This document shows positions 1 to 64,000 of a stretch of DNA of 64,000 nt, one piece after another. The stretch is from assembly GCA_022821085.1 (NCBI GenBank), contig JAJEEG010000006.1:1943330-2007329 (forward strand). Reading direction: 5' to 3'. A program made the translations under genes and the position numbers. The stretch is from Candidatus Latescibacterota bacterium. Lineage in GTDB: Bacteria > JAAXHH01. The notes under the pieces are model-generated. The model worked only from the letters and a program-made list of their open reading frames with translations. It did no database searches and was not told where the DNA came from. The number at the start of each line of letters is the position of its first letter. The first letter of the stretch is position 1.

Positions 1-1088
1 GTTGAGAAAGGATCGTATCCGCCGGCGTCGTACCCGTATCTGTCGCGGGCGATGTCCACGATCCGCTGCAGGTCGGCCGAACCCGCCCCGAAGCGGATGG
101 GCTGGTCCGAATCCGACGGTCCCGCGCTCGACGGGCTCGAGCGGCGCCGCAGCTCCCCGTTGACGAAGAAGAACGCCCGGTTCCTGGCCACGGGGCCGCC
201 GAGCCGGAATCCGAGCTGGTAGTCGGTGAAATCCCCGAATTCGTCGCCGTCCAGGTCGCCCACCAGGGATTCGTTCCGGCCGAACCAGTAGAGGGACCCG
301 CGGAAGCGGTTCGTGCCGCTGCGCGTCACCGCGTTGATGAGCCCGCCCGCGAAACCGCCGGAGCGCACGTCGAAGGGCGCCACCTGCACCTGGAATTCCT
401 CGATAGCGTCCAGGCTGATCGGCTGGGCGTCCACCTGGCCGGTGGGCAGCCCCTCGCCCGTCAGCCCGAAGGCGTCGTTCAGCACCGCGCCGTCCACCTG
501 GAAGTTGTTCAGGCGGTTGTTCTTGCCCGCGATACTCTGTCCGCCCGCCTTCGACGCCGCCTCGGGCGCCAGCCTCGTGTAGTCCTGGATGCTCCGCGCG
601 ATCGAGGGCAGCCGGGCGATCTCGATCGCCGAAACGTGGGTCTCGGTACCGGTGTTCGACGCGCTTAACACCTCGTCCCGGTGGGCCGTAACGGTGATTT
701 CCCCCGCCTCGATGACCTCCCTGTTCAGCCGGAAATCCGCACGCAGGCTCTGGCCCATGGTCAGGGTGATGTCCCGGAGGACGGAGGGCCGATATCCAAT
801 ATAGCTGACCCGGATCTCGTACGGGCCGCCGGTCCTCAAGCCCGCGATGTTGTAACGCCCGTCGTCACGGGAGAACACGCCGGAGGAGACGCCCGTGGGC
901 CCATGCAGGGCGACCACGGTGGCGGCGGGAAGCGGTGCACCGGTGTCATCCAGAATCCTGCCATAGAGCACCGCGGTCGTAATACCCTGTGCGTAAGCCG
1001 GGACCGGCTGGATCAGGACAAAGATCGGGGCGACGATCAAGACGAGGAATGGGGCGAGGATTGGGACCGTCCGGCTCAGGTTGCACAT
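1..1088 (-). CDS. TonB-dependent receptor, N-terminal part (runs off the left edge)
   Basis: Reading the minus strand from the ATG at 1088 gives an uninterrupted frame to the edge of the window. It starts with a signal peptide (hydrophobic stretch ending near AYAQG), followed by a carboxypeptidase-regulatory-like beta-sandwich (GRILDDTGAPLPAATV, then an IGYRPSV turn). After that comes a TonB plug, with EITVTAHRDEV, an IQDYTRLAPE stretch, FQVDGAVLNDAFG, EEFQV and a GG-rich segment ending INAVTRSGTN. The first barrel strands follow. By family knowledge this is an outer-membrane, TonB-energised receptor of the type that imports oligosaccharides or other large ligands. The ligand cannot be told. 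AGGAGA lies about 10 nt before the ATG. It is divergent from the mannonate dehydratase gene, so a uronate or glycan role is possible but is only inferred from position. Confidence 0.9.
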   Translation of the reverse strand, partial: MCNLSRTVPILAPFLVLIVAPIFVLIQPVPAYAQGITTAVLYGRILDDTGAPLPAATVVALHGPTGVSSGVFSRDDGRYNIAGLRTGGPYEIRVSYIGYRPSVLRDITLTMGQSLRADFRLNREVIEAGEITVTAHRDEVLSASNTGTETHVSAIEIARLPSIARSIQDYTRLAPEAASKAGGQSIAGKNNRLNNFQVDGAVLNDAFGLTGEGLPTGQVDAQPISLDAIEEFQVQVAPFDVRSGGFAGGLINAVTRSGTNRFRGSLYWFGRNESLVGDLDGDEFGDFTDYQLGFRLGGPVARNRAFFFVNGELRRRSSPSSAGPSDSDQPIRFGAGSADLQRIVDIARDRYGYDAGGYDPFS

Positions 1089-1117
1089 GGACCGCAGTCT
1101 CCTTTTCGATAAATCGT

Positions 1118-1146
1118 TTCACAATTCCGGGGACGTCGAATATAAT
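1118..1146 (+). promoter_or_regulatory. sigma70-type promoter of the mannonate dehydratase gene
   Basis: TTCACA (1118-1123, five of six bases of the -35 consensus) is followed by exactly 17 nt and then a perfect TATAAT (1141-1146). The expected start of transcription is near 1153, giving a leader of about 44 nt that carries ACAGGAG just before the ATG at 1197. The element lies in the 108-bp gap shared with the divergent TonB receptor gene, so the two genes may be co-controlled. Confidence 0.65.
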
Positions 1147-1196
1147 ACCCCACAAGTCCAAATACGAAACACAAACTTTCATTACAGGAGCCTGCC

Positions 1197-2207
1197 ATGG
1201 CGCTCATGGAAGTAGAACCCGGTCTCAAGATCGCGGGACAGATGTCTCCCGAACCCACGCAGGAGGACCTGCAGTTCGCCCGGCAACTGGGTATTGAATA
1301 CGTCTGTCTCTGGACGGACGGCGAACACGCCAACTACGACTATTTCATGAGCCGCCGGGAGATCTACGAGGAAGCCGGCATCAAGATCTACGGATTCGGG
1401 AACAGCGACGTGCACAACCAGGACGCCATCGTGCTCAACCTGCCGAACCGGGACGCGAAGGTGGAACAGTACAAGCGCTACATTCGCGACCTCGGCAGGG
1501 CGGGCATTCCCTATACGACCTATGCCCACATGGGGAACGGGATCTGGAGCACGGAGCGGGAGACGACCCGCGGCGGCGCGCCGGCCCGGGGATTCGACCT
1601 GGCGAAAGCCGAGGAAGGCCACTGGGGCGGACGGCTGTTCCAGATGCCGCTGACCCACGGACGGGAGTACAGCGAGGACGAGATCTGGGACAATTTCGCC
1701 CATTTCATCGGGGAAGTCGCGCCGGTCGCGGAGGAAGCGGGCGTCCGGATCGGCATCCATCCGGACGATCCTCCCCAGCCCGAGCTCGGCGGCATCCCCC
1801 GTTGTATCTTCAGCAGTTTCGACGGATACTACCGGGCCATGGAAATCGCCGACAGCCCGAACGTGGGGCTCTGCTTCTGCATCGGTTGCTGGCTCGAGGG
1901 CGGATCGCTGATGGGCAAGGGCGTGGAGGACGCGCTGCGCCATTTCGGCGAACAGGGCAAGGTCTTCAAGGTCCACTACCGGAACGTGGACCAGCCCCTG
2001 CCCCATTTCGTGGAGACCTTCATCGACAACGGCTACTTCGATATGTACCAGGCCGCGCGGGTCCTGGAGGAAACCGGCTTCTACGGGGTCATGATCCCCG
2101 ACCACATCCCCGAGATGGCGGGAGACGGCCGGATCGGCTACGCCTACTCGATCGCGTACATGAAAGCCCATGCCGACCGGGCACGGGCGGAGTGCGCCGC
2201 CGCGTAG
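1197..2207 (+). CDS. uxuA: mannonate dehydratase (UxuA-type)
   Basis: A 336-residue TIM-barrel protein. UxuA dehydrates D-mannonate to 2-keto-3-deoxygluconate in glucuronate breakdown. The family signature region HPDDPP is at residues 188-193 and is followed by GGIPRC. A cysteine-rich stretch (C226 to C231, around CFCIGCW) and downstream histidines fit the Mn2+/Fe2+ site of the family. The chain is slightly shorter than the E. coli enzyme (about 394 residues), as is common in the short UxuA-like subgroup. The start ATG has ACAGGAG about 6 nt upstream and a near-consensus promoter. No other uronate-pathway gene (UxaC, UxuB, KdgK) lies beside it, so it may act in a related dehydration of a sugar acid. 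It is followed after 22 nt by the recombinase gene. Confidence 0.85.
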   Translation: MALMEVEPGLKIAGQMSPEPTQEDLQFARQLGIEYVCLWTDGEHANYDYFMSRREIYEEAGIKIYGFGNSDVHNQDAIVLNLPNRDAKVEQYKRYIRDLGRAGIPYTTYAHMGNGIWSTERETTRGGAPARGFDLAKAEEGHWGGRLFQMPLTHGREYSEDEIWDNFAHFIGEVAPVAEEAGVRIGIHPDDPPQPELGGIPRCIFSSFDGYYRAMEIADSPNVGLCFCIGCWLEGGSLMGKGVEDALRHFGEQGKVFKVHYRNVDQPLPHFVETFIDNGYFDMYQAARVLEETGFYGVMIPDHIPEMAGDGRIGYAYSIAYMKAHADRARAECAAA

Positions 2208-2229
2208 ACGCGTAGGGACGGTGCGCGTC

Positions 2230-3114
2230 ATGAATGAACTGAATGATTTCCTCACCCACCTGCTCATCGAACGGGGGCTGTCGCCGAACAGCCACGAAGC
2301 GTACCGCCGCGACCTGACCTCCTACAAGAACCACCTCGACCGGCGGGGGATCGCTTCCTTCTCGGACGCCACGCGCCAGGACGTCCAGGGATTCATCGCG
2401 TACCTGCGCCGTCGCGGGCTCGCGCCTTCGAGTATCGCGCGGCACGTATCGGCGGTACGTATCTTTCACCGGTTCCTCATCGGCGAGGGACTGGCCACGG
2501 CCGATCCGACCGAGCACGTCCGGGTGCCCAAGCAGCCCCGCCGCTTGCCGGTCGTCCTGAGCCGGGAGGAGATCAGGACGTTGCTCGAGCAACCCGATCA
2601 TACGACGTCGCTGGGCCTGCGCGACCGGGCGATCCTCGAGTTTATGTACGCCACCGGCCTGCGCGCGTCCGAACTGCTGGATTTCAGGCGGCCCGATCTC
2701 CTCTTCGACACCGGTCTGGCACGCATCTTCGGAAAGGGCGGCAAAGAGCGCCTGGTCCCCGTGGGCCGCCAGGCGATCAACGTGATCCGAAACTACCTGC
2801 ACAAGGTTCGGCCCGCCCTGGCCGCATCGAAGAGCGGCGAGTTGCTCTTCCTGAACGCCCGCGGAGGCCGGCTGTCCCGCATGGGCCTGTGGAAGATCAT
2901 GGATACCTACGTGGAACTGGCCGGCCTCGAAAAGAAAGTCAGTCCCCATACCCTGCGCCATTCCTTCGCCACCCATCTCCTGGAAGGGGGCGCCGATCTC
3001 CGCGCCGTTCAGGAAATGCTGGGCCACGTGGACATTGCCACGACGCAGATCTACACCCACGTGGACCGCGAATACCTCAAGGACGTGTACGCCCGGTACC
3101 ATCCGCGGGGGTGA
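2230..3114 (+). CDS. xerD: tyrosine recombinase XerC/XerD
   Basis: 294 residues, the usual Xer length. The N-terminal SAM-like core-binding domain (about 1-95) precedes the catalytic domain. All catalytic residues are present: R145 (in GLRASEL), K172 (in GKGGKERL), H240 and R243 (in SPHTLRHSF), H266 (in LGHVDI) and Y275 (in TQIYTHV). The spacing matches XerD/XerC, so this is more likely the housekeeping enzyme that resolves chromosome dimers at dif than a phage or island integrase. An upstream extension to 2170 is open but would run into the mannonate dehydratase gene. The ATG at 2230 gives the standard N-terminus, and GTG at 2221 is the alternative. XerC and XerD cannot be separated from sequence alone here. 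Confidence 0.88.
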   Translation: MNELNDFLTHLLIERGLSPNSHEAYRRDLTSYKNHLDRRGIASFSDATRQDVQGFIAYLRRRGLAPSSIARHVSAVRIFHRFLIGEGLATADPTEHVRVPKQPRRLPVVLSREEIRTLLEQPDHTTSLGLRDRAILEFMYATGLRASELLDFRRPDLLFDTGLARIFGKGGKERLVPVGRQAINVIRNYLHKVRPALAASKSGELLFLNARGGRLSRMGLWKIMDTYVELAGLEKKVSPHTLRHSFATHLLEGGADLRAVQEMLGHVDIATTQIYTHVDREYLKDVYARYHPRG

Positions 3115-3145
3115 TGTGCGGCCCGCCTTCCGGTCGGCCCGGATT

Positions 3146-3199
3146 GGTCAGTCCGCCCGGCCCGGTCAGTCGGCCCGGCCTGGTCAGTCCGCCCGGCCC
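3146..3199. repeat. three tandem 18-bp repeats between convergent genes
   Basis: Three head-to-tail copies of GGTCAGTCSGCCCGGCCY (3146-3163, 3164-3181, 3182-3199), with a degenerate half copy just upstream. They fill the gap between the recombinase stop and the stop codon of lnt. No stem with a T-run is evident, so this is not an obvious terminator. Confidence 0.85.
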
Positions 3200-3201
3200 G
3201 G

Positions 3202-4800
3202 TTAATTGGATTGGCGCTTGATGAGATTGACGGTCCCGCTGCCCGCCAGGGCCGCCGCGACGACGGCCAGCACGCAGCAGAGGAGGGCAAACACGTCGCC
3301 GTAACGGGTGTAGAACGTGAGGCCGCCCCGGTTCGGATGCACGTTTTCGACGGTGGTCGTGGCGACCATCATGGGCGTGGTGCCGTAGACGGCGCCGGTA
3401 GCGGAAATGAAACCGGAAATCCCGGTGTTGGCCGCGCGGATGATCGGCGTGCCGTTTTCCACGGCGCGCAGCACCGCCATGGAGAAGTGCTGGGCGGGCG
3501 CCGACGTGGTCCCGAACCAGGCGTCGTTGGTCATGACCACGAGCACGTCGGCGCCGTTCAGCGGAAATCTCCGGACCAGGTCCGGGAAGATGGATTCGTA
3601 GCAGATGACTGTGCCGACTCGCATATCCTGCCCGGTGAGCGGCATCACGGTCAGTTCGTCCCCAGGCGTGAGGTCGCCGATTGCGCCCGTCAACCCGGAA
3701 AGGAAGGAAAACAGACTCGGTATCGGCAGATACTCGCCGAAGGGCACCAGGTGCATCTTGCTGTAGGAACTCACGATACCTCGTTCGGGCAGGAGCAGGA
3801 AGGCACTGTTGTAGATGTCTTCCTCACCGGACCGATAGCCCAGTGCGCCGGTAAGCAGCGGAACCCCCGCCTCCTGGGCCAACGCGTGCACCTGTTCGTT
3901 GTATACTTCATACGCCGGGCTTTCCAGCCAGAAAGTCATCGCCGTCTCGGGGAACACGATGAACTCGGGGTCCCCGGGCAGAATCGACCGCGTCAGGTCC
4001 CTATAGACATCCACGGTCCGCTGGACTTCCTCCTCCGACCACTTTATGCCCTGTTCCTTACTGCCCTGGACCACGGCAACCTTAACCGGGGGCGTCATCC
4101 GCTCCAGGGCGCGTGCCTGTGAAATCGACCACCAACCATACCCCGTCGCACCGATCAGGACCAGCCAGGACAGCACCATGGCGAACACCGGCGCACGCCA
4201 GGCGGTGCGTTCGCGAAGGGCGATGATAACCATGGCCAGCGTCGCGTTCAACAGCATGACCAGGAAGCTCACGCCGTACACACCCGTGTAATTTGAAATC
4301 TGTATGACGGGAAGGACCAGGTACTGCGAGTAACCCAGCAGTTCCCAGGGGAACCCCGTGAACACATAGGTCTGGATGTACTCCAGCGCCGTCCACAGGG
4401 CAGCCGCGAACAACGGGAAAAGGGGGGACTTCCAATCGGCCCGCGCCGCAAACAACCCGAAAATGAAGGCGTACAGGGCGACCACTGCTGCCACCCCCGC
4501 CATGCTGACCAGGCCCAGTGCCAGGTTCAGTCCGCCGTAGTTCATGACGGTTTCGCAGATCCAGTACACCTTGGCGACGCCCGACACGAAGGCGAAAACC
4601 AGGGAGATCAAAGCCACCCTGGACAAGGACCCGTTTCGCCCGGCGTCGTGCAACGCGACCATGACCGGCACGAAAGCGATCCAGGCCAGGGGCCACCAGT
4701 CGAACTTGGGTATGCTCAGGTAGATGAACAGGGCGGAACAGAGGGCGAGCCCGAACCCGGCGATCGGCGATGTGACGTAGAGCCGCTGCAGCAGGACCAT
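3202..4800 (-). CDS. lnt: apolipoprotein N-acyltransferase
   Basis: 532 residues, close to the usual 510-530. About six to seven N-terminal membrane helices (residues 12-230) are followed by a periplasmic nitrilase-fold domain and a C-terminal helix. The Glu-Lys-Cys triad is visible: E285 in FPETAM, K348 in YSKMHLVPFGEY and C400 in TVICYESIFPDL. Lnt adds the third acyl chain to the N-terminal cysteine of lipoproteins in the inner membrane, which implies a diderm cell with Lol-type lipoprotein handling. Several lipobox proteins are encoded in this window. The start ATG has only a weak upstream GAGACGACC. The gene is divergent from the Gfo/Idh gene across 275 bp in which I see no convincing promoter. 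Confidence 0.93.
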   Translation of the reverse strand: MVLLQRLYVTSPIAGFGLALCSALFIYLSIPKFDWWPLAWIAFVPVMVALHDAGRNGSLSRVALISLVFAFVSGVAKVYWICETVMNYGGLNLALGLVSMAGVAAVVALYAFIFGLFAARADWKSPLFPLFAAALWTALEYIQTYVFTGFPWELLGYSQYLVLPVIQISNYTGVYGVSFLVMLLNATLAMVIIALRERTAWRAPVFAMVLSWLVLIGATGYGWWSISQARALERMTPPVKVAVVQGSKEQGIKWSEEEVQRTVDVYRDLTRSILPGDPEFIVFPETAMTFWLESPAYEVYNEQVHALAQEAGVPLLTGALGYRSGEEDIYNSAFLLLPERGIVSSYSKMHLVPFGEYLPIPSLFSFLSGLTGAIGDLTPGDELTVMPLTGQDMRVGTVICYESIFPDLVRRFPLNGADVLVVMTNDAWFGTTSAPAQHFSMAVLRAVENGTPIIRAANTGISGFISATGAVYGTTPMMVATTTVENVHPNRGGLTFYTRYGDVFALLCCVLAVVAAALAGSGTVNLIKRQSN

Positions 4801-5075
4801 GGAGGTCGTCTCAAGTGGGATGCGCAGGTCGATATAAGTGGTCGATTTACGTGACTGAAATCAACACGCATTACGGTGGACTGTCAACGTAAAGAAGTGA
4901 TGCAATCCCGGTATGCCGGAGCCAAAGAGGTTGACCGTTCGCCGTGCCGGCATCTACATTCCAGCCGTCTCCCAGCCGGAACAGGCCGCTGCCGATATGG
5001 CCTGGCCATCATGTCCGGCGGCGTGCCCGGAAACGACATGTAGACATCTGGCAGGATAGCACGGAGAATCCAAAC

Positions 5076-6062
5076 TTGGACGCCTTGCGAATGGCCGTAA
5101 TCGGCGTTGGTCGGCTCGGTGAAGCCCACGCCCGGGTGCTGGCGGGCATGCCCGGCGTGCGGCTTTCCGGTGTGTACGACATACGGGAAAAACGGGCGGA
5201 AGAAGTTGCCCGCCGTTACGGCACGACTGCCCTCGGCAGCCTGTCTAGCGTCGCGGAAGAAGCAGACGCAGTCACCGTGGTCGTGCCCACCACCGCGCAC
5301 TGCGAGGTGGCGTCGTTCACCCTTGCACAGGGCTTGCACACCTTCGTGGAGAAACCGATCGCCGCGACCGTAGCGGAAGCCGACCGGCTGATCGAGCTGT
5401 CGGAATCCCAAGGCCTCGTGCTTCAAGTCGGACACATCGAACGGTTCAACGGCGCCTTCCGGGCCCTCGAAGGCATGGACATCGCCCCCGGATTCATCGA
5501 AGCGCACCGCCTGGCCTCCTTCGATCCCAGGGGAACGGACGTCTCCGTCGTCCACGACCTCATGATCCACGACATCGATCTCATCCTGCGGCTGGTTCAA
5601 TCCGACCTGGAATCGGTGGACGCCACGGGCGTCGCCGTGATTTCCGATCAGGTGGACATCGCCAACGCCCGAATGCGATTCGCCGATGGATGCGTGGCCA
5701 ACGTCACGGCCAGCCGCATCTCGCTGAAGAAAATGCGCAAAATGCGGGTTTTTCTGCGCGACCACTACGTTTCGATGGACTTCCTGGCGGGCGAGAGCGA
5801 GATATACCGGTTGATCGACGATCCAGCCCGGGCCGGAACACGGGGAATGAAGATCCCGGTAAACACCGGCGATGGACGCGTCCGCCATATCACGCGGCAG
5901 AAGACCTCGAAGGACCGGAGCGAACCGCTCGAATCCGAACTCGCCTCCTTCGTCGCTGCGGTGCGCGGCGACGCGCCGGCGCCGGTGACCGGTATCGACG
6001 GCCGGGAAGCCCTGCGCGTCTCCCTGGCAGTCATCGAACAGATCGAAGCCGACAGCCGGTAG
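5076..6062 (+). CDS. Gfo/Idh/MocA oxidoreductase, UDP-GlcNAc 3-dehydrogenase (GnnA/WlbA)-like
   Basis: About 328 residues. The Rossmann fold starts directly (MAVIGVGRLGEAHARVLAG). The catalytic EKP motif is present (TFVEKPIA), followed by GHIERFNGAFRAL and HDLMIHDIDLIL. The last two are characteristic of the branch that oxidises the 3-hydroxyl of UDP-N-acetylglucosamine for 2,3-diamino sugars in lipid A or O-antigen. I chose the TTG at 5076 because ACGGAG sits 9 nt before it. The ATG at 5091 is the alternative, and a longer open frame back to 4944 lacks family-like sequence. The partner aminotransferase GnnB is not in the window, so the substrate is inferred from motifs only. Confidence 0.8.
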   Translation: MDALRMAVIGVGRLGEAHARVLAGMPGVRLSGVYDIREKRAEEVARRYGTTALGSLSSVAEEADAVTVVVPTTAHCEVASFTLAQGLHTFVEKPIAATVAEADRLIELSESQGLVLQVGHIERFNGAFRALEGMDIAPGFIEAHRLASFDPRGTDVSVVHDLMIHDIDLILRLVQSDLESVDATGVAVISDQVDIANARMRFADGCVANVTASRISLKKMRKMRVFLRDHYVSMDFLAGESEIYRLIDDPARAGTRGMKIPVNTGDGRVRHITRQKTSKDRSEPLESELASFVAAVRGDAPAPVTGIDGREALRVSLAVIEQIEADSR

Positions 6063-6107
6063 CGCCGGCAGACCGGACGAACTACATCATGGAGGTCCTG
6101 CTACAGC

Positions 6108-6677
6108 ATGGATATCCGCGCCGCCGTCTTCGCGGCCCGAAGCTATACGCCCATCCCGCTCCTGATCGCGGTCCTGATCATGGCCGAACCCGGCCCGATG
6201 ACCCTTATCGCCGGCGGGCTGCTAGCGCTGATCGGGGAATCCATACGCCTGTGGGCGGTCGGTTACGCGGGCTCCGCCACCCGTACCCGCCAGGTCGGAG
6301 CGCCAGCGCTCATCACCAACGGGCCCTATGGCCGGGTACGTAATCCGCTGTATGTCGGCAACTTCGTGCTCAGCCTGGGCCTGTGCGTCATGGCCTGGGC
6401 CTGGATGCCGTACATGCTGGGAATCTTCGTTGCCGCCTTCGGTATACAGTACGGTCTCATCGTATCGCTGGAGGAGGAAAGCCTGCGGAAAACCTTCGGC
6501 GCGCAATACGAAGCATACCTCGCCGCGGTACCCCGTTTCCTGCCTCGATTCACCGAATACACCGCGGGGAAACCGGCGCCTTATGACTTCGGCGCCGCCC
6601 TGCGCAGCGAGAGACGGACCTTTCAGTCCACGGCCGTAGTTGTGGCCGCCATCGCCGCGCGCTGGTACTGGGGCTAG
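6108..6677 (+). CDS. isoprenylcysteine carboxyl methyltransferase (ICMT/PEMT)-family membrane protein
   Basis: 189 residues with about four to five hydrophobic segments. The C-terminal half has the family core GPYGRVRNPLYVGNF, a hydrophobic hairpin, then EEESLRKTFGAQYEAYLAAVPRFLPRF. The RNP-Y-G block and E...L...FG..Y..Y...V.R..P form the SAM-binding signature of the ICMT/phospholipid methyltransferase superfamily. The protein is probably an inner-membrane methyltransferase, and its substrate is unknown. GGAGG lies about 12 nt before the ATG. It follows the sugar dehydrogenase gene by 45 nt and may be co-transcribed with it. Confidence 0.82.
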   Translation: MDIRAAVFAARSYTPIPLLIAVLIMAEPGPMTLIAGGLLALIGESIRLWAVGYAGSATRTRQVGAPALITNGPYGRVRNPLYVGNFVLSLGLCVMAWAWMPYMLGIFVAAFGIQYGLIVSLEEESLRKTFGAQYEAYLAAVPRFLPRFTEYTAGKPAPYDFGAALRSERRTFQSTAVVVAAIAARWYWG

Positions 6678-6707
6678 TCCGGATCGGACCACGCCGCCAG
6701 GCCGACA

Positions 6708-7268
6708 TTACGGTTTCGTTTTAACGCGGCTCATGCCGTTCAGGGACCGTTCTTGCATCGAGCACCGAAGGGGATCGCCGTTCTGCCCGGACGGTCCGGG
6801 CTGCGCCGGAGGTGCGGGCGGCTTGGACGGCTCGGACGGCTCGGGTGGCTCAGGCGGCTCGGACGACCGGGATGATGCCGGGTCCGTCGAGCTTGTCGGG
6901 TCCGTCGAGCCCGTCAGGTCTTCGCGGTCAGGGTGATCCAGGGGGTCCGGGTGATCCGGGTGATCCGCCGTTTCGGCAGCGGCGCCGGCGCCTTGCTGCT
7001 TATCGGACCGTTTCTGGACGCTCACGCCCGAGGTCCCGTGCAGAAGACTGAGCAACGCCACCAGTGCAACGAGGAGGACGACCGGCCACCAGGGCACGTT
7101 GGACAGCATACGCACCGAGTCCGGACCGGACTGGAACAGCAGACCGTAAAGCAGGATGGGACCGAGGATGATCAGCAAGGCAACGCCTACGACGCATACG
7201 ACCTGGGACCAGGCCGGATTGCGCTGCAGAAACCGCGTTATGCTCGATATTCCGTGTGCTCTTTTCAT
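6708..7268 (-). CDS. hypothetical membrane protein with low-complexity Pro/Asp/Glu/Ser tail
   Basis: 186 residues from the ATG at 7268. Two transmembrane segments (about 22-44 and 60-77) are followed by a roughly 100-residue hydrophilic tail. The tail is built of degenerate repeats such as DHPDHPDPLDHPD, STDPTSSTDPASS and EPPEPPEPSEPSKPP. No family is recognised. An in-frame ATG at 7304 (GAGG about 10 nt upstream) would add 12 residues and is equally possible. The frame stays open much further upstream, but that part overlaps hisB and is not protein-like. The tail repeats look like the product of slippage in GC-rich triplet tracts. Confidence 0.6.
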   Translation of the reverse strand: MKRAHGISSITRFLQRNPAWSQVVCVVGVALLIILGPILLYGLLFQSGPDSVRMLSNVPWWPVVLLVALVALLSLLHGTSGVSVQKRSDKQQGAGAAAETADHPDHPDPLDHPDREDLTGSTDPTSSTDPASSRSSEPPEPPEPSEPSKPPAPPAQPGPSGQNGDPLRCSMQERSLNGMSRVKTKP

Positions 7269-7455
7269 GGGTCGTTCCCGTGTAGCGAACGTGTATATTG
7301 GCATCCGTTTCCAACCTCTCACCGGGACGGATGCACATAAGTTCAAAAAGGCAATCATTGGGACCGGATGAAGGTTCGCCGGGGTAGGGCCGCACGGCCG
7401 TACACACCCCGGTAAAGCATGCCGGAACACACACCGGCACGCAGGCCGGAACCTC

Positions 7456-7484
7456 TTGACAATCCCGAATCCCGCGTCTACTGT
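7456..7484 (+). promoter_or_regulatory. probable sigma70 promoter of hisB
   Basis: Perfect TTGACA (7456-7461), 17-nt spacer, then TACTGT (7479-7484), which keeps the conserved TA...T of the -10 box. It lies 68 bp before the GTG start of hisB in a 283-bp gap that otherwise shows no gene. Confidence 0.45.
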
Positions 7485-7551
7485 TACAGGTCGAACCTGA
7501 CGCCAACTGCTTGAACGACTTACGGCGACTCGCCATTGCAACGAGGAATAC

Positions 7552-8139
7552 GTGCCTCGCACCGCCACGGTAACGCGTGAAACCCTGGAAACCCGCATCG
7601 AACTGACCCTGACCCTCGAGGGTGAAGGCCGACTCGACGGAGAGACCGGCATCGGTTTCTTCGACCACATGCTGGGCAGCTTCGTCAAACACGGCGGGTT
7701 CGACCTCGATCTATCCTGTACCGGCGATCTGCACATAGACGATCATCACACGGTGGAAGACGTGGGAATCTGCCTGGGCCAGGCCATCGCCCGTGCGGTC
7801 GGCGACGGATCAGGCATTACGCGATTCGGACACGCCTACGCGCCCCTGGACGAGGCGCTGGCACGGGCCGTCTTCGACGTAAGCGGCCGCGCACACCTGG
7901 AATTCGACGCCGATTTCTCACGTTCTTCGGTCGGCGATTTCAGCACGGAAATGGTGCGGGAATTCTTCGGGGCCCTCGTGCATCACGGGCGCGTCACCCT
8001 GCATGTCGCCCTGCTCTCCGGCGTGAACGCCCATCACCAGGTCGAGGCGGTCTTCAAGGCGGCGGCCAGGGCCCTGCGCCAGGCCGTGGCCATGGACGAC
8101 CGGGTATCCGGCGTACCGTCCACCAAGGGCAGTCTCTAG
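7552..8139 (+). CDS. hisB: imidazoleglycerol-phosphate dehydratase
   Basis: 195 residues, the normal length of monofunctional HisB. The two metal-binding repeats are plain: GFFDHML near residues 35-41 and DDHHTVEDVG near 62-71, with the second half containing HHGR and HHQVEAVFKAAARAL. The enzyme is Mn2+-dependent and catalyses the sixth step of histidine synthesis in the cytoplasm. The start is GTG with ACGAGGAA about 8 nt upstream. It stands alone here: the other his genes are absent, although a HisC-like aminotransferase is encoded at 10910. Confidence 0.95.
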   Translation: MPRTATVTRETLETRIELTLTLEGEGRLDGETGIGFFDHMLGSFVKHGGFDLDLSCTGDLHIDDHHTVEDVGICLGQAIARAVGDGSGITRFGHAYAPLDEALARAVFDVSGRAHLEFDADFSRSSVGDFSTEMVREFFGALVHHGRVTLHVALLSGVNAHHQVEAVFKAAARALRQAVAMDDRVSGVPSTKGSL

Positions 8140-8176
8140 CCCGCCCGATGCAGGATGGCGATCGCCCGGCGACGTG

Positions 8177-8195
8177 TGTATACGACGTATATACA
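8177..8195. promoter_or_regulatory. inverted repeat TGTATA-N7-TATACA upstream of the D-threonine-aldolase-like gene
   Basis: A perfect 6-bp inverted repeat with a 7-nt spacer, with a second nested repeat TATAC-GAC-GTATA at its centre. It lies 30-48 bp before the start codon. Its position and symmetry suit an operator for a dimeric regulator, but no regulator is identified. Confidence 0.35.
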
Positions 8196-8224
8196 ATGGC
8201 GTTACATAGCGTAAGCGGATAACC

Positions 8225-9268
8225 ATGCACATCGACGAACTGGACACTCCGGCCTACGTGGCCGACCTGGACTTGATGGAGCGTAACATCACGTCCATGG
8301 CGCAACACTGTCGCGATCTGGACATCGCCCTCCGATGCCATACCAAGAGCCATAAAATCCCGGAAATCGCCCACTGGCAGGTCAAGGCCGGCGCGATCGG
8401 CATCTGCTGCCAGAAACTCGGCGAGGCCGAAGTCATGGCCGCCGCCGGCATCGAGAACATCCTGGTTCCCTACAACATCGTCGGGCCTCGCAAGGTGGAA
8501 CGCCTGACGCGTGTCGCCAAACGCACCGAGATCATCGTGGCCGCCGATGACGAAATCACGGCACGGGGCATGTCGGACCAGGCGCTGAAAGACGGCTGCC
8601 GGGTCAACGTGATCATCGAACTCGATACCGGCACGAAGCGTTGCGGCGTACAGTCACCCGAAGCGGCGGCGGCGCTGGCCGAACGCATCACGGACCACCG
8701 CGGCCTCGTTTTCAAAGGCGTCATGATCTTCCCCAGCCATCCGGAGGCCAGGGATTTCCTGGCGGAAACGATCGAACGGATCACGGATAAGGGCATACCT
8801 ATCGAAATCATAAGCGGCGGCGGCACCGGCGGCGAAAAAAAATCCAAAAACATGGGCTGCACCGAGACCCGCAGCGGGTCCTACATCTGGGAGGGGATGG
8901 ACCGCATCAGTAACTCGGGCATGCTCGACCCCGAACGCTGCCCCTGCCGCATGATCTGCACCGTGGTAAGCGCACCGACTCCGGACCGCATCATCATCGA
9001 CGGCGGCATGAAGACCTTTGCCAGCTATCCGCCCACGCCCTACGGCCACATCATCGAGCATCCCGAGGCGCAGATCTACGGCATGTCCGTGGAGCACGGC
9101 CACGTGGACGTATCCCGCTGCGCCCATCGGTTCAGGGTCGGCGAGCGCCTGTCGGTGATCCCCCTGCACCAGGAAATGGCCCTCAACCTGCACGACGAGC
9201 TCAACGGCGTCCGGGGCGACCAGGTGGAAGTCATCTGGCCCGTGGCCGGCCGGGGCCGGGTCAAATAA
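8225..9268 (+). CDS. D-threonine aldolase / D-serine dehydratase-like PLP enzyme
   Basis: 347 residues. It has a fold-type III (alanine racemase-like) N-terminal barrel with the PLP lysine expected at K41 in RCHTKSHK. Later features are RCGV, a glycine-rich phosphate loop (ISGGGTGG) and a C-terminal DSD1-type domain with H..H and VIPLHQEMALNLHDE, which matches the metal site of this family. Members cleave D-threonine or D-3-hydroxyamino acids to glycine plus aldehyde, or dehydrate D-serine. The next gene 61 bp downstream is an amino-acid-type transporter, which supports a role in using imported amino acids. The exact substrate is not decided by sequence. Confidence 0.85.
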   Translation: MHIDELDTPAYVADLDLMERNITSMAQHCRDLDIALRCHTKSHKIPEIAHWQVKAGAIGICCQKLGEAEVMAAAGIENILVPYNIVGPRKVERLTRVAKRTEIIVAADDEITARGMSDQALKDGCRVNVIIELDTGTKRCGVQSPEAAAALAERITDHRGLVFKGVMIFPSHPEARDFLAETIERITDKGIPIEIISGGGTGGEKKSKNMGCTETRSGSYIWEGMDRISNSGMLDPERCPCRMICTVVSAPTPDRIIIDGGMKTFASYPPTPYGHIIEHPEAQIYGMSVEHGHVDVSRCAHRFRVGERLSVIPLHQEMALNLHDELNGVRGDQVEVIWPVAGRGRVK

Positions 9269-9300
9269 ACACCGTCAGACTGGATAGTCACTGTCCGTCT

Positions 9301-9329
9301 GGAAGGAGCACTACCGGAAGGAGCACCGG
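9301..9329 (+). repeat. 15-bp tandem duplication carrying a duplicated ribosome binding site
   Basis: GGAAGGAGCAC occurs at 9301-9311 and again at 9316-9326, in direct tandem with a 15-bp period. The second AAGGAG is 6 nt before the ATG at 9330 and is the functional one by spacing. The first is 21 nt away. This is a duplicated Shine-Dalgarno sequence. Confidence 0.8.
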
Positions 9330-10874
9330 ATGTCCTTAAACAACGTAAGGGAAGTCTGGAAGAGCCGCCTTGGGCTGATCATGGCCATGGCGGGCAACGC
9401 CATCGGCCTGGGCAATTTCCTGCGGTTTCCCGTACAGGCGGCCGCAAATGGCGGCGGCGCCTTCATGATCCCTTATTTCATCGCCTTCCTCGTCGTGGGC
9501 ATCCCGATGATGTGGGTGGAATGGAGCGTGGGGCGGTTCGGCGGGAAGCACGGCCACGGCACCACGCCGGGCATCCTGTACCGCCTGTGGAAACACCCGG
9601 CGGCCAAGTACATCGGCGTGCTCGGCATCGCGGCGCCGGTCGCCTTCGCCCTGTACTATTCCTACGTGCAGTCGTGGACCCTGGCCTACAGCTTCTTCTC
9701 CCTGACCGGCCAGTACTTCGGCATTACCTCCCAGGCGGAGATGGGCGCGTTCCTGAGCAGCTTCCAAGGCGTCTCCGAAAGTTCCTACTTCAGCAGCGTC
9801 GCTACGGCCTACATCTTCTTCCTCATCAACCTGGGCATCGTCTTCTGGGTACTGAGCCGGGGCGTGGTACGAGGCATCGAGACCCTGGCCAAGTTCGCCA
9901 TGCCCATGCTGCTGATCTTCGCCATCGTTCTCGTGGCCCGGGTGCTGACCCTGGGCACGCCCGACCCCTCAATGCCGGACCAGAGCGTCATGGCCGGTTT
10001 CGCCTGGATCTGGAACCCGGACCTCAGCCGCCTTTCCGAAGGCAGCGTGTGGCTGGCGGCCGCGGGACAGATCTTCTTCTCCCTCGGCATCGGCATCGGC
10101 AGCATGCAGTGCTACGCGAGCTACGTACGCGCCCGCCAGGACGTCGCCCTCACCGGCCTTACCACCTCCATGAGCAACGGCTTCGCCGAGGTGGTGCTCG
10201 GCAGTTCCATCGCCATCCCGGTCGCCGTGGCCTTCTTCGGCGTCACCGCCACCGAGGCGATCGCGACAGGCGGGGCGTACGACCTGGGGTTCCAGTCCAT
10301 GCCCCTGATCTTCCAGCAGCTGCCCCTGGGCCAGTTCATCGGGACGCTGTGGTTCGGCCTGCTTTTCTTCGCGGGCATTACCTCGACGGTTGCCCTGACG
10401 CAGCCGCCCATGGCCTTCCTGCAGGATGAAATGGGGTGGCCGCGCAAGAAGGCCGCGATATTCGTCATCTCCTGCCTGTTTCTCTTCGGCAATTTCATCG
10501 TCTTCAACATCGAGCACGGCGTCATCAACGAGCTGGATTTCTGGATCGGTACCGTGGGCCTGGTGGTCTTCTCCTTCTTCGAGATCATCATCTTCGCCTG
10601 GATCTTCGGCATGGACAAGGCCTGGGAGGAGATCAATGAAGGCGCGGCCATCCGGATACCGCGGATCTTCTACTACATGATCAAGTACGTTACGCCGGTC
10701 TCGCTGGCGATCCTGCTCGTCGTATGGACCTACCAGGCCGGTTTCGACATACTTCTGCTGCGCAACGTCGACCCGGTGGATATCCCGTACCTGCTGGTGA
10801 CGCGCGGGATCATCGTGGCGCTGATCCTGGTGGGCGTGCTGCAGGTACGGCGCGTTTCGAAGCATTGGAAATGA
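9330..10874 (+). CDS. neurotransmitter:sodium symporter (NSS/SNF) family transporter
   Basis: 514 residues with about 12 membrane helices. The unwound TM1 signature GNAIGLGNFLRFP (about residues 22-34) supplies the Na+ and amino-acid contacts of the LeuT/MhsT family, and MMWVEWSVGRFGG follows TM2. Bacterial members import amino acids with Na+ across the inner membrane. Flanking genes encode a PLP aldolase and a PLP aminotransferase, so an amino acid is the likely cargo. The duplicated Shine-Dalgarno sequence upstream is unusual. It is longer than LeuT-type bacterial members (about 450 residues) because of its C-terminal helices. Confidence 0.92.
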   Translation: MSLNNVREVWKSRLGLIMAMAGNAIGLGNFLRFPVQAAANGGGAFMIPYFIAFLVVGIPMMWVEWSVGRFGGKHGHGTTPGILYRLWKHPAAKYIGVLGIAAPVAFALYYSYVQSWTLAYSFFSLTGQYFGITSQAEMGAFLSSFQGVSESSYFSSVATAYIFFLINLGIVFWVLSRGVVRGIETLAKFAMPMLLIFAIVLVARVLTLGTPDPSMPDQSVMAGFAWIWNPDLSRLSEGSVWLAAAGQIFFSLGIGIGSMQCYASYVRARQDVALTGLTTSMSNGFAEVVLGSSIAIPVAVAFFGVTATEAIATGGAYDLGFQSMPLIFQQLPLGQFIGTLWFGLLFFAGITSTVALTQPPMAFLQDEMGWPRKKAAIFVISCLFLFGNFIVFNIEHGVINELDFWIGTVGLVVFSFFEIIIFAWIFGMDKAWEEINEGAAIRIPRIFYYMIKYVTPVSLAILLVVWTYQAGFDILLLRNVDPVDIPYLLVTRGIIVALILVGVLQVRRVSKHWK

Positions 10875-10909
10875 TGCCGAAGCCGTGGAGTTGATGGTGT
10901 AGAACCGCT

Positions 10910-11989
10910 ATGAGCCCGGACAACGACGCCTATCGGAGTGTCGGTCTACCTCCCGGCATCATCCGCCTGAGCCGGAACGAGAACCCCATCGGCCCTTCGC
11001 CGTCCGTCATCGAAGCCGTCAAGGCGCGGTGCGACCGGATCAACCGGTACGAGGACCCCGACCAGATCGCCCTCTTCCGCAGACTGGCCGAACTACACGG
11101 CGTACCCCACGATGAGCAGCTCGCCCTCCCCGGGGTTGGATCGGATGGCGCCTGGATCCGCGTGGGCGACGGTTCCGAACACCTGATGCATGCCATGGCC
11201 CGCGCTTTTATTTCCGCGGGAGACGAACTCATCGAACCTCATCCATCCTTCGGGTTGATGACCCGGTACGCGGAGGAATTGGGCGCCCGCGCCGTGCGAA
11301 CGCCGTTGACGGCCGACTACGTGTACGATCTGGATGCCATGGCCGCGGCCGTCAACGAGCGGACCCGCATGGTCGTCATTACCAATCCCAACAATCCCAC
11401 GGGTACCATCGTCACCCACGACGCGCTTTCACGCTTCGTCGCCGGCCTGCCGGAGCGGGTGATGGTACTGGTGGACGAGGCCTACGCGGACCTGGCGGAG
11501 GACGAGGCCTGCGCCGATGGCGCCGGGCTCGCGCGGGAATTCGAGAACGTCCTGGTGGTACGCACCTTTTCCAAAGGATACGGCCTGGCGGGATTCCGCT
11601 TCGGCTACGGCGTGGCCCAGCCTCAGGTGATGAAGCGTGTCCGCGCGTTCCACGGCGGCTCGCCCAGCGCCTTGGTCATGACCGCGGCCATCGCCGCCCT
11701 CGACGACCCGGATCACGTGATTCGCACCCGGAGCACGGCGAGCGCGTCCAAGGCCACTTACTATGCGGCGTGCGAGGAACTCGGACTCGAATATGTCCGA
11801 AGCGAGGCGGCCTTCGTCCTGATCGAAGTGGGAGACGCCGCCGCCGTTACGGCGGCCCTGGCCGACCGGCAGATTCTCGTCATCAACGCCGAGGCCTCCT
11901 GGGGCATCCGGGGCATGATCAGGGTCTCCTACGGAAACGAGGAAGAGAGCCGGATTTTCGTCGAGGCCCTGCGGGAAATCCTCAACTGA
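10910..11989 (+). CDS. HisC-like class I/II aminotransferase
   Basis: 359 residues, fold-type I PLP enzyme. It begins with LSRNENPIGPSPSVIEAV, typical of HisC. NPNNPTG is at about 159-165, D189 and Y192 lie in VDEAYAD, and the PLP lysine is K222 in TFSKGYGLAGFRFGYG. HisC transfers an amino group between glutamate and imidazole acetol phosphate, while close relatives act on aromatic or other amino acids. It sits 35 bp after an NSS transporter and 10 bp before an amidase rather than next to hisB, so a catabolic or specialised role is as likely as histidine synthesis. An insertion around residues 77-88 separates it from typical HisC. Confidence 0.82.
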   Translation: MSPDNDAYRSVGLPPGIIRLSRNENPIGPSPSVIEAVKARCDRINRYEDPDQIALFRRLAELHGVPHDEQLALPGVGSDGAWIRVGDGSEHLMHAMARAFISAGDELIEPHPSFGLMTRYAEELGARAVRTPLTADYVYDLDAMAAAVNERTRMVVITNPNNPTGTIVTHDALSRFVAGLPERVMVLVDEAYADLAEDEACADGAGLAREFENVLVVRTFSKGYGLAGFRFGYGVAQPQVMKRVRAFHGGSPSALVMTAAIAALDDPDHVIRTRSTASASKATYYAACEELGLEYVRSEAAFVLIEVGDAAAVTAALADRQILVINAEASWGIRGMIRVSYGNEEESRIFVEALREILN

Positions 11990-11999
11990 AAGGCGCAAG

Positions 12000-13421
12000 A
12001 TGTCCGTATCCGAACTGTGTTACACTTCGGCGACCGATCTGGTCCGCATGATCCGCCGCAAGGAGGTGTCCGTGACGGAGGTCATGGAGGCCCACCTGGC
12101 CCAGGTCGACCGGGTGAATCCTGCCGTGAACGCCATCGTCACCTATCATCCCGATCAGGCGCTGGACGGCGCCCGGCAGGCCGACGAGGCCATCGCGCGA
12201 AACGAGGCGCGGGGGGCCCTCTTCGGCCTGCCCATCGCCCACAAGGACCTGGTACTGACCAAAGGCGTCCGGACGACCTACGGTTCGCCGATCTTCCGCG
12301 ATTTCGTCCCGGGCCAGGACGAGCTGATCGTGGAGCGGCTGAAGCAAGCCGGGGCGATCTCCTTCGGCAAGACCAACGTGCCGGAATTCGGCGCCGGTTC
12401 CCAGACCTTCAATCCGGTTTTCGGCGCGACACTCAATCCCTACGACACGTCCCGGACCTGCGGCGGCAGCAGCGGAGGCGCCGCCGTGGCGCTGGCCTGC
12501 GGCATGCTGCCCATCGCCGACGGCAGCGACATGGGCGGCTCGCTGCGCAACCCGGCCAACTTCTGCAACGTGGTGGGGCTGCGGTCCGCGCCGGGCCGCG
12601 TGCCGCGGTGGCCGTCCGTCAACGGCTGGGGCAGGCTCAGCGTCCAGGGTCCCATGGCCCGGACGGTGGCGGACGCCGCGCTCATGCTCAGCGCCATAGC
12701 GGGTCCCGATCCCCGTGCGCCGCTCGCCATTCGGGAGCCGGGCCGAACCTTCGCGATGCCGCTGGAACGCGACTTCAAGGGGGTGGCCATCGCCTGGAGC
12801 ATGGACTTCGGCGGGCTGCCCGTGGATCCGGAAGTCACCACGGCCATCGAGGCGAAGCGCGGGGTCTTCGAGGAACTGGGCATGGCCGTCAAGCCGGGCC
12901 AGCCCGATTTCGCCGAGGCCGACGAGGTGTTCAAGACGCTTCGGGCGTGGAGCTTCATCCAGGGTTATGGCGACCTCCTCGAGACCCACCGCAATCAGAT
13001 CAAGGACACGGTCATCTGGAACCTCGAAGCCGGATTCGCCCTTACAGGCCCGCAGGTCGCCCGCGCGGAGGTGGATCGCACCACCCTGTACCACCGGGTC
13101 CGCAGCTTCATGGAACACCACGAGTTCATGGTCTTCCCCGTCAGCCAGGTCCCGCCCTTCGACGTGAATACGCCCTATCCCACGGAAATCGACGGCGTAC
13201 AGATGGAGACCTACATCGACTGGATGAAGTCGTGCTACTACGTCACCGTCACGGGCCTGCCCGCCATCTCCGTTCCATGCGGATTCACTTCCTCGGGCCT
13301 GCCCGTGGGACTGCAGATCGTCGGCCGGCACGAGGACGAACTCGGCGTCCTTCAGCTCGCCCACGCCTTCGAACAGGCGACCCACACCTGGAAGAGGCGC
13401 CCGCCCGAGGCAGAGGCATGA
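12000..13421 (+). CDS. amidase (amidase-signature family)
   Basis: 473 residues with the full Ser-cisSer-Lys triad: K82 in AHKDLV, cis-Ser S157 in GGSSGG and nucleophile S181 in SDMGGSLRNP. The family hydrolyses carboxamides (GatA, AtzF, indoleacetamide hydrolase and others). DMGGSL replaces the more usual DTGGSI. A C-terminal region with TVTGLPAISVPCG and GLPVGLQIVG is typical. It starts 10 bp after the aminotransferase gene with GAAAGG upstream, so the two are probably in one operon. The amide substrate is unknown, and no GatB or GatC is nearby. Confidence 0.88.
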   Translation: MSVSELCYTSATDLVRMIRRKEVSVTEVMEAHLAQVDRVNPAVNAIVTYHPDQALDGARQADEAIARNEARGALFGLPIAHKDLVLTKGVRTTYGSPIFRDFVPGQDELIVERLKQAGAISFGKTNVPEFGAGSQTFNPVFGATLNPYDTSRTCGGSSGGAAVALACGMLPIADGSDMGGSLRNPANFCNVVGLRSAPGRVPRWPSVNGWGRLSVQGPMARTVADAALMLSAIAGPDPRAPLAIREPGRTFAMPLERDFKGVAIAWSMDFGGLPVDPEVTTAIEAKRGVFEELGMAVKPGQPDFAEADEVFKTLRAWSFIQGYGDLLETHRNQIKDTVIWNLEAGFALTGPQVARAEVDRTTLYHRVRSFMEHHEFMVFPVSQVPPFDVNTPYPTEIDGVQMETYIDWMKSCYYVTVTGLPAISVPCGFTSSGLPVGLQIVGRHEDELGVLQLAHAFEQATHTWKRRPPEAEA

Positions 13422-13500
13422 GCACGTCGGCGCCGCCCGCCCGTGGCAGGAACATGAGCCCGTTGGCGCCGGCTGACGCCCTTTCCTGAAGAGAGCCTCC

Positions 13501-14919
13501 ATGTCCACCAAGGCGGAAATCGTCATCTGCGGCGCGGGCATAGCCGGGGTGGCCGCCGCGTATCATCTGGTCGTTCGACACGGCGTGCGGAACGTCGTGC
13601 TCGTCGACGAAAGACCGCCGCTCTCCCTTACCAGCGCGTACGGTACCGAAGCTTACCGGAACTGGTGGCCCGATGCGCCCATGTTCCGGTTTATCAGCCG
13701 GAGCATCGATCTGTTGGAGGAGCTGGCGGCGGAAAGCGGGAACGTGGCCCGAATGAACCGCAGGGGTTACGTTTTCCTGACCGGCGACCGGCGCCGCATC
13801 CCGGGGCTCGAAAAAGAGGCGGAAGCGGTGTCCGGCCTGGGTGGCGGGGCCCTGCGTGTTCATCGCGACGGTGAATCCTACGTACCTTCACGGCCGGAGG
13901 GTCTGCAACCGGAGGGACTGCAGCCGGAGGGACTGCGACCGGAGGGACTGCAGCCGGAGGGACTGCAGCCGGATCTGACGGGCGCAGATCTCGTGTTGGA
14001 CCCGGAGACGATCGCGCGGCTGTTTCCCTTTCTCACGGACGATGCGGTCGCCATGATGCACGTGCGCCGCTGCGGCTGGATGGACGTCCCCTCGCTGGGC
14101 AGATGGATGCTCGGCCGCATCGCTTCCAGGGGCGGCAGCATCGTCAGGGACAGGATCACGAACCTCGACACGACAAACAACCGGATCACGGGCGTTAGAC
14201 TGGAATCCGGATCGGTCCTCGAAACCGGCAAACTCGTCCTCGCCGCGGGACCACTGGCCAGGGAGGCCGGCCGGATGCTGGACCTGGATGTGCCTGTCTT
14301 CATGGAGTTGCACGGCAAGATCATCGTGGAGGACGCCGCCGGTATTCTGCCGCCCGACGCCCCCATGATGATCTGGACGGATCCGGTCGATCTGGTCTGG
14401 GATGAAGCAGAAAAGCGGCGACTTTCCGCCGGCGCCGACACCCGCTACCTTACCCAACCCTTTCCCGCGGGACTTCATATCCGTCCCCGGTTCCGGGACG
14501 GGAAACAGACCTTCCTGGGCATCTGGACCTATGACGTCGCACCTAGAGAGGCGGTGTTCCCGCTTACTTTCGATCCGGCCTATCCGGTGATCGTCCTGCG
14601 AGGGCTCGCCCGGATGATCCCCGGCATGAGGGTGTATTTCGATACGGCCGATGCATTGCCGGTCGACGGCGGCTACTACTGCAAAACCCCGGACAACCGG
14701 CCGCTCATTGGGCCGCTGCCCGTCGAAGGCGCATACATCGCCGGGGCGCTGTCCGGCTACGGCGTGATGGGTTCACAGGCGGCGGGAGAGCTGGTCGCGG
14801 CCCATTTGACCGGCGAGACCTTGCCAGATTATGCGGAAGCCTTCTCATTCGATCGTTTCGATGGGCTGTCTGCCGGCGATATGGACGGCATGCGGGACGC
14901 GACGCGCGGACAGTTGTGA
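13501..14919 (+). CDS. FAD-dependent amine/D-amino-acid oxidoreductase (DAO family)
   Basis: 472 residues. The FAD-binding GxGxxG is in IVICGAGIAGVAAAYHL near the N-terminus. A substrate cap domain follows, and the C-terminal FAD motif DNRPLIGPLPVEGAYIAGALSGYGVMGSQAAGELVA is broken here as DNRPLIGP...GLSGYG-type elements around residues 400-435. The family oxidises glycine, sarcosine or D-amino acids. Residues 132-156 are five tandem copies of PEGLQ/PEGLR, an unusual low-complexity insertion between the FAD domain and the cap. The cluster (amidase, aminotransferase, D-threonine-aldolase-like) suggests that it oxidises an amine or D-amino acid released upstream. Confidence 0.85.
   Translation: MSTKAEIVICGAGIAGVAAAYHLVVRHGVRNVVLVDERPPLSLTSAYGTEAYRNWWPDAPMFRFISRSIDLLEELAAESGNVARMNRRGYVFLTGDRRRIPGLEKEAEAVSGLGGGALRVHRDGESYVPSRPEGLQPEGLQPEGLRPEGLQPEGLQPDLTGADLVLDPETIARLFPFLTDDAVAMMHVRRCGWMDVPSLGRWMLGRIASRGGSIVRDRITNLDTTNNRITGVRLESGSVLETGKLVLAAGPLAREAGRMLDLDVPVFMELHGKIIVEDAAGILPPDAPMMIWTDPVDLVWDEAEKRRLSAGADTRYLTQPFPAGLHIRPRFRDGKQTFLGIWTYDVAPREAVFPLTFDPAYPVIVLRGLARMIPGMRVYFDTADALPVDGGYYCKTPDNRPLIGPLPVEGAYIAGALSGYGVMGSQAAGELVAAHLTGETLPDYAEAFSFDRFDGLSAGDMDGMRDATRGQL
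13894..13968 (+). repeat. five tandem 15-bp repeats inside the FAD oxidoreductase gene
   Basis: Five in-frame copies of CCGGAGGGACTGCAG, with one to two base differences in copies 1 and 3, encode PEGLQ/PEGLR. A broken sixth copy (CCGGATCTGACG) follows. The frame is preserved because the unit is a multiple of three. Confidence 0.9.
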
Positions 14920-15037
14920 ACGTCATTTTGTATTGGCCCTTTGACAGGGCGATGGTATTATCACTCTTTCGGTTCAAACTGACGAAACCTTCGCGCTGCC
15001 AGCCGCGTTTTGCTACTTGATCTGAAACGGAGCCGAC

Positions 15038-16156
15038 ATGCCCGCACCTGACTACGACCTGCTCATACGCGCCGGCCGCGTGTTCTGCGCGGAGACCGGC
15101 CTCGATGGACCAGGCTCCGTCGCGGTGAAAGACGGGCGCATCGCGGCGTCGGGACCGGGGGTCGACGGATCCGCCGCCATGACGTTCGATTTTCCCGAAG
15201 CGGTGGCGATGCCGGGACTGGTGGACCTGCACGCCCATCCGGCCCGGGGAGGCTCGCGTTACGGCGTCGATCCCGACGCCCACTTCCTGTCCCGGGGCAT
15301 CACGACGGTCATGTCCCAGGGCGACGCCGGCGCCAACAACTGGCCGGCCTACCGGGACCGGGTGATCCGGACATGCAGGACACGGGTGATCCTCGCCATA
15401 AATCTTTCGATGCACGGGGAATCCCATCCCGACGGGTGCTTCCCGGACCTGGATGCGGCAGACGTGGAGGCCTGCGTTTCGGCCATCGAATCCGGGGGAG
15501 ACGCCATCTGGGGCATCGCGGCAAATACGGGCCCCAGCAATCCCACGCCTCCCAGGGAGATCATGAACCGGGCGCTGGCGGCCTCCGAACGAACCGGTAA
15601 ACCCCTCCTGGTCGGCACGCGCCTGTCCAGCGACTGGTCCCTCGACGACCAGTTGCCGCTGCTGCGCGCCGGCGACGTGGTCACCTACTGCTTCAACGAT
15701 TTTCCCGAGAGCGTGGTGAAGGACGGAAGGATCCGGCCCAGTGTACGCGACGCCAGGGAACGGGGCGTCCTCTTCGATATCGGCCACGGCATGCGATCCT
15801 TCAGCTTCCCGGTCGCCGAGGCAGCCATCGCCGACGGATTCCTGCCCGATACCATATCCACCGACCAGTACAGCAGGCACGTGGGGAGCGACCCGCAGCA
15901 CGACCTGCCCCGGACGCTGTCCAAGCTGATCGCGGCCGGCATGTCGGAGTGCGATGCCTTCCTGCGGGTGACGAACCGTCCCGCGGAAGTCCTGGGTCTG
16001 AAGGGCGAGATCGGCACCCTGCGCGCCGGCGCCTGCGGTGACGTGGCAGTGCTGAGCTGGAACGAAGACGCGCCGCCGCTGCGCGACGTGGACGGGGCGG
16101 AACGACCCGGCGGTTGCTGGGAACCCGTACTCACGGCCCGGGCGGGCATCGTGTGA
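15038..16156 (+). CDS. amidohydrolase/deacetylase-family protein with a degenerate metal site
   Basis: 372 residues, a dihydroorotase-like amidohydrolase TIM barrel. The first metal pair H65-x-H67 is kept (VDLHAHPARGG), as are H250 (FDIGHGMRSFSF) and D276 (DTISTDQY). In the amidohydrolase/deacetylase branch (Atu3266/EF0837-like), as I know it, a carboxylated Lys and two further His bind the second metal, in blocks like VMVH and DVITHCFN. Here those blocks read LLVGTR (G193) and DVVTYCFN (Y217), and the Lys region reads WGIAANTG. The protein probably binds one metal or acts on a different reaction. ACGGAG lies 7 nt before the ATG. It follows the FAD oxidase gene after 118 bp. Confidence 0.82.
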   Translation: MPAPDYDLLIRAGRVFCAETGLDGPGSVAVKDGRIAASGPGVDGSAAMTFDFPEAVAMPGLVDLHAHPARGGSRYGVDPDAHFLSRGITTVMSQGDAGANNWPAYRDRVIRTCRTRVILAINLSMHGESHPDGCFPDLDAADVEACVSAIESGGDAIWGIAANTGPSNPTPPREIMNRALAASERTGKPLLVGTRLSSDWSLDDQLPLLRAGDVVTYCFNDFPESVVKDGRIRPSVRDARERGVLFDIGHGMRSFSFPVAEAAIADGFLPDTISTDQYSRHVGSDPQHDLPRTLSKLIAAGMSECDAFLRVTNRPAEVLGLKGEIGTLRAGACGDVAVLSWNEDAPPLRDVDGAERPGGCWEPVLTARAGIV

Positions 16157-16259
16157 GATCGGCCCGCGGGGCTCATATCGAATGGTTACAACTGAATCGG
16201 CACGCGATCTGAAGTCGGTTACACGACTCAGGTCCATGCTCAACCGGGGAGACCTCAAC

Positions 16260-17117
16260 ATGGTATATGGATCGGGAGATTATACCTACGAACTCGTCGA
16301 CGGCTGGGGCGGTGGACCCGCCGGGCGGGACCTCGGCGTGGTATCTTCCATGGCCTGTGATTCCCAAGACCGAGTGCACGTCATCGACCGGGAACCCAAT
16401 CCCGCCATAGTCGTGTACGACCGCGACGGCCGGTTCCTGTACGACTGGGGACAGGACCTCTTCAAGGTGCCCCACTCTGTCTGGATCAGCGAAGACGATA
16501 TCGTCTACATTACCGAAGTAGAACTGCATACCGTCATGACCTTCACCCTCGAAGGCAAGATGCTTTCCATGCTCGGTACGCCGGGCCGGGCGGGCGAATT
16601 GGGCCAGCCATTTAATTCGCCCACCTGGGCGGTGCTGGGCCTGGACGACGACCTGTACGTGACCGACGGCTACGGCCAGCATTATGCGCATCGCTTCACT
16701 ACAGACGGGGAGCTGCTTTGTACCTGGGGCGGGCACGGCAGCGAGGCGGGAAAGTTCGATACGCCCCACTGCGTCCGCGTCGACAGGGACAGCCGGGTCC
16801 TGATCGTGGACCGTGGCAACGCGCGGGTGCAGGTTTTCGATGCCGAAGGCCGGTATCTCGAATCATGGGACCATCTGCTGGCCGCCAACGACCTGTACAT
16901 CGATCGGGATGATGTGGTATATCTCGCGGAAGCGCCGGGAAGAGTCAGTATCCTCAACCTGGACGGCGAGGTCCTGTCGCAATGGGGTAACCGGGACGAA
17001 AAGGACGGGGTGTTCGTGGACGCGCCCCACGGGATCTGGGTAGATTCCCACGGGGACGTCTACGTGTGCGAAGTACCCTTCGCGCACAACCGGATTCAGA
17101 AGTTCCGGCGGGTGTAG
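16260..17117 (+). CDS. NHL-repeat six-bladed beta-propeller protein
   Basis: 285 residues from the ATG at 16260, which has GGGGAG about 9 nt upstream. An in-frame ATG at 16182 would add 26 residues without homology-like sequence. Repeated strand patterns such as DSQDRVHVIDRE, LDDDLYVTDGYGQHYAHRF, DRDSRVLIVDRGNARVQVFD and SHGDVYVCEVP are NHL repeats of the propeller family that includes peptidyl-alpha-hydroxyglycine amidating lyase. There is no signal peptide, so it is probably cytoplasmic. Members can be lactonases, lyases or binding proteins, and the function is not determined. It lies about 100 bp after the amidohydrolase gene in the same direction. Confidence 0.8.
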   Translation: MVYGSGDYTYELVDGWGGGPAGRDLGVVSSMACDSQDRVHVIDREPNPAIVVYDRDGRFLYDWGQDLFKVPHSVWISEDDIVYITEVELHTVMTFTLEGKMLSMLGTPGRAGELGQPFNSPTWAVLGLDDDLYVTDGYGQHYAHRFTTDGELLCTWGGHGSEAGKFDTPHCVRVDRDSRVLIVDRGNARVQVFDAEGRYLESWDHLLAANDLYIDRDDVVYLAEAPGRVSILNLDGEVLSQWGNRDEKDGVFVDAPHGIWVDSHGDVYVCEVPFAHNRIQKFRRV

Positions 17118-17203
17118 CGATCCTGCGCGTTTGCGGTGGGATCGCGAACTTCACCCAACGGGATTTCATACATAAGCAGCGGTTCAGTGGAAGGAACATC
17201 GAC

Positions 17204-17704
17204 ATGAAGGAACTTGGCCCACTGTTGCTGGTTTTAGCAGTCGCCTGCACGGCGGCCTGCGGCAACGACGCAGACAGTCCCATTTCGACGACACCTGATC
17301 AAGGCCCGTTCGTCAGCGGCCCCAGGACCGGCAACGTGGTCTTCAGTCCCGGAGACGTCCGTTCCGCCACGCAGTGGGGCACGGATGACTATGAACTGAA
17401 CGCGGCCGCCGTCAGGGGAGACACGCTCGCGGTTACCGTGTCGTATAGCGGCGGATGCAGAGCGCACAAGTTCACCCTGGTTGCCGCCGAAGTCTTCATG
17501 GAGTCGGATCCCGTAAAGCTCGATGTCGCCCTCGTCCACGACGCCGACGGCGACCCGTGCGAGGCCTATCCTACGGAAGACTACCACTTCATCCTCGATC
17601 CAATCAAGGCGCGGTATAAGGCGGCATACGGCCCGGGGGCAGGCACCATCGTCCTCGGGCTCGATGGCGCGCCGGACGGTCCGCTTGTTTATGCATTCGA
17701 TTAG
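17204..17704 (+). CDS. hypothetical lipoprotein
   Basis: 166 residues. A short signal peptide (MKELGPLLLVLAVACTAAC) ends in a lipobox TAAC, so C19 is the likely acylated residue. GGAAGGA lies close upstream of this ATG. The mature part has one paired-cysteine-like pattern (SGGCRAHKF and DGDPCEAYP), and ends in alternating hydrophobic strands (YHFILDPIKARYKAAYG), which suggests a small beta-rich extracytoplasmic domain. I recognise the pattern as an uncharacterised lipoprotein type but cannot name a family. Confidence 0.7.
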   Translation: MKELGPLLLVLAVACTAACGNDADSPISTTPDQGPFVSGPRTGNVVFSPGDVRSATQWGTDDYELNAAAVRGDTLAVTVSYSGGCRAHKFTLVAAEVFMESDPVKLDVALVHDADGDPCEAYPTEDYHFILDPIKARYKAAYGPGAGTIVLGLDGAPDGPLVYAFD

Positions 17705-17768
17705 CCGGGTCCGGGGCGGCGCGAAGCGGCGAGGCGTCTACGTCCGGTCATAAGAAGAGGTATACACC

Positions 17769-18866
17769 ATGTCATTTGAAATACTGGACCAGGGCATGAT
17801 CGCCCGCCAGCCGTCTACCGGCCCGGACGCGGTCGCGGCCTGCTCCCGCTGCGTAGTCACCGGAGACGGCGGCTTGGTCTGTTCCTTCGCCGTACAGGAA
17901 GCCCTCGGACAGAACGACTTCAAGCAGGTCATCGTCCGTTCGGAAGACGGAGGCAGCACGTGGACGAAGCCGGCCTACCTGTGGCCCCATCTGCACGACG
18001 ATTTCGCGCACATCGGATCGATCAGCCAGGCGCCCGACGGCACCTGCTTCATCACGGGCATCCGCATTCCCATCGATGAACCCGGCGAATCGTTCTGGCG
18101 GGACGAGACCCAGGGCATCAAGCAGAACGCCATGTTCTGGGCGTCTTCGGCGGACCGGGGCCTGACCTGGACCGATCCGGCGCCCATCGTCCTGCCCATT
18201 CCCGGTTCGGCTGAAGCGCCCGGCGCGCTCACCGTGACACGCGACGGAGTCTGGATCTGCTGCTATTCGCCCTACAACACCTTCGATCCCGCCGTAGAGG
18301 TGGATCGAAACCGGGTGGTCTACCTGCGCAGCACCGATCAAGGCGCTACGTGGGCCCACGGTACGATGTTGCGTTTCGACGATGCCGAATCGACGGCCGC
18401 GGAAGCCTGGGTCGTGGAGCTGGCCGACGGGCGCCTTCTCGGCGCATGCTGGCATATCGCGCCCCACGGCAAGCCGGATTATCCCAATGCATACGCGCTG
18501 TCCCACGACGGAGGGCTGACCTGGACACCGACCCGCTCCACGGGCACGCTCGGACAGTCCGTCTCGCTGACCGCCCTGGCGGATGGACGGGCGCTGATGG
18601 CGTATAACCAGCGGCAGCACGGCGAGCCTGGAATCCGCCTCGCCGTCGCACGGCCCACGGACGGTGACTTCGGCATAGAATCAGACGAACTAATCTGGAA
18701 GGCCGAAGTCCGGACCCAGAGCGAGACGTCCGGCGATCACGATGACTGGCAGGACTACTCCTTCGGCGAACCCGCGGTGACGGTCCTTCCGGACGGCGCG
18801 TTCCTGGTCGTGTTCTGGCTCATCCAGCCCGATGTCCGGGGCATCGGCTACGCGAAGGTGAGGTAG
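17769..18866 (+). CDS. sialidase-like (BNR/Asp-box) six-bladed propeller protein
   Basis: 365 residues with four Asp-box turns of the form S-x-D-x-G-x-T-W: RSEDGGSTW, SSADRGLTW, RSTDQGATW and LSHDGGLTW. They are spaced as in sialidase propellers. No signal peptide is visible, so it is cytoplasmic or exported by another route. The catalytic arginine triad of true sialidases cannot be confirmed by eye, and many such proteins are uncharacterised glycoside hydrolases. AGAAGAGG is 7-8 nt before the ATG. The next gene starts 4 nt after its stop, indicating an operon. Confidence 0.78.
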   Translation: MSFEILDQGMIARQPSTGPDAVAACSRCVVTGDGGLVCSFAVQEALGQNDFKQVIVRSEDGGSTWTKPAYLWPHLHDDFAHIGSISQAPDGTCFITGIRIPIDEPGESFWRDETQGIKQNAMFWASSADRGLTWTDPAPIVLPIPGSAEAPGALTVTRDGVWICCYSPYNTFDPAVEVDRNRVVYLRSTDQGATWAHGTMLRFDDAESTAAEAWVVELADGRLLGACWHIAPHGKPDYPNAYALSHDGGLTWTPTRSTGTLGQSVSLTALADGRALMAYNQRQHGEPGIRLAVARPTDGDFGIESDELIWKAEVRTQSETSGDHDDWQDYSFGEPAVTVLPDGAFLVVFWLIQPDVRGIGYAKVR

Positions 18867-18870
18867 CGCT

Positions 18871-19452
18871 TTGTCCGGCGCCCGGATCGTGCTGGCCCCG
18901 CTGGTCGCGGCGCTGGTACGGCACGCCATCTTCGCGGTCGCCCTCCCCTGGCTGGTCCTGTACCGTACCGCGGGCATGGAGGAAATGCGGCTTGATGCCG
19001 GCTTTCCGGCCGCCGGATCGGTGCTCATCGTCCTGGGCGCGGCACTCTACATCCGCGCCTTCGCCGAACGACTGCGCATGACGGCCCTGGTGACCGCTGC
19101 CGACGACGCGCCGGGGACCTCCGCGACCGCCGCGGGCGGCTCGCTCCCCGCTACTACTGTGAACGGCTCGCCCCCCGCGGGAGATGCCCGACCGGTCTGG
19201 TCGACCGGCGTCCACGGCTGGTCCCGCAATCCTCTTCAACTCGGTATCGTCCTCATCCTGTTCGGCGAATGCCTGGCCTTCGAATCGATCGCTCTGCTCG
19301 TATACGCGGCGCTGTGCTGGACCGGGCTGACGATGTACCTGTTCCTCGTCGAGGAACCGGCCCTGCGTCGCACCCTGGGCGACGAATACCTCCGCTACTG
19401 CCGTCAGGTACCACGCTGGTTGCTGCGTTTTCGGTACCGTAAACCGTCCTAA
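18871..19452 (+). CDS. ICMT/PEMT-family membrane methyltransferase with internal insertion
   Basis: 193 residues starting at TTG (18871), with AAGGTGAGG in the end of the sialidase-like gene 8 nt upstream, so translation is probably coupled. Three to four hydrophobic helices, then GVHGWSRNPLQLGIVLILFG and EEPALRRTLGDEYLRYCRQVPRWL, match the methyltransferase core seen in the gene at 6108. Residues about 71-105 (AADDAPGTSATAAGG onward) form a low-complexity Ala/Gly/Ser/Pro insertion between helices, not expected in the family. The substrate is unknown. Confidence 0.75.
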   Translation: MSGARIVLAPLVAALVRHAIFAVALPWLVLYRTAGMEEMRLDAGFPAAGSVLIVLGAALYIRAFAERLRMTALVTAADDAPGTSATAAGGSLPATTVNGSPPAGDARPVWSTGVHGWSRNPLQLGIVLILFGECLAFESIALLVYAALCWTGLTMYLFLVEEPALRRTLGDEYLRYCRQVPRWLLRFRYRKPS

Positions 19453-19777
19453 GCGGCTTGATTCGCCTGATCAGCCTGATACTCCGCGCCGTTTCATACT
19501 TCCTTTCACAACCCGATTACTTTCGGCGTTCCCATACGGTCTAGCTCTGTCGCGTTCAATCGGGCAACCTGTCATTTTGGCAGATATGCCATTTTGGCAG
19601 GTTATGCCGATCCTATTCGGTTTTTTAGACCGATAGAGCCGACGGTTTTGTTCGAAAACAGGTCGTAATCGCCAGAACCGGGCCGGAAACGGCCATGGCA
19701 CACGTTTTGCGATTTAATGGGATTGGTATGCGATGTAACAGGACCATTTCAGGATAGAACCGGCGAGGAGGAACCCC
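19453..19777. promoter_or_regulatory. clpB upstream region with two palindromic elements
   Basis: A 325-bp AT-richer gap before clpB. At 19569-19583 and 19587-19599 lie two copies of an inverted repeat built on TGCCA-TTT-TGGCA. The first reads CTGTCATTTTGGCAG (one mismatch) and the second is perfect. Their shared block CATTTTGGCAG is offset by exactly 17 bp. A weak CCGA-TCGG stem followed by six T lies at 19607-19626. The location before a heat-shock gene suggests a heat-shock operator. It is not CIRCE, HAIR or the CtsR heptad. Confidence 0.55.
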
Positions 19778-22375
19778 ATGAGAACGGAAAAACTGACGCA
19801 GAAATCGATGGAGGCGATCCAGGTTTCCCAGGAGATCGCCCGCGGCCGCAACCACAACCGGCTGGAACCCACGCACCTGGCGCTGGCGCTGCTCGAACAG
19901 GAGGAAAGCCTGGCGGCCATCCTGCTGGAAAGGGCGGGACCGGATCCGGCCCGGGTCCGGGAGGGGCTGGAAGCGGCCCTGGACAAGCTGCCCAGGGTGA
20001 CCGGCGACGGCGCGTCGTTGTATGCCTCCGACAGCTTTCAACGGGTCATGGACCGGGCACTGAAAGAGGCGCAGAAACTAAAAGACGAATACATCAGCGT
20101 GGAGCATCTGCTCCTTGCCCTGCTGGATGACGGCGGGGAGGTCCAGCGCGTAATGAAGGACGCGGGCGCGAACCGTGACGGCATCATGAAAGCCATGAAA
20201 GAGGTCCGGGGAAGCCAGCGCGTCACGAGCCAGACGCCGGAATCCGGCTACCAGGCCCTGGAGAAGTTCAGCCGGGACCTGACCGACCTGGCCCGGGAGG
20301 GCGGACTCGATCCGGTCATCGGCCGGGATGAGGAGATCCGGCGGGTGATCAAGGTGCTTTCACGGCGGACCAAGAACAATCCCGTACTCATCGGCGAACC
20401 CGGCGTGGGGAAGACGGCCATCGTGGAAGGACTGGCCCAGAAGATCATAGCCGAGGACGTCCCGGAATCCCTCAAGGGACGCAAAGTGATCAGCCTCGAC
20501 ATGGGCGCCATGCTGGCCGGGGCCAAGTTCCGCGGTGAATTCGAGGAACGTTTCAAGGCCGTGCTGAAGGAAGTGGAGGACGCCGCGGGCGACATCGTCC
20601 TGTTCATCGACGAGCTGCACACCATCGTCGGCGCGGGGGCCGCGGAAGGTGCCGTGGACGCGTCCAACATGCTCAAGCCGGCGCTGGCGCGGGGGACCCT
20701 GCGCTGTGTGGGTGCGACGACCCTGGACGAATACCGCAAGCATATCGAGAAAGACGCCGCCCTCGAACGGCGGTTCGCGCCCGTATACGTCGGCGAGCCC
20801 TCCATCGAAGACACCGTGTCCATCCTGCGCGGACTCAAGGAACGCTACGAGATCCACCACGGCATCCGCATCCGGGACGGCGCCCTGGTCACGGCGGCGA
20901 CCCTGGCGGAGCGGTACATCAGCGACCGGTTCATGCCGGACAAGGCCATCGACCTGATCGACGAAGCCGCGGCGAACCTGCGCATGGAGATCGACAGCAT
21001 GCCGGCCGAACTGGACGACCTGGAAAAGCAGATCCGCCAGCTGGAAATCGAACGGGAAGCCGTAAAGCGCGAAACCGACGCGGAGGAACGCCTCAAGCCC
21101 GTCGAAAGCAGGCTGGCCGACCTTGCGGCGCTGCGCAGCGTCCTGCGGGCCCACTGGCTCGCCGAGAAGGAACTCGTAAAGACGATCCAGGGAATCAAGG
21201 AACAGACCGAGCAGCTGAAAATCGAAGCCGACCGGGCACAGCGGATCGGCGATTACGAGCGGGTGGCCCGTATCCAGTACGGCGAGCAGCTGGAACTCGA
21301 CGGCCGGCTCGAGGAGAAGAACCGGGCCCTCGCCGAACTCCAGCGTGAGCGCCGGATGCTGAAAGAGGAAGTGGACGAGGAGGACATCGCCCAGGTCGTG
21401 TCGAAGTGGACGGGCATCCCGGTGAGCCGCCTGGTCGAGGGCGAGGTCGAGAAGCTGGTCCAGATGGAATCCCGGCTGCACCGCCAGGTGGTGGGCCAGG
21501 ATGAAGCGATCGTCGCCGTGTCCAACGCCGTCCGGCGGAACCGTGCCGGCCTGGGTGACGGCAACCGGCCCATCGGCTCCTTTCTGTTTCTCGGCCCCAC
21601 GGGCGTGGGAAAGACCGAGCTGGCAAGGGCGCTGGGCGAGTTTCTCTTCGACGACCGGGGCGCCATGGTGCGCGTCGACATGTCCGAGTACATGGAGCGG
21701 CATGCCGTCGCCCGGCTAATCGGCGCGCCTCCGGGTTACGTGGGCTACGAGGAAGGCGGGCAACTCACGGAAGCCGTGCGGCGCAGGCCCTACCAGATCG
21801 TGCTGCTTGACGAGATCGAAAAGGCGCACCCCGACGTGTTCAACATCCTGCTGCAGGTCCTCGACGACGGGCGGCTCACGGACGGCCAGGGCCGTACCGT
21901 GGATTTCCGGAATACCGTGATCATCATGACCTCCAACATCGGGACGGAGCACATCGGGAGTCACGACGCGTCCCGCGACGAACAGGTGCGATCGGACGTG
22001 ATGCGCGCGGTGCGGTCCCATTTTCGCCCCGAATTCGTCAACCGCCTGGAGGAAATCATCATCTTCCATCCCCTCGACCGGGACCACATCCGGGACATCG
22101 TCCGTATCCAGCTGCGTGAACTGCAGGGAAGGCTTTCGGAACAGGCGGGGTTGACGCTGGAACTGGCCCCGGAAGCCGAGTCTCTCCTTGCGGAGGAGGG
22201 TTATGAACCCCAATACGGTGCGCGGCCCCTTAAGCGGGTGATCCGCAAGTTCGTCGAGAACCCGCTGTCCATGGCGCTGATCGAGGGCAGGTTCCGGGAA
22301 GGCGACGCGATCCGCGTGATCCGCGAAGGAGACCATCTGGAATTCGTCCGGCAGGATGCGTCCGCGGCCGCGTGA
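19778..22375 (+). CDS. clpB: ATP-dependent disaggregase ClpB
   Basis: 865 residues, typical of ClpB. In order: Clp-N repeats (about 1-145), first AAA module with Walker A GEPGVGKT and Walker B VLFIDELH, the M-domain coiled coil (about 405-525, rich in E/K/R/L), and second AAA module with [11 protein letters not shown] and [13 protein letters not shown]. The C-terminal D2 small domain ends with [18 protein letters not shown]. ClpB works with DnaK to reactivate aggregated proteins in the cytoplasm. GAGGAGG precedes the ATG. It appears to be a single-gene unit with its own upstream palindromes and a hairpin downstream. Confidence 0.97.
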
Positions 22376-22403
22376 GTTCGGACACGTCATTCGAAGCTGG
22401 CCG

Positions 22404-22437
22404 GGCCGGCGTTGGATCCAGCGAGATCCCGCCGGCC
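22404..22437 (+). terminator. GC-rich hairpin after clpB
   Basis: GGCCGGCG (22404-22411) pairs perfectly with CGCCGGCC (22430-22437) across an 18-nt loop, 29 bp after the clpB stop. It is followed by TTCTCC rather than a clear T-run, so intrinsic termination is only possible. Confidence 0.35.
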
Positions 22438-22619
22438 TTCTCCGTGATGCCGGTCCCCGGGATTGGCTCCGCTCCGCGTACACGCGCATACAATTGAATT
22501 GACTGCGGATGGCCGATTGTTCATCTTGATCTGGCGGAAACCGTATACCGAAACGGGGCTTCCCTGACCGGTCTTGCGGGCGATCCATCGACACCACGCT
22601 ACATCAGCCGCCGATCACC

Positions 22620-23723
22620 ATGAACAGACGATCCTTTTTGCGTAGATCCGCCGGAGTAACCGGCGCGGGCATCCTGACGGGACTGGCCAGCTGGCGCGAA
22701 TCCGCCGTCGGACAGACGACCGACCCCTACGGTCCATCCGGATCCATCACGGAAGTCGAAGGGATCAAGGCCGGGCACTTCACCGACCCGCGGCGTCCCA
22801 CGGGCTGCACCGTGATCATGGCGGAAGACGGCGCCGTTGGTGGCGTTGACGTGCGCGGCGGCGCACCGGGCACCCGGGAGACCGACCTGCTCGATCCCGT
22901 GAACATGGTGCAGCGGGTCCACGCCATCGTCCTCTCGGGCGGCAGCGCCTTCGGCCTGGACACCGCCACGGGCGTAATGCGTTACCTCGAAGAACGATCC
23001 ATCGGTTTCAACGTGCGTATCGCCCGGGTGCCGATCGTCCCCGCCGCGATCCTCTTCGATCTCGGCATCGGCGGCAAGCCGAAGATCCGCCCCGACGCGG
23101 AAGCCGGCTACCGGGCCTGCCAGGCCGCGACGCCGGATCCGGTCCCCGAGGGCAGCATCGGGGCGGGAGCCGGCGCCACGGTCGGCAAGATGGCCGTGGG
23201 CGTACCGGGCACGCGCACGTCCATGAAAGCGGGCATCGGCAACGCCTGCTTCACCTCGCCTGACGGGCTCAGGGTCGGCGCCATCGTTGCGGTGAATGCC
23301 GTGGGCGACGTGTATGATCCGGATTCAGGGCGCGTGCTCGCCGGCGCCAGGATGCCGGATGGGTCCGGGTTCGTCCGCGTGGCCAAACGGATTCGCGAGA
23401 CCGGTTCGCTTCGCCTGGAAGCGCCGCCCGGGAATACGACCATCGGCGTTATCGTAACCAATGCCGGGCTGACCAAGACCCAGGCCAACCGCATCGCCCA
23501 GGTCGGCCATGACGGGCTGGCCCGCGCCATCAATCCGGCCCACCTGCAGGCGGACGGGGACACCCTCTTCGCCATGGCGACCGGCACCTGGGCGGGCAAC
23601 GTGAACCTGTCCCTGGTGTCCATCCTTGCGGCGGAAGCCGTCACGCGGGCCATCATCCGCGCCATCGTCACCGCCGAAGGTCTGCCCGGGTATCCCTCCT
23701 ATTCGGATCTGAACGCGGGATGA
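22620..23723 (+). CDS. exported P1-family (DmpA/NylC-type) N-terminal nucleophile peptidase
   Basis: 367 residues. It starts with a twin-arginine signal (NRRSFLRRS followed by a hydrophobic core to about residue 31), so export of a folded enzyme is likely. The body has the family blocks VEGIKAGHFTD, GCTVIMAEDGAVGGVDVRGGAPGTRETDLL, VLSGGSAFGLD and GAGAGATVGK. The autocleavage site expected by analogy with NylC is N272-T273 in PPGNTTIGVIVTNA, giving a new N-terminal Thr nucleophile. Relatives cleave N-terminal D- or beta-amino acids or nylon oligomers. The downstream symporter and aldolase genes suggest the released product is imported and used. Confidence 0.85.
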   Translation: MNRRSFLRRSAGVTGAGILTGLASWRESAVGQTTDPYGPSGSITEVEGIKAGHFTDPRRPTGCTVIMAEDGAVGGVDVRGGAPGTRETDLLDPVNMVQRVHAIVLSGGSAFGLDTATGVMRYLEERSIGFNVRIARVPIVPAAILFDLGIGGKPKIRPDAEAGYRACQAATPDPVPEGSIGAGAGATVGKMAVGVPGTRTSMKAGIGNACFTSPDGLRVGAIVAVNAVGDVYDPDSGRVLAGARMPDGSGFVRVAKRIRETGSLRLEAPPGNTTIGVIVTNAGLTKTQANRIAQVGHDGLARAINPAHLQADGDTLFAMATGTWAGNVNLSLVSILAAEAVTRAIIRAIVTAEGLPGYPSYSDLNAG

Positions 23724-23746
23724 CGGGAAGCGCGCACTGAAGCTCT

Positions 23747-25141
23747 ATGTCCCCCTACGTAACCGCCCTCCTCGTCTATTCCCTGTTCCTCATGCTGATC
23801 GGCTGGTGGACGTCCCGGTCGGTGCGCCGCGCCGAGGACTTCTTCGTGGCCGGCCGGAGGCTTTCCCCCGCGCTGCTGTTCGGCACGCTGCTTGCCGCCA
23901 ACCTGGGCGCCGGCTCCACGGTAGGCGCTACGGGCCTCGGTTACACCTATGGGTTTTCTGCGTGGTGGTGGGTAGGGTCCGCGGGTATCGGGAGCCTCAT
24001 CCTGGGCCTGACCGTGGGGCCCCGCATGTGGCGCGTGGCCAAGGAACAGAACCTGTACACGGTCGGGGATTACCTGGAGCACCGGTACAGCCGCGGAGTC
24101 AGGGGCCTTATCGCCGTGCTGCTGTGGTTCGGATCCCTGGCGATTCTGGCTGGCCAGCTCATTCCGCTGGCCTGGATTCTCAACCTCACGCTGGGCATAC
24201 CGAAGTACGTCGCCTGCCTGGCCGGCGGCGCCGTAGTGGTCGTGTACTTCACCTTCGGGGGGCTGACGTCCACCGCCCGGGTCAACATGGTCCAGCTTGC
24301 GGTGAAACTGTCCGGTTTCATCCTGGCCTTTATCCTGATCGCATCGGGGGGCAATCTCCTGGCCGGGGATGGCGTGGCCGCGGCCGGTTTCACGAACTGG
24401 TTCGGAAGCGATCCTTCCCGCATCTGGGGTTACCTCATCGTCCTGGTGCCCGCGTTTATCATTTCGCCGGGCCTGTTGCAGAAGATCTATGGCGCCCGGG
24501 ACGCCCGGGCAGTCCGTCAAGGCGTCTGCGTCAACGCCATCGCCCTGATGCTCTTCGCATTCATCCCCGCGCTGCTCGGGATGGCGGCCTACCACGCCTT
24601 CCCGTCCCTGGATTCCCCGGACCTGGCGCTGCCCCGCCTGCTGATGGATGCCCTGCCCTTCTGGATCGGCGGTCTGACGCTGGCCGCCGTGTTCTCCGCG
24701 GAAATCAGTTCCGCGGACGCCGTGCTCTTCATGTTGACCACTTCCCTTAGCCGCGACCTGTACCAGACCTTTATCGAACCCGGCGCTTCCGAGGAGCGGA
24801 TGCTGGCCGTCAGCCGGATTACGGCCGTGGTCGCGGGACTCGCAGGCGTGGTCCTGGCGGCGGTCCTGCCGGACATCATCACGGCGCTGACCATCTTCTA
24901 CAGCATCCTCTCCGTGGCGCTCTTCGTACCCCTGGTCGCGGGACTGTATTCCGCCCGGCCGAACTCGAACGGCGCCCTGGCCACGATCGCCGGGTCCGTC
25001 CTGGTGATGATCCTCGTGCATCTATGGTCGAACGGAAGCGGATTGGCCGGCATTTCTCCGGCAACCTGGGGCATCGGTACGGCCGCGCTCATCATGGCGC
25101 TGCACATGATGTCCCGGCGCGGGACGGCTCATGCGGTATGA
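23747..25141 (+). CDS. sodium:solute symporter (SSS family)
   Basis: 464 residues with about 13 membrane helices. The N-terminus (WWTSRSVRRAEDFFVAGRRLSP) and ANLGAGSTVGATGLGYTYG fit the SSS/SLC5 core, where the unwound TM1 contributes to Na+ and substrate binding. AEISSADAVLFMLTTSLSRDLYQ is the conserved TM8 region carrying the second Na+ site serine residues. The family imports sugars, amino acids, organic acids or vitamins. It starts 23 bp after the P1 peptidase gene and precedes the DapA-like gene, suggesting one transport and catabolic unit. Confidence 0.92.
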   Translation: MSPYVTALLVYSLFLMLIGWWTSRSVRRAEDFFVAGRRLSPALLFGTLLAANLGAGSTVGATGLGYTYGFSAWWWVGSAGIGSLILGLTVGPRMWRVAKEQNLYTVGDYLEHRYSRGVRGLIAVLLWFGSLAILAGQLIPLAWILNLTLGIPKYVACLAGGAVVVVYFTFGGLTSTARVNMVQLAVKLSGFILAFILIASGGNLLAGDGVAAAGFTNWFGSDPSRIWGYLIVLVPAFIISPGLLQKIYGARDARAVRQGVCVNAIALMLFAFIPALLGMAAYHAFPSLDSPDLALPRLLMDALPFWIGGLTLAAVFSAEISSADAVLFMLTTSLSRDLYQTFIEPGASEERMLAVSRITAVVAGLAGVVLAAVLPDIITALTIFYSILSVALFVPLVAGLYSARPNSNGALATIAGSVLVMILVHLWSNGSGLAGISPATWGIGTAALIMALHMMSRRGTAHAV

Positions 25142-25178
25142 ACGCCACATCGACTCCAACTCAACGAAGGAGGAAGAC

Positions 25179-26069
25179 ATGCTCAACGACCTGCGGGGCG
25201 TAATCCCCCCGGCGACCACACCCTTCTCCCGGGACGGCGCCGTGGATCTCGGGGCCATGAAAGAACAGGTCAACTGGTTGATCGACCAGGGGGCGCACGG
25301 CATCGCGGTGGGCGGAAGCACCGGGGAGGGCCATACGATCGACGTCGATGAGTTCCGGGGTCTCGTGGATACGACCCTGGACGCGGCGGCGGGACGCGTG
25401 CCGATCGTCGCCGGCATCATCGTCGACAGCACCCGCGACGCCGTCCGAAGGGGGCAGGCCATCGCCGACCTCGACGTGGCGGCGCTGCAGGTGACCCCGG
25501 TCCACTACCTCTTCCGTCCGGACGACGATGCCATGCAGGAGCATTTCAGGGTGATGGGCGAGGAAGTGGATCATCCCATCATCATCTACAACGTGGTGCC
25601 CTGGAGCTACCTGTCTCCGGAACTGCTCTGCCGGATCATGGACGAGGTGCCGGGTGTGGTCGGTGTCAAGCAGAGCGCCGGCGACCTGAAGCTGTTCGCC
25701 GACCTGATGATCATGGCCGACCCGGAACACTTGCTTTTCTGTGCCGTGGACGCCCTGATGTATTCGGCATACACCCTGGGCGCCCGCGGGTCGATCGCGG
25801 CCATACTGACGGCGGCGCCCCGGGCCTCGGTGGATGTATGGGACGCCGTACAGGCGGGCGATCACGCGCGCGCCCTCGATCTGCACCGGAAACTCCTGCG
25901 CCTCTGGAACGCCATGGCGGGGACGAACCTGCCAGCCTGTACCAAGTATGCCCAGACCTTGCAGGGCTGTCCTGGCAGATTCCCCCGCGCCCCCATGCAG
26001 GAAACGACCGACGAGCAGAAACGGGGCATCGAGGAAGGACTCGCGCTCCTCGGCGCACTGGACGGATAG
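25179..26069 (+). CDS. dihydrodipicolinate synthase-family aldolase/dehydratase
   Basis: 296 residues, DapA-type TIM barrel. The start ATG has GGAGGAA about 6 nt upstream. GGSTGEGHTID is the keto-acid carboxylate loop, IIYNVVPW carries the conserved Tyr, and the Schiff-base lysine is in GVVGVKQSAGD. DapA itself, N-acetylneuraminate lyase, KDG aldolase and other pyruvate aldolases share this framework. Context with an Ldh2-type dehydrogenase 38 bp downstream and a symporter upstream favours a catabolic aldolase over lysine synthesis. The substrate cannot be read from sequence. Confidence 0.86.
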   Translation: MLNDLRGVIPPATTPFSRDGAVDLGAMKEQVNWLIDQGAHGIAVGGSTGEGHTIDVDEFRGLVDTTLDAAAGRVPIVAGIIVDSTRDAVRRGQAIADLDVAALQVTPVHYLFRPDDDAMQEHFRVMGEEVDHPIIIYNVVPWSYLSPELLCRIMDEVPGVVGVKQSAGDLKLFADLMIMADPEHLLFCAVDALMYSAYTLGARGSIAAILTAAPRASVDVWDAVQAGDHARALDLHRKLLRLWNAMAGTNLPACTKYAQTLQGCPGRFPRAPMQETTDEQKRGIEEGLALLGALDG

Positions 26070-26107
26070 CACGACAAGGAGTGCACAGGAAGGAGGAAAC
26101 GTCCAAG

Positions 26108-27208
26108 ATGTCCACATCGGACAACAAGCCCGCTCAGAACCCGCGTCCCGTCCTCGTCGAACCGGACCGCGTGGCCCGGATCATGGACCGGATCTTCGAG
26201 CGCCTGGGCCTGGAAGGCCAGGAAAGGCAGGTGGTCGTGGAACGGCTCATGGAGGCCTCGCTCTCCGGCTACCACTCCCACGGCGTCATGCGGATCACCA
26301 TGTACACCGAGGGTATACGCGCGGGCAACATGATCCCGGCCGCACCGCTGGACGTCCTCGGTGAGACCGTCTCCACGGTGCACCTGGACGCCAACATGGG
26401 CATGGGGCCGTGGACGGCCACCGAGGCCATGAAGCGCGCGGTCGGCAAGGCCGGAGCGACGGGGGTCGGATGCGCGAGCGTCGTGAACGCCAACGACATC
26501 GCCCGGCTGGCGGGATACGTGGAACAGCCGGCGGAAGACGGTTACATCGCGCTGATCATGGCCAACGACGCCGGGGGCAATCCCTGCGTGGCGCCGTGGG
26601 GCGCGACCTCGCCCCTGATGAGCACCAATCCCATGGCCGTCGGGATCCCCCGGGAAAGCGGCGACCCGGTACTCATCGACATCTCCACGGGCGTTACCTC
26701 CGAGGGCGGACTAAAGATGCGGCGCAACAAGGGCCAGGCGGTGCCCGACGGGTGGCTGATCGACGGAAACGGGCAGACCACGACAGATACCGAGGACTAT
26801 TTCGCAACGCCCCGACGGGCGGCGATCCTGCCGTTGGGCAGCCTGATCGCGGGACACAAGGGCTTTGCGCTGAGCATGCTGGTCGACGTGCTGACGGGCG
26901 GCCTGAGTGGCGCGGGCTGCAGCGGCCGATCCCCGGAGGACCTCGACCAGAATGCCCTGTTCATCCTCGTCATCGACCCGGAGAAGTTCGTTTCACGGGC
27001 CGACTTCTCCAGAGAAGTGGACCGGCTCGTTGAAAGTATCAAGGGGGCGCGCAAGGCACCGGGCGTCGATGAAATCCGGGTGCCCGGCGAGAGAGCACGC
27101 AGCGAGCGGCAGCGTCAAATGAAGGAGGGCATCGAAATCGATCCGCCCGTCTGGTCTGCCATCCAGGACATCATGGAAGAGCTGGACATCGGGCAGAGCA
27201 GCGTGTAG
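26108..27208 (+). CDS. Ldh2-type (malate/L-lactate/ureidoglycolate) dehydrogenase
   Basis: 366 residues from the ATG at 26108. Recognisable family blocks are SLSGYHSHGVMRI (catalytic His region), NANDIARLAGYVE, ANDAGGNPCVAPWGATSPLMSTNPMAVGIP (the NAD-binding loop of this non-Rossmann family) and IAGHKGFALSMLVDVLTGGLSGAGCSG. Members reduce 2-keto acids or oxidise 2-hydroxy acids, including ureidoglycolate and delta1-piperideine-2-carboxylate. It lies directly after the DapA-like aldolase gene, so it may process that enzyme's keto-acid product. No signal peptide, so cytoplasmic. Confidence 0.87.
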   Translation: MSTSDNKPAQNPRPVLVEPDRVARIMDRIFERLGLEGQERQVVVERLMEASLSGYHSHGVMRITMYTEGIRAGNMIPAAPLDVLGETVSTVHLDANMGMGPWTATEAMKRAVGKAGATGVGCASVVNANDIARLAGYVEQPAEDGYIALIMANDAGGNPCVAPWGATSPLMSTNPMAVGIPRESGDPVLIDISTGVTSEGGLKMRRNKGQAVPDGWLIDGNGQTTTDTEDYFATPRRAAILPLGSLIAGHKGFALSMLVDVLTGGLSGAGCSGRSPEDLDQNALFILVIDPEKFVSRADFSREVDRLVESIKGARKAPGVDEIRVPGERARSERQRQMKEGIEIDPPVWSAIQDIMEELDIGQSSV

Positions 27209-27388
27209 CCCGGTCATTCTACCGCGCCACGGTCTCGGTAATCGCGATCTTGATTTCCGCGATCTCAATTGACGGGGTTCCGGCTACCGCAAGCTAAATT
27301 GCCGGTGTTTTCTACCCGGATACCCAGGTATCCCGTAAGGTCCAGGGTTACAAATCCCAGGATCTACTCGTACACCGCTGGGACTGAC

Positions 27389-28222
27389 ATGATGAAGAAC
27401 AGCACGAAAGTCGGCCTGCTGGGCGTCGGATTCGATGCAAACTCGACCTTTCGCCGCGGCCCGGCAGACGCGCCGCCCGCGATCAGAGCCGCGCTAGGGT
27501 CGGCGTCCGGCAATCCCTACGCCGAGACCGGCGTGCGCGTGTGGCCGAGTGACAGCGTGCTTGACCATGGCGATCTCGACGTACCGGACGAAAAAGGTTC
27601 CCGTGAACCCATCGATGCCATCGAATGCGGGGTGAGCCAGGCACTGGGTGAAACACCGCGGCTCGTCGTCCTGGGCGGTGATCATACGGTTTCTTATCCC
27701 GTGGTCAGGGCTTTCGCCGCAACGCACGGCCGGATCAGCCTGCTGCACTTCGACGCCCATCCGGATCTGTACCCCGATTTCGAAGGCAACCGCTATTCTC
27801 ATGCCTGTCCCATGGCCCGCATCCTGGAAGACGGCCTCGTCGAGCGGCTGGTCCAGGTCGGCATTCGAAGCTTCACACCCGCACAGCACGACGCGGCCAA
27901 GCGACACAGCGTCGAGGTGATCCCCGCCTACTCGATCGGACCGGTCCCCAAGCTCGCGTTCGACACGCCGGTCTACATTTCGATGGACGTCGACGCGCTC
28001 GATCCCGGATTTGCACCGGGCGTCTCCCATCCCGAGCCGGGCGGACTGAGCGTGCGCCAGGTGCTCGAGGTCGTTGCCGCGATGCGTGCGCCGTACGTGG
28101 TCGGCGGCGATGTGGTCGAACTCAATCCGAAGCTGGACCGGGACGGTATCACGGCGGTCGTCGCCGCGAAACTGGCCTGTGAACTACTGGGGCGCATCAT
28201 CCTCGATGGACGAGCGGATTGA
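27389..28222 (+). CDS. agmatinase/arginase-family ureohydrolase
   Basis: 277 residues. The binuclear Mn2+ ligands are all present: H99 (GGDHTVS), D122, H124 and D126 (DAHPDLYPD), and the two Asp in DVDALDP, followed by GGDVVELNP. The family hydrolyses agmatine, arginine, guanidinobutyrate or formiminoglutamate and releases urea or formamide. Specificity is not evident. An open frame continues to 27269, but the first ATG with protein-like sequence is 27389 (a second ATG follows at 27392). It is 180 bp after the dehydrogenase gene. The 3' end abuts a low-GC segment. Confidence 0.88.
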   Translation: MMKNSTKVGLLGVGFDANSTFRRGPADAPPAIRAALGSASGNPYAETGVRVWPSDSVLDHGDLDVPDEKGSREPIDAIECGVSQALGETPRLVVLGGDHTVSYPVVRAFAATHGRISLLHFDAHPDLYPDFEGNRYSHACPMARILEDGLVERLVQVGIRSFTPAQHDAAKRHSVEVIPAYSIGPVPKLAFDTPVYISMDVDALDPGFAPGVSHPEPGGLSVRQVLEVVAAMRAPYVVGGDVVELNPKLDRDGITAVVAAKLACELLGRIILDGRAD

Positions 28223-28500
28223 TCTTGCCGCGACCTATGGCTTGTCATCAGTGTAGTCCTATCATGAAACAGTCTGGTCTTCCCTTCAAGCACGGCGTCC
28301 TTGATATCTGAAATCACCTGTCTGAATTCTGCTTCTAAATCATCGGTCAGGGCTTGTTTTCCCGACATTTTCCGGGCCTCCTGATTCGGTTCCCACAACC
28401 ACTTGAGATGTTTGACATACTTTGTATACTTCGCAAGCTCCAGTAACAGTTCGAGGAATTCGGTCATGCACTGCCATATCGGACAAAACGGCAAGTTCAT
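28223..28500 (-). pseudogene. low-GC segment with the 5' part of an unrecognised gene
   Basis: From an ATG at 28500 (or 28467) the minus strand reads about 93 residues of natural-looking sequence, including MTEFLELLLELAKYTKYVK, then EAEFRQVISDIKDAVLEGK. The reading then enters the antisense of the agmatinase-like gene, where it stays open to 27973 but no longer looks like a protein. No homolog is recognised. It begins 8 nt after the HhH-barrel gene, so it may be an operon tail truncated by a rearrangement. A genuine overlapping gene cannot be excluded. Confidence 0.3.
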
Positions 28501-28507
28501 GTCTTCA

Positions 28508-30199
28508 TCACCACCGGGCGTTAAGCTGCAGCACCCAGCGTGTTTCGACGAGGGGCACCCTGAGTTGATCATAACGGGTCTGGCGGGTCCGCGTGTAACG
28601 AACCAGGGTCGAGACGCGCGGTCCGACCGGTCCGTATAGCAGGATAACCCACCTCTCGCGGTGATTCGTTCTGAACAGGGATGCCGAGGTCTCCAGACCG
28701 AAAACATCGGCCAGTGTTTCCTCCTGCCCGGCGAACCCGGACAGCGTGTATTCCCACTGCGCGGATAGGCTGAAGCGGTCCCTGGACCGGTACCGCATAT
28801 ACAGACGCAGATCGTGTTCGGGCTTCAATCCGTACCGGCCGCGCCGCTCGTAGCGGGCCCGCCACTGGACCCTCGCGGGCACCCGCCAGGCCACCTGACC
28901 CCGCCAGGTATCCAGCCGGGCCGATCCGGTGGCCTGTCGCTCATCCATTTCACGGCGCCACACTCCGGAGGCTATGACACCGCTCCCCATCCTGCGTCGA
29001 AATCGAAGGGTGCTGCGCCGGTACAGTTCCAGGTAGGTCAACCGGGGTTCGACGCTCAGTTGAAGCGTGGTCCGACGATCCGGACGCCAGCGCAGGAGCA
29101 GGCTCTGCCACGTCCTTTCGGTCTTCTCGATGAACCGGGCATCCGGCTGGCGGTGGAAGGTCAGTCCGCCTTCCACCCCCTCCATGCTCCAGACCATGCC
29201 GCCCTGTACGGTCTGGTATCCCTCGTCGTCGATGGCCATTTCACCGAACAGGTTCGTGCCGCCGATAAGGAAGTCGAGATCCGTACCAACGCGCAGGCTA
29301 CCTTCCGATCGCAGGACCGAGATACCGACCAACCCACTGTTCCTGCTCCAGCCCAGGCGGCCGCCTGGTTCCCATTTTCCCGAGTCGGCCCGCGAGAGGA
29401 TCCCCGTCAGGCTGAAACCCCGGCGTTCGATCTGCAGCGCCACGCCGCGCCGGGCGCCGGATGCATAGGTCGTCCGCACGGGCCTCAAGCCACGGATGCG
29501 CCGTTTCACCGACGCAGTCAGACTGGCCGTGGAAGGCCGGATCGAATGGCTGCGCCACATCAGTCCCTGGCCGAAATCCATTTCATAATATCCGAGGATC
29601 AGCCTGCGGGAAGCACTTGTGCCGCCGAATCCCACGTATCCGGACCGCCACCTGGTTTCCCCATCTCGGTCCCGGTGTTCGCCGCGGCCTCCCAACATGA
29701 ATTTGCTTCCCAGTCCAATATCCGCCTGCACACCCAGGATGCCGTTTCCCGGCGCGTCGGGACGGTCGGTACGGCTTCGTGCCAGGCGCAGGCGTCCGGT
29801 GGTATCGATACTGCGATCGTCCTCCGCTCGTACGAAGGGACTGATCCGGGAAACAAGGCCCGCCGTGAATCCCGGAACTCGTGCAAGCTCCCCTGTGCTG
29901 CCGAAGGGGCCGTTTCTTTCACGCCAGGCCACGATCGCGCCGGCAAGGGCGGGCGTGATCCACGGAAGCTGCTCCAACTCGGTACGGCCCGCCCGGTTGA
30001 TATCGAGCGGGTCGCGCCTCAGCGAGACCAGCAGCGCGATGTCCTCGGGATCGATGTCGGCGGCTTCCCGGTCGATCAGTGCATCGATCGAGTAGTCGAG
30101 ATCCTGGGCCTTCCGCTCTTCGGGCAGGTGCATCATCGCCGTCGCCGCAAGAGACGCGGCGGCCAGCGTCCGCCAGGTTGGTTTCATGAACAGACGCAT
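28508..30199 (-). CDS. helix-hairpin-helix protein with C-terminal outer-membrane beta-barrel
   Basis: 563 residues. Signal peptide about 1-31. Residues 65-123 form a ComEA-like double helix-hairpin-helix (DINRAGRTELEQLPW, then GPFGSTGELARVPGF), a fold that binds DNA in ComEA. From about residue 135 onward the sequence alternates as amphipathic strands with aromatic girdles, and ends in VLQLNARW with a terminal aromatic residue, the signal for BAM-mediated barrel insertion. This fusion is seen in FCB-group genomes as an uncharacterised protein. The ATG at 30199 has GGAG about 10 nt upstream. The upstream gene ends 1 nt away, so the two are an operon. Confidence 0.8.
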   Translation of the reverse strand: MRLFMKPTWRTLAAASLAATAMMHLPEERKAQDLDYSIDALIDREAADIDPEDIALLVSLRRDPLDINRAGRTELEQLPWITPALAGAIVAWRERNGPFGSTGELARVPGFTAGLVSRISPFVRAEDDRSIDTTGRLRLARSRTDRPDAPGNGILGVQADIGLGSKFMLGGRGEHRDRDGETRWRSGYVGFGGTSASRRLILGYYEMDFGQGLMWRSHSIRPSTASLTASVKRRIRGLRPVRTTYASGARRGVALQIERRGFSLTGILSRADSGKWEPGGRLGWSRNSGLVGISVLRSEGSLRVGTDLDFLIGGTNLFGEMAIDDEGYQTVQGGMVWSMEGVEGGLTFHRQPDARFIEKTERTWQSLLLRWRPDRRTTLQLSVEPRLTYLELYRRSTLRFRRRMGSGVIASGVWRREMDERQATGSARLDTWRGQVAWRVPARVQWRARYERRGRYGLKPEHDLRLYMRYRSRDRFSLSAQWEYTLSGFAGQEETLADVFGLETSASLFRTNHRERWVILLYGPVGPRVSTLVRYTRTRQTRYDQLRVPLVETRWVLQLNARW

Positions 30200-30200
30200 T

Positions 30201-31010
30201 TCAACCGAACTCCATGGTAAGGGAAAACCGGTGCGTGATGCCCAGCAGGGCGTGGGACGACAGGGCGTAGTCCGTTTTCACGCGGCCTCGTGCCAGGCCC
30301 AGGCCGACGTAGAACAGGGAGGGATCGGTGGTCAGGCCGGCCCGGAGCGTAACGGACTCGGCCAGGCGAAACTCCTGGCCCACTCTCGTGGTGTAGCCGT
30401 GACGGGGGTGGCGGTCGAACTGGAAGGATACCGTCAGGCGTTCTCCGGTCCTGCTCAATCCTGCCTGGATGATGCTGGGGCTCTCCGCGGCGGGGCCGGA
30501 TTCGGAGAAGCGGCCGAAGGCATGGACCATCGCGCCGAGACGAAGTTCATAAGGGAGATCCAGGAGGATGCCCGCGTCCATCGCAACGGCGGAAGCGCCT
30601 TCGTAGTTTTTAGTGGAAAGGTTCAATCGGCGCAGGGCAAATCCCGCGTGGAATCGCCTGCCGATGGAACGTCCGTAGGAGAGACCGAAGACACTCTCCC
30701 GGTATAGCGAGCTGCCCAGGCCGTGATAGAACAGGCCGAAGTGCCCCATGCCGGTCGGCGCGACGGCGGAGACGGCCACCTGGGCCAGTTCTTTCATGCC
30801 GAAGAGCCGCGTATAGTAGCTCGTCAAGGTGAATCGGCCGACTCTGGGCATACCGCCCGGGTTCAGGAAGGATGCTTCGGCGTCGTCCGCGACGGCCACG
30901 AATGCGCCCGCCATGCCGACGGGCCTCGCACCGGCGTAGACCGGTTCGAAAGCGCTCCATGCCGTACCAGGTGTCGCAAGTAACAACAAAAGCGGTAGAA
31001 TACGTTTCAT
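30201..31010 (-). CDS. PorV/UPF0164-type outer-membrane beta-barrel protein
   Basis: 269 residues. The signal peptide ends near AWSA, followed by the family hallmark FEPVYAGARPVGMAGAFVA and then DDAEASFLNPGGM. Repeated amphipathic strands follow and the chain ends in FSLTMEFG. PorV-like proteins are FadL-related barrels, and in Bacteroidetes PorV serves as the type IX secretion shuttle. Here no por genes are nearby. AAGGGAG precedes the ATG at 31010. It is co-transcribed with the HhH-barrel gene downstream, pointing to a joint outer-membrane function. Confidence 0.78.
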   Translation of the reverse strand: MKRILPLLLLLATPGTAWSAFEPVYAGARPVGMAGAFVAVADDAEASFLNPGGMPRVGRFTLTSYYTRLFGMKELAQVAVSAVAPTGMGHFGLFYHGLGSSLYRESVFGLSYGRSIGRRFHAGFALRRLNLSTKNYEGASAVAMDAGILLDLPYELRLGAMVHAFGRFSESGPAAESPSIIQAGLSRTGERLTVSFQFDRHPRHGYTTRVGQEFRLAESVTLRAGLTTDPSLFYVGLGLARGRVKTDYALSSHALLGITHRFSLTMEFG

Positions 31011-31178
31011 TTCGGCTCCCTTGTGAAGGTGAACTGTTGAGTGTCCGCTTCTTAGCGGCATACCTCAACAGTCGGAAGCCGATTTTGAAATCTCGTTTTC
31101 TACCTCAAAATGTCGACCTGGACGCTCCCCACTCTCGTGTTGACAGCAACCCCCGATTCCGTATATTGAAGGTGGTGC

Positions 31179-31252
31179 GCCCCAGTAGCTCAGTTGGACA
31201 GAGCATCGGACTTCTAATCCGAGGGTCGCAGGTTCGAATCCTGCCTGGGGTA
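31179..31252 (+). tRNA. tRNA-Arg (anticodon TCT)
   Basis: Complete cloverleaf. The acceptor GCCCCAG pairs with CTGGGGT (first pair G-U). The D arm is GCTC-AGTTGGACA-GAGC, the anticodon arm TCGGA-CTTCTAA-TCCGA with anticodon TCT at 31213-31215, the T arm GCAGG-TTCGAAT-CCTGC, and the discriminator base A. No 3' CCA is encoded. It reads AGA codons, which are rare in this GC-rich sequence. Confidence 0.95.
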
Positions 31253-31302
31253 TACCGACCTCGCATCTACCCGCCGTTTGCCCCTCCTGAGTACACCAGT
31301 CC

Positions 31303-32316
31303 TCACGAATCCAGCGATTCGCTGTCGGAATACTCCCGAACCTCGCGTTTTCTGGGGTCCCGGAGAGAAACGACCTTGGTTCCGTTGATCGATTCGTTAT
31401 CCGGCAGTGCCGCTTCACCTTTCTCCTCGCCGGTCTGCGCCACGCTCTTCACCGACTTCAGGATTTCGCTGCCCGAAACGGCCTCGTTATCGGCGTCGTA
31501 ATAGTCGTACCAGGGCAGTCCGGATTCGGTGTATTGCAGGGCCGTAGGCGGTTCTGTCGGCGGACGCTCACCGGTAATCGCCATCCACTGGGCCGAATTG
31601 GCGATGGTAATGAAACACCGGACGGGATGCCGCTGGTCCCAGGCATCCAGGCCATAGTCGTCCTCGTAGATTTCCTGTCGCATGCGCCCGCCAGGTGCGA
31701 GGCCCATGCCTTCCTCCTGGGGACTTTGCATCGCCATCGGCGCCGCGTCCATTACATCATATAGTCTGACCCGCATCGCTTCATAGCGCTCCGCCTTCAT
31801 GGGATAGGCCGTTATCTGCAGACCGCCGTGCTGCGCCGCGCCGCGCACCTGCTCCTCGACGGTGTACCCTTTGCCCAACGGCATGGCCACGAACTGGCGT
31901 ATCATGCCCTTTTCGATGCAGTACCCGTCGAGCCAGGGCTGTTCGGGCAATACGAGGTAGTCCTGCGGATTGGTATTCAGATGGTTTATCCAGTTCTCGC
32001 CGGTGATCGCGCAGACCTTCCCGGTCGCGATCTTCAGTGCGAACGGATAGCTGCCGTAACCGCCGAAGTTCAGCCACATCGCCTCGGCCTGGAACATCGG
32101 CATGATCACACCACCCCTGCGGGCCCAATCGCCCGGCAGGCGATCCGCGTAGTCGTCCAGGTGACGAAGAGGGAAACAACCCAGGCCCGGGGGCAAGGGG
32201 TAATCTCTTCCATCGTCCGGGATGCGCAGCGTACGCTGAAACGAGATCGAACATCGTGCATGATCGTGGACTTCCGGGCATTGAATTTCCAGTTGGTCGT
32301 GCTCAAGGTAAATCAT
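31303..32316 (-). CDS. uncharacterised 337-residue protein paired with an XRE regulator
   Basis: Start ATG at 32316 with a perfect AGGAGG 6 nt upstream. No signal peptide or membrane helix. The N-terminal two thirds look like a compact enzyme or beta-rich domain, with QRTLRIPDDGRDYPLPPGLG, GVIMPMFQAEAMWLNFGGYG, ITGENWINHLNTNPQDYLV and PEQPWLDGYCIEKG. The C-terminal 70 residues are acidic and low in structure. I believe similar proteins occur widely under hypothetical names, but I cannot assign a family or activity. The gene begins 13 nt after the XRE regulator stop, so it is its operon partner. It lies in a lower-GC segment bounded by tRNA sequences. Confidence 0.75.
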   Translation of the reverse strand: MIYLEHDQLEIQCPEVHDHARCSISFQRTLRIPDDGRDYPLPPGLGCFPLRHLDDYADRLPGDWARRGGVIMPMFQAEAMWLNFGGYGSYPFALKIATGKVCAITGENWINHLNTNPQDYLVLPEQPWLDGYCIEKGMIRQFVAMPLGKGYTVEEQVRGAAQHGGLQITAYPMKAERYEAMRVRLYDVMDAAPMAMQSPQEEGMGLAPGGRMRQEIYEDDYGLDAWDQRHPVRCFITIANSAQWMAITGERPPTEPPTALQYTESGLPWYDYYDADNEAVSGSEILKSVKSVAQTGEEKGEAALPDNESINGTKVVSLRDPRKREVREYSDSESLDS

Positions 32317-32329
32317 CACTTTCCTCCTG

Positions 32330-32683
32330 TTACCATTCACCGTCCCGCACTTCGCGAACGATCCTTAGTATGGCGTGATCGGGCGCCTCCTTCATCTTAC
32401 GGATCATGTCCGCAAACAACCTCGGCCGCTTGCGGATGATTTCCTGCAGATCGCTCGATACCTTGCCCGCCAGGGCCAGCAGCACGTCCGGGTCCTCCCC
32501 CAGGTCCCGTGCCAGCTTTAACGTCGTGGCCTCGGACGGCGGCGCCACATCGCCACGCTCGATCTTGCTCAGGTAGGCCGGCTCGACCTCGATGCGATGC
32601 GCCACCTGCCGCAGGGAGAACCGCCTGTCTTGCTTCCGCAGGTCTTCGCGGCGGGTACGGATGTGATTGCCAAATTGTGTCAT
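32330..32683 (-). CDS. XRE-family helix-turn-helix regulator
   Basis: 117 residues. The N-terminal Cro/C1-type HTH (residues about 7-65) contains FSLRQVAHRIEVEPAYLSKIERGDVAPPSEATT. A C-terminal helical segment follows (LALAGKVSSDLQEIIRKRP onward, ending VREVRDGEW). XRE proteins with this tail often control a neighbouring gene in stress, toxin-antitoxin or defence-type loci. The ATG at 32683 is favoured because a consensus promoter ends right in front of it. A longer frame to 32827 would run across that promoter. No Shine-Dalgarno sequence is present, so the message is probably leaderless. Confidence 0.85.
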   Translation of the reverse strand: MTQFGNHIRTRREDLRKQDRRFSLRQVAHRIEVEPAYLSKIERGDVAPPSEATTLKLARDLGEDPDVLLALAGKVSSDLQEIIRKRPRLFADMIRKMKEAPDHAILRIVREVRDGEW

Positions 32684-32689
32684 GTATAG

Positions 32690-32718
32690 TATATAGTACA
32701 CATTTAGAAGACTGTCAA
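32690..32718 (-). promoter_or_regulatory. consensus promoter giving a leaderless mRNA for the XRE regulator
   Basis: On the minus strand a perfect TTGACA (32718-32713), exactly 17 nt, then TATATA (32695-32690). Only six bases separate the -10 box from the ATG at 32683, so the predicted transcription start is at or next to the A of the start codon. The TA-rich stretch TGTATAGTATATAGTACA over the -10 and the start is partly symmetric (TGTA...TACA) and could be the autoregulatory operator. Confidence 0.7.
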
Positions 32719-32847
32719 GCCCCTTTGTGAAAAAAGTTCCGCAAGAACATCGATCTTCACGTATAGGTTGTTCTATTCTTCTCGAAAACGTAGTATTGAT
32801 CCATTCGGTTTTCACGGCAGGCATCAAAAACCAGGATTATATGTAAC

Positions 32848-33684
32848 ATGGGATGCTTACGAAAAACTCAGATAACGGATGGCATACCTGCCACACAGTC
32901 TGCGTCTCCCCGGCCAGCCAGGGTGCGGTGTGTCCGGTTTGTGCTTGCCCTCGCACTCGTTTCCCTTATCGCCGCATCGGGTACCGCGCAAGCCCAGGAC
33001 AACACGACCGCTTTCTACATCGGTGCATTCTCGGGTCCTGGTGTGCTGGACGTTCAAACGACCGACATCGACGGATTTACGGGGTCTCAAGGCGTCCCCG
33101 GACAGTCGTTCGAGTACGACGATACCGGATTCCCGGCTGGTATCGTGGCAGGAAGGCACTTTCAACTGGGGAATTTACCTATCCGGGTCGAATTGGACGG
33201 TGCACTCGTCGGACTACCTTCGGCCTCCCGACAGATGGATCCCGTGGGGCTGGACGAAACGGCCACATCGGAATGGCGTTGGGTCGGGACGGCGCGCATT
33301 GGCGTTCGGAAACCTCTCGGACGTGTCGGCGTGTTTCTCGACGGCGGTGTGGCGTTTGCCGGAATATCGAATTCGTTCATCGATCTGGATCCGGGTACAA
33401 ATGGGCAAATGGACGTAGACATCGACGATTCGTTCGACGATCAGTTGACGCGAGTCGGGTGGGTCGTGGGCACTGGAATCGAAATGCCGGTGGCCGGTGC
33501 ATGGAACATCCGGTTCGAAGGTCTGTATTTGGATACAGGAGAGACCGGTCACCAGGCCCCGAACCGGCTTGGCGTCAACGCGGGCACCTGCGGACCGGCC
33601 GGTCTCCCGAGTCCTTGCCGCTATGACATCGATCACCGATTCGCCTTCCTCCGTCTGGTCATCTTTCGCAGTCTTGGCGGGTGA
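32848..33684 (+). CDS. outer-membrane beta-barrel protein, hypothetical
   Basis: 278 residues. After a charged N-terminus a signal peptide (FVLALALVSLIAASGTAQAQ) precedes a chain of about eight amphipathic strands (YIGAFSGPGV, GIVAGRHFQLG, RVELDGALVG, VGVFLDGGVAFAG, RFAFLRLVIFRS), in the style of small Omp/opacity-type barrels. The long N-terminal stretch before the signal core suggests the true start may lie further in, for example at a GTG around 32932, but no clear ribosome binding site decides it. It is divergent from the XRE regulator and shares its 164-bp upstream region. Confidence 0.65.
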   Translation: MGCLRKTQITDGIPATQSASPRPARVRCVRFVLALALVSLIAASGTAQAQDNTTAFYIGAFSGPGVLDVQTTDIDGFTGSQGVPGQSFEYDDTGFPAGIVAGRHFQLGNLPIRVELDGALVGLPSASRQMDPVGLDETATSEWRWVGTARIGVRKPLGRVGVFLDGGVAFAGISNSFIDLDPGTNGQMDVDIDDSFDDQLTRVGWVVGTGIEMPVAGAWNIRFEGLYLDTGETGHQAPNRLGVNAGTCGPAGLPSPCRYDIDHRFAFLRLVIFRSLGG

Positions 33685-33688
33685 GTAG

Positions 33689-33766
33689 ACGCTTGATTTC
33701 GTTGACATCGAACCGTTCAATGGGTATATCGGTCTCTTGTCGGGGGTTCGAATCCCTCCGGGCGTA
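33689..33766 (+). pseudogene. degraded tRNA-like sequence (T arm and acceptor end intact)
   Basis: GGGGG-TTCGAAT-CCCTC (33742-33758) is a sound T arm, followed by CGGGCGT-A as acceptor 3' strand and discriminator. ACGCTTG at 33689-33695 can pair with CGGGCGT (five Watson-Crick, two G-U), and TTCG-CGAA just after it could form a D-stem. No 5-bp anticodon stem with a 7-nt loop can be drawn and the D loop lacks GG. It is therefore a decayed tRNA gene or a tRNA-end fragment of the kind left at element attachment sites. Confidence 0.5.
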
Positions 33767-33847
33767 TTCTCTTCATCGACTTCCCCATCTCTTGCATCGA
33801 TTCCAGGGCATCGATTCCAGCGCATCGATTGCCGGAAAGGCATATCC

Positions 33848-34933
33848 ATGGACCGCATCAGGATCGGCGTGGTCGGTTGCGGCGCGATCGCCCAGATCCA
33901 GCACCTGCCCCATATCGCCGAGCTTCGGGACCGCTATGAACTGGCCGGGCTTTGCGACGCGTCCGCCAGGCTGGTCGACTTCATCGGCGAGATGTATCAC
34001 GTGCCCGGGCGCAGCCGCGTAACCCGCTACGAGGACCTCCTCGATCGCGACCTGGACGCCGTGCTGCTCTGTTTCGCCGACCCCAAGACCGATGCGGCCG
34101 TCGCCGCGCTGGACGCGGGCAAGCACGTATTCATCGAGAAACCCATGTGCTTCTCGGTCGGGGAAGCGGACCGGATCATCGGGGCCGCCGAGGCTTCGGG
34201 CAAGACGCTCATGGTGGGGTACATGAAGCAGCACGATCCAGGATACCAGTTCGCGCGAAACGAAGTCCACGCCATGCCGGATATCCGCTTCATCCAGGCC
34301 AACCACCTCCACTGCGGCAATGACCGCCACCTGAGCGAATACACGCTGTATACCTTCGACGACATCCCGAGCGAGGTGGTCGAGCGCTCGGCCGCCCTGC
34401 GCGAACAGGCCATTCGGGACGCCATCGGCGAAGTGCCGGAGGCCGCGCGAAGGATCTTCTTCTCGCTCTCAGGCAGCATGATCCACGACATCAGCAGCCT
34501 GCGGGGCCTCTTCGGCCCGCCGGACCGGGTGGTCAGCGCCGAAGTCTGGCGCGGCGGATCGAGCGTGACTACCGTGCTGGCCTACGAGAACGACGCACGG
34601 TGCGTGGCGACGTGGACCAGCCTGCCCGAACTGCACGATTTCCGGGAAACCCTGGAGGTCTTCGGCGCGGGGCGGCGCGTGGGCATCCGCTTCCCCACGG
34701 GATTCGACCGGGGACTGCCATCGCCCGTCACGGTGATGGGCATGGACGGCGAACAGCCCTGGAAGAAGGAACTCGTCGTCAACAAGCAGAATGCCTTCAA
34801 GCTGGAGCTGATCCATTTACACGATTGCGTCGTGAACGGGAAGAAGCCCATCACCGACGGATACGGCGCCCGGCAGGATCACGCCCTGTGCCGCGACATC
34901 GTTAACGCGTATCTGGGGAAAGAAACTACATGA
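33848..34933 (+). CDS. Gfo/Idh/MocA oxidoreductase (inositol-type dehydrogenase candidate)
   Basis: 361 residues. Rossmann motif RIGVVGCGAIAQIQHLPH at the N-terminus, catalytic EKP in HVFIEKPMCFS, then MHDISSLRGLFG-type substrate helix (here MIHDISSLRG). The family oxidises hydroxyl groups of cyclic polyols and sugars with NAD(P). As first gene of a run that includes IolD and IolE, it is a candidate inositol or inosose dehydrogenase (IolG/IolW role). GGAAAGG lies about 9 nt before the ATG. A frame extending to 33737 is non-homologous. It overlaps the next gene by 4 nt (ATGA). Confidence 0.85.
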   Translation: MDRIRIGVVGCGAIAQIQHLPHIAELRDRYELAGLCDASARLVDFIGEMYHVPGRSRVTRYEDLLDRDLDAVLLCFADPKTDAAVAALDAGKHVFIEKPMCFSVGEADRIIGAAEASGKTLMVGYMKQHDPGYQFARNEVHAMPDIRFIQANHLHCGNDRHLSEYTLYTFDDIPSEVVERSAALREQAIRDAIGEVPEAARRIFFSLSGSMIHDISSLRGLFGPPDRVVSAEVWRGGSSVTTVLAYENDARCVATWTSLPELHDFRETLEVFGAGRRVGIRFPTGFDRGLPSPVTVMGMDGEQPWKKELVVNKQNAFKLELIHLHDCVVNGKKPITDGYGARQDHALCRDIVNAYLGKETT

Positions 34934-35862
34934 AAATCGTCTTCTGTACCCTCACGTTGAGTGGCTATCGCTCACCGGAAGCCGCGGAGCGGGGTTATCC
35001 CCTGGCCGAAGAGCGCAAGCCGGTGTGGGACTGGCTCGTCCGTCACGGATTTGACGGGATCGACCTGGGCGAGACCTGGTTCAATTTCTACGACGCGCCG
35101 GACGAAGCCCTCGTCGAACTCGGCGAGGAAGCGCGCGGCCACGGCCTGGAAATCGGCGGACTGACCGTGCTGCGGAAGATCATCACCTGGCCGGCACCCG
35201 AGGAGGTCCGGGCGACGAACCGGGGCTTGCTGTCCCGTGCGGTGAAGGCGGCTCAGCTCGCGGGCGCGCCGCTGGTCAACATGTCCATATCGCCCCAACC
35301 CTGGGAAGTGGGCGTGCGCGAGCAGGATCTCCGGGGGCAGTCCGACCCCGTGGGCAGCAGCTTGCGGGCGCGGGACGAAGACTACGAAGAAGCCGCCGGC
35401 GTGCTGCAGTCGCTGGCGCGGGAAGCCGAGCCGGAGGGCACCGAACTGACGCTGGAACTCCACCAGAACAGCATCGTGGACACCCCGGAGGGCATGCTGC
35501 GCCTGATCGATCTCGTCGGCCATCCGCTGATCAAGGCGAATCCGGACCTCGGCAATTTCTACTTCGCCTATGCGACGCCCAGGGGCGGCTGGGACGACGT
35601 GTGCCGCATGCTCGCGCCCCACACCAATTTCTGGCACGTCAAGAACATCCAGCGAATCTACTTCCAGGAAGAAGACCGCGCCCAGCACATCAACGCACCC
35701 CTCGGCGAAGGCATGATCGACTACCGGCGGGCACTCCGGATCATGCGGGACGGCGGATTCGACGGGTATATCAGCATCGAGCTGGCCACGGGCGCCGATC
35801 CCTTCAACGCGATCCTGTCCGGCAAGCGATACCTGGACGAAATGATGCGGGACGAGATTTGA
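34930..35862 (+). CDS. sugar phosphate isomerase/epimerase-like TIM-barrel protein
   Basis: 310 residues, AP-endonuclease-2 (xylose isomerase-like) barrel. HGFDGIDLGETWF is the first strand-helix unit. LTLELHQNSIVDTPEGML, LIKANPDLGNFYFAY, NFWHVKNIQR and DGYISIELATGAD carry the Glu, His, Asp and Glu metal ligands typical of IolE, IolI and tagatose-epimerase-like enzymes. It probably isomerises or dehydrates a keto-inositol or keto-sugar (IolI/IolE-like role). Its ATG overlaps the stop of the preceding dehydrogenase, so translation is coupled. Confidence 0.83.
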   Translation: MKIVFCTLTLSGYRSPEAAERGYPLAEERKPVWDWLVRHGFDGIDLGETWFNFYDAPDEALVELGEEARGHGLEIGGLTVLRKIITWPAPEEVRATNRGLLSRAVKAAQLAGAPLVNMSISPQPWEVGVREQDLRGQSDPVGSSLRARDEDYEEAAGVLQSLAREAEPEGTELTLELHQNSIVDTPEGMLRLIDLVGHPLIKANPDLGNFYFAYATPRGGWDDVCRMLAPHTNFWHVKNIQRIYFQEEDRAQHINAPLGEGMIDYRRALRIMRDGGFDGYISIELATGADPFNAILSGKRYLDEMMRDEI

Positions 35863-37091
35863 AACTGAACTTCTTCCAGATGATCGCCCTCATGGGGCCG
35901 GGGATCGCCGTCGCGGCCACGGGGGTCGGGGCCGGGGACATGATTTCGGCCACCAACGCCGGCGCGATGTTCGGCACGGTGCTGCTGTGGGCGATCGTCT
36001 GGGGCGCCGTGCTCAAGTTCGCCCTGAACGAAGGGGTCGGACGCTGGCAGCTCGCGACGGGCACCACGCTCCTGGAAGGCTGGGTGGAGCGCCTCGGCAG
36101 GCCCGTTCAGTATTTCTTCCTGCTCTATCTCCTCATCTGGTCCTTCCTGGTCGGCGGCGGGTTGCTTTCGGCCTCCGGCATCGCCGGCCACACGGTTTTC
36201 CCGGTACTTTCGGTCGCGCAGTGGGGGATCATTCACGCCCTGGCCGCGTGCGTCATGGTCTGGGCGGGCCGGTTCGGGTTCTTCCTGACCGTCATGAAGG
36301 TGCTTATCGGCCTGATGTTCGTGAGCTTCCTGATCAGCGCCTGGGCGCTGCGCCCCGACATCGGCGACATCGCGCGCGGCATCGCCCTGCCGAGCGCGCC
36401 GTCCGGTTCGGTGGTCGCCGTGCTGAGCGTCCTGGGCGGCGTGGGCGGCAGCCTGTCGGTCATGTGCTACGGGTACTGGATCCGTGAAGCCGGGCGAAAC
36501 GGCAGCGAGTGGCTCAAGGGCATACGGATCGATCTAGGCGGGGCCTATCTCCTGACGGGATTCTTCGGCATAGCCGTCATGATCCTCGGCGCGCAGATCC
36601 GCCCCGAGGCCGTGGGCATCGATATCGTCCTGGGCATGGCGGACCGGCTGGAAGCGGCGCTGGGTCCCTTCGGGCGGTGGTCCCTCTACCTGGGATTCTG
36701 GGCCGCGGTCGTCACCTCGGTGCTGGGCGTATGGCAGGGCATTCCCTACCTGTTCGCCGATTTCATGGCGCTGTTCAAAAAGGCGTCCAGCGAGGCCCGC
36801 GCGGCCATGGTCCGGACCGATTCACGGTACTACCGCGGGTTCCTGCTGTTCCTGACCTTTCCGACCATGGTCCTGCTGCTTTTCGACCGGCCGGTATCCG
36901 TCGTCATCGTCTACACGGTGGTCGGCGCCTTTTTCATGCCGTTCCTGGCCGGCACCCTGTTGTACATGAATTCGAAACGGGCCTGGGTCGGAGACCTGAA
37001 GACGGGGTGGTTGCTGAACGTGCTCCTCGTCCTCGCGCTGGTCCTCTTCTTGTATCTCGGCGTAAACCAATTGATCGACGCCCTGGGTTGA
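35859..37091 (+). CDS. Nramp-fold membrane transporter lacking metal-binding motifs
   Basis: 410 residues, about 11 membrane helices, starting at a TTG that overlaps the stop of the isomerase gene (35859-35862). An ATG at 35880 is the alternative. The layout is that of the Nramp (LeuT-fold) family: MGPGIAVAATGVGAGDMISATNAGAMFGT-type TM1 and a TM6 near residues 190-210. Metal-transporting Nramps have DPGN in TM1 and MPH in TM6, but here these read A-G-D-M (residues 25-28) and M-C-Y (202-204). The protein is therefore unlikely to move Mn2+ or Fe2+. Embedded between inositol-type enzymes, it is a candidate organic-solute or inositol permease. Confidence 0.78.
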   Translation: MKLNFFQMIALMGPGIAVAATGVGAGDMISATNAGAMFGTVLLWAIVWGAVLKFALNEGVGRWQLATGTTLLEGWVERLGRPVQYFFLLYLLIWSFLVGGGLLSASGIAGHTVFPVLSVAQWGIIHALAACVMVWAGRFGFFLTVMKVLIGLMFVSFLISAWALRPDIGDIARGIALPSAPSGSVVAVLSVLGGVGGSLSVMCYGYWIREAGRNGSEWLKGIRIDLGGAYLLTGFFGIAVMILGAQIRPEAVGIDIVLGMADRLEAALGPFGRWSLYLGFWAAVVTSVLGVWQGIPYLFADFMALFKKASSEARAAMVRTDSRYYRGFLLFLTFPTMVLLLFDRPVSVVIVYTVVGAFFMPFLAGTLLYMNSKRAWVGDLKTGWLLNVLLVLALVLFLYLGVNQLIDALG

Positions 37092-37200
37092 CCTGGGCGA
37101 TCATTCGGCTGGCCTGGCGATCATTCGGACAACCTGGCGATCATTCGGACAACCTGGCGATTAAGTGGCCGGCCCGGTGTTTAAGTGGCCGGCCTGGCGA
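37092..37200. repeat. 20-bp tandem repeats after the transporter gene
   Basis: Two perfect 20-bp copies of CCTGGCGATCATTCGGACAA (37113-37132, 37133-37152). They are flanked by degenerate copies on both sides, including a sub-family with TTAAGTGGCCGGC repeated twice (about 37160-37193). The array fills the gap to the next gene. No gene or terminator is visible in it. Confidence 0.85.
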
Positions 37201-37231
37201 TCGAATCGATTGATGAAACGGAGCGGCTGAA

Positions 37232-38395
37232 ATGGCCTCGCAGATCGGCATCGGCATCATCGGCATGGGCTGGATGGGCATGGTCCACGGCCGCGCCTAC
37301 CGCCAGATTCCGCAGCGATTTCCGGACAGCGAGCTGATACCGGATCTGATCGTCTGCGCCGACGACGTGGCCGCGCGGTGCGAACAGGCCCGGAACACGC
37401 TGGGATTCACCAGGACCACTACGGACTGGCGCGAAGTCGTGGACGACCCGGACGTATCCGTGGTCAACATCACCGCGCCCAATCGTCTCCATCTGGACAT
37501 GGTCCGGGCCGCGGCGAAGGCGGGCAAGCATGTATTCTGCGAGAAGCCCGTGGGCCGGAACCCGGAAGAAACGGCCGAAATCACCCGGACGGCCGCCGAA
37601 GCCGGCGTCCTGACCTGGGTGGGTTACAATTACCGGTGGGCGCCGCTGGTGCAGCATACGCGCAGTCTCGTCGCCGACGGCGTACTCGGCGACATCACCC
37701 ATTATCGCGGCCGCTTTTTCGCCGGGTACGCGAATCATCCCGACGGTGTGCTTTCGTGGCGCTTCCGAAGAGAGGACGCCGGGAGCGGGGCCCTGGGCGA
37801 CCTCATGTCCCATGTAGCCGACATGGCCCACATGCTCGCGGGACCCGTTCGCAGGGTGATCGGCCAGCAGGCGCTGTTCGTCGAGGATCGCCCTGTCGCG
37901 CCGGCCGGCGAAGGTACCCACTTCTCCGTCGGGACCGGCGGGAAGCGCGAACCCGTGACGAACGAAGATTACGCCGGGGCGCTGGTGGAGTTCGAAAACG
38001 GCGCCCGGGGGACCTTCGAAGTCGGCCGCGTGATCCAGGGCACCCACTGCCAGATGGCTTTCGAGATCCACGGTACGAAAGGCGCGGCGCGGTGGGATTT
38101 CGAACGCATGAACGAATTGCAGGTGTACACGGCAGGCGGCCCGCACGACGGGTTCGTCACCCTCCAGAGCGGTCCGGCCTATCCCGGCCACGGGCACTTC
38201 AACCCCGGTCCCGCCCTGGGCCTCGGTTACGACGACCTCAAAGTCCTGGAAACGAATCACTTTCTTCGTTCCATCGCGGTGGGCAGGCAGGGCGAGCCCG
38301 GCTTCAGTGAAGCGAAGGCCGTGGCCGAGGTGCTGGCCGCGGTGGAACACTCCTGGTCGTCCGACCGCTGGGAGACGGTGCAGGGAATCGGCTGA
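37232..38395 (+). CDS. Gfo/Idh/MocA oxidoreductase (inositol/inosose dehydrogenase candidate)
   Basis: 387 residues. The N-terminal Rossmann motif is IGIIGMGWMGMVHGRAYRQ. EKP in HVFCEKPVGRNPEETAEI gives the catalytic lysine. VGYNYRWAPLVQ and GSGALGDLMSHVADMAHML match the substrate-binding helix, with His near the active site. It uses NAD(P) and belongs to the branch that includes myo-inositol 2-dehydrogenase. CGGAG is 9 nt before the ATG. It directly precedes iolD (62 bp), which makes an IolG-like role more likely than for the copy at 33848. Confidence 0.87.
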   Translation: MASQIGIGIIGMGWMGMVHGRAYRQIPQRFPDSELIPDLIVCADDVAARCEQARNTLGFTRTTTDWREVVDDPDVSVVNITAPNRLHLDMVRAAAKAGKHVFCEKPVGRNPEETAEITRTAAEAGVLTWVGYNYRWAPLVQHTRSLVADGVLGDITHYRGRFFAGYANHPDGVLSWRFRREDAGSGALGDLMSHVADMAHMLAGPVRRVIGQQALFVEDRPVAPAGEGTHFSVGTGGKREPVTNEDYAGALVEFENGARGTFEVGRVIQGTHCQMAFEIHGTKGAARWDFERMNELQVYTAGGPHDGFVTLQSGPAYPGHGHFNPGPALGLGYDDLKVLETNHFLRSIAVGRQGEPGFSEAKAVAEVLAAVEHSWSSDRWETVQGIG

Positions 38396-38457
38396 GTTAC
38401 CTGGCGCCGGCCATGGATTACCTTCAGGCCCGCGCCGCGTTATCGAAGGAGCAGACC

Positions 38458-40347
38458 ATGGCATATCCCCACGACAAAGTCCGCCTGACCACGGCGCAGG
38501 CGGTGGTCAAGTACCTGTCCGTGCAGTACAGCGAACGCGACGGCGTGGAGCGACGTTTCATCCCCGCCATATTCGGCATATTCGGCCATGGGAACGTGGC
38601 CGGGCTGGGCCAGGCCCTTTTCGAGTACGGGCAGGACCTGACCTACCATCAGCCCTGCAACGAGCAGTCCATGGTGCACACGGCCTCGGGTTACGCCAAG
38701 GTGAACCACCGCATGGCCACCATCGCGTGCACGGCATCCATCGGCCCCGGTTCGACCAACATGCTGTCCGGCGCGGCCACGGCCACGATCAACCGCCTGC
38801 CCGTGCTCCTGCTGCCGTCCGACTACTATGCCACCCGGTACCAGGGCCCGGTGCTGCAGGAACTCGAGCACCCGGTTTCCGCCGAGGTGAGCGTCAACGA
38901 CTGCTTTCGCCCGGTCAGCCGGTTCTTCGACCGGGTCAACCGGCCCGAACAGCTGCTGACCGCCCTGCCGGAAGCCATGCGCGTGCTTACCGATCCGGCC
39001 GATACGGGCGCGGTGACGATCTCGCTGCCCCAGGACGTGCAGGCCCACGCCTACGACTACCCGGCCCACTTCTTCGAGAAACGGGTCTGGCGCGTGGAGC
39101 GCAGGCCGCCGACCGGAGCGCGTATCGCGGAGGCGATCGAGATGCTGAAAGCGGCGAAACGGCCGATGATCATCGCGGGCGGCGGCGTACACTACTCGGA
39201 AGCCTGGGACGCGCTCGCGGACTTCGCCGAGACCTGCGGCATCCCCGTGGGCGAGACCTTCGGCGGCAAGGGCGCCATGCGCGAATCCTCGGACTGGGCG
39301 ATGGGCGGGTTCGGCGTGACCGGCACGCCGGCGGGCGCCAGGATCGCCGCCGAGGCCGACCTGGTCATCGCCGTGGGAACGCGGCTGACCGATTTCTCCA
39401 CGGGGTCGCAGTCGGCCTTCTCCCATCCCGACGTCCGGTTCATCGGCATCAACGTGGCCGGACACGACGCCTACAAGCAGGGCGCCCTGCCGGTCACGGC
39501 CGACGCCCGGGAGGCGCTGACCGCCCTGACCGAGGCCGCACGGGAAGCCGGCATACGTCCCAGTACGTCCTACCGGGATGAAGTCCAGCGCCACATGAAC
39601 GCCTACCATAAGTCGCTTGAAGAAGAAGTGTACGTCGATCACCCCGGCGAAGCCATGAGCCAGGCCCGGCTCATCCAGACCCTGAACGGCGAAGCCCGGG
39701 AAGGCGACTGCGTCATCGCCGCCGCCGGCAGCCCGCCGGGCGATCTGCACCGGCTCTGGGACGTGACGGGCGGCGCGGCCTGCTACCTGGAATTCGGGTA
39801 TTCCTGCATGGGCTGGGAGCTGCCGGCCGGACTGGGCACCCGCATGGCCGGGAAACACAACGAGGTCTTCGTCTACATCGGCGACGGGACCTACCTGATG
39901 AATCCCACCGAACTCATGACCGCCATGCAGGAGGGCCTCAAGGTGACCGTCGTCATCTCGGAGAACCACGGTTACCAGATCATCCGGGCCCTGCAGATGG
40001 CCCGGGCGGGCCGGTCGTTCGGCAACGAGTTCCGCGGACGGGACGCCGGTTCGGACCGCCTGGAAGGGGAGTACCTGGACATCGATTTCGCGGCCAACGC
40101 CCGGAGTTTCGGCGCGCGGGCGTGGCACGTAAAGTCACCGGACGAGTTGCGACAGGCGCTCCGGGAAGCCCGGTCGGAGACGCGGGCCTGCGTGATCGTG
40201 TGCGAGACCGAGAAACACCGCTACCTGCCGCCATCCGACGTATGGTGGGATATCGCGTCCGCCGAAGCGACCAACGATCCCATGACGCGGAAGCTGCGCG
40301 AGGGATACGAGGCCGAACGCCGCACGAGCCAGCGGTTTCACTACTAG
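38458..40347 (+). CDS. iolD: 3D-(3,5/4)-trihydroxycyclohexane-1,2-dione hydrolase
   Basis: 629 residues, the normal IolD length. Thiamine-diphosphate enzyme with the N-terminal Pyr domain (catalytic Glu in YHQPCNEQSMVHTASGYAK), a central domain (MIIAGGGVHYSEAW, then GGKGAMRESSDWAMGG) and the C-terminal PP domain with the ThDP/Mg motif GDGTYLMNPTELMTAMQEG. GFAK- and ATACTASIGPGSTNM-type elements (here TIACTASIGPGSTNM) distinguish IolD from acetolactate synthase. It opens the inositol ring to 5-deoxyglucuronate. The start ATG has AAGGAG 8 nt upstream. An in-frame ATG at 38413 is less likely. Confidence 0.95.
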   Translation: MAYPHDKVRLTTAQAVVKYLSVQYSERDGVERRFIPAIFGIFGHGNVAGLGQALFEYGQDLTYHQPCNEQSMVHTASGYAKVNHRMATIACTASIGPGSTNMLSGAATATINRLPVLLLPSDYYATRYQGPVLQELEHPVSAEVSVNDCFRPVSRFFDRVNRPEQLLTALPEAMRVLTDPADTGAVTISLPQDVQAHAYDYPAHFFEKRVWRVERRPPTGARIAEAIEMLKAAKRPMIIAGGGVHYSEAWDALADFAETCGIPVGETFGGKGAMRESSDWAMGGFGVTGTPAGARIAAEADLVIAVGTRLTDFSTGSQSAFSHPDVRFIGINVAGHDAYKQGALPVTADAREALTALTEAAREAGIRPSTSYRDEVQRHMNAYHKSLEEEVYVDHPGEAMSQARLIQTLNGEAREGDCVIAAAGSPPGDLHRLWDVTGGAACYLEFGYSCMGWELPAGLGTRMAGKHNEVFVYIGDGTYLMNPTELMTAMQEGLKVTVVISENHGYQIIRALQMARAGRSFGNEFRGRDAGSDRLEGEYLDIDFAANARSFGARAWHVKSPDELRQALREARSETRACVIVCETEKHRYLPPSDVWWDIASAEATNDPMTRKLREGYEAERRTSQRFHY

Positions 40348-40435
40348 AGGACGTATCGCGACACCGTTTTGCCGCGTGCACGACGCCGTGTTCGCGACAC
40401 CGCATTCGCGAGAAGAAGAATATGAGGAGGATTCC

Positions 40436-41320
40436 GTGAACATCCGAATCGGCAGCGCGCCGGATTCATGGGGCGTCTGGTTCCCGGACGATCCGAAGCA
40501 GACCCCGTGGCAGCGGTTCATGGACGAGGTGGCCGAAGCCGGTTACGCGTGGATCGAACTGGGGCCCTTCGGTTATCTGCCCACGGAAATCGACCGGCTG
40601 CAACGGGAACTGGCGGCGCGCAACCTGAAGGTGACGAGCGCCTTCGCCATGGGCAATCTCGAGGACCCGGACCGCTGGGCCGAACTGGAGCAGCAGGTTT
40701 CAGGCGCGGGAGAACTGCTGGCCGCCACCGGCGCCGGCTTTCTCGTCCTGATCGACGGGACCTACTCCGATCTGTTCACGGGCGAATTGATCGAGCCCCG
40801 GACCCTGGACGACGAGAACTGGCGCCGCCTGGTCGACACGACCCACCGCGTGGCCGATCTCGCCCGCAACGCATTCGGGCTCCATCTCGTGTTCCACCCC
40901 CACGCGGAGACCCACGTCGAGTACGAGGAACAGATCGAGCGTTTCCTGGCGGACACCGACCCCGGGCGGGTGTCGCTGTGTTTCGACGTGGGCCACCACG
41001 CCTACCGCGGCGGCGATCCGGTAGCCTTCCTCGAAAAACACCGCGACCGGATCCCCTACCTGCATCTCAAGAGCGTGGACCCGGAAAAACAGCGGAAGGT
41101 GGAAGCCGACAACATTCCCTTTGCCGACGCGGTGGCCATGGACATGTTCTGCGAGCCGTCGGCGGGCCTGGTCGACTTTCCGGCTTTGCTTGGGCTGCTG
41201 AAGCGTATCGACTACGACGGATACGCCATCGTGGAACAGGACATGTATCCGGCGCCTTTCGACAAACCCTTTCCGATCGCGAAGCGGACGCTGGAGTATT
41301 TGCGGGACATCGGGTTTTAA
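40436..41320 (+). CDS. iolE: myo-inosose-2 dehydratase
   Basis: 294 residues, TIM barrel. It starts with NIRIGSAPDSWGVWFPDDPKQ, the diagnostic IolE N-terminus. GYAWIELGPFGYLP, LVFHPHAETHVEYEEQIERF, CFDVGHHAYRGGDPV, PYLHLKSVD and AIVEQDMY supply the metal ligands. The enzyme dehydrates 2-keto-myo-inositol to the dione that IolD hydrolyses. The start is GTG with GAGGAGG 5 nt upstream. It follows iolD after 88 bp. IolB, IolC, IolJ and IolA are not in the window, so the lower pathway must be elsewhere or different. Confidence 0.95.
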   Translation: MNIRIGSAPDSWGVWFPDDPKQTPWQRFMDEVAEAGYAWIELGPFGYLPTEIDRLQRELAARNLKVTSAFAMGNLEDPDRWAELEQQVSGAGELLAATGAGFLVLIDGTYSDLFTGELIEPRTLDDENWRRLVDTTHRVADLARNAFGLHLVFHPHAETHVEYEEQIERFLADTDPGRVSLCFDVGHHAYRGGDPVAFLEKHRDRIPYLHLKSVDPEKQRKVEADNIPFADAVAMDMFCEPSAGLVDFPALLGLLKRIDYDGYAIVEQDMYPAPFDKPFPIAKRTLEYLRDIGF

Positions 41321-41418
41321 AGGCGTGCCAGGACCGCGGGCACGTAACCATCCTCCGCGATCCGTTACAACGGCCCGCGAAGCGCGAATTCACCACCGCT
41401 TCAATCCATGAAAACCGA

Positions 41419-41895
41419 TTACCCGGCTCGAGCCTGCCGACGGCGCATCGCCCCCGGCAGCCAGATGAACAGCGTGCCCAGCGAGACGCTCCATACCGAT
41501 CCCGCCGCAAACGTCGCCGCCGAAACGATCCCTGCGTTCAGGATGATCTTGACCGGGGAATCGCGCTCGATCACCGTCTGGTAGGCTTCTGGCGAAAACC
41601 GACCGTGATCCAGTCCGACCAGGGCGGCGGTCGAGTAGGAAAACCAGTTCGGAATGAACCAGACCAGGAACACCACGACGATAAGCGACCCCGCTACCCG
41701 CCGCCAGGCCAGGTGATCCCACCTGCCTTTCAGGCCATAGTACAGGTACGCGACCGGCATCAGGAAGTAGACGCCGACGAACATGGACTGTTCGGGCGCG
41801 ACGAAATCCAGCAGCAGGCGCGTCGCAGCGACGATCCAGCCGAAGAACACGAGTCCGCGGATGTCTGACCAGAGCGACGGTTGATCCGATGTCAT
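41419..41895 (-). CDS. hypothetical four-helix membrane protein
   Basis: 158 residues from the ATG at 41895 (GGGAG about 8 nt upstream). An upstream in-frame ATG at 41913 is possible. Hydrophobic segments lie at about 12-28, 36-50, 65-83 and 120-147. The ends are charged (ERDSPVKI loop and a C-terminal RRRQARAG). No family is recognised. It is convergent with iolE, with a 6-bp stem (CGTGCC/GGCACG at 41324-41344) in the 98-bp gap, and precedes no clear partner gene. Confidence 0.62.
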   Translation of the reverse strand: MTSDQPSLWSDIRGLVFFGWIVAATRLLLDFVAPEQSMFVGVYFLMPVAYLYYGLKGRWDHLAWRRVAGSLIVVVFLVWFIPNWFSYSTAALVGLDHGRFSPEAYQTVIERDSPVKIILNAGIVSAATFAAGSVWSVSLGTLFIWLPGAMRRRQARAG

Positions 41896-41964
41896 AGAGG
41901 TTCTCCCATTCATAGAAGTGTGCACTGCGCCGCGGTATTGCTGCACGACGATATCGCTGCGCGT

Positions 41965-42594
41965 TCAGTACGTAAAGTTCGCGGACCGTTCATCCGCCAG
42001 CCAGCCGTTCATGGAAAATGCGTCCCGGTCCTTCCCGGACAGGATGGCTTCGCCCGCGGCAATCTCGTCGAACGCGCGCTTCAACGCACGATCGCAAAGC
42101 GACCAGTCCAGGTCGGGCGCCAGCGGCGAGATGCCGGCCTCGGTACCAGGGCTGTATTCCCCGCTGCACAGGTACTCCAGGATGCCGTCGGTCGGGCAGA
42201 AGAACCCGTGGGCGAATCCCGGCGGCACCCAGATCCACTCGCCGTGGTCCGCGCCGGGATCCGCCGAAATATCGCATGCGACGATCTTGCCCAGCGTGGG
42301 CGAACCCAGCCGGATATCGAGCGCCAGGTCCACGATGCGGCCCCTGACGGCGCGGACCAGCTTGCCCATGTGGGGGTTCCACTGGAAATGAAGACCGCGG
42401 ATCACGCCGGCGCGTGAATGACTCTCGTTGATCTGTAGAAAACGGACTTCGCGGAGAAACGCCGTATCGGGATGGCGGGATAGGTCCCCCAGCCGGTAGG
42501 ATTCGGTGAAGTATCCCCGGTCATCCCTGAAGCGGCCGAATCGAATCACTTTCAACTCGGGTATCGCAAGGGTTTCCACGGCTTCGATCTTCAA
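41965..42594 (-). CDS. dTDP-4-dehydrorhamnose 3,5-epimerase-like cupin (RmlC family)
   Basis: 209 residues starting at TTG (42594) with AAAGGAG 6 nt upstream. The only other in-frame starts lie far upstream, across the divergent promoter. RmlC landmarks are RFRDDRGYFTESYR, FLQINESHSRAGVIRGLHFQ (catalytic His), KLVRAVRGRIVDLALDIR, WIWVPPGFAHGFFCPTDG and YSPGTEAGI. RmlC epimerises the 4-keto sugar nucleotide in dTDP-rhamnose synthesis. RmlA, B and D are absent nearby, so it could also be a related sugar-nucleotide epimerase. It is divergent from a PhyH gene with a 23-bp tandem repeat between them. Confidence 0.82.
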   Translation of the reverse strand: MKIEAVETLAIPELKVIRFGRFRDDRGYFTESYRLGDLSRHPDTAFLREVRFLQINESHSRAGVIRGLHFQWNPHMGKLVRAVRGRIVDLALDIRLGSPTLGKIVACDISADPGADHGEWIWVPPGFAHGFFCPTDGILEYLCSGEYSPGTEAGISPLAPDLDWSLCDRALKRAFDEIAAGEAILSGKDRDAFSMNGWLADERSANFTY

Positions 42595-42696
42595 TCGTTT
42601 CTCCTTTCGCGAACGGTCCTGCGCACGCTGAAGATAGGCCGGTGGGGAAGACCGGGGCAAGGACGAAATGGTCCGGTATCGCCCGCTGCGCGCCGT

Positions 42697-42742
42697 CTCG
42701 CTCGACATCGGAGAACCGTCTCGCTTGACATCGGAGAACCGT
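42697..42742. repeat. 23-bp tandem duplication in a divergent promoter region
   Basis: Two adjacent 23-bp copies (42697-42719 and 42720-42742) that differ at one base share the core GACATCGGAGAACCG. They sit between the rmlC-like gene (start 42594) and the PhyH gene (start 42794), so they could influence spacing or binding in the shared control region. Confidence 0.85.
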
Positions 42743-42793
42743 TGCTGTTGATTCCGGGATATACCGGTAACAACCGCTGAAACAGGAAGAAGG

Positions 42794-43525
42794 ATGGCTC
42801 GAATGACCGTGGTTTCCGGCCCCACGCCTGCGGAATGGAAACAGTGGGAAGAGCAGGGCTATCTCGTATTCGAGAACGCGATCGGGGGCGAGATGCTGGA
42901 TCGACTCCAGCAAGCCTTCGACCATTGGGCAGCCGCCTGCAAAGCGGAGTGGCTGGACAAGATCGCGCGCGGCGAACTCGCGGCGACCTATTACGACATT
43001 CCGAACGTGCTGGAAAAGGACGAGGTCTTCATCGACATCCTGGACCAGCCGCGTTACTTCGAATACGTCAGGGCCTTTACCGGTGACGACATGATCTTCA
43101 TCGGCGAACAGGTCCGCACGGCGCCGCTCTGGCCCATGGGCTACACGGGATGGCATCCCGATGTACCGCCCGACCATCCACTCCACATCAAGGTGCAGGT
43201 CTACGTAAACGACGTCGAGCGCGGCGGCGGGGAATTCGCCTACGTTCCCGGCAGTCACCGGCCCGGCGCGGGGCCCTACCCCCGCGTAAAAAACCTCGAA
43301 GCCATGCCCGGCCACAAACGGTTCCCTGGCGGGGCGGGTACGGCCATCATGTTCAATACCTACGGATGGCACGTGGCCATGGAAAACCACACCGGAATCC
43401 CGCGGAAGTCGATCATCCTCACCTATGAAAAGCGCACGCCGGGGAAGATAGACCCCGGCCGGTACGCCCACCTCGCCCCGTGGCTGAATACGCCGGACCG
43501 GCTCCGGCTCTTCGGGATGTCATAG
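42794..43525 (+). CDS. phytanoyl-CoA dioxygenase (PhyH)-family protein
   Basis: 243 residues, double-stranded beta-helix Fe(II)/2-oxoglutarate oxygenase. The metal-binding HxD is H121-P-D123 in TGWHPDVPP, the distal His is in YGWHVAMENH (H193 or H199), and the 2OG-binding Arg is in RKSIILTYEKR. GGGEFAYVPGSHR is the conserved strand. The family hydroxylates diverse small molecules, and the substrate is unknown. AGGAAGAAGG precedes the ATG. It is followed after 12 bp by an amidohydrolase gene, so the two act together. Confidence 0.85.
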   Translation: MARMTVVSGPTPAEWKQWEEQGYLVFENAIGGEMLDRLQQAFDHWAAACKAEWLDKIARGELAATYYDIPNVLEKDEVFIDILDQPRYFEYVRAFTGDDMIFIGEQVRTAPLWPMGYTGWHPDVPPDHPLHIKVQVYVNDVERGGGEFAYVPGSHRPGAGPYPRVKNLEAMPGHKRFPGGAGTAIMFNTYGWHVAMENHTGIPRKSIILTYEKRTPGKIDPGRYAHLAPWLNTPDRLRLFGMS

Positions 43526-43537
43526 ACAGGAAGCCGC

Positions 43538-44437
43538 ATGCCTCGCATCGATGCCCACGGTCACGTGTTCGCGAAGGTAACCCGCGAGTTTCCGAGAGAA
43601 GCGGGCGGCAACACGCCGCCGGAACGGGAAGAAACGGTCGAAAAGCTGATGACCTACATGGCCGGCAGCAACATAGACCAGGCCATGCTGGTTCAGATCG
43701 GCGGCACGAGCGTGGCGCAGCACGCCTACCTGCTTCACTGCCTCAGCACCTATCCGGACCGTTTCCTCGGCATCGGACTCATTCCCGAATCAGCCTACGG
43801 CGCGCCGGAGGAGCACATGGACCGGCTGTCCGACGGAACGGGGATCGTGGGTTTTAGGCTCGGCATGGTCGGCGGCCCCCCGGATCCCTTCGATGCCGTG
43901 GACGTGCGCACGTTCGCGACCTATCCCATCTGGCGGCACGCGGCGAAGAAAGACCTCGTCCTCTGGCTGTACGTGCGGGCCGCGGACGCTCATCTGATCG
44001 CCTGGCTCGTCGACGCCTTCCCCCAGGTGCGCGTCGTCATCAACCACCTGGGCATCTGTCCGGGCCTGGGCAAGGGCCGGACGGACAGGTGGGGACGGCC
44101 GCAGATCGACATCGTACCCTACAACCCGGCCTTTCATACCACGCACCGGCTGAGCACCTACGAAAACGTGACGATGAAACTGTCGGGCCATTACGCCTTC
44201 AGCAAGAAACCGTACCCTTACCCCGACCTGGCCGGATGGCATAAGCATTTTCTGGGCAGCTTCGGCGCCGATCGGCTCATGTGGGCCACGGACTTCCCCT
44301 GGATCTACGAGGAACCCGGCTACGATAAGCTGGCTGGCCTGATCGGGGAGACCTTGCCCGACATCAAGCCTCACGAATACGAGGCGATCATGGGTGGAAC
44401 GGCTCGGCGGTTCCTGCGGTTTCCGGATCTGAAGTGA
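43538..44437 (+). CDS. amidohydrolase family 2 (TIM-barrel metal hydrolase or decarboxylase)
   Basis: 299 residues. HxH is in RIDAHGHVF near the N-terminus, a further His in VVINHLGIC and the catalytic Asp in MWATDFPWIYE. These are the ligands of the amidohydrolase-2 branch (ACMS decarboxylase, 2-pyrone-4,6-dicarboxylate lactonase and relatives). It is probably cytoplasmic with one divalent metal. AGGAAG lies just before the ATG. Operon order PhyH, amidohydrolase, DUF3500 suggests an oxidative degradation module, but the compound is not identifiable. Confidence 0.83.
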   Translation: MPRIDAHGHVFAKVTREFPREAGGNTPPEREETVEKLMTYMAGSNIDQAMLVQIGGTSVAQHAYLLHCLSTYPDRFLGIGLIPESAYGAPEEHMDRLSDGTGIVGFRLGMVGGPPDPFDAVDVRTFATYPIWRHAAKKDLVLWLYVRAADAHLIAWLVDAFPQVRVVINHLGICPGLGKGRTDRWGRPQIDIVPYNPAFHTTHRLSTYENVTMKLSGHYAFSKKPYPYPDLAGWHKHFLGSFGADRLMWATDFPWIYEEPGYDKLAGLIGETLPDIKPHEYEAIMGGTARRFLRFPDLK

Positions 44438-44482
44438 TACGAATCGCAACGGTATGAGTCTACGTTCCAATCGGAGAAAAAA

Positions 44483-45568
44483 ATGAGCGAGGACCAGAAC
44501 GGTTTACTGACCAGCGCGCACATCCGGGGCCTGGTTCAACGGATGGGAGAAGCAGCAGTCGACTTCACGGCCGCCCTGGCCCAGGATCAGCGGGCGAAAG
44601 CGCTCTTCCCCTTCGAAGACGACGATGCACGCACCTTCTGGGATTACGTGCCCCTGGCAAGGAAAGGCCTGCCCCTCGGGGAGATGGACCGCGGACAGCG
44701 GCGCCGGGCCCTGCAACTCGTGGCCTCGGGACTGAGCGGCACGGGATACGCCACCACCACGACCATCATGGGCCTGGAAGCGACGCTCGATGCCCGGGAG
44801 GGCTGGTCGTCGGGCAACTGGCGGGATCCTTCCGACTACTACGTGTCCATCTTCGGCACGCCCTCGGACCGGGATCCCTGGGGATGGAAATTCGAGGGGC
44901 ATCACGTTTCCATCAACTATACCATCGCCGGGGGACGGATCGTCGCCCCCACACCCTTTTTCTTCGGGGCGAATCCGGCATCGGCCGCGCTCAACGGCGT
45001 CAGTGCGCTCCGGCCCCTGGGCAACGTGGAAGACCTGGCGCGGGAACTGGTGCGCGCCCTGGACGAGGGACAGCGGCACAGCGCGCTGATCGCGGCGGTT
45101 CCGCCGGGGGACATCGTCACGGTGAATCAGCGCCATATAGAAGAAAACAGGGAGAAACCGGACCGGCTGGCCCGAACGGACGTGCCCTATGATGCGGTGC
45201 GCTACACGGAAACGCCCCGCGGCCTCGCCGGGGCCGGCATGAACGACGGTCAGCGGGAGATGCTGGAAGCCCTCATCGGCGAGTACATTCACCGCATGCC
45301 CGACGCCGTCGCCGAGATCGAATCCGATTTGCTGAGGAAGCACGGCGTGGGCGACGTCCACCTGGCCTGGGCGGGCGGCCTGGAAGCCCGGCAACCCCAT
45401 TACTACCGCCTGCAGGGCGGACGGTTCCTGGTGGAATACGACAACGTGCAGAACGACGCCAACCACGTGCACACGGTCTGGCGCAACCCGACGAACGACT
45501 TCGGCGCGGACCTGCTTGCCCACCACTACCACACCGCGCACGACCACGGGGTGGAACACCGGCACTGA
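44483..45568 (+). CDS. DUF3500-domain protein
   Basis: 361 residues. The conserved DUF3500 pattern is clear: ALAQDQRAKALFPFEDDDAR, FWDYVPLARKGLPLGEMDRGQRRRAL, ASGLSGTGYATTTTIMGLEATL, YYVSIFGTP and WGWKFEGHHVSINYTIAGG. It ends in a His-rich tail (ANHVHTVWRNPTNDFG, HHYHTAHDHGVEHRH). No function is established. The clustered His, Glu and Asp suggest a metal site, which is inference. CGGAG precedes the ATG by 7 nt. It ends 6 bp from the convergent hydroxyacid dehydrogenase gene. Confidence 0.85.
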   Translation: MSEDQNGLLTSAHIRGLVQRMGEAAVDFTAALAQDQRAKALFPFEDDDARTFWDYVPLARKGLPLGEMDRGQRRRALQLVASGLSGTGYATTTTIMGLEATLDAREGWSSGNWRDPSDYYVSIFGTPSDRDPWGWKFEGHHVSINYTIAGGRIVAPTPFFFGANPASAALNGVSALRPLGNVEDLARELVRALDEGQRHSALIAAVPPGDIVTVNQRHIEENREKPDRLARTDVPYDAVRYTETPRGLAGAGMNDGQREMLEALIGEYIHRMPDAVAEIESDLLRKHGVGDVHLAWAGGLEARQPHYYRLQGGRFLVEYDNVQNDANHVHTVWRNPTNDFGADLLAHHYHTAHDHGVEHRH

Positions 45569-45574
45569 GCGGTT

Positions 45575-46519
45575 TCAGTACCCCTTGCGCTTGTCGATCA
45601 CGCTCACCAGCGGCAGGCCATCCCTGAAACGCCGCAGGTTCTCGCAGAACAGGGCCACGCACCGGCCGTCCCGGTTGGGAGATCCCCCGGCGGTGTGGGG
45701 CGTGATCACCACCTTGTCCATCTTCCACAGCGGGTGGTCGCCGGGCAACGGCTCCTGCGGCACCACGTCCAGGCCCGCGCCGCCGATCAGGTTGCCTTCC
45801 AACGCTTCCAGCAGGGCCGCTTCGTCGACGATCCTGCCCCTGGTGACGTTGATCAACAACGCGTGGTTCTGCATGCGGGCGAAGGCCGCCCGGTCGAACA
45901 GCCCCTCCGTCTCCGTCGTAAGCGGCGCGCAGACGGCCACGACGTCGGACTGTTCCAGGAGCGCGTGGAACCGGTCCATGCCCCAGCAGGCTTCCACTTC
46001 GGTCGGCACTTCCACGTCCTCCGGGTCCACGGCGACGACGCGCATGCCGAAGGCCCCCGCCCGTCTGGCCAATTCACGGCCCGTTCCGCCCAGGCCCACG
46101 ATGCCCATGGTCCGGTCCACCAGTTCCCACGAGGCGTCGCGAATGGGCCAGCGCGGATCCCAGCCCGGATTGCGGATCGCGGTGTGGATGCCGCGGGTCA
46201 GCGCGAGCAGCAGCGCCATGCCGTGGTCGGCCAGGTGCACGCCCACGAAGCCCTTTGCGCTGCACAACATCACGTCGCTCTCCACCAGTTCGGGATAGAG
46301 CAGTCCGTCCACTCCGGCGCCCCAGCTCTGGATCCAGGCGAGCTTCTTTCTTCGCGCGAAGAGGGCCCGCGTGATTTCGCCGCAGACCACCTCGATCTCC
46401 GGCATGACGGCCAGCGCCTCCTCCTCCGAATCCACCCTTACTACCTGGACCTTCTCGTCGACCTGGCGGATTTCGTCGACGAGAGGTTCGATCAGATTCA
46501 TCCTGAGCAGGACGTTCAT
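45575..46519 (-). CDS. D-isomer-specific 2-hydroxyacid dehydrogenase
   Basis: 314 residues. NAD-binding GLGGTG is in MGIVGLGGTGRELARRA. The catalytic Arg, Glu and His are in NVTRGRIVDEAALLEAL, DVVPQEPLP and ITPHTAGG. A Ser/Trp stretch (IQSWGAGVDGLLYP) is typical of the DGDH/phosphoglycerate-dehydrogenase-like branch. It reduces a 2-keto acid or oxidises a D-2-hydroxy acid in the cytoplasm. The N-terminal MNVLLRMNLIEPLVDEI shows no extension. It follows the ankyrin gene by 28 bp in the same direction. Confidence 0.9.
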   Translation of the reverse strand: MNVLLRMNLIEPLVDEIRQVDEKVQVVRVDSEEEALAVMPEIEVVCGEITRALFARRKKLAWIQSWGAGVDGLLYPELVESDVMLCSAKGFVGVHLADHGMALLLALTRGIHTAIRNPGWDPRWPIRDASWELVDRTMGIVGLGGTGRELARRAGAFGMRVVAVDPEDVEVPTEVEACWGMDRFHALLEQSDVVAVCAPLTTETEGLFDRAAFARMQNHALLINVTRGRIVDEAALLEALEGNLIGGAGLDVVPQEPLPGDHPLWKMDKVVITPHTAGGSPNRDGRCVALFCENLRRFRDGLPLVSVIDKRKGY

Positions 46520-46547
46520 TTTCTCACCTTCAGGTTGATGACGATGA

Positions 46548-47666
46548 TCAGCGTCGTTTCTTGAAGTAGGAAGCGCCCTTCCGGGCGATCTCGAAGGCGG
46601 TCTTGCCTTTCCTGTTCCGCATGGTTCGGTCCGCTCCCGCGGCGAGCAGGGCTTCCGCGGCCGCGGCGTGGCCCTCGTACGTCGCGCGATGGAGCGGGGT
46701 TCGGCCCTTGCGGTCCAGCGTGTCCAGGCCGGCGCCGGCCCCGGCAAGAAGCTGTATGGCGCCCACCTTGCCGCGTTCGGCCGCAAGCTGCAGCGGGGTT
46801 CGATGCGCATCGTTCCGCACATCGGCATCCGCACCATGGTCCAGCAGCAGCTTCACACATGCGAGCGAATCCGCCCTTGACGCCCAGTGCAGGAGGGTCA
46901 TGCCGTAAACGCCTGTCACCCGGGCGGCATCGAGATCGGAGGTCAGGAGCGCTTCAAGACGACTCTCGTCGTTCAATGCCGCCGCCGTGCAAGCATCGTA
47001 GACCGCGCCGTCCTCGATCAGGATGCGGGCGACTTCCCGTTTACCCCGGTTCCTGGGCGAGTCTTCGGCGCCCCAGTGTCCCGGCGCCACGGCCTCGTGC
47101 AGGGACGTTACGCCCCGCTCGCCGTTGCCCTTGATAGGCAGTTCGTGGTGTTTCCCAACGCCGAAATCGATCAGGAGCCTGGCGACTTCGGGAAATCCGC
47201 CCCAGGCTGCCCAGTACATGAGAGACAGGTTCGCGGGCCAGCCCGTGTGGGGCTTTTCTACGGACACCGGAGTGGCGTCCGCCGCACCCGAAGAGAAAAC
47301 GGCTTCGAGCGTATCCACGGAACCCGCCCAGGCCGCTTCGTGCAATACGTTGTACGCGTCTGGGTCGATGTTGAGAGAAACCCCGCGATCGAGGAGAAAC
47401 GATACAGCGCTTCCACAGCCGTGCATGCCGATAACGACGGTAAGCAAGTGGGAACCGATGCGATCGAGCACGGCCGGATGTCCGGCAAGGATATCCTCCA
47501 TCATCGACAGGTCAGGCCTGCCGTCCCACCTGCCCGGGGACTCACCCATGGCCGCGTCGATAAGGCGCCCTTCCGCTTCCGTGATGTCCGGTGCCTGCTC
47601 TTCACGCAGAAACCAGTTTTTTCTGAACAGCCTGACTGCGGGACTGTCGAGCACAGTGCCTCCCAT
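46548..47666 (-). CDS. ankyrin-repeat protein
   Basis: 372 residues. From about residue 105 on there are repeats of the TPLH-A--G-----LL--GAD type: NVLHEAAWAGSVDTLEAVF, TSLHEAVAPG, TLLHWASRADSLACVKLLLDHGADADVR, TPLQLAAERGKVGAIQLLAGAG and TPLHRATYEGHAAAAEALLAAGAD. Two to three degenerate repeats lie N-terminal to them. No signal peptide, so it is a cytoplasmic protein-binding scaffold. The partner is unknown. The ATG at 47666 is the first in frame, with a weak CAGGA upstream. Confidence 0.85.
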   Translation of the reverse strand: MGGTVLDSPAVRLFRKNWFLREEQAPDITEAEGRLIDAAMGESPGRWDGRPDLSMMEDILAGHPAVLDRIGSHLLTVVIGMHGCGSAVSFLLDRGVSLNIDPDAYNVLHEAAWAGSVDTLEAVFSSGAADATPVSVEKPHTGWPANLSLMYWAAWGGFPEVARLLIDFGVGKHHELPIKGNGERGVTSLHEAVAPGHWGAEDSPRNRGKREVARILIEDGAVYDACTAAALNDESRLEALLTSDLDAARVTGVYGMTLLHWASRADSLACVKLLLDHGADADVRNDAHRTPLQLAAERGKVGAIQLLAGAGAGLDTLDRKGRTPLHRATYEGHAAAAEALLAAGADRTMRNRKGKTAFEIARKGASYFKKRR

Positions 47667-47682
47667 TAGTCCTGGGCCAGCC

Positions 47683-48285
47683 CTATTCGAGCAAATTCTC
47701 GCCGCCGTCGTCCATCTTGTCGGGCTGGCGCCAGTACCGGTACTGCGGGGTCCATTCCGCTTCGCCCAGTCCAGCGAGGCCCAGCAGATTCCAGAGGGAG
47801 CAGTACAGGTCGCCGGGACCGAATACGCAGCTGTTCTTTCGCAGCACCTGGTCGCCCTGCCGCTCGTAGAGCACCGCGCCGGGCATGTTCTCCACGCCGT
47901 CCATCACCGTCTGTTCTACGATATACGTGCCGCCACCGTGGGATGCCAGGCGAAAGCGCCAGTTCCGCGAATTGGCGAAGTCACGTTGCAGGGCGGGGGG
48001 ATCGCCGGACAGCAGCACGACGGACATGGCGTCCTCGAGATGGGCCAGCATGCCGTTGAATCCGTCCGCCCAGAGCGTACAGTACCGGCAACCCTGTCCC
48101 ATGTTGTGGATGGCCAGCAGGCGGTCGCGGCCGGCGAACAGGTCGAGCAGGCTGACCTCACCGGTCAGGGTGGCGAACCGGTAGTTCGGCACCGGCAGGG
48201 GAGCATTGTCCCGCCGCAACTCGTGCAGCTTAGCGGTGAGTTCGAAGATCTGCCGTTCGAGCGCAACGATGTCCTTCTCGGCCAT
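47683..48285 (-). CDS. DUF899-like thioredoxin-fold protein
   Basis: 200 residues. A short N-terminal coiled helix (DIVALERQIFELTAKLHELRR) precedes a thioredoxin-like core with VSLLDLFAGRDRLLAIHNMGQGCRYCTLWADGF, which carries a GCRYC dithiol-like motif where DUF899/peroxiredoxin-like proteins have theirs. The C-terminal CSLWNLLGLAGLGEAEWTPQYRY fits the same family. A redox role is likely and the substrate unknown. AAAGGAA lies about 6 nt before the ATG. It is co-directional with the zinc dehydrogenase gene upstream (35 bp). Confidence 0.78.
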   Translation of the reverse strand: MAEKDIVALERQIFELTAKLHELRRDNAPLPVPNYRFATLTGEVSLLDLFAGRDRLLAIHNMGQGCRYCTLWADGFNGMLAHLEDAMSVVLLSGDPPALQRDFANSRNWRFRLASHGGGTYIVEQTVMDGVENMPGAVLYERQGDQVLRKNSCVFGPGDLYCSLWNLLGLAGLGEAEWTPQYRYWRQPDKMDDGGENLLE

Positions 48286-48299
48286 GCGTATTCCTTTCG

Positions 48300-48339
48300 T
48301 CAGAACCGGTCGATGACCGTCAGAACCGGTCGATGACCG
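48300..48339. repeat. 20-bp tandem duplication spanning the stop codon of the dehydrogenase gene
   Basis: TCAGAACCGGTCGATGACCG occurs twice in tandem (48300-48319, 48320-48339). On the minus strand each copy encodes TVIDRF plus TGA, so the gene end and its stop codon are duplicated. The second copy is untranslated but keeps the same coding and stop sequence in a shifted frame. Confidence 0.95.
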
Positions 48340-49360
48340 TCACGCCGGTCTGGCTGAACCGGCCCATGGCTTCCAGCTCGGCGCCGGCCTCTTCGAGGGC
48401 AACGGTCTTGCCGACCAGGCGTCCGGGCTGGAGCGTGCCGGAGGTGACCATGCGCAGCAAGTCGGCAAACCGGTGGGCCGGCATGCCGTGGCTGCCCACG
48501 ATTTCGAGTTCCTTGGCGATGACCGCGTTCATGGGGATCGGGACGTCGGCCTCGTCCGCCAGGGTCAGGCCGATCTGCACGTGGCGACCCCGCTTGCGAA
48601 GGCACCGGACGGAATTGCGGCTGGTGACTTTGCTCCCGAGGGCGTCGATCGAGACCAGGGCGCCGCCGCCCGTCTTCTCCCGAATCTCCCGGACCACGTC
48701 GGGACTCGTCTGGGCGTTCACCGTCATGCGCGCGCCTAGATCCTTCGCCAGCTGCAACCGGGTCTCGTCGATGTCCACGGCGATCACCTCGGCCCCCACG
48801 GCCGCCGCGATCATGGTCGCAGACAGCCCGACCCCGCCGCATCCGTGGATAGCCACGAAATCACCGCCGGTCACCCGGCCCTGGTCCACCACGCCCCGAA
48901 ACGCCGTCATGAACCGGCAACCCAGGCTCGCTGCCTCGACGAAGTCCAGCTCATCGGGCAGGCCAACGAGGTTCACGTCGGCGTACGGCATGGCCACGTA
49001 ACCGGCGAAGGCGCCCCAGCCGGTAAACCCCGGCTGGTACTCGTTGTCGCAGATGTGATGATGGCCGGCCAGGCACTGCGGGCAGGTGCCGCATCCACCG
49101 CAGAAGGGCACGGTCACCCGGTCTCCGACCCGCCAATTGCGCACCAGGCCGCCCTTCTCGACGACCACGCCGGCAAATTCGTGGCCCGGCACGTGAGGCA
49201 GCTTGATCGACGGGTCGTGTCCCATCCATCCATGCCAGTCGCTCCGGCAGATCCCGTTGGCCCGCACCTCGATCACGACGCCGTCCTCAGACGGCACGGG
49301 ATCGGGTACTTCCCGCACCTCGAGGGGTGCTCCGAAGGCGTCCATTACGGCGGCTTTCAT
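48320..49360 (-). CDS. zinc-dependent alcohol dehydrogenase (MDR family)
   Basis: 346 residues. Catalytic zinc ligands are in NGICRSDWHGW and VPGHEFAG. The structural zinc cysteines are in CGGCGTCPQCLAGHHHIC, and the NAD-binding motif is in AIHGCGGVGLSATMIAAAVGAEVIAVDI. It is a standard medium-chain dehydrogenase, oxidising an alcohol or polyol in the cytoplasm. MKAAVMDAFGAP is the usual family N-terminus, so I use the ATG at 49360. It lacks a good Shine-Dalgarno sequence, and a GTG at 49414 with GAGGCGGG upstream would add 18 residues. The 3' end carries the 20-bp tandem duplication. Confidence 0.9.
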   Translation of the reverse strand: MKAAVMDAFGAPLEVREVPDPVPSEDGVVIEVRANGICRSDWHGWMGHDPSIKLPHVPGHEFAGVVVEKGGLVRNWRVGDRVTVPFCGGCGTCPQCLAGHHHICDNEYQPGFTGWGAFAGYVAMPYADVNLVGLPDELDFVEAASLGCRFMTAFRGVVDQGRVTGGDFVAIHGCGGVGLSATMIAAAVGAEVIAVDIDETRLQLAKDLGARMTVNAQTSPDVVREIREKTGGGALVSIDALGSKVTSRNSVRCLRKRGRHVQIGLTLADEADVPIPMNAVIAKELEIVGSHGMPAHRFADLLRMVTSGTLQPGRLVGKTVALEEAGAELEAMGRFSQTGVTVIDRF

Positions 49361-49465
49361 CAGGCTGTCCAAAGGCTTGGCGGGCGTTCCGTTGACCGTA
49401 GGGCCTCCGGACACACCCGCCTCGTGAACGGTTGGTCGACCATGGACCAGGCACGACGGGCAGAC

Positions 49466-50275
49466 TTAAAGACGCCAGACCACCAGGAACTGTATCGTGT
49501 TTTCGTCGTCGTCCGTGCCGATTTTGTTTCTCCAGTACTGGTACTCGAATCCGAGCAGCAACTGATTGGATTCGCCGGCCGCGGCCCGGCCGATGTCCCA
49601 GACGAACTGCGGCTGCGCGAGTATCGAAGCGTCGTGGCGGCCGCCGAGTTCGTTGGACCGGTTTCCGATATACTCCGCGTGTCCCATAATTGCGAAGGAA
49701 TGCTGGCCGATATCAAAAGGGGCGGCCCAGTTGATGTCGAACACGAAACTGTGCCCTTCCTTCGGTGCACCGCCCTTTGCCACGCCGAAGTTCTGGTCGA
49801 TATAGGCCGTGAGATCGGTGTTCAGAAACAGGAATCCGGGAATATCCCAGGAAGCCCGGAACCCCGGCAGGAACTTCAATACCTTGGCGTCGCCCCCCAT
49901 GTTGATACCCGCGATGATGGCCAGGTCGGAAATGAGCCCCAGGCTCGCATCGGTCTGTTGCATTTTGCCGATGCTGAGCGTCGGATACCACTCGGCGTAG
50001 AAATCACGGTCGTTGAATCCGTCTGTCTCCCGGTCAACGATATAGTCCAGGAAGAAAAAGCTGTCTCCGAGCTTCCATTGGGTGGCCTGCTGCACGGTGA
50101 GCACCAGGGACTGCACGCTCTTCTGTGCGAAGGGATTCCTCAGCTTGCCCGCCTGAAAGTGGAATTCGGTCTGGGCAGCGGCCGTGGAGGTCGCGGCGGT
50201 CAGCAAAACGGTCAGCACAACGGTCAGGGCCAATGAGACGAGTCGCTGAATGCCGCTACAGGTGCTACACCTCAT
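49466..50275 (-). CDS. Tsx/OmpK-like nucleoside-specific channel, outer membrane
   Basis: 269 residues. Signal peptide with core LVSLALTVVLTVLLTAATSTAAAQ, then TEFHFQAGKLRNPF, WKLGDSFFFLDYIVD and FYAEWYPTLSIGKM, which resemble the first strands of the Tsx/OmpK 12-stranded barrel. The chain ends NTIQFLVVWRL, a hydrophobic C-terminal beta-signal. Tsx takes up nucleosides, though relatives have other small solutes. The ATG at 50275 has AAGGACAAAGGG before it. It is followed (downstream, minus) by the zinc dehydrogenase gene after 105 bp. Confidence 0.72.
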   Translation of the reverse strand: MRCSTCSGIQRLVSLALTVVLTVLLTAATSTAAAQTEFHFQAGKLRNPFAQKSVQSLVLTVQQATQWKLGDSFFFLDYIVDRETDGFNDRDFYAEWYPTLSIGKMQQTDASLGLISDLAIIAGINMGGDAKVLKFLPGFRASWDIPGFLFLNTDLTAYIDQNFGVAKGGAPKEGHSFVFDINWAAPFDIGQHSFAIMGHAEYIGNRSNELGGRHDASILAQPQFVWDIGRAAAGESNQLLLGFEYQYWRNKIGTDDDENTIQFLVVWRL

Positions 50276-50348
50276 CCCTTTGTCCTTGTCCGGAGACGTC
50301 CGCCTCCCATTGTTCCGAATGTTGCCGGGCAACAAGCATCGAGTTCGA

Positions 50349-51224
50349 TCAATCTCCCCAGCGGTCGGGGTTTATCCCGGGCGCTTCGCTCTTCATTCCC
50401 TTCGGCTTGTGCGGCTGCTGCCATTCCAGGCCGGTCGTGTTCGGGCTTTGCAGGAAGGGCCTGGCCTGTGCAGGCGCGGCGGCCACGTCTCCGGCATCCC
50501 ACTCCTCCATGGGCTGAACGGGCCCGGACCATGCCGGACGGTAACCGAACTGGATCAGTTCCCGCGGTACCGTATCCCGGTTGGGATGGGTTCCGTGAAA
50601 GACGTCCTTGGGTATGACCAGGGCCGATCCCGCTTTCGCGCAGAGGGTCACCTCCTGGGGATGGGACTTGTAGCGCACGTAGGGGTTGCCATGGGCGTGA
50701 AAGGACAGGTGCGAACGCGGCACGACCCGGAACGGCGCCCTCTCCGGCGGCAGATCGTCCAGGTAGTACAGCACGCGGACCAGACGCGGCGAACTGCCCT
50801 CGTAGCTGAAAATGGAGGAGCCGTAGGGCTGGCCGTCCGTATGCATGGAAATGGGTGGCGAGCCCGAAAGAGTCCGCGTGAACAGGCCTCGCGTAAACAC
50901 GATATCCGGCCCCATCAGCGCTTCCAGGAACGCGATCATGGGAGGATGCCCGATTAAGGCGCACGTGGCCGGACTGAGCCACTGGGCCTCCAGGCAGTAA
51001 GTCTGGCAGTCGCTGTAGTCCTTGCATTCCATGGGCACATCGGACAGTTCGGCCTTCAGCCGCGCGATGTGGCCGGCGTCGAGCATGTCCGGAAGTAAAA
51101 CGTAACCTTCCACTTCCAGGTGACGGATGCGCTGGGCCGTCGTGAATGACCCGAAGTCCGTCTCGTCGACGTGCATGAATCCGATCTCTTCACGGGGGTC
51201 GATTTGTACCGTGGCGCTTTCCAT
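50349..51224 (-). CDS. phytanoyl-CoA dioxygenase (PhyH)-family protein
   Basis: 291 residues. The Fe-binding HxD is in PISMHTDGQPYG, the conserved strand is RAPFRVVPRSHLSFH, and the distal His is in VFHGTHPNRD with a nearby Arg. The N-terminal 30 residues precede the usual HLEVEGYVLLPDML start of the fold. It is a non-heme Fe(II)/2OG oxygenase of unknown substrate. AAGGAG is 8 nt before the ATG. It is the second of three PhyH-type genes in the window and sits alone between a porin and a hydrolase gene. Confidence 0.83.
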   Translation of the reverse strand: MESATVQIDPREEIGFMHVDETDFGSFTTAQRIRHLEVEGYVLLPDMLDAGHIARLKAELSDVPMECKDYSDCQTYCLEAQWLSPATCALIGHPPMIAFLEALMGPDIVFTRGLFTRTLSGSPPISMHTDGQPYGSSIFSYEGSSPRLVRVLYYLDDLPPERAPFRVVPRSHLSFHAHGNPYVRYKSHPQEVTLCAKAGSALVIPKDVFHGTHPNRDTVPRELIQFGYRPAWSGPVQPMEEWDAGDVAAAPAQARPFLQSPNTTGLEWQQPHKPKGMKSEAPGINPDRWGD

Positions 51225-51417
51225 GATGCGCTCCTTGATGACCGGTCGTCTTCTATACAGATGTCTGAGGAAACTATACGAACCGGCCGGTCGTTTTCAA
51301 GCGTTTTCCGCACGTGATCCGCGACCGGCAGTCCTCCACCAACAGGCGTACCGGCCCGGGGATTGCCCCGCCGCGCGTCCTTCCCGGGTGCCGATGTGGA
51401 TTCCGATCTTCCCCGGT

Positions 51418-52581
51418 TCAGGCCTGCGCGCCGAAATGGCGCCGCACGAAATCCCAGGCCGGCGTCTTGTAGAACCGGTGTCCGCCTTCGCCGACGGCCA
51501 ACTCGCATTTGTCTTCGGCACCGGCGACCGCGTAGACGGCCTTGAGCCGGTCGAAGGCGGCGTGGACGTGGTCGATGGGGAAGATGGGGTCGTACCGGCC
51601 CGCGATGGCGCAGAAGGGGCGGGGGGCGATCAGACCGGCCACGTCGTACATTTCTCCCAGCCGCAGCAGGCCGGGCACGTAGTTGCATTCACAGTGGCGG
51701 ATCGTCCCGATGCTGCCCACGAACGTGCAGAAATAACACCCCGGCATGGATAGGGCGATGCGGGTATCGCAGGCCGACGCGAAGAGCGATATCGTACCGC
51801 CGCCCGAGTTGCCCGTGATGGCAATGCGGCCGGCGTCAATGGGCAGGTTGGCGACCGCCCAGTCGATCAGGCGGGACGTGTCCCACACGCGTTCGCCGAT
51901 GGGCGTTCTCCCGAGCAGCAGGTCGTGGACGAGCTGGTCGCGGCAGGAGTGCACTTTATCGGCCTCGATGTCCTTCGCGGTGCGCGTTTCCCCAAAGGCG
52001 CGCGTGGTCGGCGCGATGACGATGTAGCCTTCCTCGGCGGCCGCCTGGCGGGCGATGTCGCGCTCGCCCTCCATCATGTGCGCCTCCTCCGCCTCGTCCC
52101 GGGCAAGGCCAACGTAGATGTGGGGATGATTGTGACCATGGGGCACGAGGACCAGGGGCAGCTTCCCTTCGCGGTCCGTTTCTTTCGGTCGTGCGTCGCG
52201 GCCCATCCCTTCTTTGCTCGCGTCAACACGCCTCAGGTCTTTCGGCAACAGGAGGTAGAATGGCAGCGGTACGGTCGGTTCGACCCAGAGATACCAGCGT
52301 TCCCGGACATGACTGCCCAGGTCGGCAGTTTCGAGCCGCTCCGCCTTCGGCACGTAACCCGAGAGGTCCGAAGCCATATTGTCCAGGCCGAGCGCTTCCC
52401 GCAGTTTCGGTCGAAAGGCGGCCTGCCATGCGGACAGGCTTTCCGGGTCCGATGCCCTGAAGGCGTACGTACCGGAGACGTTTGCATACAGGGCATTCAA
52501 GTGTATTTCATTATCAAAGGGCTTGACCGTGCCGAAGGGCGTGACCGTGCCGGCCGCCGGCTTACCCGTCTGGTTGTTCAT
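51418..52581 (-). CDS. alpha/beta hydrolase (acetyl-xylan-esterase/dienelactone-hydrolase-like)
   Basis: 387 residues, no signal peptide. The nucleophile elbow is GNSGGG (IAITGNSGGGTISLFAS). The acid is probably in AIAGRYDPIFP and the catalytic His in GEGGHRFYKTPAW. The oxyanion region is LVLVPHGHNHPH. The long N-terminal extension (about 130 residues) and TRAFGETR are features of the Abhydrolase_7/acetyl-xylan esterase branch. It probably deacylates a sugar or other ester. CGGAG lies 6 nt before the ATG. It follows the membrane protein gene by 47 bp in the same direction. Confidence 0.8.
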   Translation of the reverse strand: MNNQTGKPAAGTVTPFGTVKPFDNEIHLNALYANVSGTYAFRASDPESLSAWQAAFRPKLREALGLDNMASDLSGYVPKAERLETADLGSHVRERWYLWVEPTVPLPFYLLLPKDLRRVDASKEGMGRDARPKETDREGKLPLVLVPHGHNHPHIYVGLARDEAEEAHMMEGERDIARQAAAEEGYIVIAPTTRAFGETRTAKDIEADKVHSCRDQLVHDLLLGRTPIGERVWDTSRLIDWAVANLPIDAGRIAITGNSGGGTISLFASACDTRIALSMPGCYFCTFVGSIGTIRHCECNYVPGLLRLGEMYDVAGLIAPRPFCAIAGRYDPIFPIDHVHAAFDRLKAVYAVAGAEDKCELAVGEGGHRFYKTPAWDFVRRHFGAQA

Positions 52582-52628
52582 TAATGACTCCGATACTTGT
52601 TACGAAGACTTGATCCGCAGTGCGCGTG

Positions 52629-54113
52629 TCAACGATACCCGAAGACCAGCGGGAAAACGGCCACGACGAACGCCGCCCACACGGAGAAAACGGGGAGATA
52701 GTCCGTCTGCCAGCGTTCCACGGCAGAGAACGGCTCCCGCTTTCGCAGGAATCCGATGTACAGTCGGGCCGTCCACGCCAGGTTGACGAAAAGGATGATG
52801 TTCAGCCCCATGGCCCACATTCGGTTCGGCGTGATTCCGAATTCGCCGATGCGCGCCGTCATGGCCGCCAGCACGAGGACGTCTACGATCAGTGCGGCTG
52901 AAATGAGCGCGATCTGCAGGCCGTCGAAGACGCCCGGCGGCGCCACGGGGTCTCTTGCCGAGACCGAATACAGCACGAGACCCAGAACGACGATGAGCAG
53001 CGCATCGAAGGCGATCAACATCTCGCGCTGCACGTCGATCCCTCTTCCGGTCCACACCAGGACCGCGAGAAAGGACAGAAGCATCAACGTGAAAAGTGGC
53101 GTGAAAATCCGCGTGAGCACCGGCGCCACCTGCTCGATGGCGCCCTGCCCGGATTCCACCAGCCAGGCCGTTACGACAAACGCGCCCATCGCCCCGCACG
53201 GAATGATCCACGACGCGGCGGCCCATTGCAGGTCCACGCCCAGCGCGTTAAACACCGTCAGCGTGATACCGGTGAGCACGCCGCCGCCCAGGGCGATGAG
53301 CACATACAGGATGAAGAGCTGCCCGCTGAACCGCACGAAATCCATGCGCAGACCGCGGGTCCGCCAGTCTCCCCCGGCGTATGCGAAGCCTACGACGAGC
53401 CACAGGGCGATGGGCACATGCAGCGTGGCGAGTATCGCGGTATCTCCGCCCGGTTCGAAGGGAAAGACATTGCACAGCAGCATGGCCACGAAGAAGGGCG
53501 GTATCAACCAGCCCCACCGGGCAAAGTCCATCCCTCGTTTCCACGCGAAATACGCCGTCACAAACGGAAATGCGAAGAAACTGATGTTCAGCGCATAGAA
53601 CTGGCTTACGTCATCGTCGTCGAATGCGTAACCGAACAGCGCGGGGACCTTGATCGCCAGCGCCGCGCCCGCGGCCAGGCATAGGATGAAGGCGAATTCC
53701 ACCGGCCTGGGCCTGGCGATCCCGGTAGCGACGTGGGTAGGGGCGGTGGTTGCGCCTGCTTCCGGTTCTGAAGCAGATCCCTGCGTATCTACATTGTATA
53801 CACCGGCTGGATCGATTTTATCGCCTGGGTCGATTTTACCGGCTACGTCCTCGACGGGCTCGTCCGCTGCAGCACCCATCAACTGCGCTGCGTGATCCAG
53901 GACGAAAGCGTGCGTCGCCGCATCATTGCGGCTGATCCGCACAATCGCGACCTGGAAGGCTTCTTCGGCCGAGAGACCGAGCCGCAGCAGGTCGCCTGCC
54001 TGGACCGTCAGCTGTACTTCGAGCGCATCCAGTTCGGACGCCGGAAGCGATCCGTGCCGTTCAACATAGGTTCGCCACCACGCGATTGCGTTTTTTAAAA
54101 AGGGTTCGTTCAA
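52629..54113 (-). CDS. polytopic membrane protein with N-terminal permease-prefix-like region (DUF4153-like)
   Basis: 494 residues, starting at TTG (54113) with AGGCGGGA just upstream. Residues 10-60 (TYVERHGSLPASELDALEVQL, AGDLLRLGLSAEEAFQVAI) resemble the soluble helical prefix found before membrane domains of uncharacterised permeases. Residues 75-125 are a low-complexity linker. From 130 to the end there are about 11 hydrophobic helices. The arrangement recalls DUF4153 proteins, but I am not certain. Function unknown. Confidence 0.68.
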   Translation of the reverse strand: MNEPFLKNAIAWWRTYVERHGSLPASELDALEVQLTVQAGDLLRLGLSAEEAFQVAIVRISRNDAATHAFVLDHAAQLMGAAADEPVEDVAGKIDPGDKIDPAGVYNVDTQGSASEPEAGATTAPTHVATGIARPRPVEFAFILCLAAGAALAIKVPALFGYAFDDDDVSQFYALNISFFAFPFVTAYFAWKRGMDFARWGWLIPPFFVAMLLCNVFPFEPGGDTAILATLHVPIALWLVVGFAYAGGDWRTRGLRMDFVRFSGQLFILYVLIALGGGVLTGITLTVFNALGVDLQWAAASWIIPCGAMGAFVVTAWLVESGQGAIEQVAPVLTRIFTPLFTLMLLSFLAVLVWTGRGIDVQREMLIAFDALLIVVLGLVLYSVSARDPVAPPGVFDGLQIALISAALIVDVLVLAAMTARIGEFGITPNRMWAMGLNIILFVNLAWTARLYIGFLRKREPFSAVERWQTDYLPVFSVWAAFVVAVFPLVFGYR

Positions 54114-54206
54114 GATCCCGCCTGACGGTTTCTGGATATCCCGCAGCCATGGGAAACTGCTTACTGAATACTAACGCGGAGCAACGAGCAATGTTCCGCA
54201 GGTGGA

Positions 54207-55475
54207 TCAGTTTACGCCTGGCTGATGTCGAGATCCGGTACCTGGTCGGTCTGCACCCGGCGGATCGCCGAGATCAGGCACCTGGAGCAGGGTGCCCCCG
54301 CGGAGCGCGGACGCATGGGCCGTCAGTCCGGGCAGCATGTACCTGGCCGCGGCCCAGGCGTTGTTGGGGGGCGTCGTACCGTTCACGCAGGCCATCACGA
54401 AGTCGTCCACGAGGAACTGGTGGCTGCCCGCATGGCCGTTGGGCAACCCGGCGAAAGCCTCCGGCAGTCGTTCCACCGGGTGCACGGCGGAGACGCCGAG
54501 ATGGGTGCCGTCGGATGCAGTCACCTTGCCCATGGGGTCGCTTCCCTTCGGATCGCTTGCAGGCTCGGGCCGGCCAGGCTGACCAGGCTGGCCAGGCCGA
54601 CCGGTGCAGGCAAGCAGGTCGTCGAGAGGTTCCACGCGGGTCCCGTCCTTTCGTAGCCAGGACGCGCCGGCGGCGGTCTGTTCGAAACCTCCCTCCGTTC
54701 CCTGCAGACCCATGCGTACGCATCCTGGATGGCCCACGCGCCGGAACTCGTTGATGCGGCAGACGCTCCCGTCGGACATGCTGTACAGCGCGCTCTGGTT
54801 GCTGAAGGGATTGTCCCAGTCATTGGCCTCGTAAATCTCGTCCTCGTGGATGTCTCTAAATCCCTGGCAGGAGACCCGGGTCATCCGCGCGCCGGTGACG
54901 GAAATGATCTGGCTCGTCGAATGCGTCGGGTAGTACATGGGCGGTATCCCGGCCGTCTCCCGCCAGTTTTCGCCGCCGCGCCAGCGCGCCACGTCGTAGA
55001 GGCCGTGGTCCCAGTCGTGGTAGTATTCCGCCTGACCGTAGACGATGCGGCCGAAGGCGCCCCGCGCGAACTGTTCCCGGCAATAAAGCACGCCGGGATA
55101 ATAGTAGCTGGTCTCGCCGAGCATGTAGACGGCGTCCGAGACCGCGGCCGCGGCCACCAATTTTTCGATTTCATCCACACTGATCCCGGGCGGTACGGCC
55201 GAGTACACGTGTTTTCCGGCTTCCAGGGCCTGGACGGCCTGGGGACCGTGAAGCCAGTTCTGGGTAAAGAGGCACACGGCGTCTACGCCGGATTCGCATA
55301 GGGCGTCGAGGGAAGGACTGATGTCGCTGATCCGGAACCGGGCGGCCGCAGCCGTTCTTTTTTCGTCGTCCAGATCGCACAGCACCACCCGTTCGACCTG
55401 CGGATGCGCCTTGAACAGGGGGATGAACGACTGTGAGAATGCACCCGCGCCGACAATACCGACCTGGAGTTTCAT
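54207..55475 (-). CDS. Gfo/Idh/MocA-type protein lacking the EKP catalytic motif
   Basis: 422 residues. The Rossmann motif is VGIVGAGAFSQSFIPLF. The segment that normally reads (A)GKHVxxEKP reads AGKHVYSAVPPGIS (residues 87-99), so the catalytic lysine is missing. ETSYYYPGVLYCREQFARGAFG, EYYHDWDH and PTHSTSQIISVTGARM (a His-Ser substrate helix) keep the family C-terminal domain. A Pro/Gln/Gly low-complexity patch (GRPGQPGQPGRPEP) interrupts the C-terminal third. It may use another base, or be a hydrolase or lyase type as known for some members. AAGGTGG precedes the ATG by 3-4 nt. Confidence 0.78.
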   Translation of the reverse strand: MKLQVGIVGAGAFSQSFIPLFKAHPQVERVVLCDLDDEKRTAAAARFRISDISPSLDALCESGVDAVCLFTQNWLHGPQAVQALEAGKHVYSAVPPGISVDEIEKLVAAAAVSDAVYMLGETSYYYPGVLYCREQFARGAFGRIVYGQAEYYHDWDHGLYDVARWRGGENWRETAGIPPMYYPTHSTSQIISVTGARMTRVSCQGFRDIHEDEIYEANDWDNPFSNQSALYSMSDGSVCRINEFRRVGHPGCVRMGLQGTEGGFEQTAAGASWLRKDGTRVEPLDDLLACTGRPGQPGQPGRPEPASDPKGSDPMGKVTASDGTHLGVSAVHPVERLPEAFAGLPNGHAGSHQFLVDDFVMACVNGTTPPNNAWAAARYMLPGLTAHASALRGGTLLQVPDLGDPPGADRPGTGSRHQPGVN

Positions 55476-55576
55476 GTCCACCTTTTGACTCGGAGACATC
55501 GCCTGCGGGAGACATCCCAATCGAGCCGCGCTACGACGCGCCGCCGCCTTGAACGCCAAGATAGCCGTTTCCCGGC

Positions 55577-56992
55577 TTAATTGCCATCGGTTCCAAGTAG
55601 ATTGCGCAAGAATGCCACAGCACGGGGAATCGCACTCGGCATCGACGTGATGTCGTGCGTTCCGCCCGGGTAGATATAGGTCTCGAACTCAGGCGGTCCG
55701 CGACCGATCTCCGCCATGGCCCGGATCATGGATTCCGCCTGGGTGATGGAAACCACGCCATCCATGTCGCCGTGGTGGACCTGCAATGGGGGCAAGTCAT
55801 CGGCAAACAGGACGGCAGAACGGCGGATGAGTGCCAGCCGGGCATCCTGGAGCGAAACGTCCCCGGTCCACCACGGTACGAGGTACGTGGCGCGCAGGTG
55901 TTCGACGCCGGGCAGATCGACGGTCACGCCCCTCACCAGGAGGCTCGCGATGTCCCGCGCCCATTCGTTCTGGAAATCCGTCGGACCGAAGAACGTGATG
56001 ACGCCCGCGATGCGCTCGTCCCGGATCCCCATCAGCATGGCCACGCCGCCTCCTCTGCTGGCGCCCACTGCGAAGTACCGGTCGGTCTGGGCTTCCGGAA
56101 TCGTTTCCATGGTGAGGTTAACCAGGGCCAGCGCGTCGTCCACGTCGCGGTCCCACGGACTGGCCGGACCATCCGACAGCCAGGACCGGTCATCGTATCT
56201 GAGCGGTTCGTCCCGGAACGACGGAATCACGTAGACGAAGTCGTCCGTCATTTCGCCGAGGGCGACGGTCAATATGAACAACGTGCTTTCCACCGACACG
56301 CCGTTGTCGCCACCATGGGCGTATACTATTATGGGGAGATCCCCGGCGCCGGCGCCGTCAGGCACGATGATGGCGCCGTAATGGCGCATGCCTTCGACCT
56401 GGTGCGAGACGACCCGCAGGCTGGTCGGATGACCGCCCATGTTGTACGCTTCTTCAAGCTCGACCGTCCCCCCGGCCGCCGAAAAGTCCCGCGAGGCCCA
56501 GTCGGCGCGGATGGCCTCCAGTTCGGCCTCTTCGGGCGGTGCGAAAAGGACGTCGAGCGAGTCTTCCACGGAGACCGCGTGGCCTCTGATGTAGCCGGTC
56601 ACGCCGGAAACGGCAACGGTCAGCGTTTGCAGTCCGGCAACCGGGCCGAGCGTCCAGTTCGTTGCGGCTCTGCCCTCCGGGCCGGTTCCAACAGTCGTTG
56701 GTTCCGTGACGCCGTGGCTGGGCGTGAACAGGACAAGCGCGCCGGGCAGGGGCCGTCTTTCTTCGTCGAGGATCTGGATTACGACGGGTTCCCGCAGACT
56801 CGAACCGGCAAGCGCGCGCTGCCCGCCGCCGGAAACGATACGCATCTGGGCGGCTCTGGGCGGGTCCGCGGGTTCGGGCGTGGTCGGACCTTCCCCGCCG
56901 CAGGAAACCAGGACGACCAGGGAAAGGAGCAGCGGGATCCGGGCGTGGAGACAGAGGCAGTACCTGCGAAATTCGTCTGGTCGGGGTATCAT
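55577..56992 (-). CDS. lipoprotein with Ig-like domain and alpha/beta hydrolase (S9-like) domain
   Basis: 471 residues. The signal ends in a lipobox LVSC (around residue 31), so it is a lipoprotein. Residues about 50-145 form a Big-1/invasin-type Ig domain (PVVIQILDEERRPLPGALVLF). The remainder is an alpha/beta hydrolase: oxyanion region VYAHGGDNG, nucleophile in GASRGGG, acid in HHGDMDGVVS and His in YPGGTHDITS. It resembles secreted prolyl-oligopeptidase-like esterases or peptidases, acting on the outer or periplasmic side. The start ATG has no clear ribosome binding site. Confidence 0.78.
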   Translation of the reverse strand: MIPRPDEFRRYCLCLHARIPLLLSLVVLVSCGGEGPTTPEPADPPRAAQMRIVSGGGQRALAGSSLREPVVIQILDEERRPLPGALVLFTPSHGVTEPTTVGTGPEGRAATNWTLGPVAGLQTLTVAVSGVTGYIRGHAVSVEDSLDVLFAPPEEAELEAIRADWASRDFSAAGGTVELEEAYNMGGHPTSLRVVSHQVEGMRHYGAIIVPDGAGAGDLPIIVYAHGGDNGVSVESTLFILTVALGEMTDDFVYVIPSFRDEPLRYDDRSWLSDGPASPWDRDVDDALALVNLTMETIPEAQTDRYFAVGASRGGGVAMLMGIRDERIAGVITFFGPTDFQNEWARDIASLLVRGVTVDLPGVEHLRATYLVPWWTGDVSLQDARLALIRRSAVLFADDLPPLQVHHGDMDGVVSITQAESMIRAMAEIGRGPPEFETYIYPGGTHDITSMPSAIPRAVAFLRNLLGTDGN

Positions 56993-57233
56993 CTTATTCG
57001 CGGTGAACGTTGGAATATACTCGAGTCGTTGGTCAAAAATCCGAGAGGCCAGGATGTGTCTCTTCCTAGCACCTGTCCCGCGTGCCTGTCCCGCGCGTCC
57101 GTCCCATTGGGATAGCGCGTCGGCAAATAATGTACAGTGCGGATATAAAGATTGGAAGTCCCGATTTCCCTCGCCCGTTCGCCTAGTGGTTTAAGTGCGT
57201 ATATCCGGCCTTCCAACGGTCGTTTTACCTGGT

Positions 57234-57257
57234 GATTTACACGGCGATTTACACGGC
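57234..57257. repeat. 12-bp tandem duplication over the stop codon of the MFS gene
   Basis: GATTTACACGGC is repeated in tandem at 57234-57245 and 57246-57257, with a partial third copy. On the minus strand it encodes IAV-stop twice, so again a gene end and stop codon have been duplicated, as at 48300. Confidence 0.85.
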
Positions 57258-58619
57258 GATTCTCGAGGCCGGTGCACGCCCGAGCCGTAACAGACACGCT
57301 ATGCCCGCCAGGGCCAGCACCCCGTTGAAACTGAATACCAGTGTCCACGCCGACTGTACGGCGGCATGGTCGAGAATCGATCCCGCCAGAACGGGTGCGC
57401 CGGTTCCCGCCACGAATCCGATGAAGGACTGCAGGGCCTGCGCCGAACCCACCAGGTTTCTCGGGGCGAGTTCCGTGACGGCGGTCGAGTAAATGGCTGA
57501 ATCGGCGGCCGTAAAGAATCCGTACAAAAACCCCAGCACGACAAGGTACGCGAACGGTAATCCTACAAGCCAACCGGCCAGGAATGAACACATCCCGCTT
57601 ACTGCGAAGACAAGCGTCGCCGTCCTGGTTCTTCCGAAACGGTCCGACGCCCAACCGCCGAGCAGCACGCTGACAATGCCGGTCATGAACATCAGGCCGG
57701 CCAGTGTGGCGGCACGCGAAGCCGCGTTGTCCGGATCGACTCCTCCCAGCATGAGCGCGGCGCCGAGAAGCAGCGGCAGCCACAGGCGCGCCAGGAAGAG
57801 CTCGGCCGTGTGCAGCGCGTACGCCACGATTACCAGAACCAGCCGACGGTCACGCAGCGGCGCCAGGCTCAGCCAGCCGCCGTTCCCGGAGACTTCGGCC
57901 TTCCCGGAGCCATCGGCGTCCCCGCGATCGTTTACGTTGCTGAGTCCGTCGCCGCGTCCGAGGCTATCCACCACGCTCGGTGACCGTGCAATTCGCCCAG
58001 ACGCAAGAAACGCGGCGATACCAATGCTCACCAGGCCAGGCAACGTAGTCACCAGAAATGCCGGCTCCCATCCGTCCAGCCTATCGAGGAGGGTGCCCAT
58101 GAACACGTACGATACCGTCGTACCGGCGTAACCCGAGCCCACGAAAACGCTGACGGCCGTGGCCCGGCCCCTGCGGGCAAAACGGTGCGACGTCAGACGA
58201 ATACCGGTGATGTATACACATACATGACCGATCCCGTAGGCGAATCGCAGCAGGCAGGCGGTCCAAAGCCCCTCTGCCAGCATGGGAAACAGGAATCCGC
58301 TGCACGCCGTCAATACGACGCCAAAAAACAGGATCCGAAATGGATTGAACCGATCGGTGAAAGGTACGAGGAGCAGAGACGAAACAGCATAGCCGGCCAG
58401 GTACGAGGAAAAGATCACGCCCGACTGGGTGTTGTTCAGTCCCCATTCTTCTCGAATGAATGGAAGCGATGCGACATAACTCGAGGAGGACAGCAGGAGG
58501 AGGAACAGCGTGGAACTCAATCCAGCGAGCCAGGCCAGATCAGCCCTGGTGCTTAGTGCCCCGCCGCTTTGGCTGGTGCGTGTGTTGTCAGAAGTTTCGG
58601 AATGATTCGAAGGTGACAA
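57249..58619 (-). CDS. major facilitator superfamily transporter
   Basis: 456 residues with 12 predicted helices. LVPFTDRFNPFRILF after TM2 is the MFS motif-A position. WASDRFGRTRTATLVF is the equivalent after TM8, a strong D-R-x-G-R signature. The central loop (residues about 205-245) is long and Gly/Asp/Ser-rich. The substrate is unknown. The start appears to be TTG at 58619 without a Shine-Dalgarno sequence. No ATG or GTG lies between it and TM1. The 3' end lies in a 12-bp tandem duplication. The 256-bp gap beyond it (56993-57248) holds no gene. Confidence 0.85.
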   Translation of the reverse strand: MSPSNHSETSDNTRTSQSGGALSTRADLAWLAGLSSTLFLLLLSSSSYVASLPFIREEWGLNNTQSGVIFSSYLAGYAVSSLLLVPFTDRFNPFRILFFGVVLTACSGFLFPMLAEGLWTACLLRFAYGIGHVCVYITGIRLTSHRFARRGRATAVSVFVGSGYAGTTVSYVFMGTLLDRLDGWEPAFLVTTLPGLVSIGIAAFLASGRIARSPSVVDSLGRGDGLSNVNDRGDADGSGKAEVSGNGGWLSLAPLRDRRLVLVIVAYALHTAELFLARLWLPLLLGAALMLGGVDPDNAASRAATLAGLMFMTGIVSVLLGGWASDRFGRTRTATLVFAVSGMCSFLAGWLVGLPFAYLVVLGFLYGFFTAADSAIYSTAVTELAPRNLVGSAQALQSFIGFVAGTGAPVLAGSILDHAAVQSAWTLVFSFNGVLALAGIACLLRLGRAPASRIAV

Positions 58620-58802
58620 CTTGGATATTTTTGGTAGACTTCACTGTAAATAAAATGCGTTCTTACGGGCTGATATCGCCGCTGGGGCTGTAACGTCATT
58701 GACCCATAGACCTACACTACATTCAACCAATTTTAGGCGTTCTTACCGTGAATTCAACCATTACATTGCATGCACTGGTTCGAATTAGGAAAGAGGTACG
58801 AC

Positions 58803-59369
58803 ATGACAGCACAAAAGCCCTCGGACGAGACCTACCTGGCCCTGCTGCGCGGTATCAACGTCGGCGGCAAAAACATCATCAAGATGGCGGACCTACGGGA
58901 ATGTTTCGAGGCCGAAGGCTTCCGCGATGTCGTCACCTACATCCAGAGCGGGAACGTGATCTTCCGAGCGCCTTACACAGGACATAGGGCGCTGACGAAA
59001 CGAATCGAGAAGATGCTGGCCGCGGCGTTCGACTACGATGCGAGTGTCGTGATGCGCCCTCGGAAGCAGATGCGGGCAGTGGTTTCCGATGCGCCGGCGG
59101 GGTTTGGAGAACGGCCGGAGACGTACCGCTACGATGTCATCTTCCTGAAGGCGCCTCTTACGGCAACTGCCGCCATGGAGGGCGTCCCTGCCAGGCCCGG
59201 GGTGGATGAATCCTGGGCAGGCAGTGGTGTGCTCTACTTCTCAAGACGAATCGACCAGGCCTCGCGGAGCTATCTCAGCCGTCTCGCGTCGATACCCTTG
59301 TACCAGCGTGTGACCGTCCGCAACTGGAACACGACGACCCGGTTGCTAGAGCTGATGGAGAAAGCCTGA
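58803..59369 (+). CDS. DUF1697 family protein
   Basis: 188 residues, standard length. The N-terminus YLALLRGINVGGKNIIKMADL, then GFRDVVTYIQSGNVIF, is diagnostic of DUF1697. The C-terminal half keeps DVIFLKAPL and VTVRNWNTTTRLLELM. Its function is not established. AAAGAGG lies 5 nt before the ATG. It is divergent from the MFS gene across an AT-rich 183-bp gap with two short direct repeats (GCGTTCTTAC at 58657 and 58737). Confidence 0.92.
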   Translation: MTAQKPSDETYLALLRGINVGGKNIIKMADLRECFEAEGFRDVVTYIQSGNVIFRAPYTGHRALTKRIEKMLAAAFDYDASVVMRPRKQMRAVVSDAPAGFGERPETYRYDVIFLKAPLTATAAMEGVPARPGVDESWAGSGVLYFSRRIDQASRSYLSRLASIPLYQRVTVRNWNTTTRLLELMEKA

Positions 59370-59490
59370 ATCTCGGCCAGACGATCCTATCCCCGCGGCC
59401 GATTCCTGCGGTCTTCCGTTCCCTGCGGTCTACTGTTCGCGGGCTTGACCAGTGCTGCCTGAGTAGAGCGACGCGCCTGAGGGCAAGGCG

Positions 59491-60030
59491 TCACTCTTTA
59501 CCGCACCGTCCATCTCTGAACACCAAAACCGGGTCGTTGGGTATCGAGCAGTCGGAAAGATACCCATAGAGCTCATTCATCTCAGCTTCAAAGGCGTCAT
59601 ACGCTGTCAGCCGCTCGACAAGCGCCGTAGAATCCGTTGACGCGATGGAGTAAACGATGTACTCCCAGGGACCGCCGCAGGGTTTAGAGCCCAGACCCGC
59701 GTAACGACAGTCGGCGATTGACGCGCCCTCAGCGTCTCCAATGAGCGCGTCGATTTCCCGCCGCATCTCCATTAACCGGGCACGGTCGCCATCCTCGGTC
59801 CGCTGGTCGCCTTCCTCCGGCTGCTGGTCCTCCTCAACCGGCTGCTCCTCTTCGACCGGCTGTTCCTCCTCGACTGGCTGGTCCTCCTCAACCGGCTGCT
59901 CCTCCTCGACCGGCTGCTCTTCCTCGACCGGTTGCTCTTCGCCATTGTTGTCTGGTCCAACAATGGGATCGCGGTCTTCACAGGCAAGGAGGGAGACGGA
60001 GATCCATACCGCCGCAACCAGGTATCGCAT
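59491..60030 (-). CDS. hypothetical lipoprotein with EEQPVE repeats
   Basis: 179 residues. The signal peptide ends in lipobox LLAC (C17). Residues 31-72 are seven tandem six-residue units EEQPVE/EDQPVE, an acidic, proline-bearing spacer that would hold the C-terminal domain away from the membrane. The C-terminal 100 residues start with a helix (DRARLMEMRREIDALIG) and contain four Cys (DCRYAGLGSKPCGG, LSDCSIPND, GRCGKE), probably two disulfides. No family is recognised. AAAGGAA lies 8-9 nt before the ATG. Confidence 0.75.
   Translation of the reverse strand: MRYLVAAVWISVSLLACEDRDPIVGPDNNGEEQPVEEEQPVEEEQPVEEDQPVEEEQPVEEEQPVEEDQQPEEGDQRTEDGDRARLMEMRREIDALIGDAEGASIADCRYAGLGSKPCGGPWEYIVYSIASTDSTALVERLTAYDAFEAEMNELYGYLSDCSIPNDPVLVFRDGRCGKE
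59815..59940 (-). repeat. seven tandem 18-bp repeats inside the lipoprotein gene
   Basis: The 18-bp unit encodes EEQPVE, with EDQPVE at every third unit, so a higher-order 54-bp period (EE, EE, ED) is visible. Unit length keeps the frame, and copy number could vary between strains without breaking the gene. Confidence 0.9.
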
Positions 60031-60206
60031 GGGTTTTCCTTTCTGTCGAACAAGCATCATCGTTCCTATAATGGGGAACGTTTCATTTCACGAACAGTTC
60101 CTCTTTCGAGCCTGGCGAATGACCATGCTGGCGACTTTGTTTTACAACTGTCCGATGAGCGGGTATTTCATCCGATTCCACGTGTTTATCCTCTGGTTTA
60201 TCTCTA

Positions 60207-60248
60207 TAGTAACCTTAACATAGTAGCCTTAACATAGTAGCCTTAACA
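60207..60248. repeat. three tandem 14-bp repeats upstream of the Gfo/Idh gene
   Basis: TAGTAACCTTAACA (60207-60220) is followed by two identical copies of TAGTAGCCTTAACA (60221-60234, 60235-60248). The array ends 42 bp before the start codon at 60291. A 6-bp inverted repeat CGTTCC-N8-GGAACG around TATAAT (60061-60080) lies in the same 260-bp gap. Binding-site iterons or simple slippage are both possible. Confidence 0.85.
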
Positions 60249-60290
60249 CCTTCTTTAATCGAGTTCTGTAGCAGGAAAGGTGAATTCACC

Positions 60291-61448
60291 ATGCGACAGT
60301 ACCGTGTTGCTATTCTTGGCTGCCGCGGCCGGGGCACGGCCGCGGGCCGCGCGTACCATCAGCATCCACGCACCGAGGTAGTGGCACTATGCGATCTCGT
60401 GCCCGAGCTGTTGGCGACCCTCGGCGACGAACTGGGGGTTAAGGCACGATACGACGATCTCGACCGGATGATCGAGGCCGAGGCCCCGGACATCGTCGCC
60501 ATTCCCACTGGCACCGAGTTCCACTATCCGCTGGCCATGCGCGTGCTGGAGCACGGAGTCCACATCGATATCGAAAAGCCGATCTGCACGACCCTGGCCG
60601 AGGCCGACGCGGTACTGGCCAAGGCCGCGGAGAAAGGGGTGCGGGTAGCCGTGCATCACCAGGGGCGCACCGGCGGCGCGCTGCAAGCGGTCAAGGCGGC
60701 GATTGCCGAGGGCCGGATCGGCGACCTGCGTTACCTGCAGGGCAGCGGCAAAGGCTACTACGGCGGCTACGGCCTGATGAATATCGCCACGCATTCGCTC
60801 AATGCCATGCTCGGCGTGGCCGGCCCGGTGCGAAGCGTGCAGGCCGTGGCCCTGACCGATGGCCGCCAGATCACGCCCGAGGATGTGGTGCCGTCGCCGA
60901 GCGGCATGGGCTACATTGCCGGTGAGCACGTGACCGCGGCGCTTGCCTTTGAATGCGGGATTTCTGGTGTCCTCTTGCAGCACCGCTTCCCAAAGATGGA
61001 TTCGACAGCCTATATGATCGAGATCTACGGCACCGAGGGCAGGCTCTACTGGAAAAGCGGCGCCCCGTGGTTTCTGTCCACGCCGCACTTTGCCCCCGGC
61101 CATACCGAGTGGCAACCGCTCGCCCCCATCGTGCCGGAGCACTACGATCCGGCCGGTCCGGCTTCCGTGGAGGACTACCAGTTCGCCGATGAGTACGTAC
61201 AGGCGCTAGACGAGGGCCGTGCGCACGAGTGCTCGGGCGACGCCGGCCGCCACGTGCTGGAGATTCTGATGGGGATTTTCGAGTCGGGCGCGCGCGGCCG
61301 GCGCGTGGACCTGCCGCAAGTGGACCGCGATCACCCGCTCCTGCGCTGGCGCGAGGAACACGGCCTGGGTCTGCCCGATCCGAAGCCGCGCCCCTATGGG
61401 GAGTGGCTCGCCGCGGAAGACGACCGTTTGGGCCGGAGTGCGAGCTAG
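60291..61448 (+). CDS. Gfo/Idh/MocA oxidoreductase
   Basis: 385 residues. The N-terminal Rossmann motif is VAILGCRGRGTAAGRAYHQH, the catalytic EKP is in VHIDIEKPICTTLAEAD, and MNIATHSLNAMLGVAG is the substrate-helix equivalent. It ends with a long C-terminal arm (LPDPKPRPYGEWLAAED). It is NAD(P)-dependent with a sugar-like substrate. AGGAAAGGTG lies 8 nt before the ATG. Its TAG stop shares the palindrome CTAG with the stop of the convergent amidohydrolase gene. Confidence 0.85.
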   Translation: MRQYRVAILGCRGRGTAAGRAYHQHPRTEVVALCDLVPELLATLGDELGVKARYDDLDRMIEAEAPDIVAIPTGTEFHYPLAMRVLEHGVHIDIEKPICTTLAEADAVLAKAAEKGVRVAVHHQGRTGGALQAVKAAIAEGRIGDLRYLQGSGKGYYGGYGLMNIATHSLNAMLGVAGPVRSVQAVALTDGRQITPEDVVPSPSGMGYIAGEHVTAALAFECGISGVLLQHRFPKMDSTAYMIEIYGTEGRLYWKSGAPWFLSTPHFAPGHTEWQPLAPIVPEHYDPAGPASVEDYQFADEYVQALDEGRAHECSGDAGRHVLEILMGIFESGARGRRVDLPQVDRDHPLLRWREEHGLGLPDPKPRPYGEWLAAEDDRLGRSAS

Positions 61449-62557
61449 CCGCCAGGCGCCGCTCCCATGATCCGCACCATGTTCCCGCCCAGGATCGCCG
61501 CCATCTCGTCCTCGCTTAAAAACGGGCAGTAGCGCCTTACGTAATCGAGGCTCTGGCGGTAGGTCCAGTGCAGCAGCACAATCGGTATGTCCGTACCCCA
61601 CAGAATGCGATCGGCGCCGAAACGTTCGACCATCTTTTCAAGGACGGGCCGCATCTGGGGCATGGGGTAATCCCAGCGCGACTGCATGAACACGGCGAAG
61701 AGGATCTGGATGTGGAAGCGCGGGTGGTCCGCGGGCGCAGCTTCGTAGACCTCGTCGGGGACGTTGAGCCGGTCGCCGTCGGCAAACATCCGCCAGGGGA
61801 AACCGTGGGTCACGATCACGTCGACATCGGGGTACCTGTCCATCCAGGATCGCAAAGAACGTAACTCATCCATGTACGCGGACGGTGATCCGACCGCACC
61901 GAGGGTAAAGAACACCGGGATGTCCAGCCCGGCCACCGCGGTCCAGAACGGGTCGAAATCCGGCCCTGTCCATTCGGTCGACAGGTCGTAGAGGGGCCGG
62001 TGGAAAGGCGCGAACTGAAGCCCCGAAAGGCCGTGTACGCGGATCGCCCGTTCCAGTTTCTCGATCGCGTCGCCGGTCCGGTCGGGAATCCACCATTCGG
62101 GCACCTGGACCAGTCCCTGGATCCGCCGCGGATAGCGCCGGCAGCAGGTCGCGATGAACTCGTCGTCGAGTCCCATGTACGGCGTGCGGTGCAGGAGGGC
62201 CCGGTCGACACCCGCGTAGTCCATTTCCGCCACCAGATATTCCACGGTGAAGGAGAAATCCTCCGTCCACGGCGGCAGGGCCTGCTTTACATAATCCTCG
62301 CCATCTACCGTCCACTCCGCCAGGCCGTGTTCTCCGGTGCGGAAGTCCGCATCCCGCAAGCCCTCGAAACGCCACGGGCGGCCTGGATCGTAAAGCCCCG
62401 TGGCGTCGGCGGGAGCGCGGTCTTCGCGCCGCCAGACGGGCTGTTGGCGCGCCTGGGCCATGAACAGCTGCAAATGGCGCCGAAATTCTGCACGATTGTC
62501 GAAACCACCGATATCGCGCGGCTTAGGGAAACAGTAGGCGTGTCCGTCGTAGATCAT
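61445..62557 (-). CDS. amidohydrolase family 2 protein
   Basis: 370 residues, TIM barrel. The N-terminal metal motif reads DGHAYCF, where HxH is expected, so the second His is replaced by Tyr. IVTHGFPWRMFADG and ILWGTDIPIVLLHW retain the later His and Asp. It is a member of the amidohydrolase-2 group of hydrolases and decarboxylases, and the altered first motif makes its metal content uncertain. The start ATG has no good ribosome binding site. The stop overlaps the convergent Gfo/Idh stop by 4 bp. Confidence 0.8.
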   Translation of the reverse strand: MIYDGHAYCFPKPRDIGGFDNRAEFRRHLQLFMAQARQQPVWRREDRAPADATGLYDPGRPWRFEGLRDADFRTGEHGLAEWTVDGEDYVKQALPPWTEDFSFTVEYLVAEMDYAGVDRALLHRTPYMGLDDEFIATCCRRYPRRIQGLVQVPEWWIPDRTGDAIEKLERAIRVHGLSGLQFAPFHRPLYDLSTEWTGPDFDPFWTAVAGLDIPVFFTLGAVGSPSAYMDELRSLRSWMDRYPDVDVIVTHGFPWRMFADGDRLNVPDEVYEAAPADHPRFHIQILFAVFMQSRWDYPMPQMRPVLEKMVERFGADRILWGTDIPIVLLHWTYRQSLDYVRRYCPFLSEDEMAAILGGNMVRIMGAAPGG

Positions 62558-62712
62558 GTTTTTGTCTTTATAGTAAGCGGCCTATTGACAGACTGATCCA
62601 AAAACCGACTACAAATCGCCTTTACATTTAAGCAATCATACTTCATTATACCTATGGTGTTCTAAATGGCGAAGGGCAGGCTTCTTAAATTGCAGAACCC
62701 GATTTAATTAAG

Positions 62713-62853
62713 ATGGAATATACTGCACACGCCCTTCGTGTCATAAAGGAACGAAAAATCCACTTGGAGTGGATAGATAGAGCAGTATCAGACTATGAAA
62801 CTCCAAGTAGACAAAGATGCAGACGCTCTTTATTTGCGTCTCGACGATTCTAA
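62713..62853 (+). pseudogene. truncated DUF4258-like ORF
   Basis: A 46-residue frame, MEYTAHALRVIKERKIHLEW then IDRAVSDYE, matches the N-terminal third of DUF4258 proteins (H-A-x-R-x-x-E-R-x-I...W). It then changes to an Arg/Ser-rich tail and stops at 62851-62853. DUF4258 proteins are about 80-100 residues. The last 20 codons overlap the DUF2283 gene in another frame, so a deletion has probably removed the rest of the domain. Confidence 0.6.
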
Positions 62854-62995
62854 CATCGTCGAGTCTGTGGAAGTCTCACCTGGGGTCGTACTCGACTACA
62901 ACGAGTCGAACGAAGTGGTGGGCGTGGAATTGCTTCAGCTTTCGAAACGCTCTGCTAACCTGAACCTCTCCGCACTAGAATTCGAAACAGCTTGA
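62795..62995 (+). CDS. DUF2283 family protein
   Basis: 66 residues, the full family length. KLQVDKDADALYLRLDDSNI, VEVSPGVVLDYNESNEVVGVELL and LSKRS are the canonical DUF2283 pattern. These small proteins commonly follow a DUF4258 gene in toxin-antitoxin-like pairs, and here the partner is only a fragment. The start lies inside the DUF4258-like frame with no Shine-Dalgarno sequence. The next 172 bp contain no gene. Confidence 0.9.
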   Translation: MKLQVDKDADALYLRLDDSNIVESVEVSPGVVLDYNESNEVVGVELLQLSKRSANLNLSALEFETA

Positions 62996-63167
62996 GCAAG
63001 TCCGTTTGCTGTGATACTCCCTCCCGGTAATTGAAAGCTCACCCGATTACTTTAGTGTATTTTCCTATCTTAACAAAGATGCCAGACCGACTATCTCGGT
63101 GCTCGCAAACTACTTGCAACTGTTCTGCTAGCCCTGGAAGATACACCGTCCAAACGCCGGATAGTTC

Positions 63168-63977
63168 ATGTCAATGACCAAAACCCCCGCTACGCCCGGC
63201 CATCCCACGGACGCCGAACGCTTCCTCTTCGACACCAACGGTTACCTGGTACTGGAGGATTTCCTACCGGAATCCCTGGTCGATTCGCTGAACGCCGCGC
63301 TGGCTCGGACGATCGCCCGCCGGCGCGATCCCGATTTCAAACGAGCGCACGAACCGGCCTTCGCCGACCGGCTGGGCAGGGCCAACGCGCGGGTCATGCA
63401 CCTGCTGGCCGAAGACCCGATCTTTCTGGACATGCTCGACTACGAGCCGATGATGGCCTACGTCCACGGCCTGTTCAACGAGATGCCCCACCTGCATTCC
63501 ACGGATGCCTTCTACGAGATCGAACCTGGGGAACACCACGGACAGGGCTGGCATACGGACGGGATCCAGGACGGATTCCGTGACTTCCGGCCGCACGTTC
63601 CGTTATTGCAGTTCAAGATCGGGTATTACTTGAGCGACATGTCCGAACCCGACCAGGGCAACCTGAACCTCGTTCCCGGCAGCCACAAGTCCCTGGTAGA
63701 GCCTGACGCGGCGGACGGCATGCCTGGCGCAGTGCAGATCTGCGGGCGGCCCGGCACGGCCGTGCTCTTCCATAACGGGGTATTGCATTCGGCCGGTCCG
63801 TTCACGCGCCGCGGGGGCAAGCGGGTGATCCTGTACTACGGATACGAACACCCCTGGATGCTGGCGTGCGCTGAACAGTGGCGGTACGACAGGGACTTCC
63901 TGAACAGCCTCACCCCGGCGCGGCGGCGTTTCTTCCACGGTTTCGTCTTCGACCCGCCGGAATACCGCTGGGGTTGA
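63168..63977 (+). CDS. phytanoyl-CoA dioxygenase (PhyH)-family protein
   Basis: 269 residues. It starts FLFDTNGYLVLEDFLPESLVD, then the Fe ligands HxD in GQGWHTDGIQDGF, the conserved strand QGNLNLVPGSHKS, and the distal His with Arg in LFHNGVLHSAGPF and KRVILYYGYEHPW. It is an Fe(II)/2OG oxygenase of unknown substrate. The ATG at 63168 is followed by another at 63177, and neither has a strong ribosome binding site. It is the third PhyH-type gene in the window. Confidence 0.84.
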   Translation: MSMTKTPATPGHPTDAERFLFDTNGYLVLEDFLPESLVDSLNAALARTIARRRDPDFKRAHEPAFADRLGRANARVMHLLAEDPIFLDMLDYEPMMAYVHGLFNEMPHLHSTDAFYEIEPGEHHGQGWHTDGIQDGFRDFRPHVPLLQFKIGYYLSDMSEPDQGNLNLVPGSHKSLVEPDAADGMPGAVQICGRPGTAVLFHNGVLHSAGPFTRRGGKRVILYYGYEHPWMLACAEQWRYDRDFLNSLTPARRRFFHGFVFDPPEYRWG

Positions 63978-64000
63978 TCGGACGACGCGTCGCATTACGC

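Follow-up and report, generated by a model that had tools for sequence, protein, structure and literature searches.

A conserved two-gene unit of a predicted leaderless XRE regulator and a partner of an unnamed family, with a C-terminal peptide recurring in both families

The two genes described here lie in tandem in a 64,000-nucleotide stretch of Candidatus Latescibacterota DNA, referred to below as the window (Table 1). The first gene encodes a small XRE-type regulator and the second a larger partner protein, and the gap between them is 13 nt. They are predicted to be one self-contained bicistronic two-gene unit. The start signals described in the original prediction are borne out by direct reading: the regulator is preceded by TTGACA, 17 nt, TATATA and 6 nt before the ATG, and an AGGAGG is present upstream of the open reading frame of the partner. 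Because the -10 hexamer is separated from the ATG by 6 nt, the predicted transcription start is the A of the ATG itself. A search of the 3.75 Mb genome for the exact string TTGACA-N17-TATATA gave three occurrences, and the backwards control gave none.

Table 1. Features of the two-gene unit, in window coordinates
Feature	Position	Strand	Reading
-35 hexamer TTGACA	32713..32718	(-)	direct reading; kept in 19/28 non-redundant relatives, 34-39 nt from the start codon
-10 hexamer TATATA	32690..32695	(-)	17-nt spacer to -35; 6 nt (CTATAC) to ATG
Predicted transcription start	at or a few nt from 32683	(-)	promoter geometry
Putative operator TGTGTACTATATACTATACA	32683..32702	(-)	degenerate palindrome over -10 and the A of the ATG
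XRE/HTH_31 regulator, 117 aa	32330..32683	(-)	no Shine-Dalgarno; C-terminus VREVRDGEW
Codons of conserved C-terminal peptide VRDGEW and stop	32330..32350	(-)	[DE]GxW in 60/60 XRE orthologues
Shine-Dalgarno AGGAGG of partner	32320..32325	(-)	direct reading; about 6 nt to partner ATG
Partner protein, 337 aa, unnamed family	31303..32316	(-)	tail eroded here (VREYSDSESLDS)

The regulator belongs to the XRE/HTH_3 family, with Pfam matches to HTH_31 (5e-9) and HTH_3 (1.5e-7) that both exceed the curated cut-off. Its top PADLOC profile is capH (E 3.6e-8), a match that reflects the generic architecture of small XRE proteins. When 25 genomes were searched, the orthologue was found as a single copy, located at the partner, in each of 16 genomes that carry the partner, and in none of the other nine, of which six are relatives without the partner and three have partners that lack the XRE gene. 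The remaining XRE matches, at 37-41% identity, belong to a different XRE type; these distant paralogues, four in number, are devoid of the C-terminal tail considered below.

Among 101 distinct partner loci, 60, which include nearly all bacterial copies of the partner outside Actinobacteria, carry an XRE orthologue immediately upstream on the same strand. Bacterial partners without it are mainly actinobacterial (all but one plasmid copy), with few others, such as those of loci L025 and L039; in Streptomyces the neighbours of the partner are varied and comprise no XRE gene. The XRE is also missing upstream of the partner in several viral contigs. An obligate pair is therefore not what the loci display. 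The original prediction had depended on the partner not occurring mostly without the regulator, and this holds in the clade of the window and fails in Actinobacteria. The distance matrices of the two proteins correlate with r = 0.85 (n = 58), the highest value among 2000 permutations being 0.34, although the correlation is partly due to species phylogeny. On a Miltoncostaea plasmid (L085), an XRE-type gene is situated directly downstream of a tailed partner, and its product ends in RDRSPAG, without the tail.

The partner had been described as a member of a family without a name, and the searches agree: it matches no entry of Pfam, NCBIfam, PADLOC or PHROGs and no PDB sequence, a Pfam scan of 61 family members gave nothing above chance, and a literature search with the partner motifs found no match. 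Relatives are present in genomes labelled Gemmatimonadota and Latescibacterota, in Chloroflexota including Caldilineaceae, and in Krumholzibacteriota, Planctomycetota, Pseudomonadota, Obscuribacterales and Streptomyces, as well as on a few large plasmids, in phage records and in IMG/VR contigs of up to 618 kb, some of which may be bacterial rather than viral. In the phyla sampled, the distribution is rare and patchy, with the partner found in 23 of 400 genomes of the Chloroflexota-centre phylum, 9 of 396 of the Streptomyces-centre phylum, 5 of 398 of the alphaproteobacterial-centre phylum and 9 of 392 of the Planctomycetota-centre phylum. The genus of the window has it in 8 of 12 genomes, where synteny is kept between an outer-membrane protein gene and a tRNA-Arg gene. 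A clean empty site was looked for in the sister genomes and not found, since the outer-membrane gene stands there in another context. Partner copies in L013, L034, L066 and L081 are frameshifted or interrupted, which fits either a dispensable gene or sequencing error. A sister species (G010, contig C3; L055 and L080) carries a second, partial partner-like frame of 319 aa, of which residues 56-169 alone match, at 68%, and which looks chimeric or decayed.

Two structural models of the partner were calculated. The first, from 35 sequences, had a pLDDT of 68.5 and found no match among PDB folds. The second was made for the orthologue of L016 from 61 sequences, four rows from annotated plasmid records being left out, and predicts, with a pLDDT of 87.6 and a pTM of 0.86, a protein that is mostly beta and whose tail is disordered. 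It likewise has no match among PDB folds (best E 0.03, TM below 0.25). A search of BFVD identified two Harvfovirus proteins, A0A3G5A0P2 and A0A3G5A5W8, and a Hyperionvirus ubiquitin-like-domain protein, A0A3G5A6D8, the three matches having E 2e-21 and TM 0.68 (Harvfovirus, the best), E 4e-18 and TM 0.72, and E 4e-9 and TM 0.46. These giant-virus proteins appear to share the predicted fold of the partner; they differ from it in being larger, in coming from viruses of eukaryotes and in being uncharacterised.

Beyond the pair itself, there are no conserved neighbours outside the genus of the window. A defence-island setting, which had been raised for the pair, was rejected for the window, where the neighbours are metabolic. 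Several individual loci have neighbours of other kinds. A gene for a DUF4268 protein, convergent with the pair, lies just downstream of it in L004 (4284-5447), L006 (6143-7258) and L017 (2213-3271); the L004 protein matches the Pfam family at 7e-36 and has a weak NucS/PD-(D/E)XK match. Two sister genomes of the window have this gene as an insertion that separates the pair from tRNA-Arg, and a relative adjoins the pair in a Caldilineaceae contig. A ClpP gene (Pfam 1.7e-80) precedes a tailed partner by 19 nt in a viral contig of 194 kb (L168, 3365-3973), and in L016 a ClpP-like SDH protease (6326-7399) is encoded near the pair. GmrSD is among the neighbours of the pair in L023. On the Bradyrhizobium plasmid NZ_CP096257.1 (L084, 72703-83512), a divergent, tail-less partner is accompanied by genes of an M12 metallopeptidase, a caspase-family protein and a trypsin-like protease, a setting that is conflict-system-like.

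The arrangement in front of the regulator is beyond chance, a design conserved in the relatives of the unit. A -35 element with at least five of six matches, 33-41 nt from the start, precedes 19 of the 28 non-redundant XRE starts (4.3% in shuffles), and the perfect hexamer at that distance is found in 12 of the 28 upstream regions, compared with 0.3% in shuffles. A Shine-Dalgarno match of 5 nt or longer is found at only 1 of the 28 XRE starts versus 32 of 41 non-redundant partner starts. A palindrome with at least eight of nine paired positions is present near the -10 element and start in 13 of the 28 regions (1.1% in shuffles). The promoter geometry, the absence of a Shine-Dalgarno site and the palindrome are kept from Gemmatimonadota-labelled genomes and Latescibacterota to Chloroflexota, Planctomycetota, Krumholzibacteriota and Pseudomonadota. 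With a promoter that would put the 5' end at the start codon and no Shine-Dalgarno site, the regulator has the sequence hallmarks of a leaderless gene, and its mRNA is probably leaderless or nearly so. The conservation across phyla supports the originally predicted combination of a leaderless start for the regulator and a Shine-Dalgarno-driven start for the partner.

The palindrome, a putative operator, has the family consensus TGTGTAsTATrTAsTACACA; it covers the -10 element and abuts the start codon. In Caldilineaceae it takes the form GTGTACTATGTAGTACAC immediately 5' of the ATG, and in a Planctomycetota-centre genome the form GTGTAGTATATAGTACAC. The window operator, in which seven of nine arm positions pair (counted by eye), is weaker. 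With up to two mismatches, the consensus was found in 9 of 13 genomes, almost always at the pair alone, with one extra weak site each in G060 and G065; the other four genomes have no match to the pattern at two mismatches. Since the operator is essentially one per genome, the XRE protein would be a dedicated local regulator, most likely an autorepressor. Repression rather than activation is suggested by the operator position, because a bound dimer would cover the -10 element and reach the start codon; the position is compatible with repression, short of proving it. A dedicated regulator-partner circuit, as had been anticipated, is thus upheld by XRE orthologues found only beside the partner, by an essentially single-copy operator and by the mirror-tree correlation given above.

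The operator palindrome and a C-terminal peptide common to the two protein families are the most informative features of the unit, and both were absent from the original prediction. The [DE]GxW end of the XRE proteins and of most partners is a new finding here. All 60 XRE orthologues end in this motif (DGDW in 36, DGEW in 14), and in Actinobacteria and viral contigs the motif V-x-[DEN]-G-x-W/F closes most partners, as in VEDGDW, VRDGKW or VREGEF. The partner tail is kept in 23 of 25 XRE-less actinobacterial partners versus 20 of 60 XRE-paired ones; in the window genus, as in many Chloroflexota, it is eroded to VREYSD... or VREMS... Among 5224 open reading frames of the partner loci, a single [DEN]GxW/F end lies outside both families, and it belongs to the gene directly upstream of the L069 partner. 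The L069 protein and that of L172, a second HTH-like type without a significant family, are both encoded directly upstream of the partner and both end in VRDGNW. Upstream proteins of a ribbon-helix-helix (RHH)-like type end in VRDGEW (L068), VRDGKW (L184) and VRTGKW (L062), an assignment with a weak basis: NikA-like at 0.001 for L062 and RHH_1 at 0.046 for L184 in Pfam, and for L068 no Pfam match and a likeness to L184 seen by eye. In these five loci the tailed partner starts about 20-180 nt after the upstream gene. As the tail is carried by XRE, RHH-like and HTH-like upstream proteins, unrelated DNA-binding-like proteins seem to have acquired the tail of the partner. Two viral contigs contain further tailed proteins. 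In one of 274 kb (L181, 3195-3995), the XRE encoded before the partner carries a fused HSDR_N-type domain (type I restriction, N-terminal) and still ends in VRDGKW; in the other, of 129 kb (L185, 136-384), an 82-aa frame with the end EVHDGDW precedes the partner by about 3.6 kb and is possibly another tailed protein of the XRE-partner system.

An unusual end peptide common to the regulator and partner families suggests that the regulator physically senses the partner. The simplest reading is that the tail would serve as a docking peptide, with the partner or a common receptor as its target, and a common degradation signal is the main alternative. Against docking stand the partner model, in which the protein's own tail is not placed in a groove and residues 318-324 have a pLDDT below 50, and the erosion of the tail in the window partner and in most XRE-paired ones.

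Taken together, the unit is best explained as a bicistronic, self-balancing sensor-effector circuit, a reading from comparative sequence evidence to which we give roughly even chances. What the sequences show are the architecture and its conservation, the operator with its near uniqueness, the co-occurrence of the two genes and the common tail; the leaderless start, repression and tail docking are inferred from these. A single promoter would drive both genes. The message for the XRE protein would have no leader or almost none; the protein would bind the palindrome over the -10 element and start codon and repress its own operon as essentially its sole target, and the partner would be translated from its own Shine-Dalgarno site. 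The [DE]GxW end of the XRE protein would dock on the partner, or on the site used by the partner's own similar tail, and the amount or state of the partner would set the level of free XRE available for repression, by which the circuit would balance itself. A wider version is put forward more tentatively: the unit may be a self-sensing module of a new kind, in which unrelated DNA-binding proteins (XRE, RHH-like and a further HTH-like type) have each received the tail of a widespread effector family, present it as a docking peptide and so read out the effector level, the XRE version being leaderless with its operator fused to the start codon.

The alternative that fares best, and that we nevertheless consider unlikely, is that the XRE protein serves a defence or conflict effector as its dedicated regulator, holding an antiviral partner low until infection, in the manner of restriction-modification control proteins or CapH. 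The capH profile, the frequent leaderless transcripts of control-protein operons (PMC4824078) and the nucleases (DUF4268 in L004, GmrSD in L023) or caspase- and trypsin-like proteases (Bradyrhizobium) among some neighbours agree with such a role. However, the capH match is to a small generic XRE regulator, the unit is without a metallopeptidase, cyclase, restriction enzyme or methylase, the neighbours in the window are metabolic and many copies are in viral contigs. Rather unlikely, too, is that the common tail is a degradation signal, through which one protease would set the lifetimes of regulator and partner without direct contact between them. Classical degrons include C-terminal peptides, the model leaves the tail disordered and ClpP-type proteases are encoded at L168 and L016, but most loci have no protease nearby and no ClpX or Tsp tag with a terminal Trp after DGx is known. 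A type II toxin-antitoxin system, with an XRE antitoxin encoded upstream that is also an operator-binding autorepressor and with the partner as toxin, is improbable. The unit resembles one in its predicted autoregulated two-gene operon with short spacing, its patchy distribution with several broken copies and an XRE fold that is frequent among antitoxins; against this, the partner matches no toxin family or fold, and strict pairing is not observed (60 of 101 loci), the partner occurring without the XRE in Actinobacteria and several viral contigs. The solitary actinobacterial partner counts against reading the unit as a simple toxin-antitoxin pair. Roles in defence or as toxin and antitoxin are possible and not favoured. 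That the regulator mRNA starts upstream, the promoter-like match being merely an AT-rich operator, is very improbable: a GTG in frame with the window ATG, 18 nt before it, would permit a longer protein, but the -35/-10 spacing and the distance to the start are kept across phyla without a Shine-Dalgarno site, and the conserved part of the protein opens with the M of MTQFG or MTFG.

The self-balancing circuit would tie an unnamed protein family, which spans many bacterial phyla, plasmids and large viral contigs and whose predicted fold reaches giant viruses of eukaryotes, to a dedicated autoregulator. Its common six-residue tail is a directly testable handle on regulator-effector communication, and the way promoter, operator and start codon overlap, conserved among the relatives, provides a clear comparative case for leaderless regulator expression in uncultured phyla.

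Several known systems resemble the pair in part. CapH of CapH-CapP regulated CBASS is the best PADLOC profile for the XRE protein and is an XRE autorepressor of its operon, as the regulator of the pair would be. The pair, however, is a two-gene unit among metabolic neighbours, has no CapP-type metallopeptidase, cyclase or other CBASS gene, and its partner has no PADLOC match. Type II toxin-antitoxin systems with XRE or RHH antitoxins share with it the autoregulated two-gene unit, as predicted here, and the exchange of unrelated DNA-binding folds before one partner family, and differ in that here the partner occurs alone, has no toxin fold and itself bears the tail of the regulator. The cI protein of phage lambda, expressed from PRM, is an XRE-type repressor on a leaderless mRNA and is autoregulated, which the pair is predicted to match; the pair has no phage switch, its partner of an unnamed family would be co-transcribed and its operator overlaps the -10 element and the start codon. 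The control (C) proteins of type II restriction-modification systems (C.PvuII, C.EcoRV, C.Csp231I) are also small HTH regulators encoded first, autoregulated at their own promoter, with the second gene on the same mRNA. Leaderless transcripts are common in C-protein operons (PMC4824078), which makes the originally suggested comparison apt as a way of working, both the leaderless transcript and the common mRNA being predicted from sequence in the pair. Membership does not follow, as the operon has no restriction enzyme or methyltransferase and its second gene has no family match. C proteins use paired C-boxes near the -35 element, whereas the pair has one palindrome over the -10 element and the start, and the C-terminal peptide common to regulator and partner is the pair's own feature.
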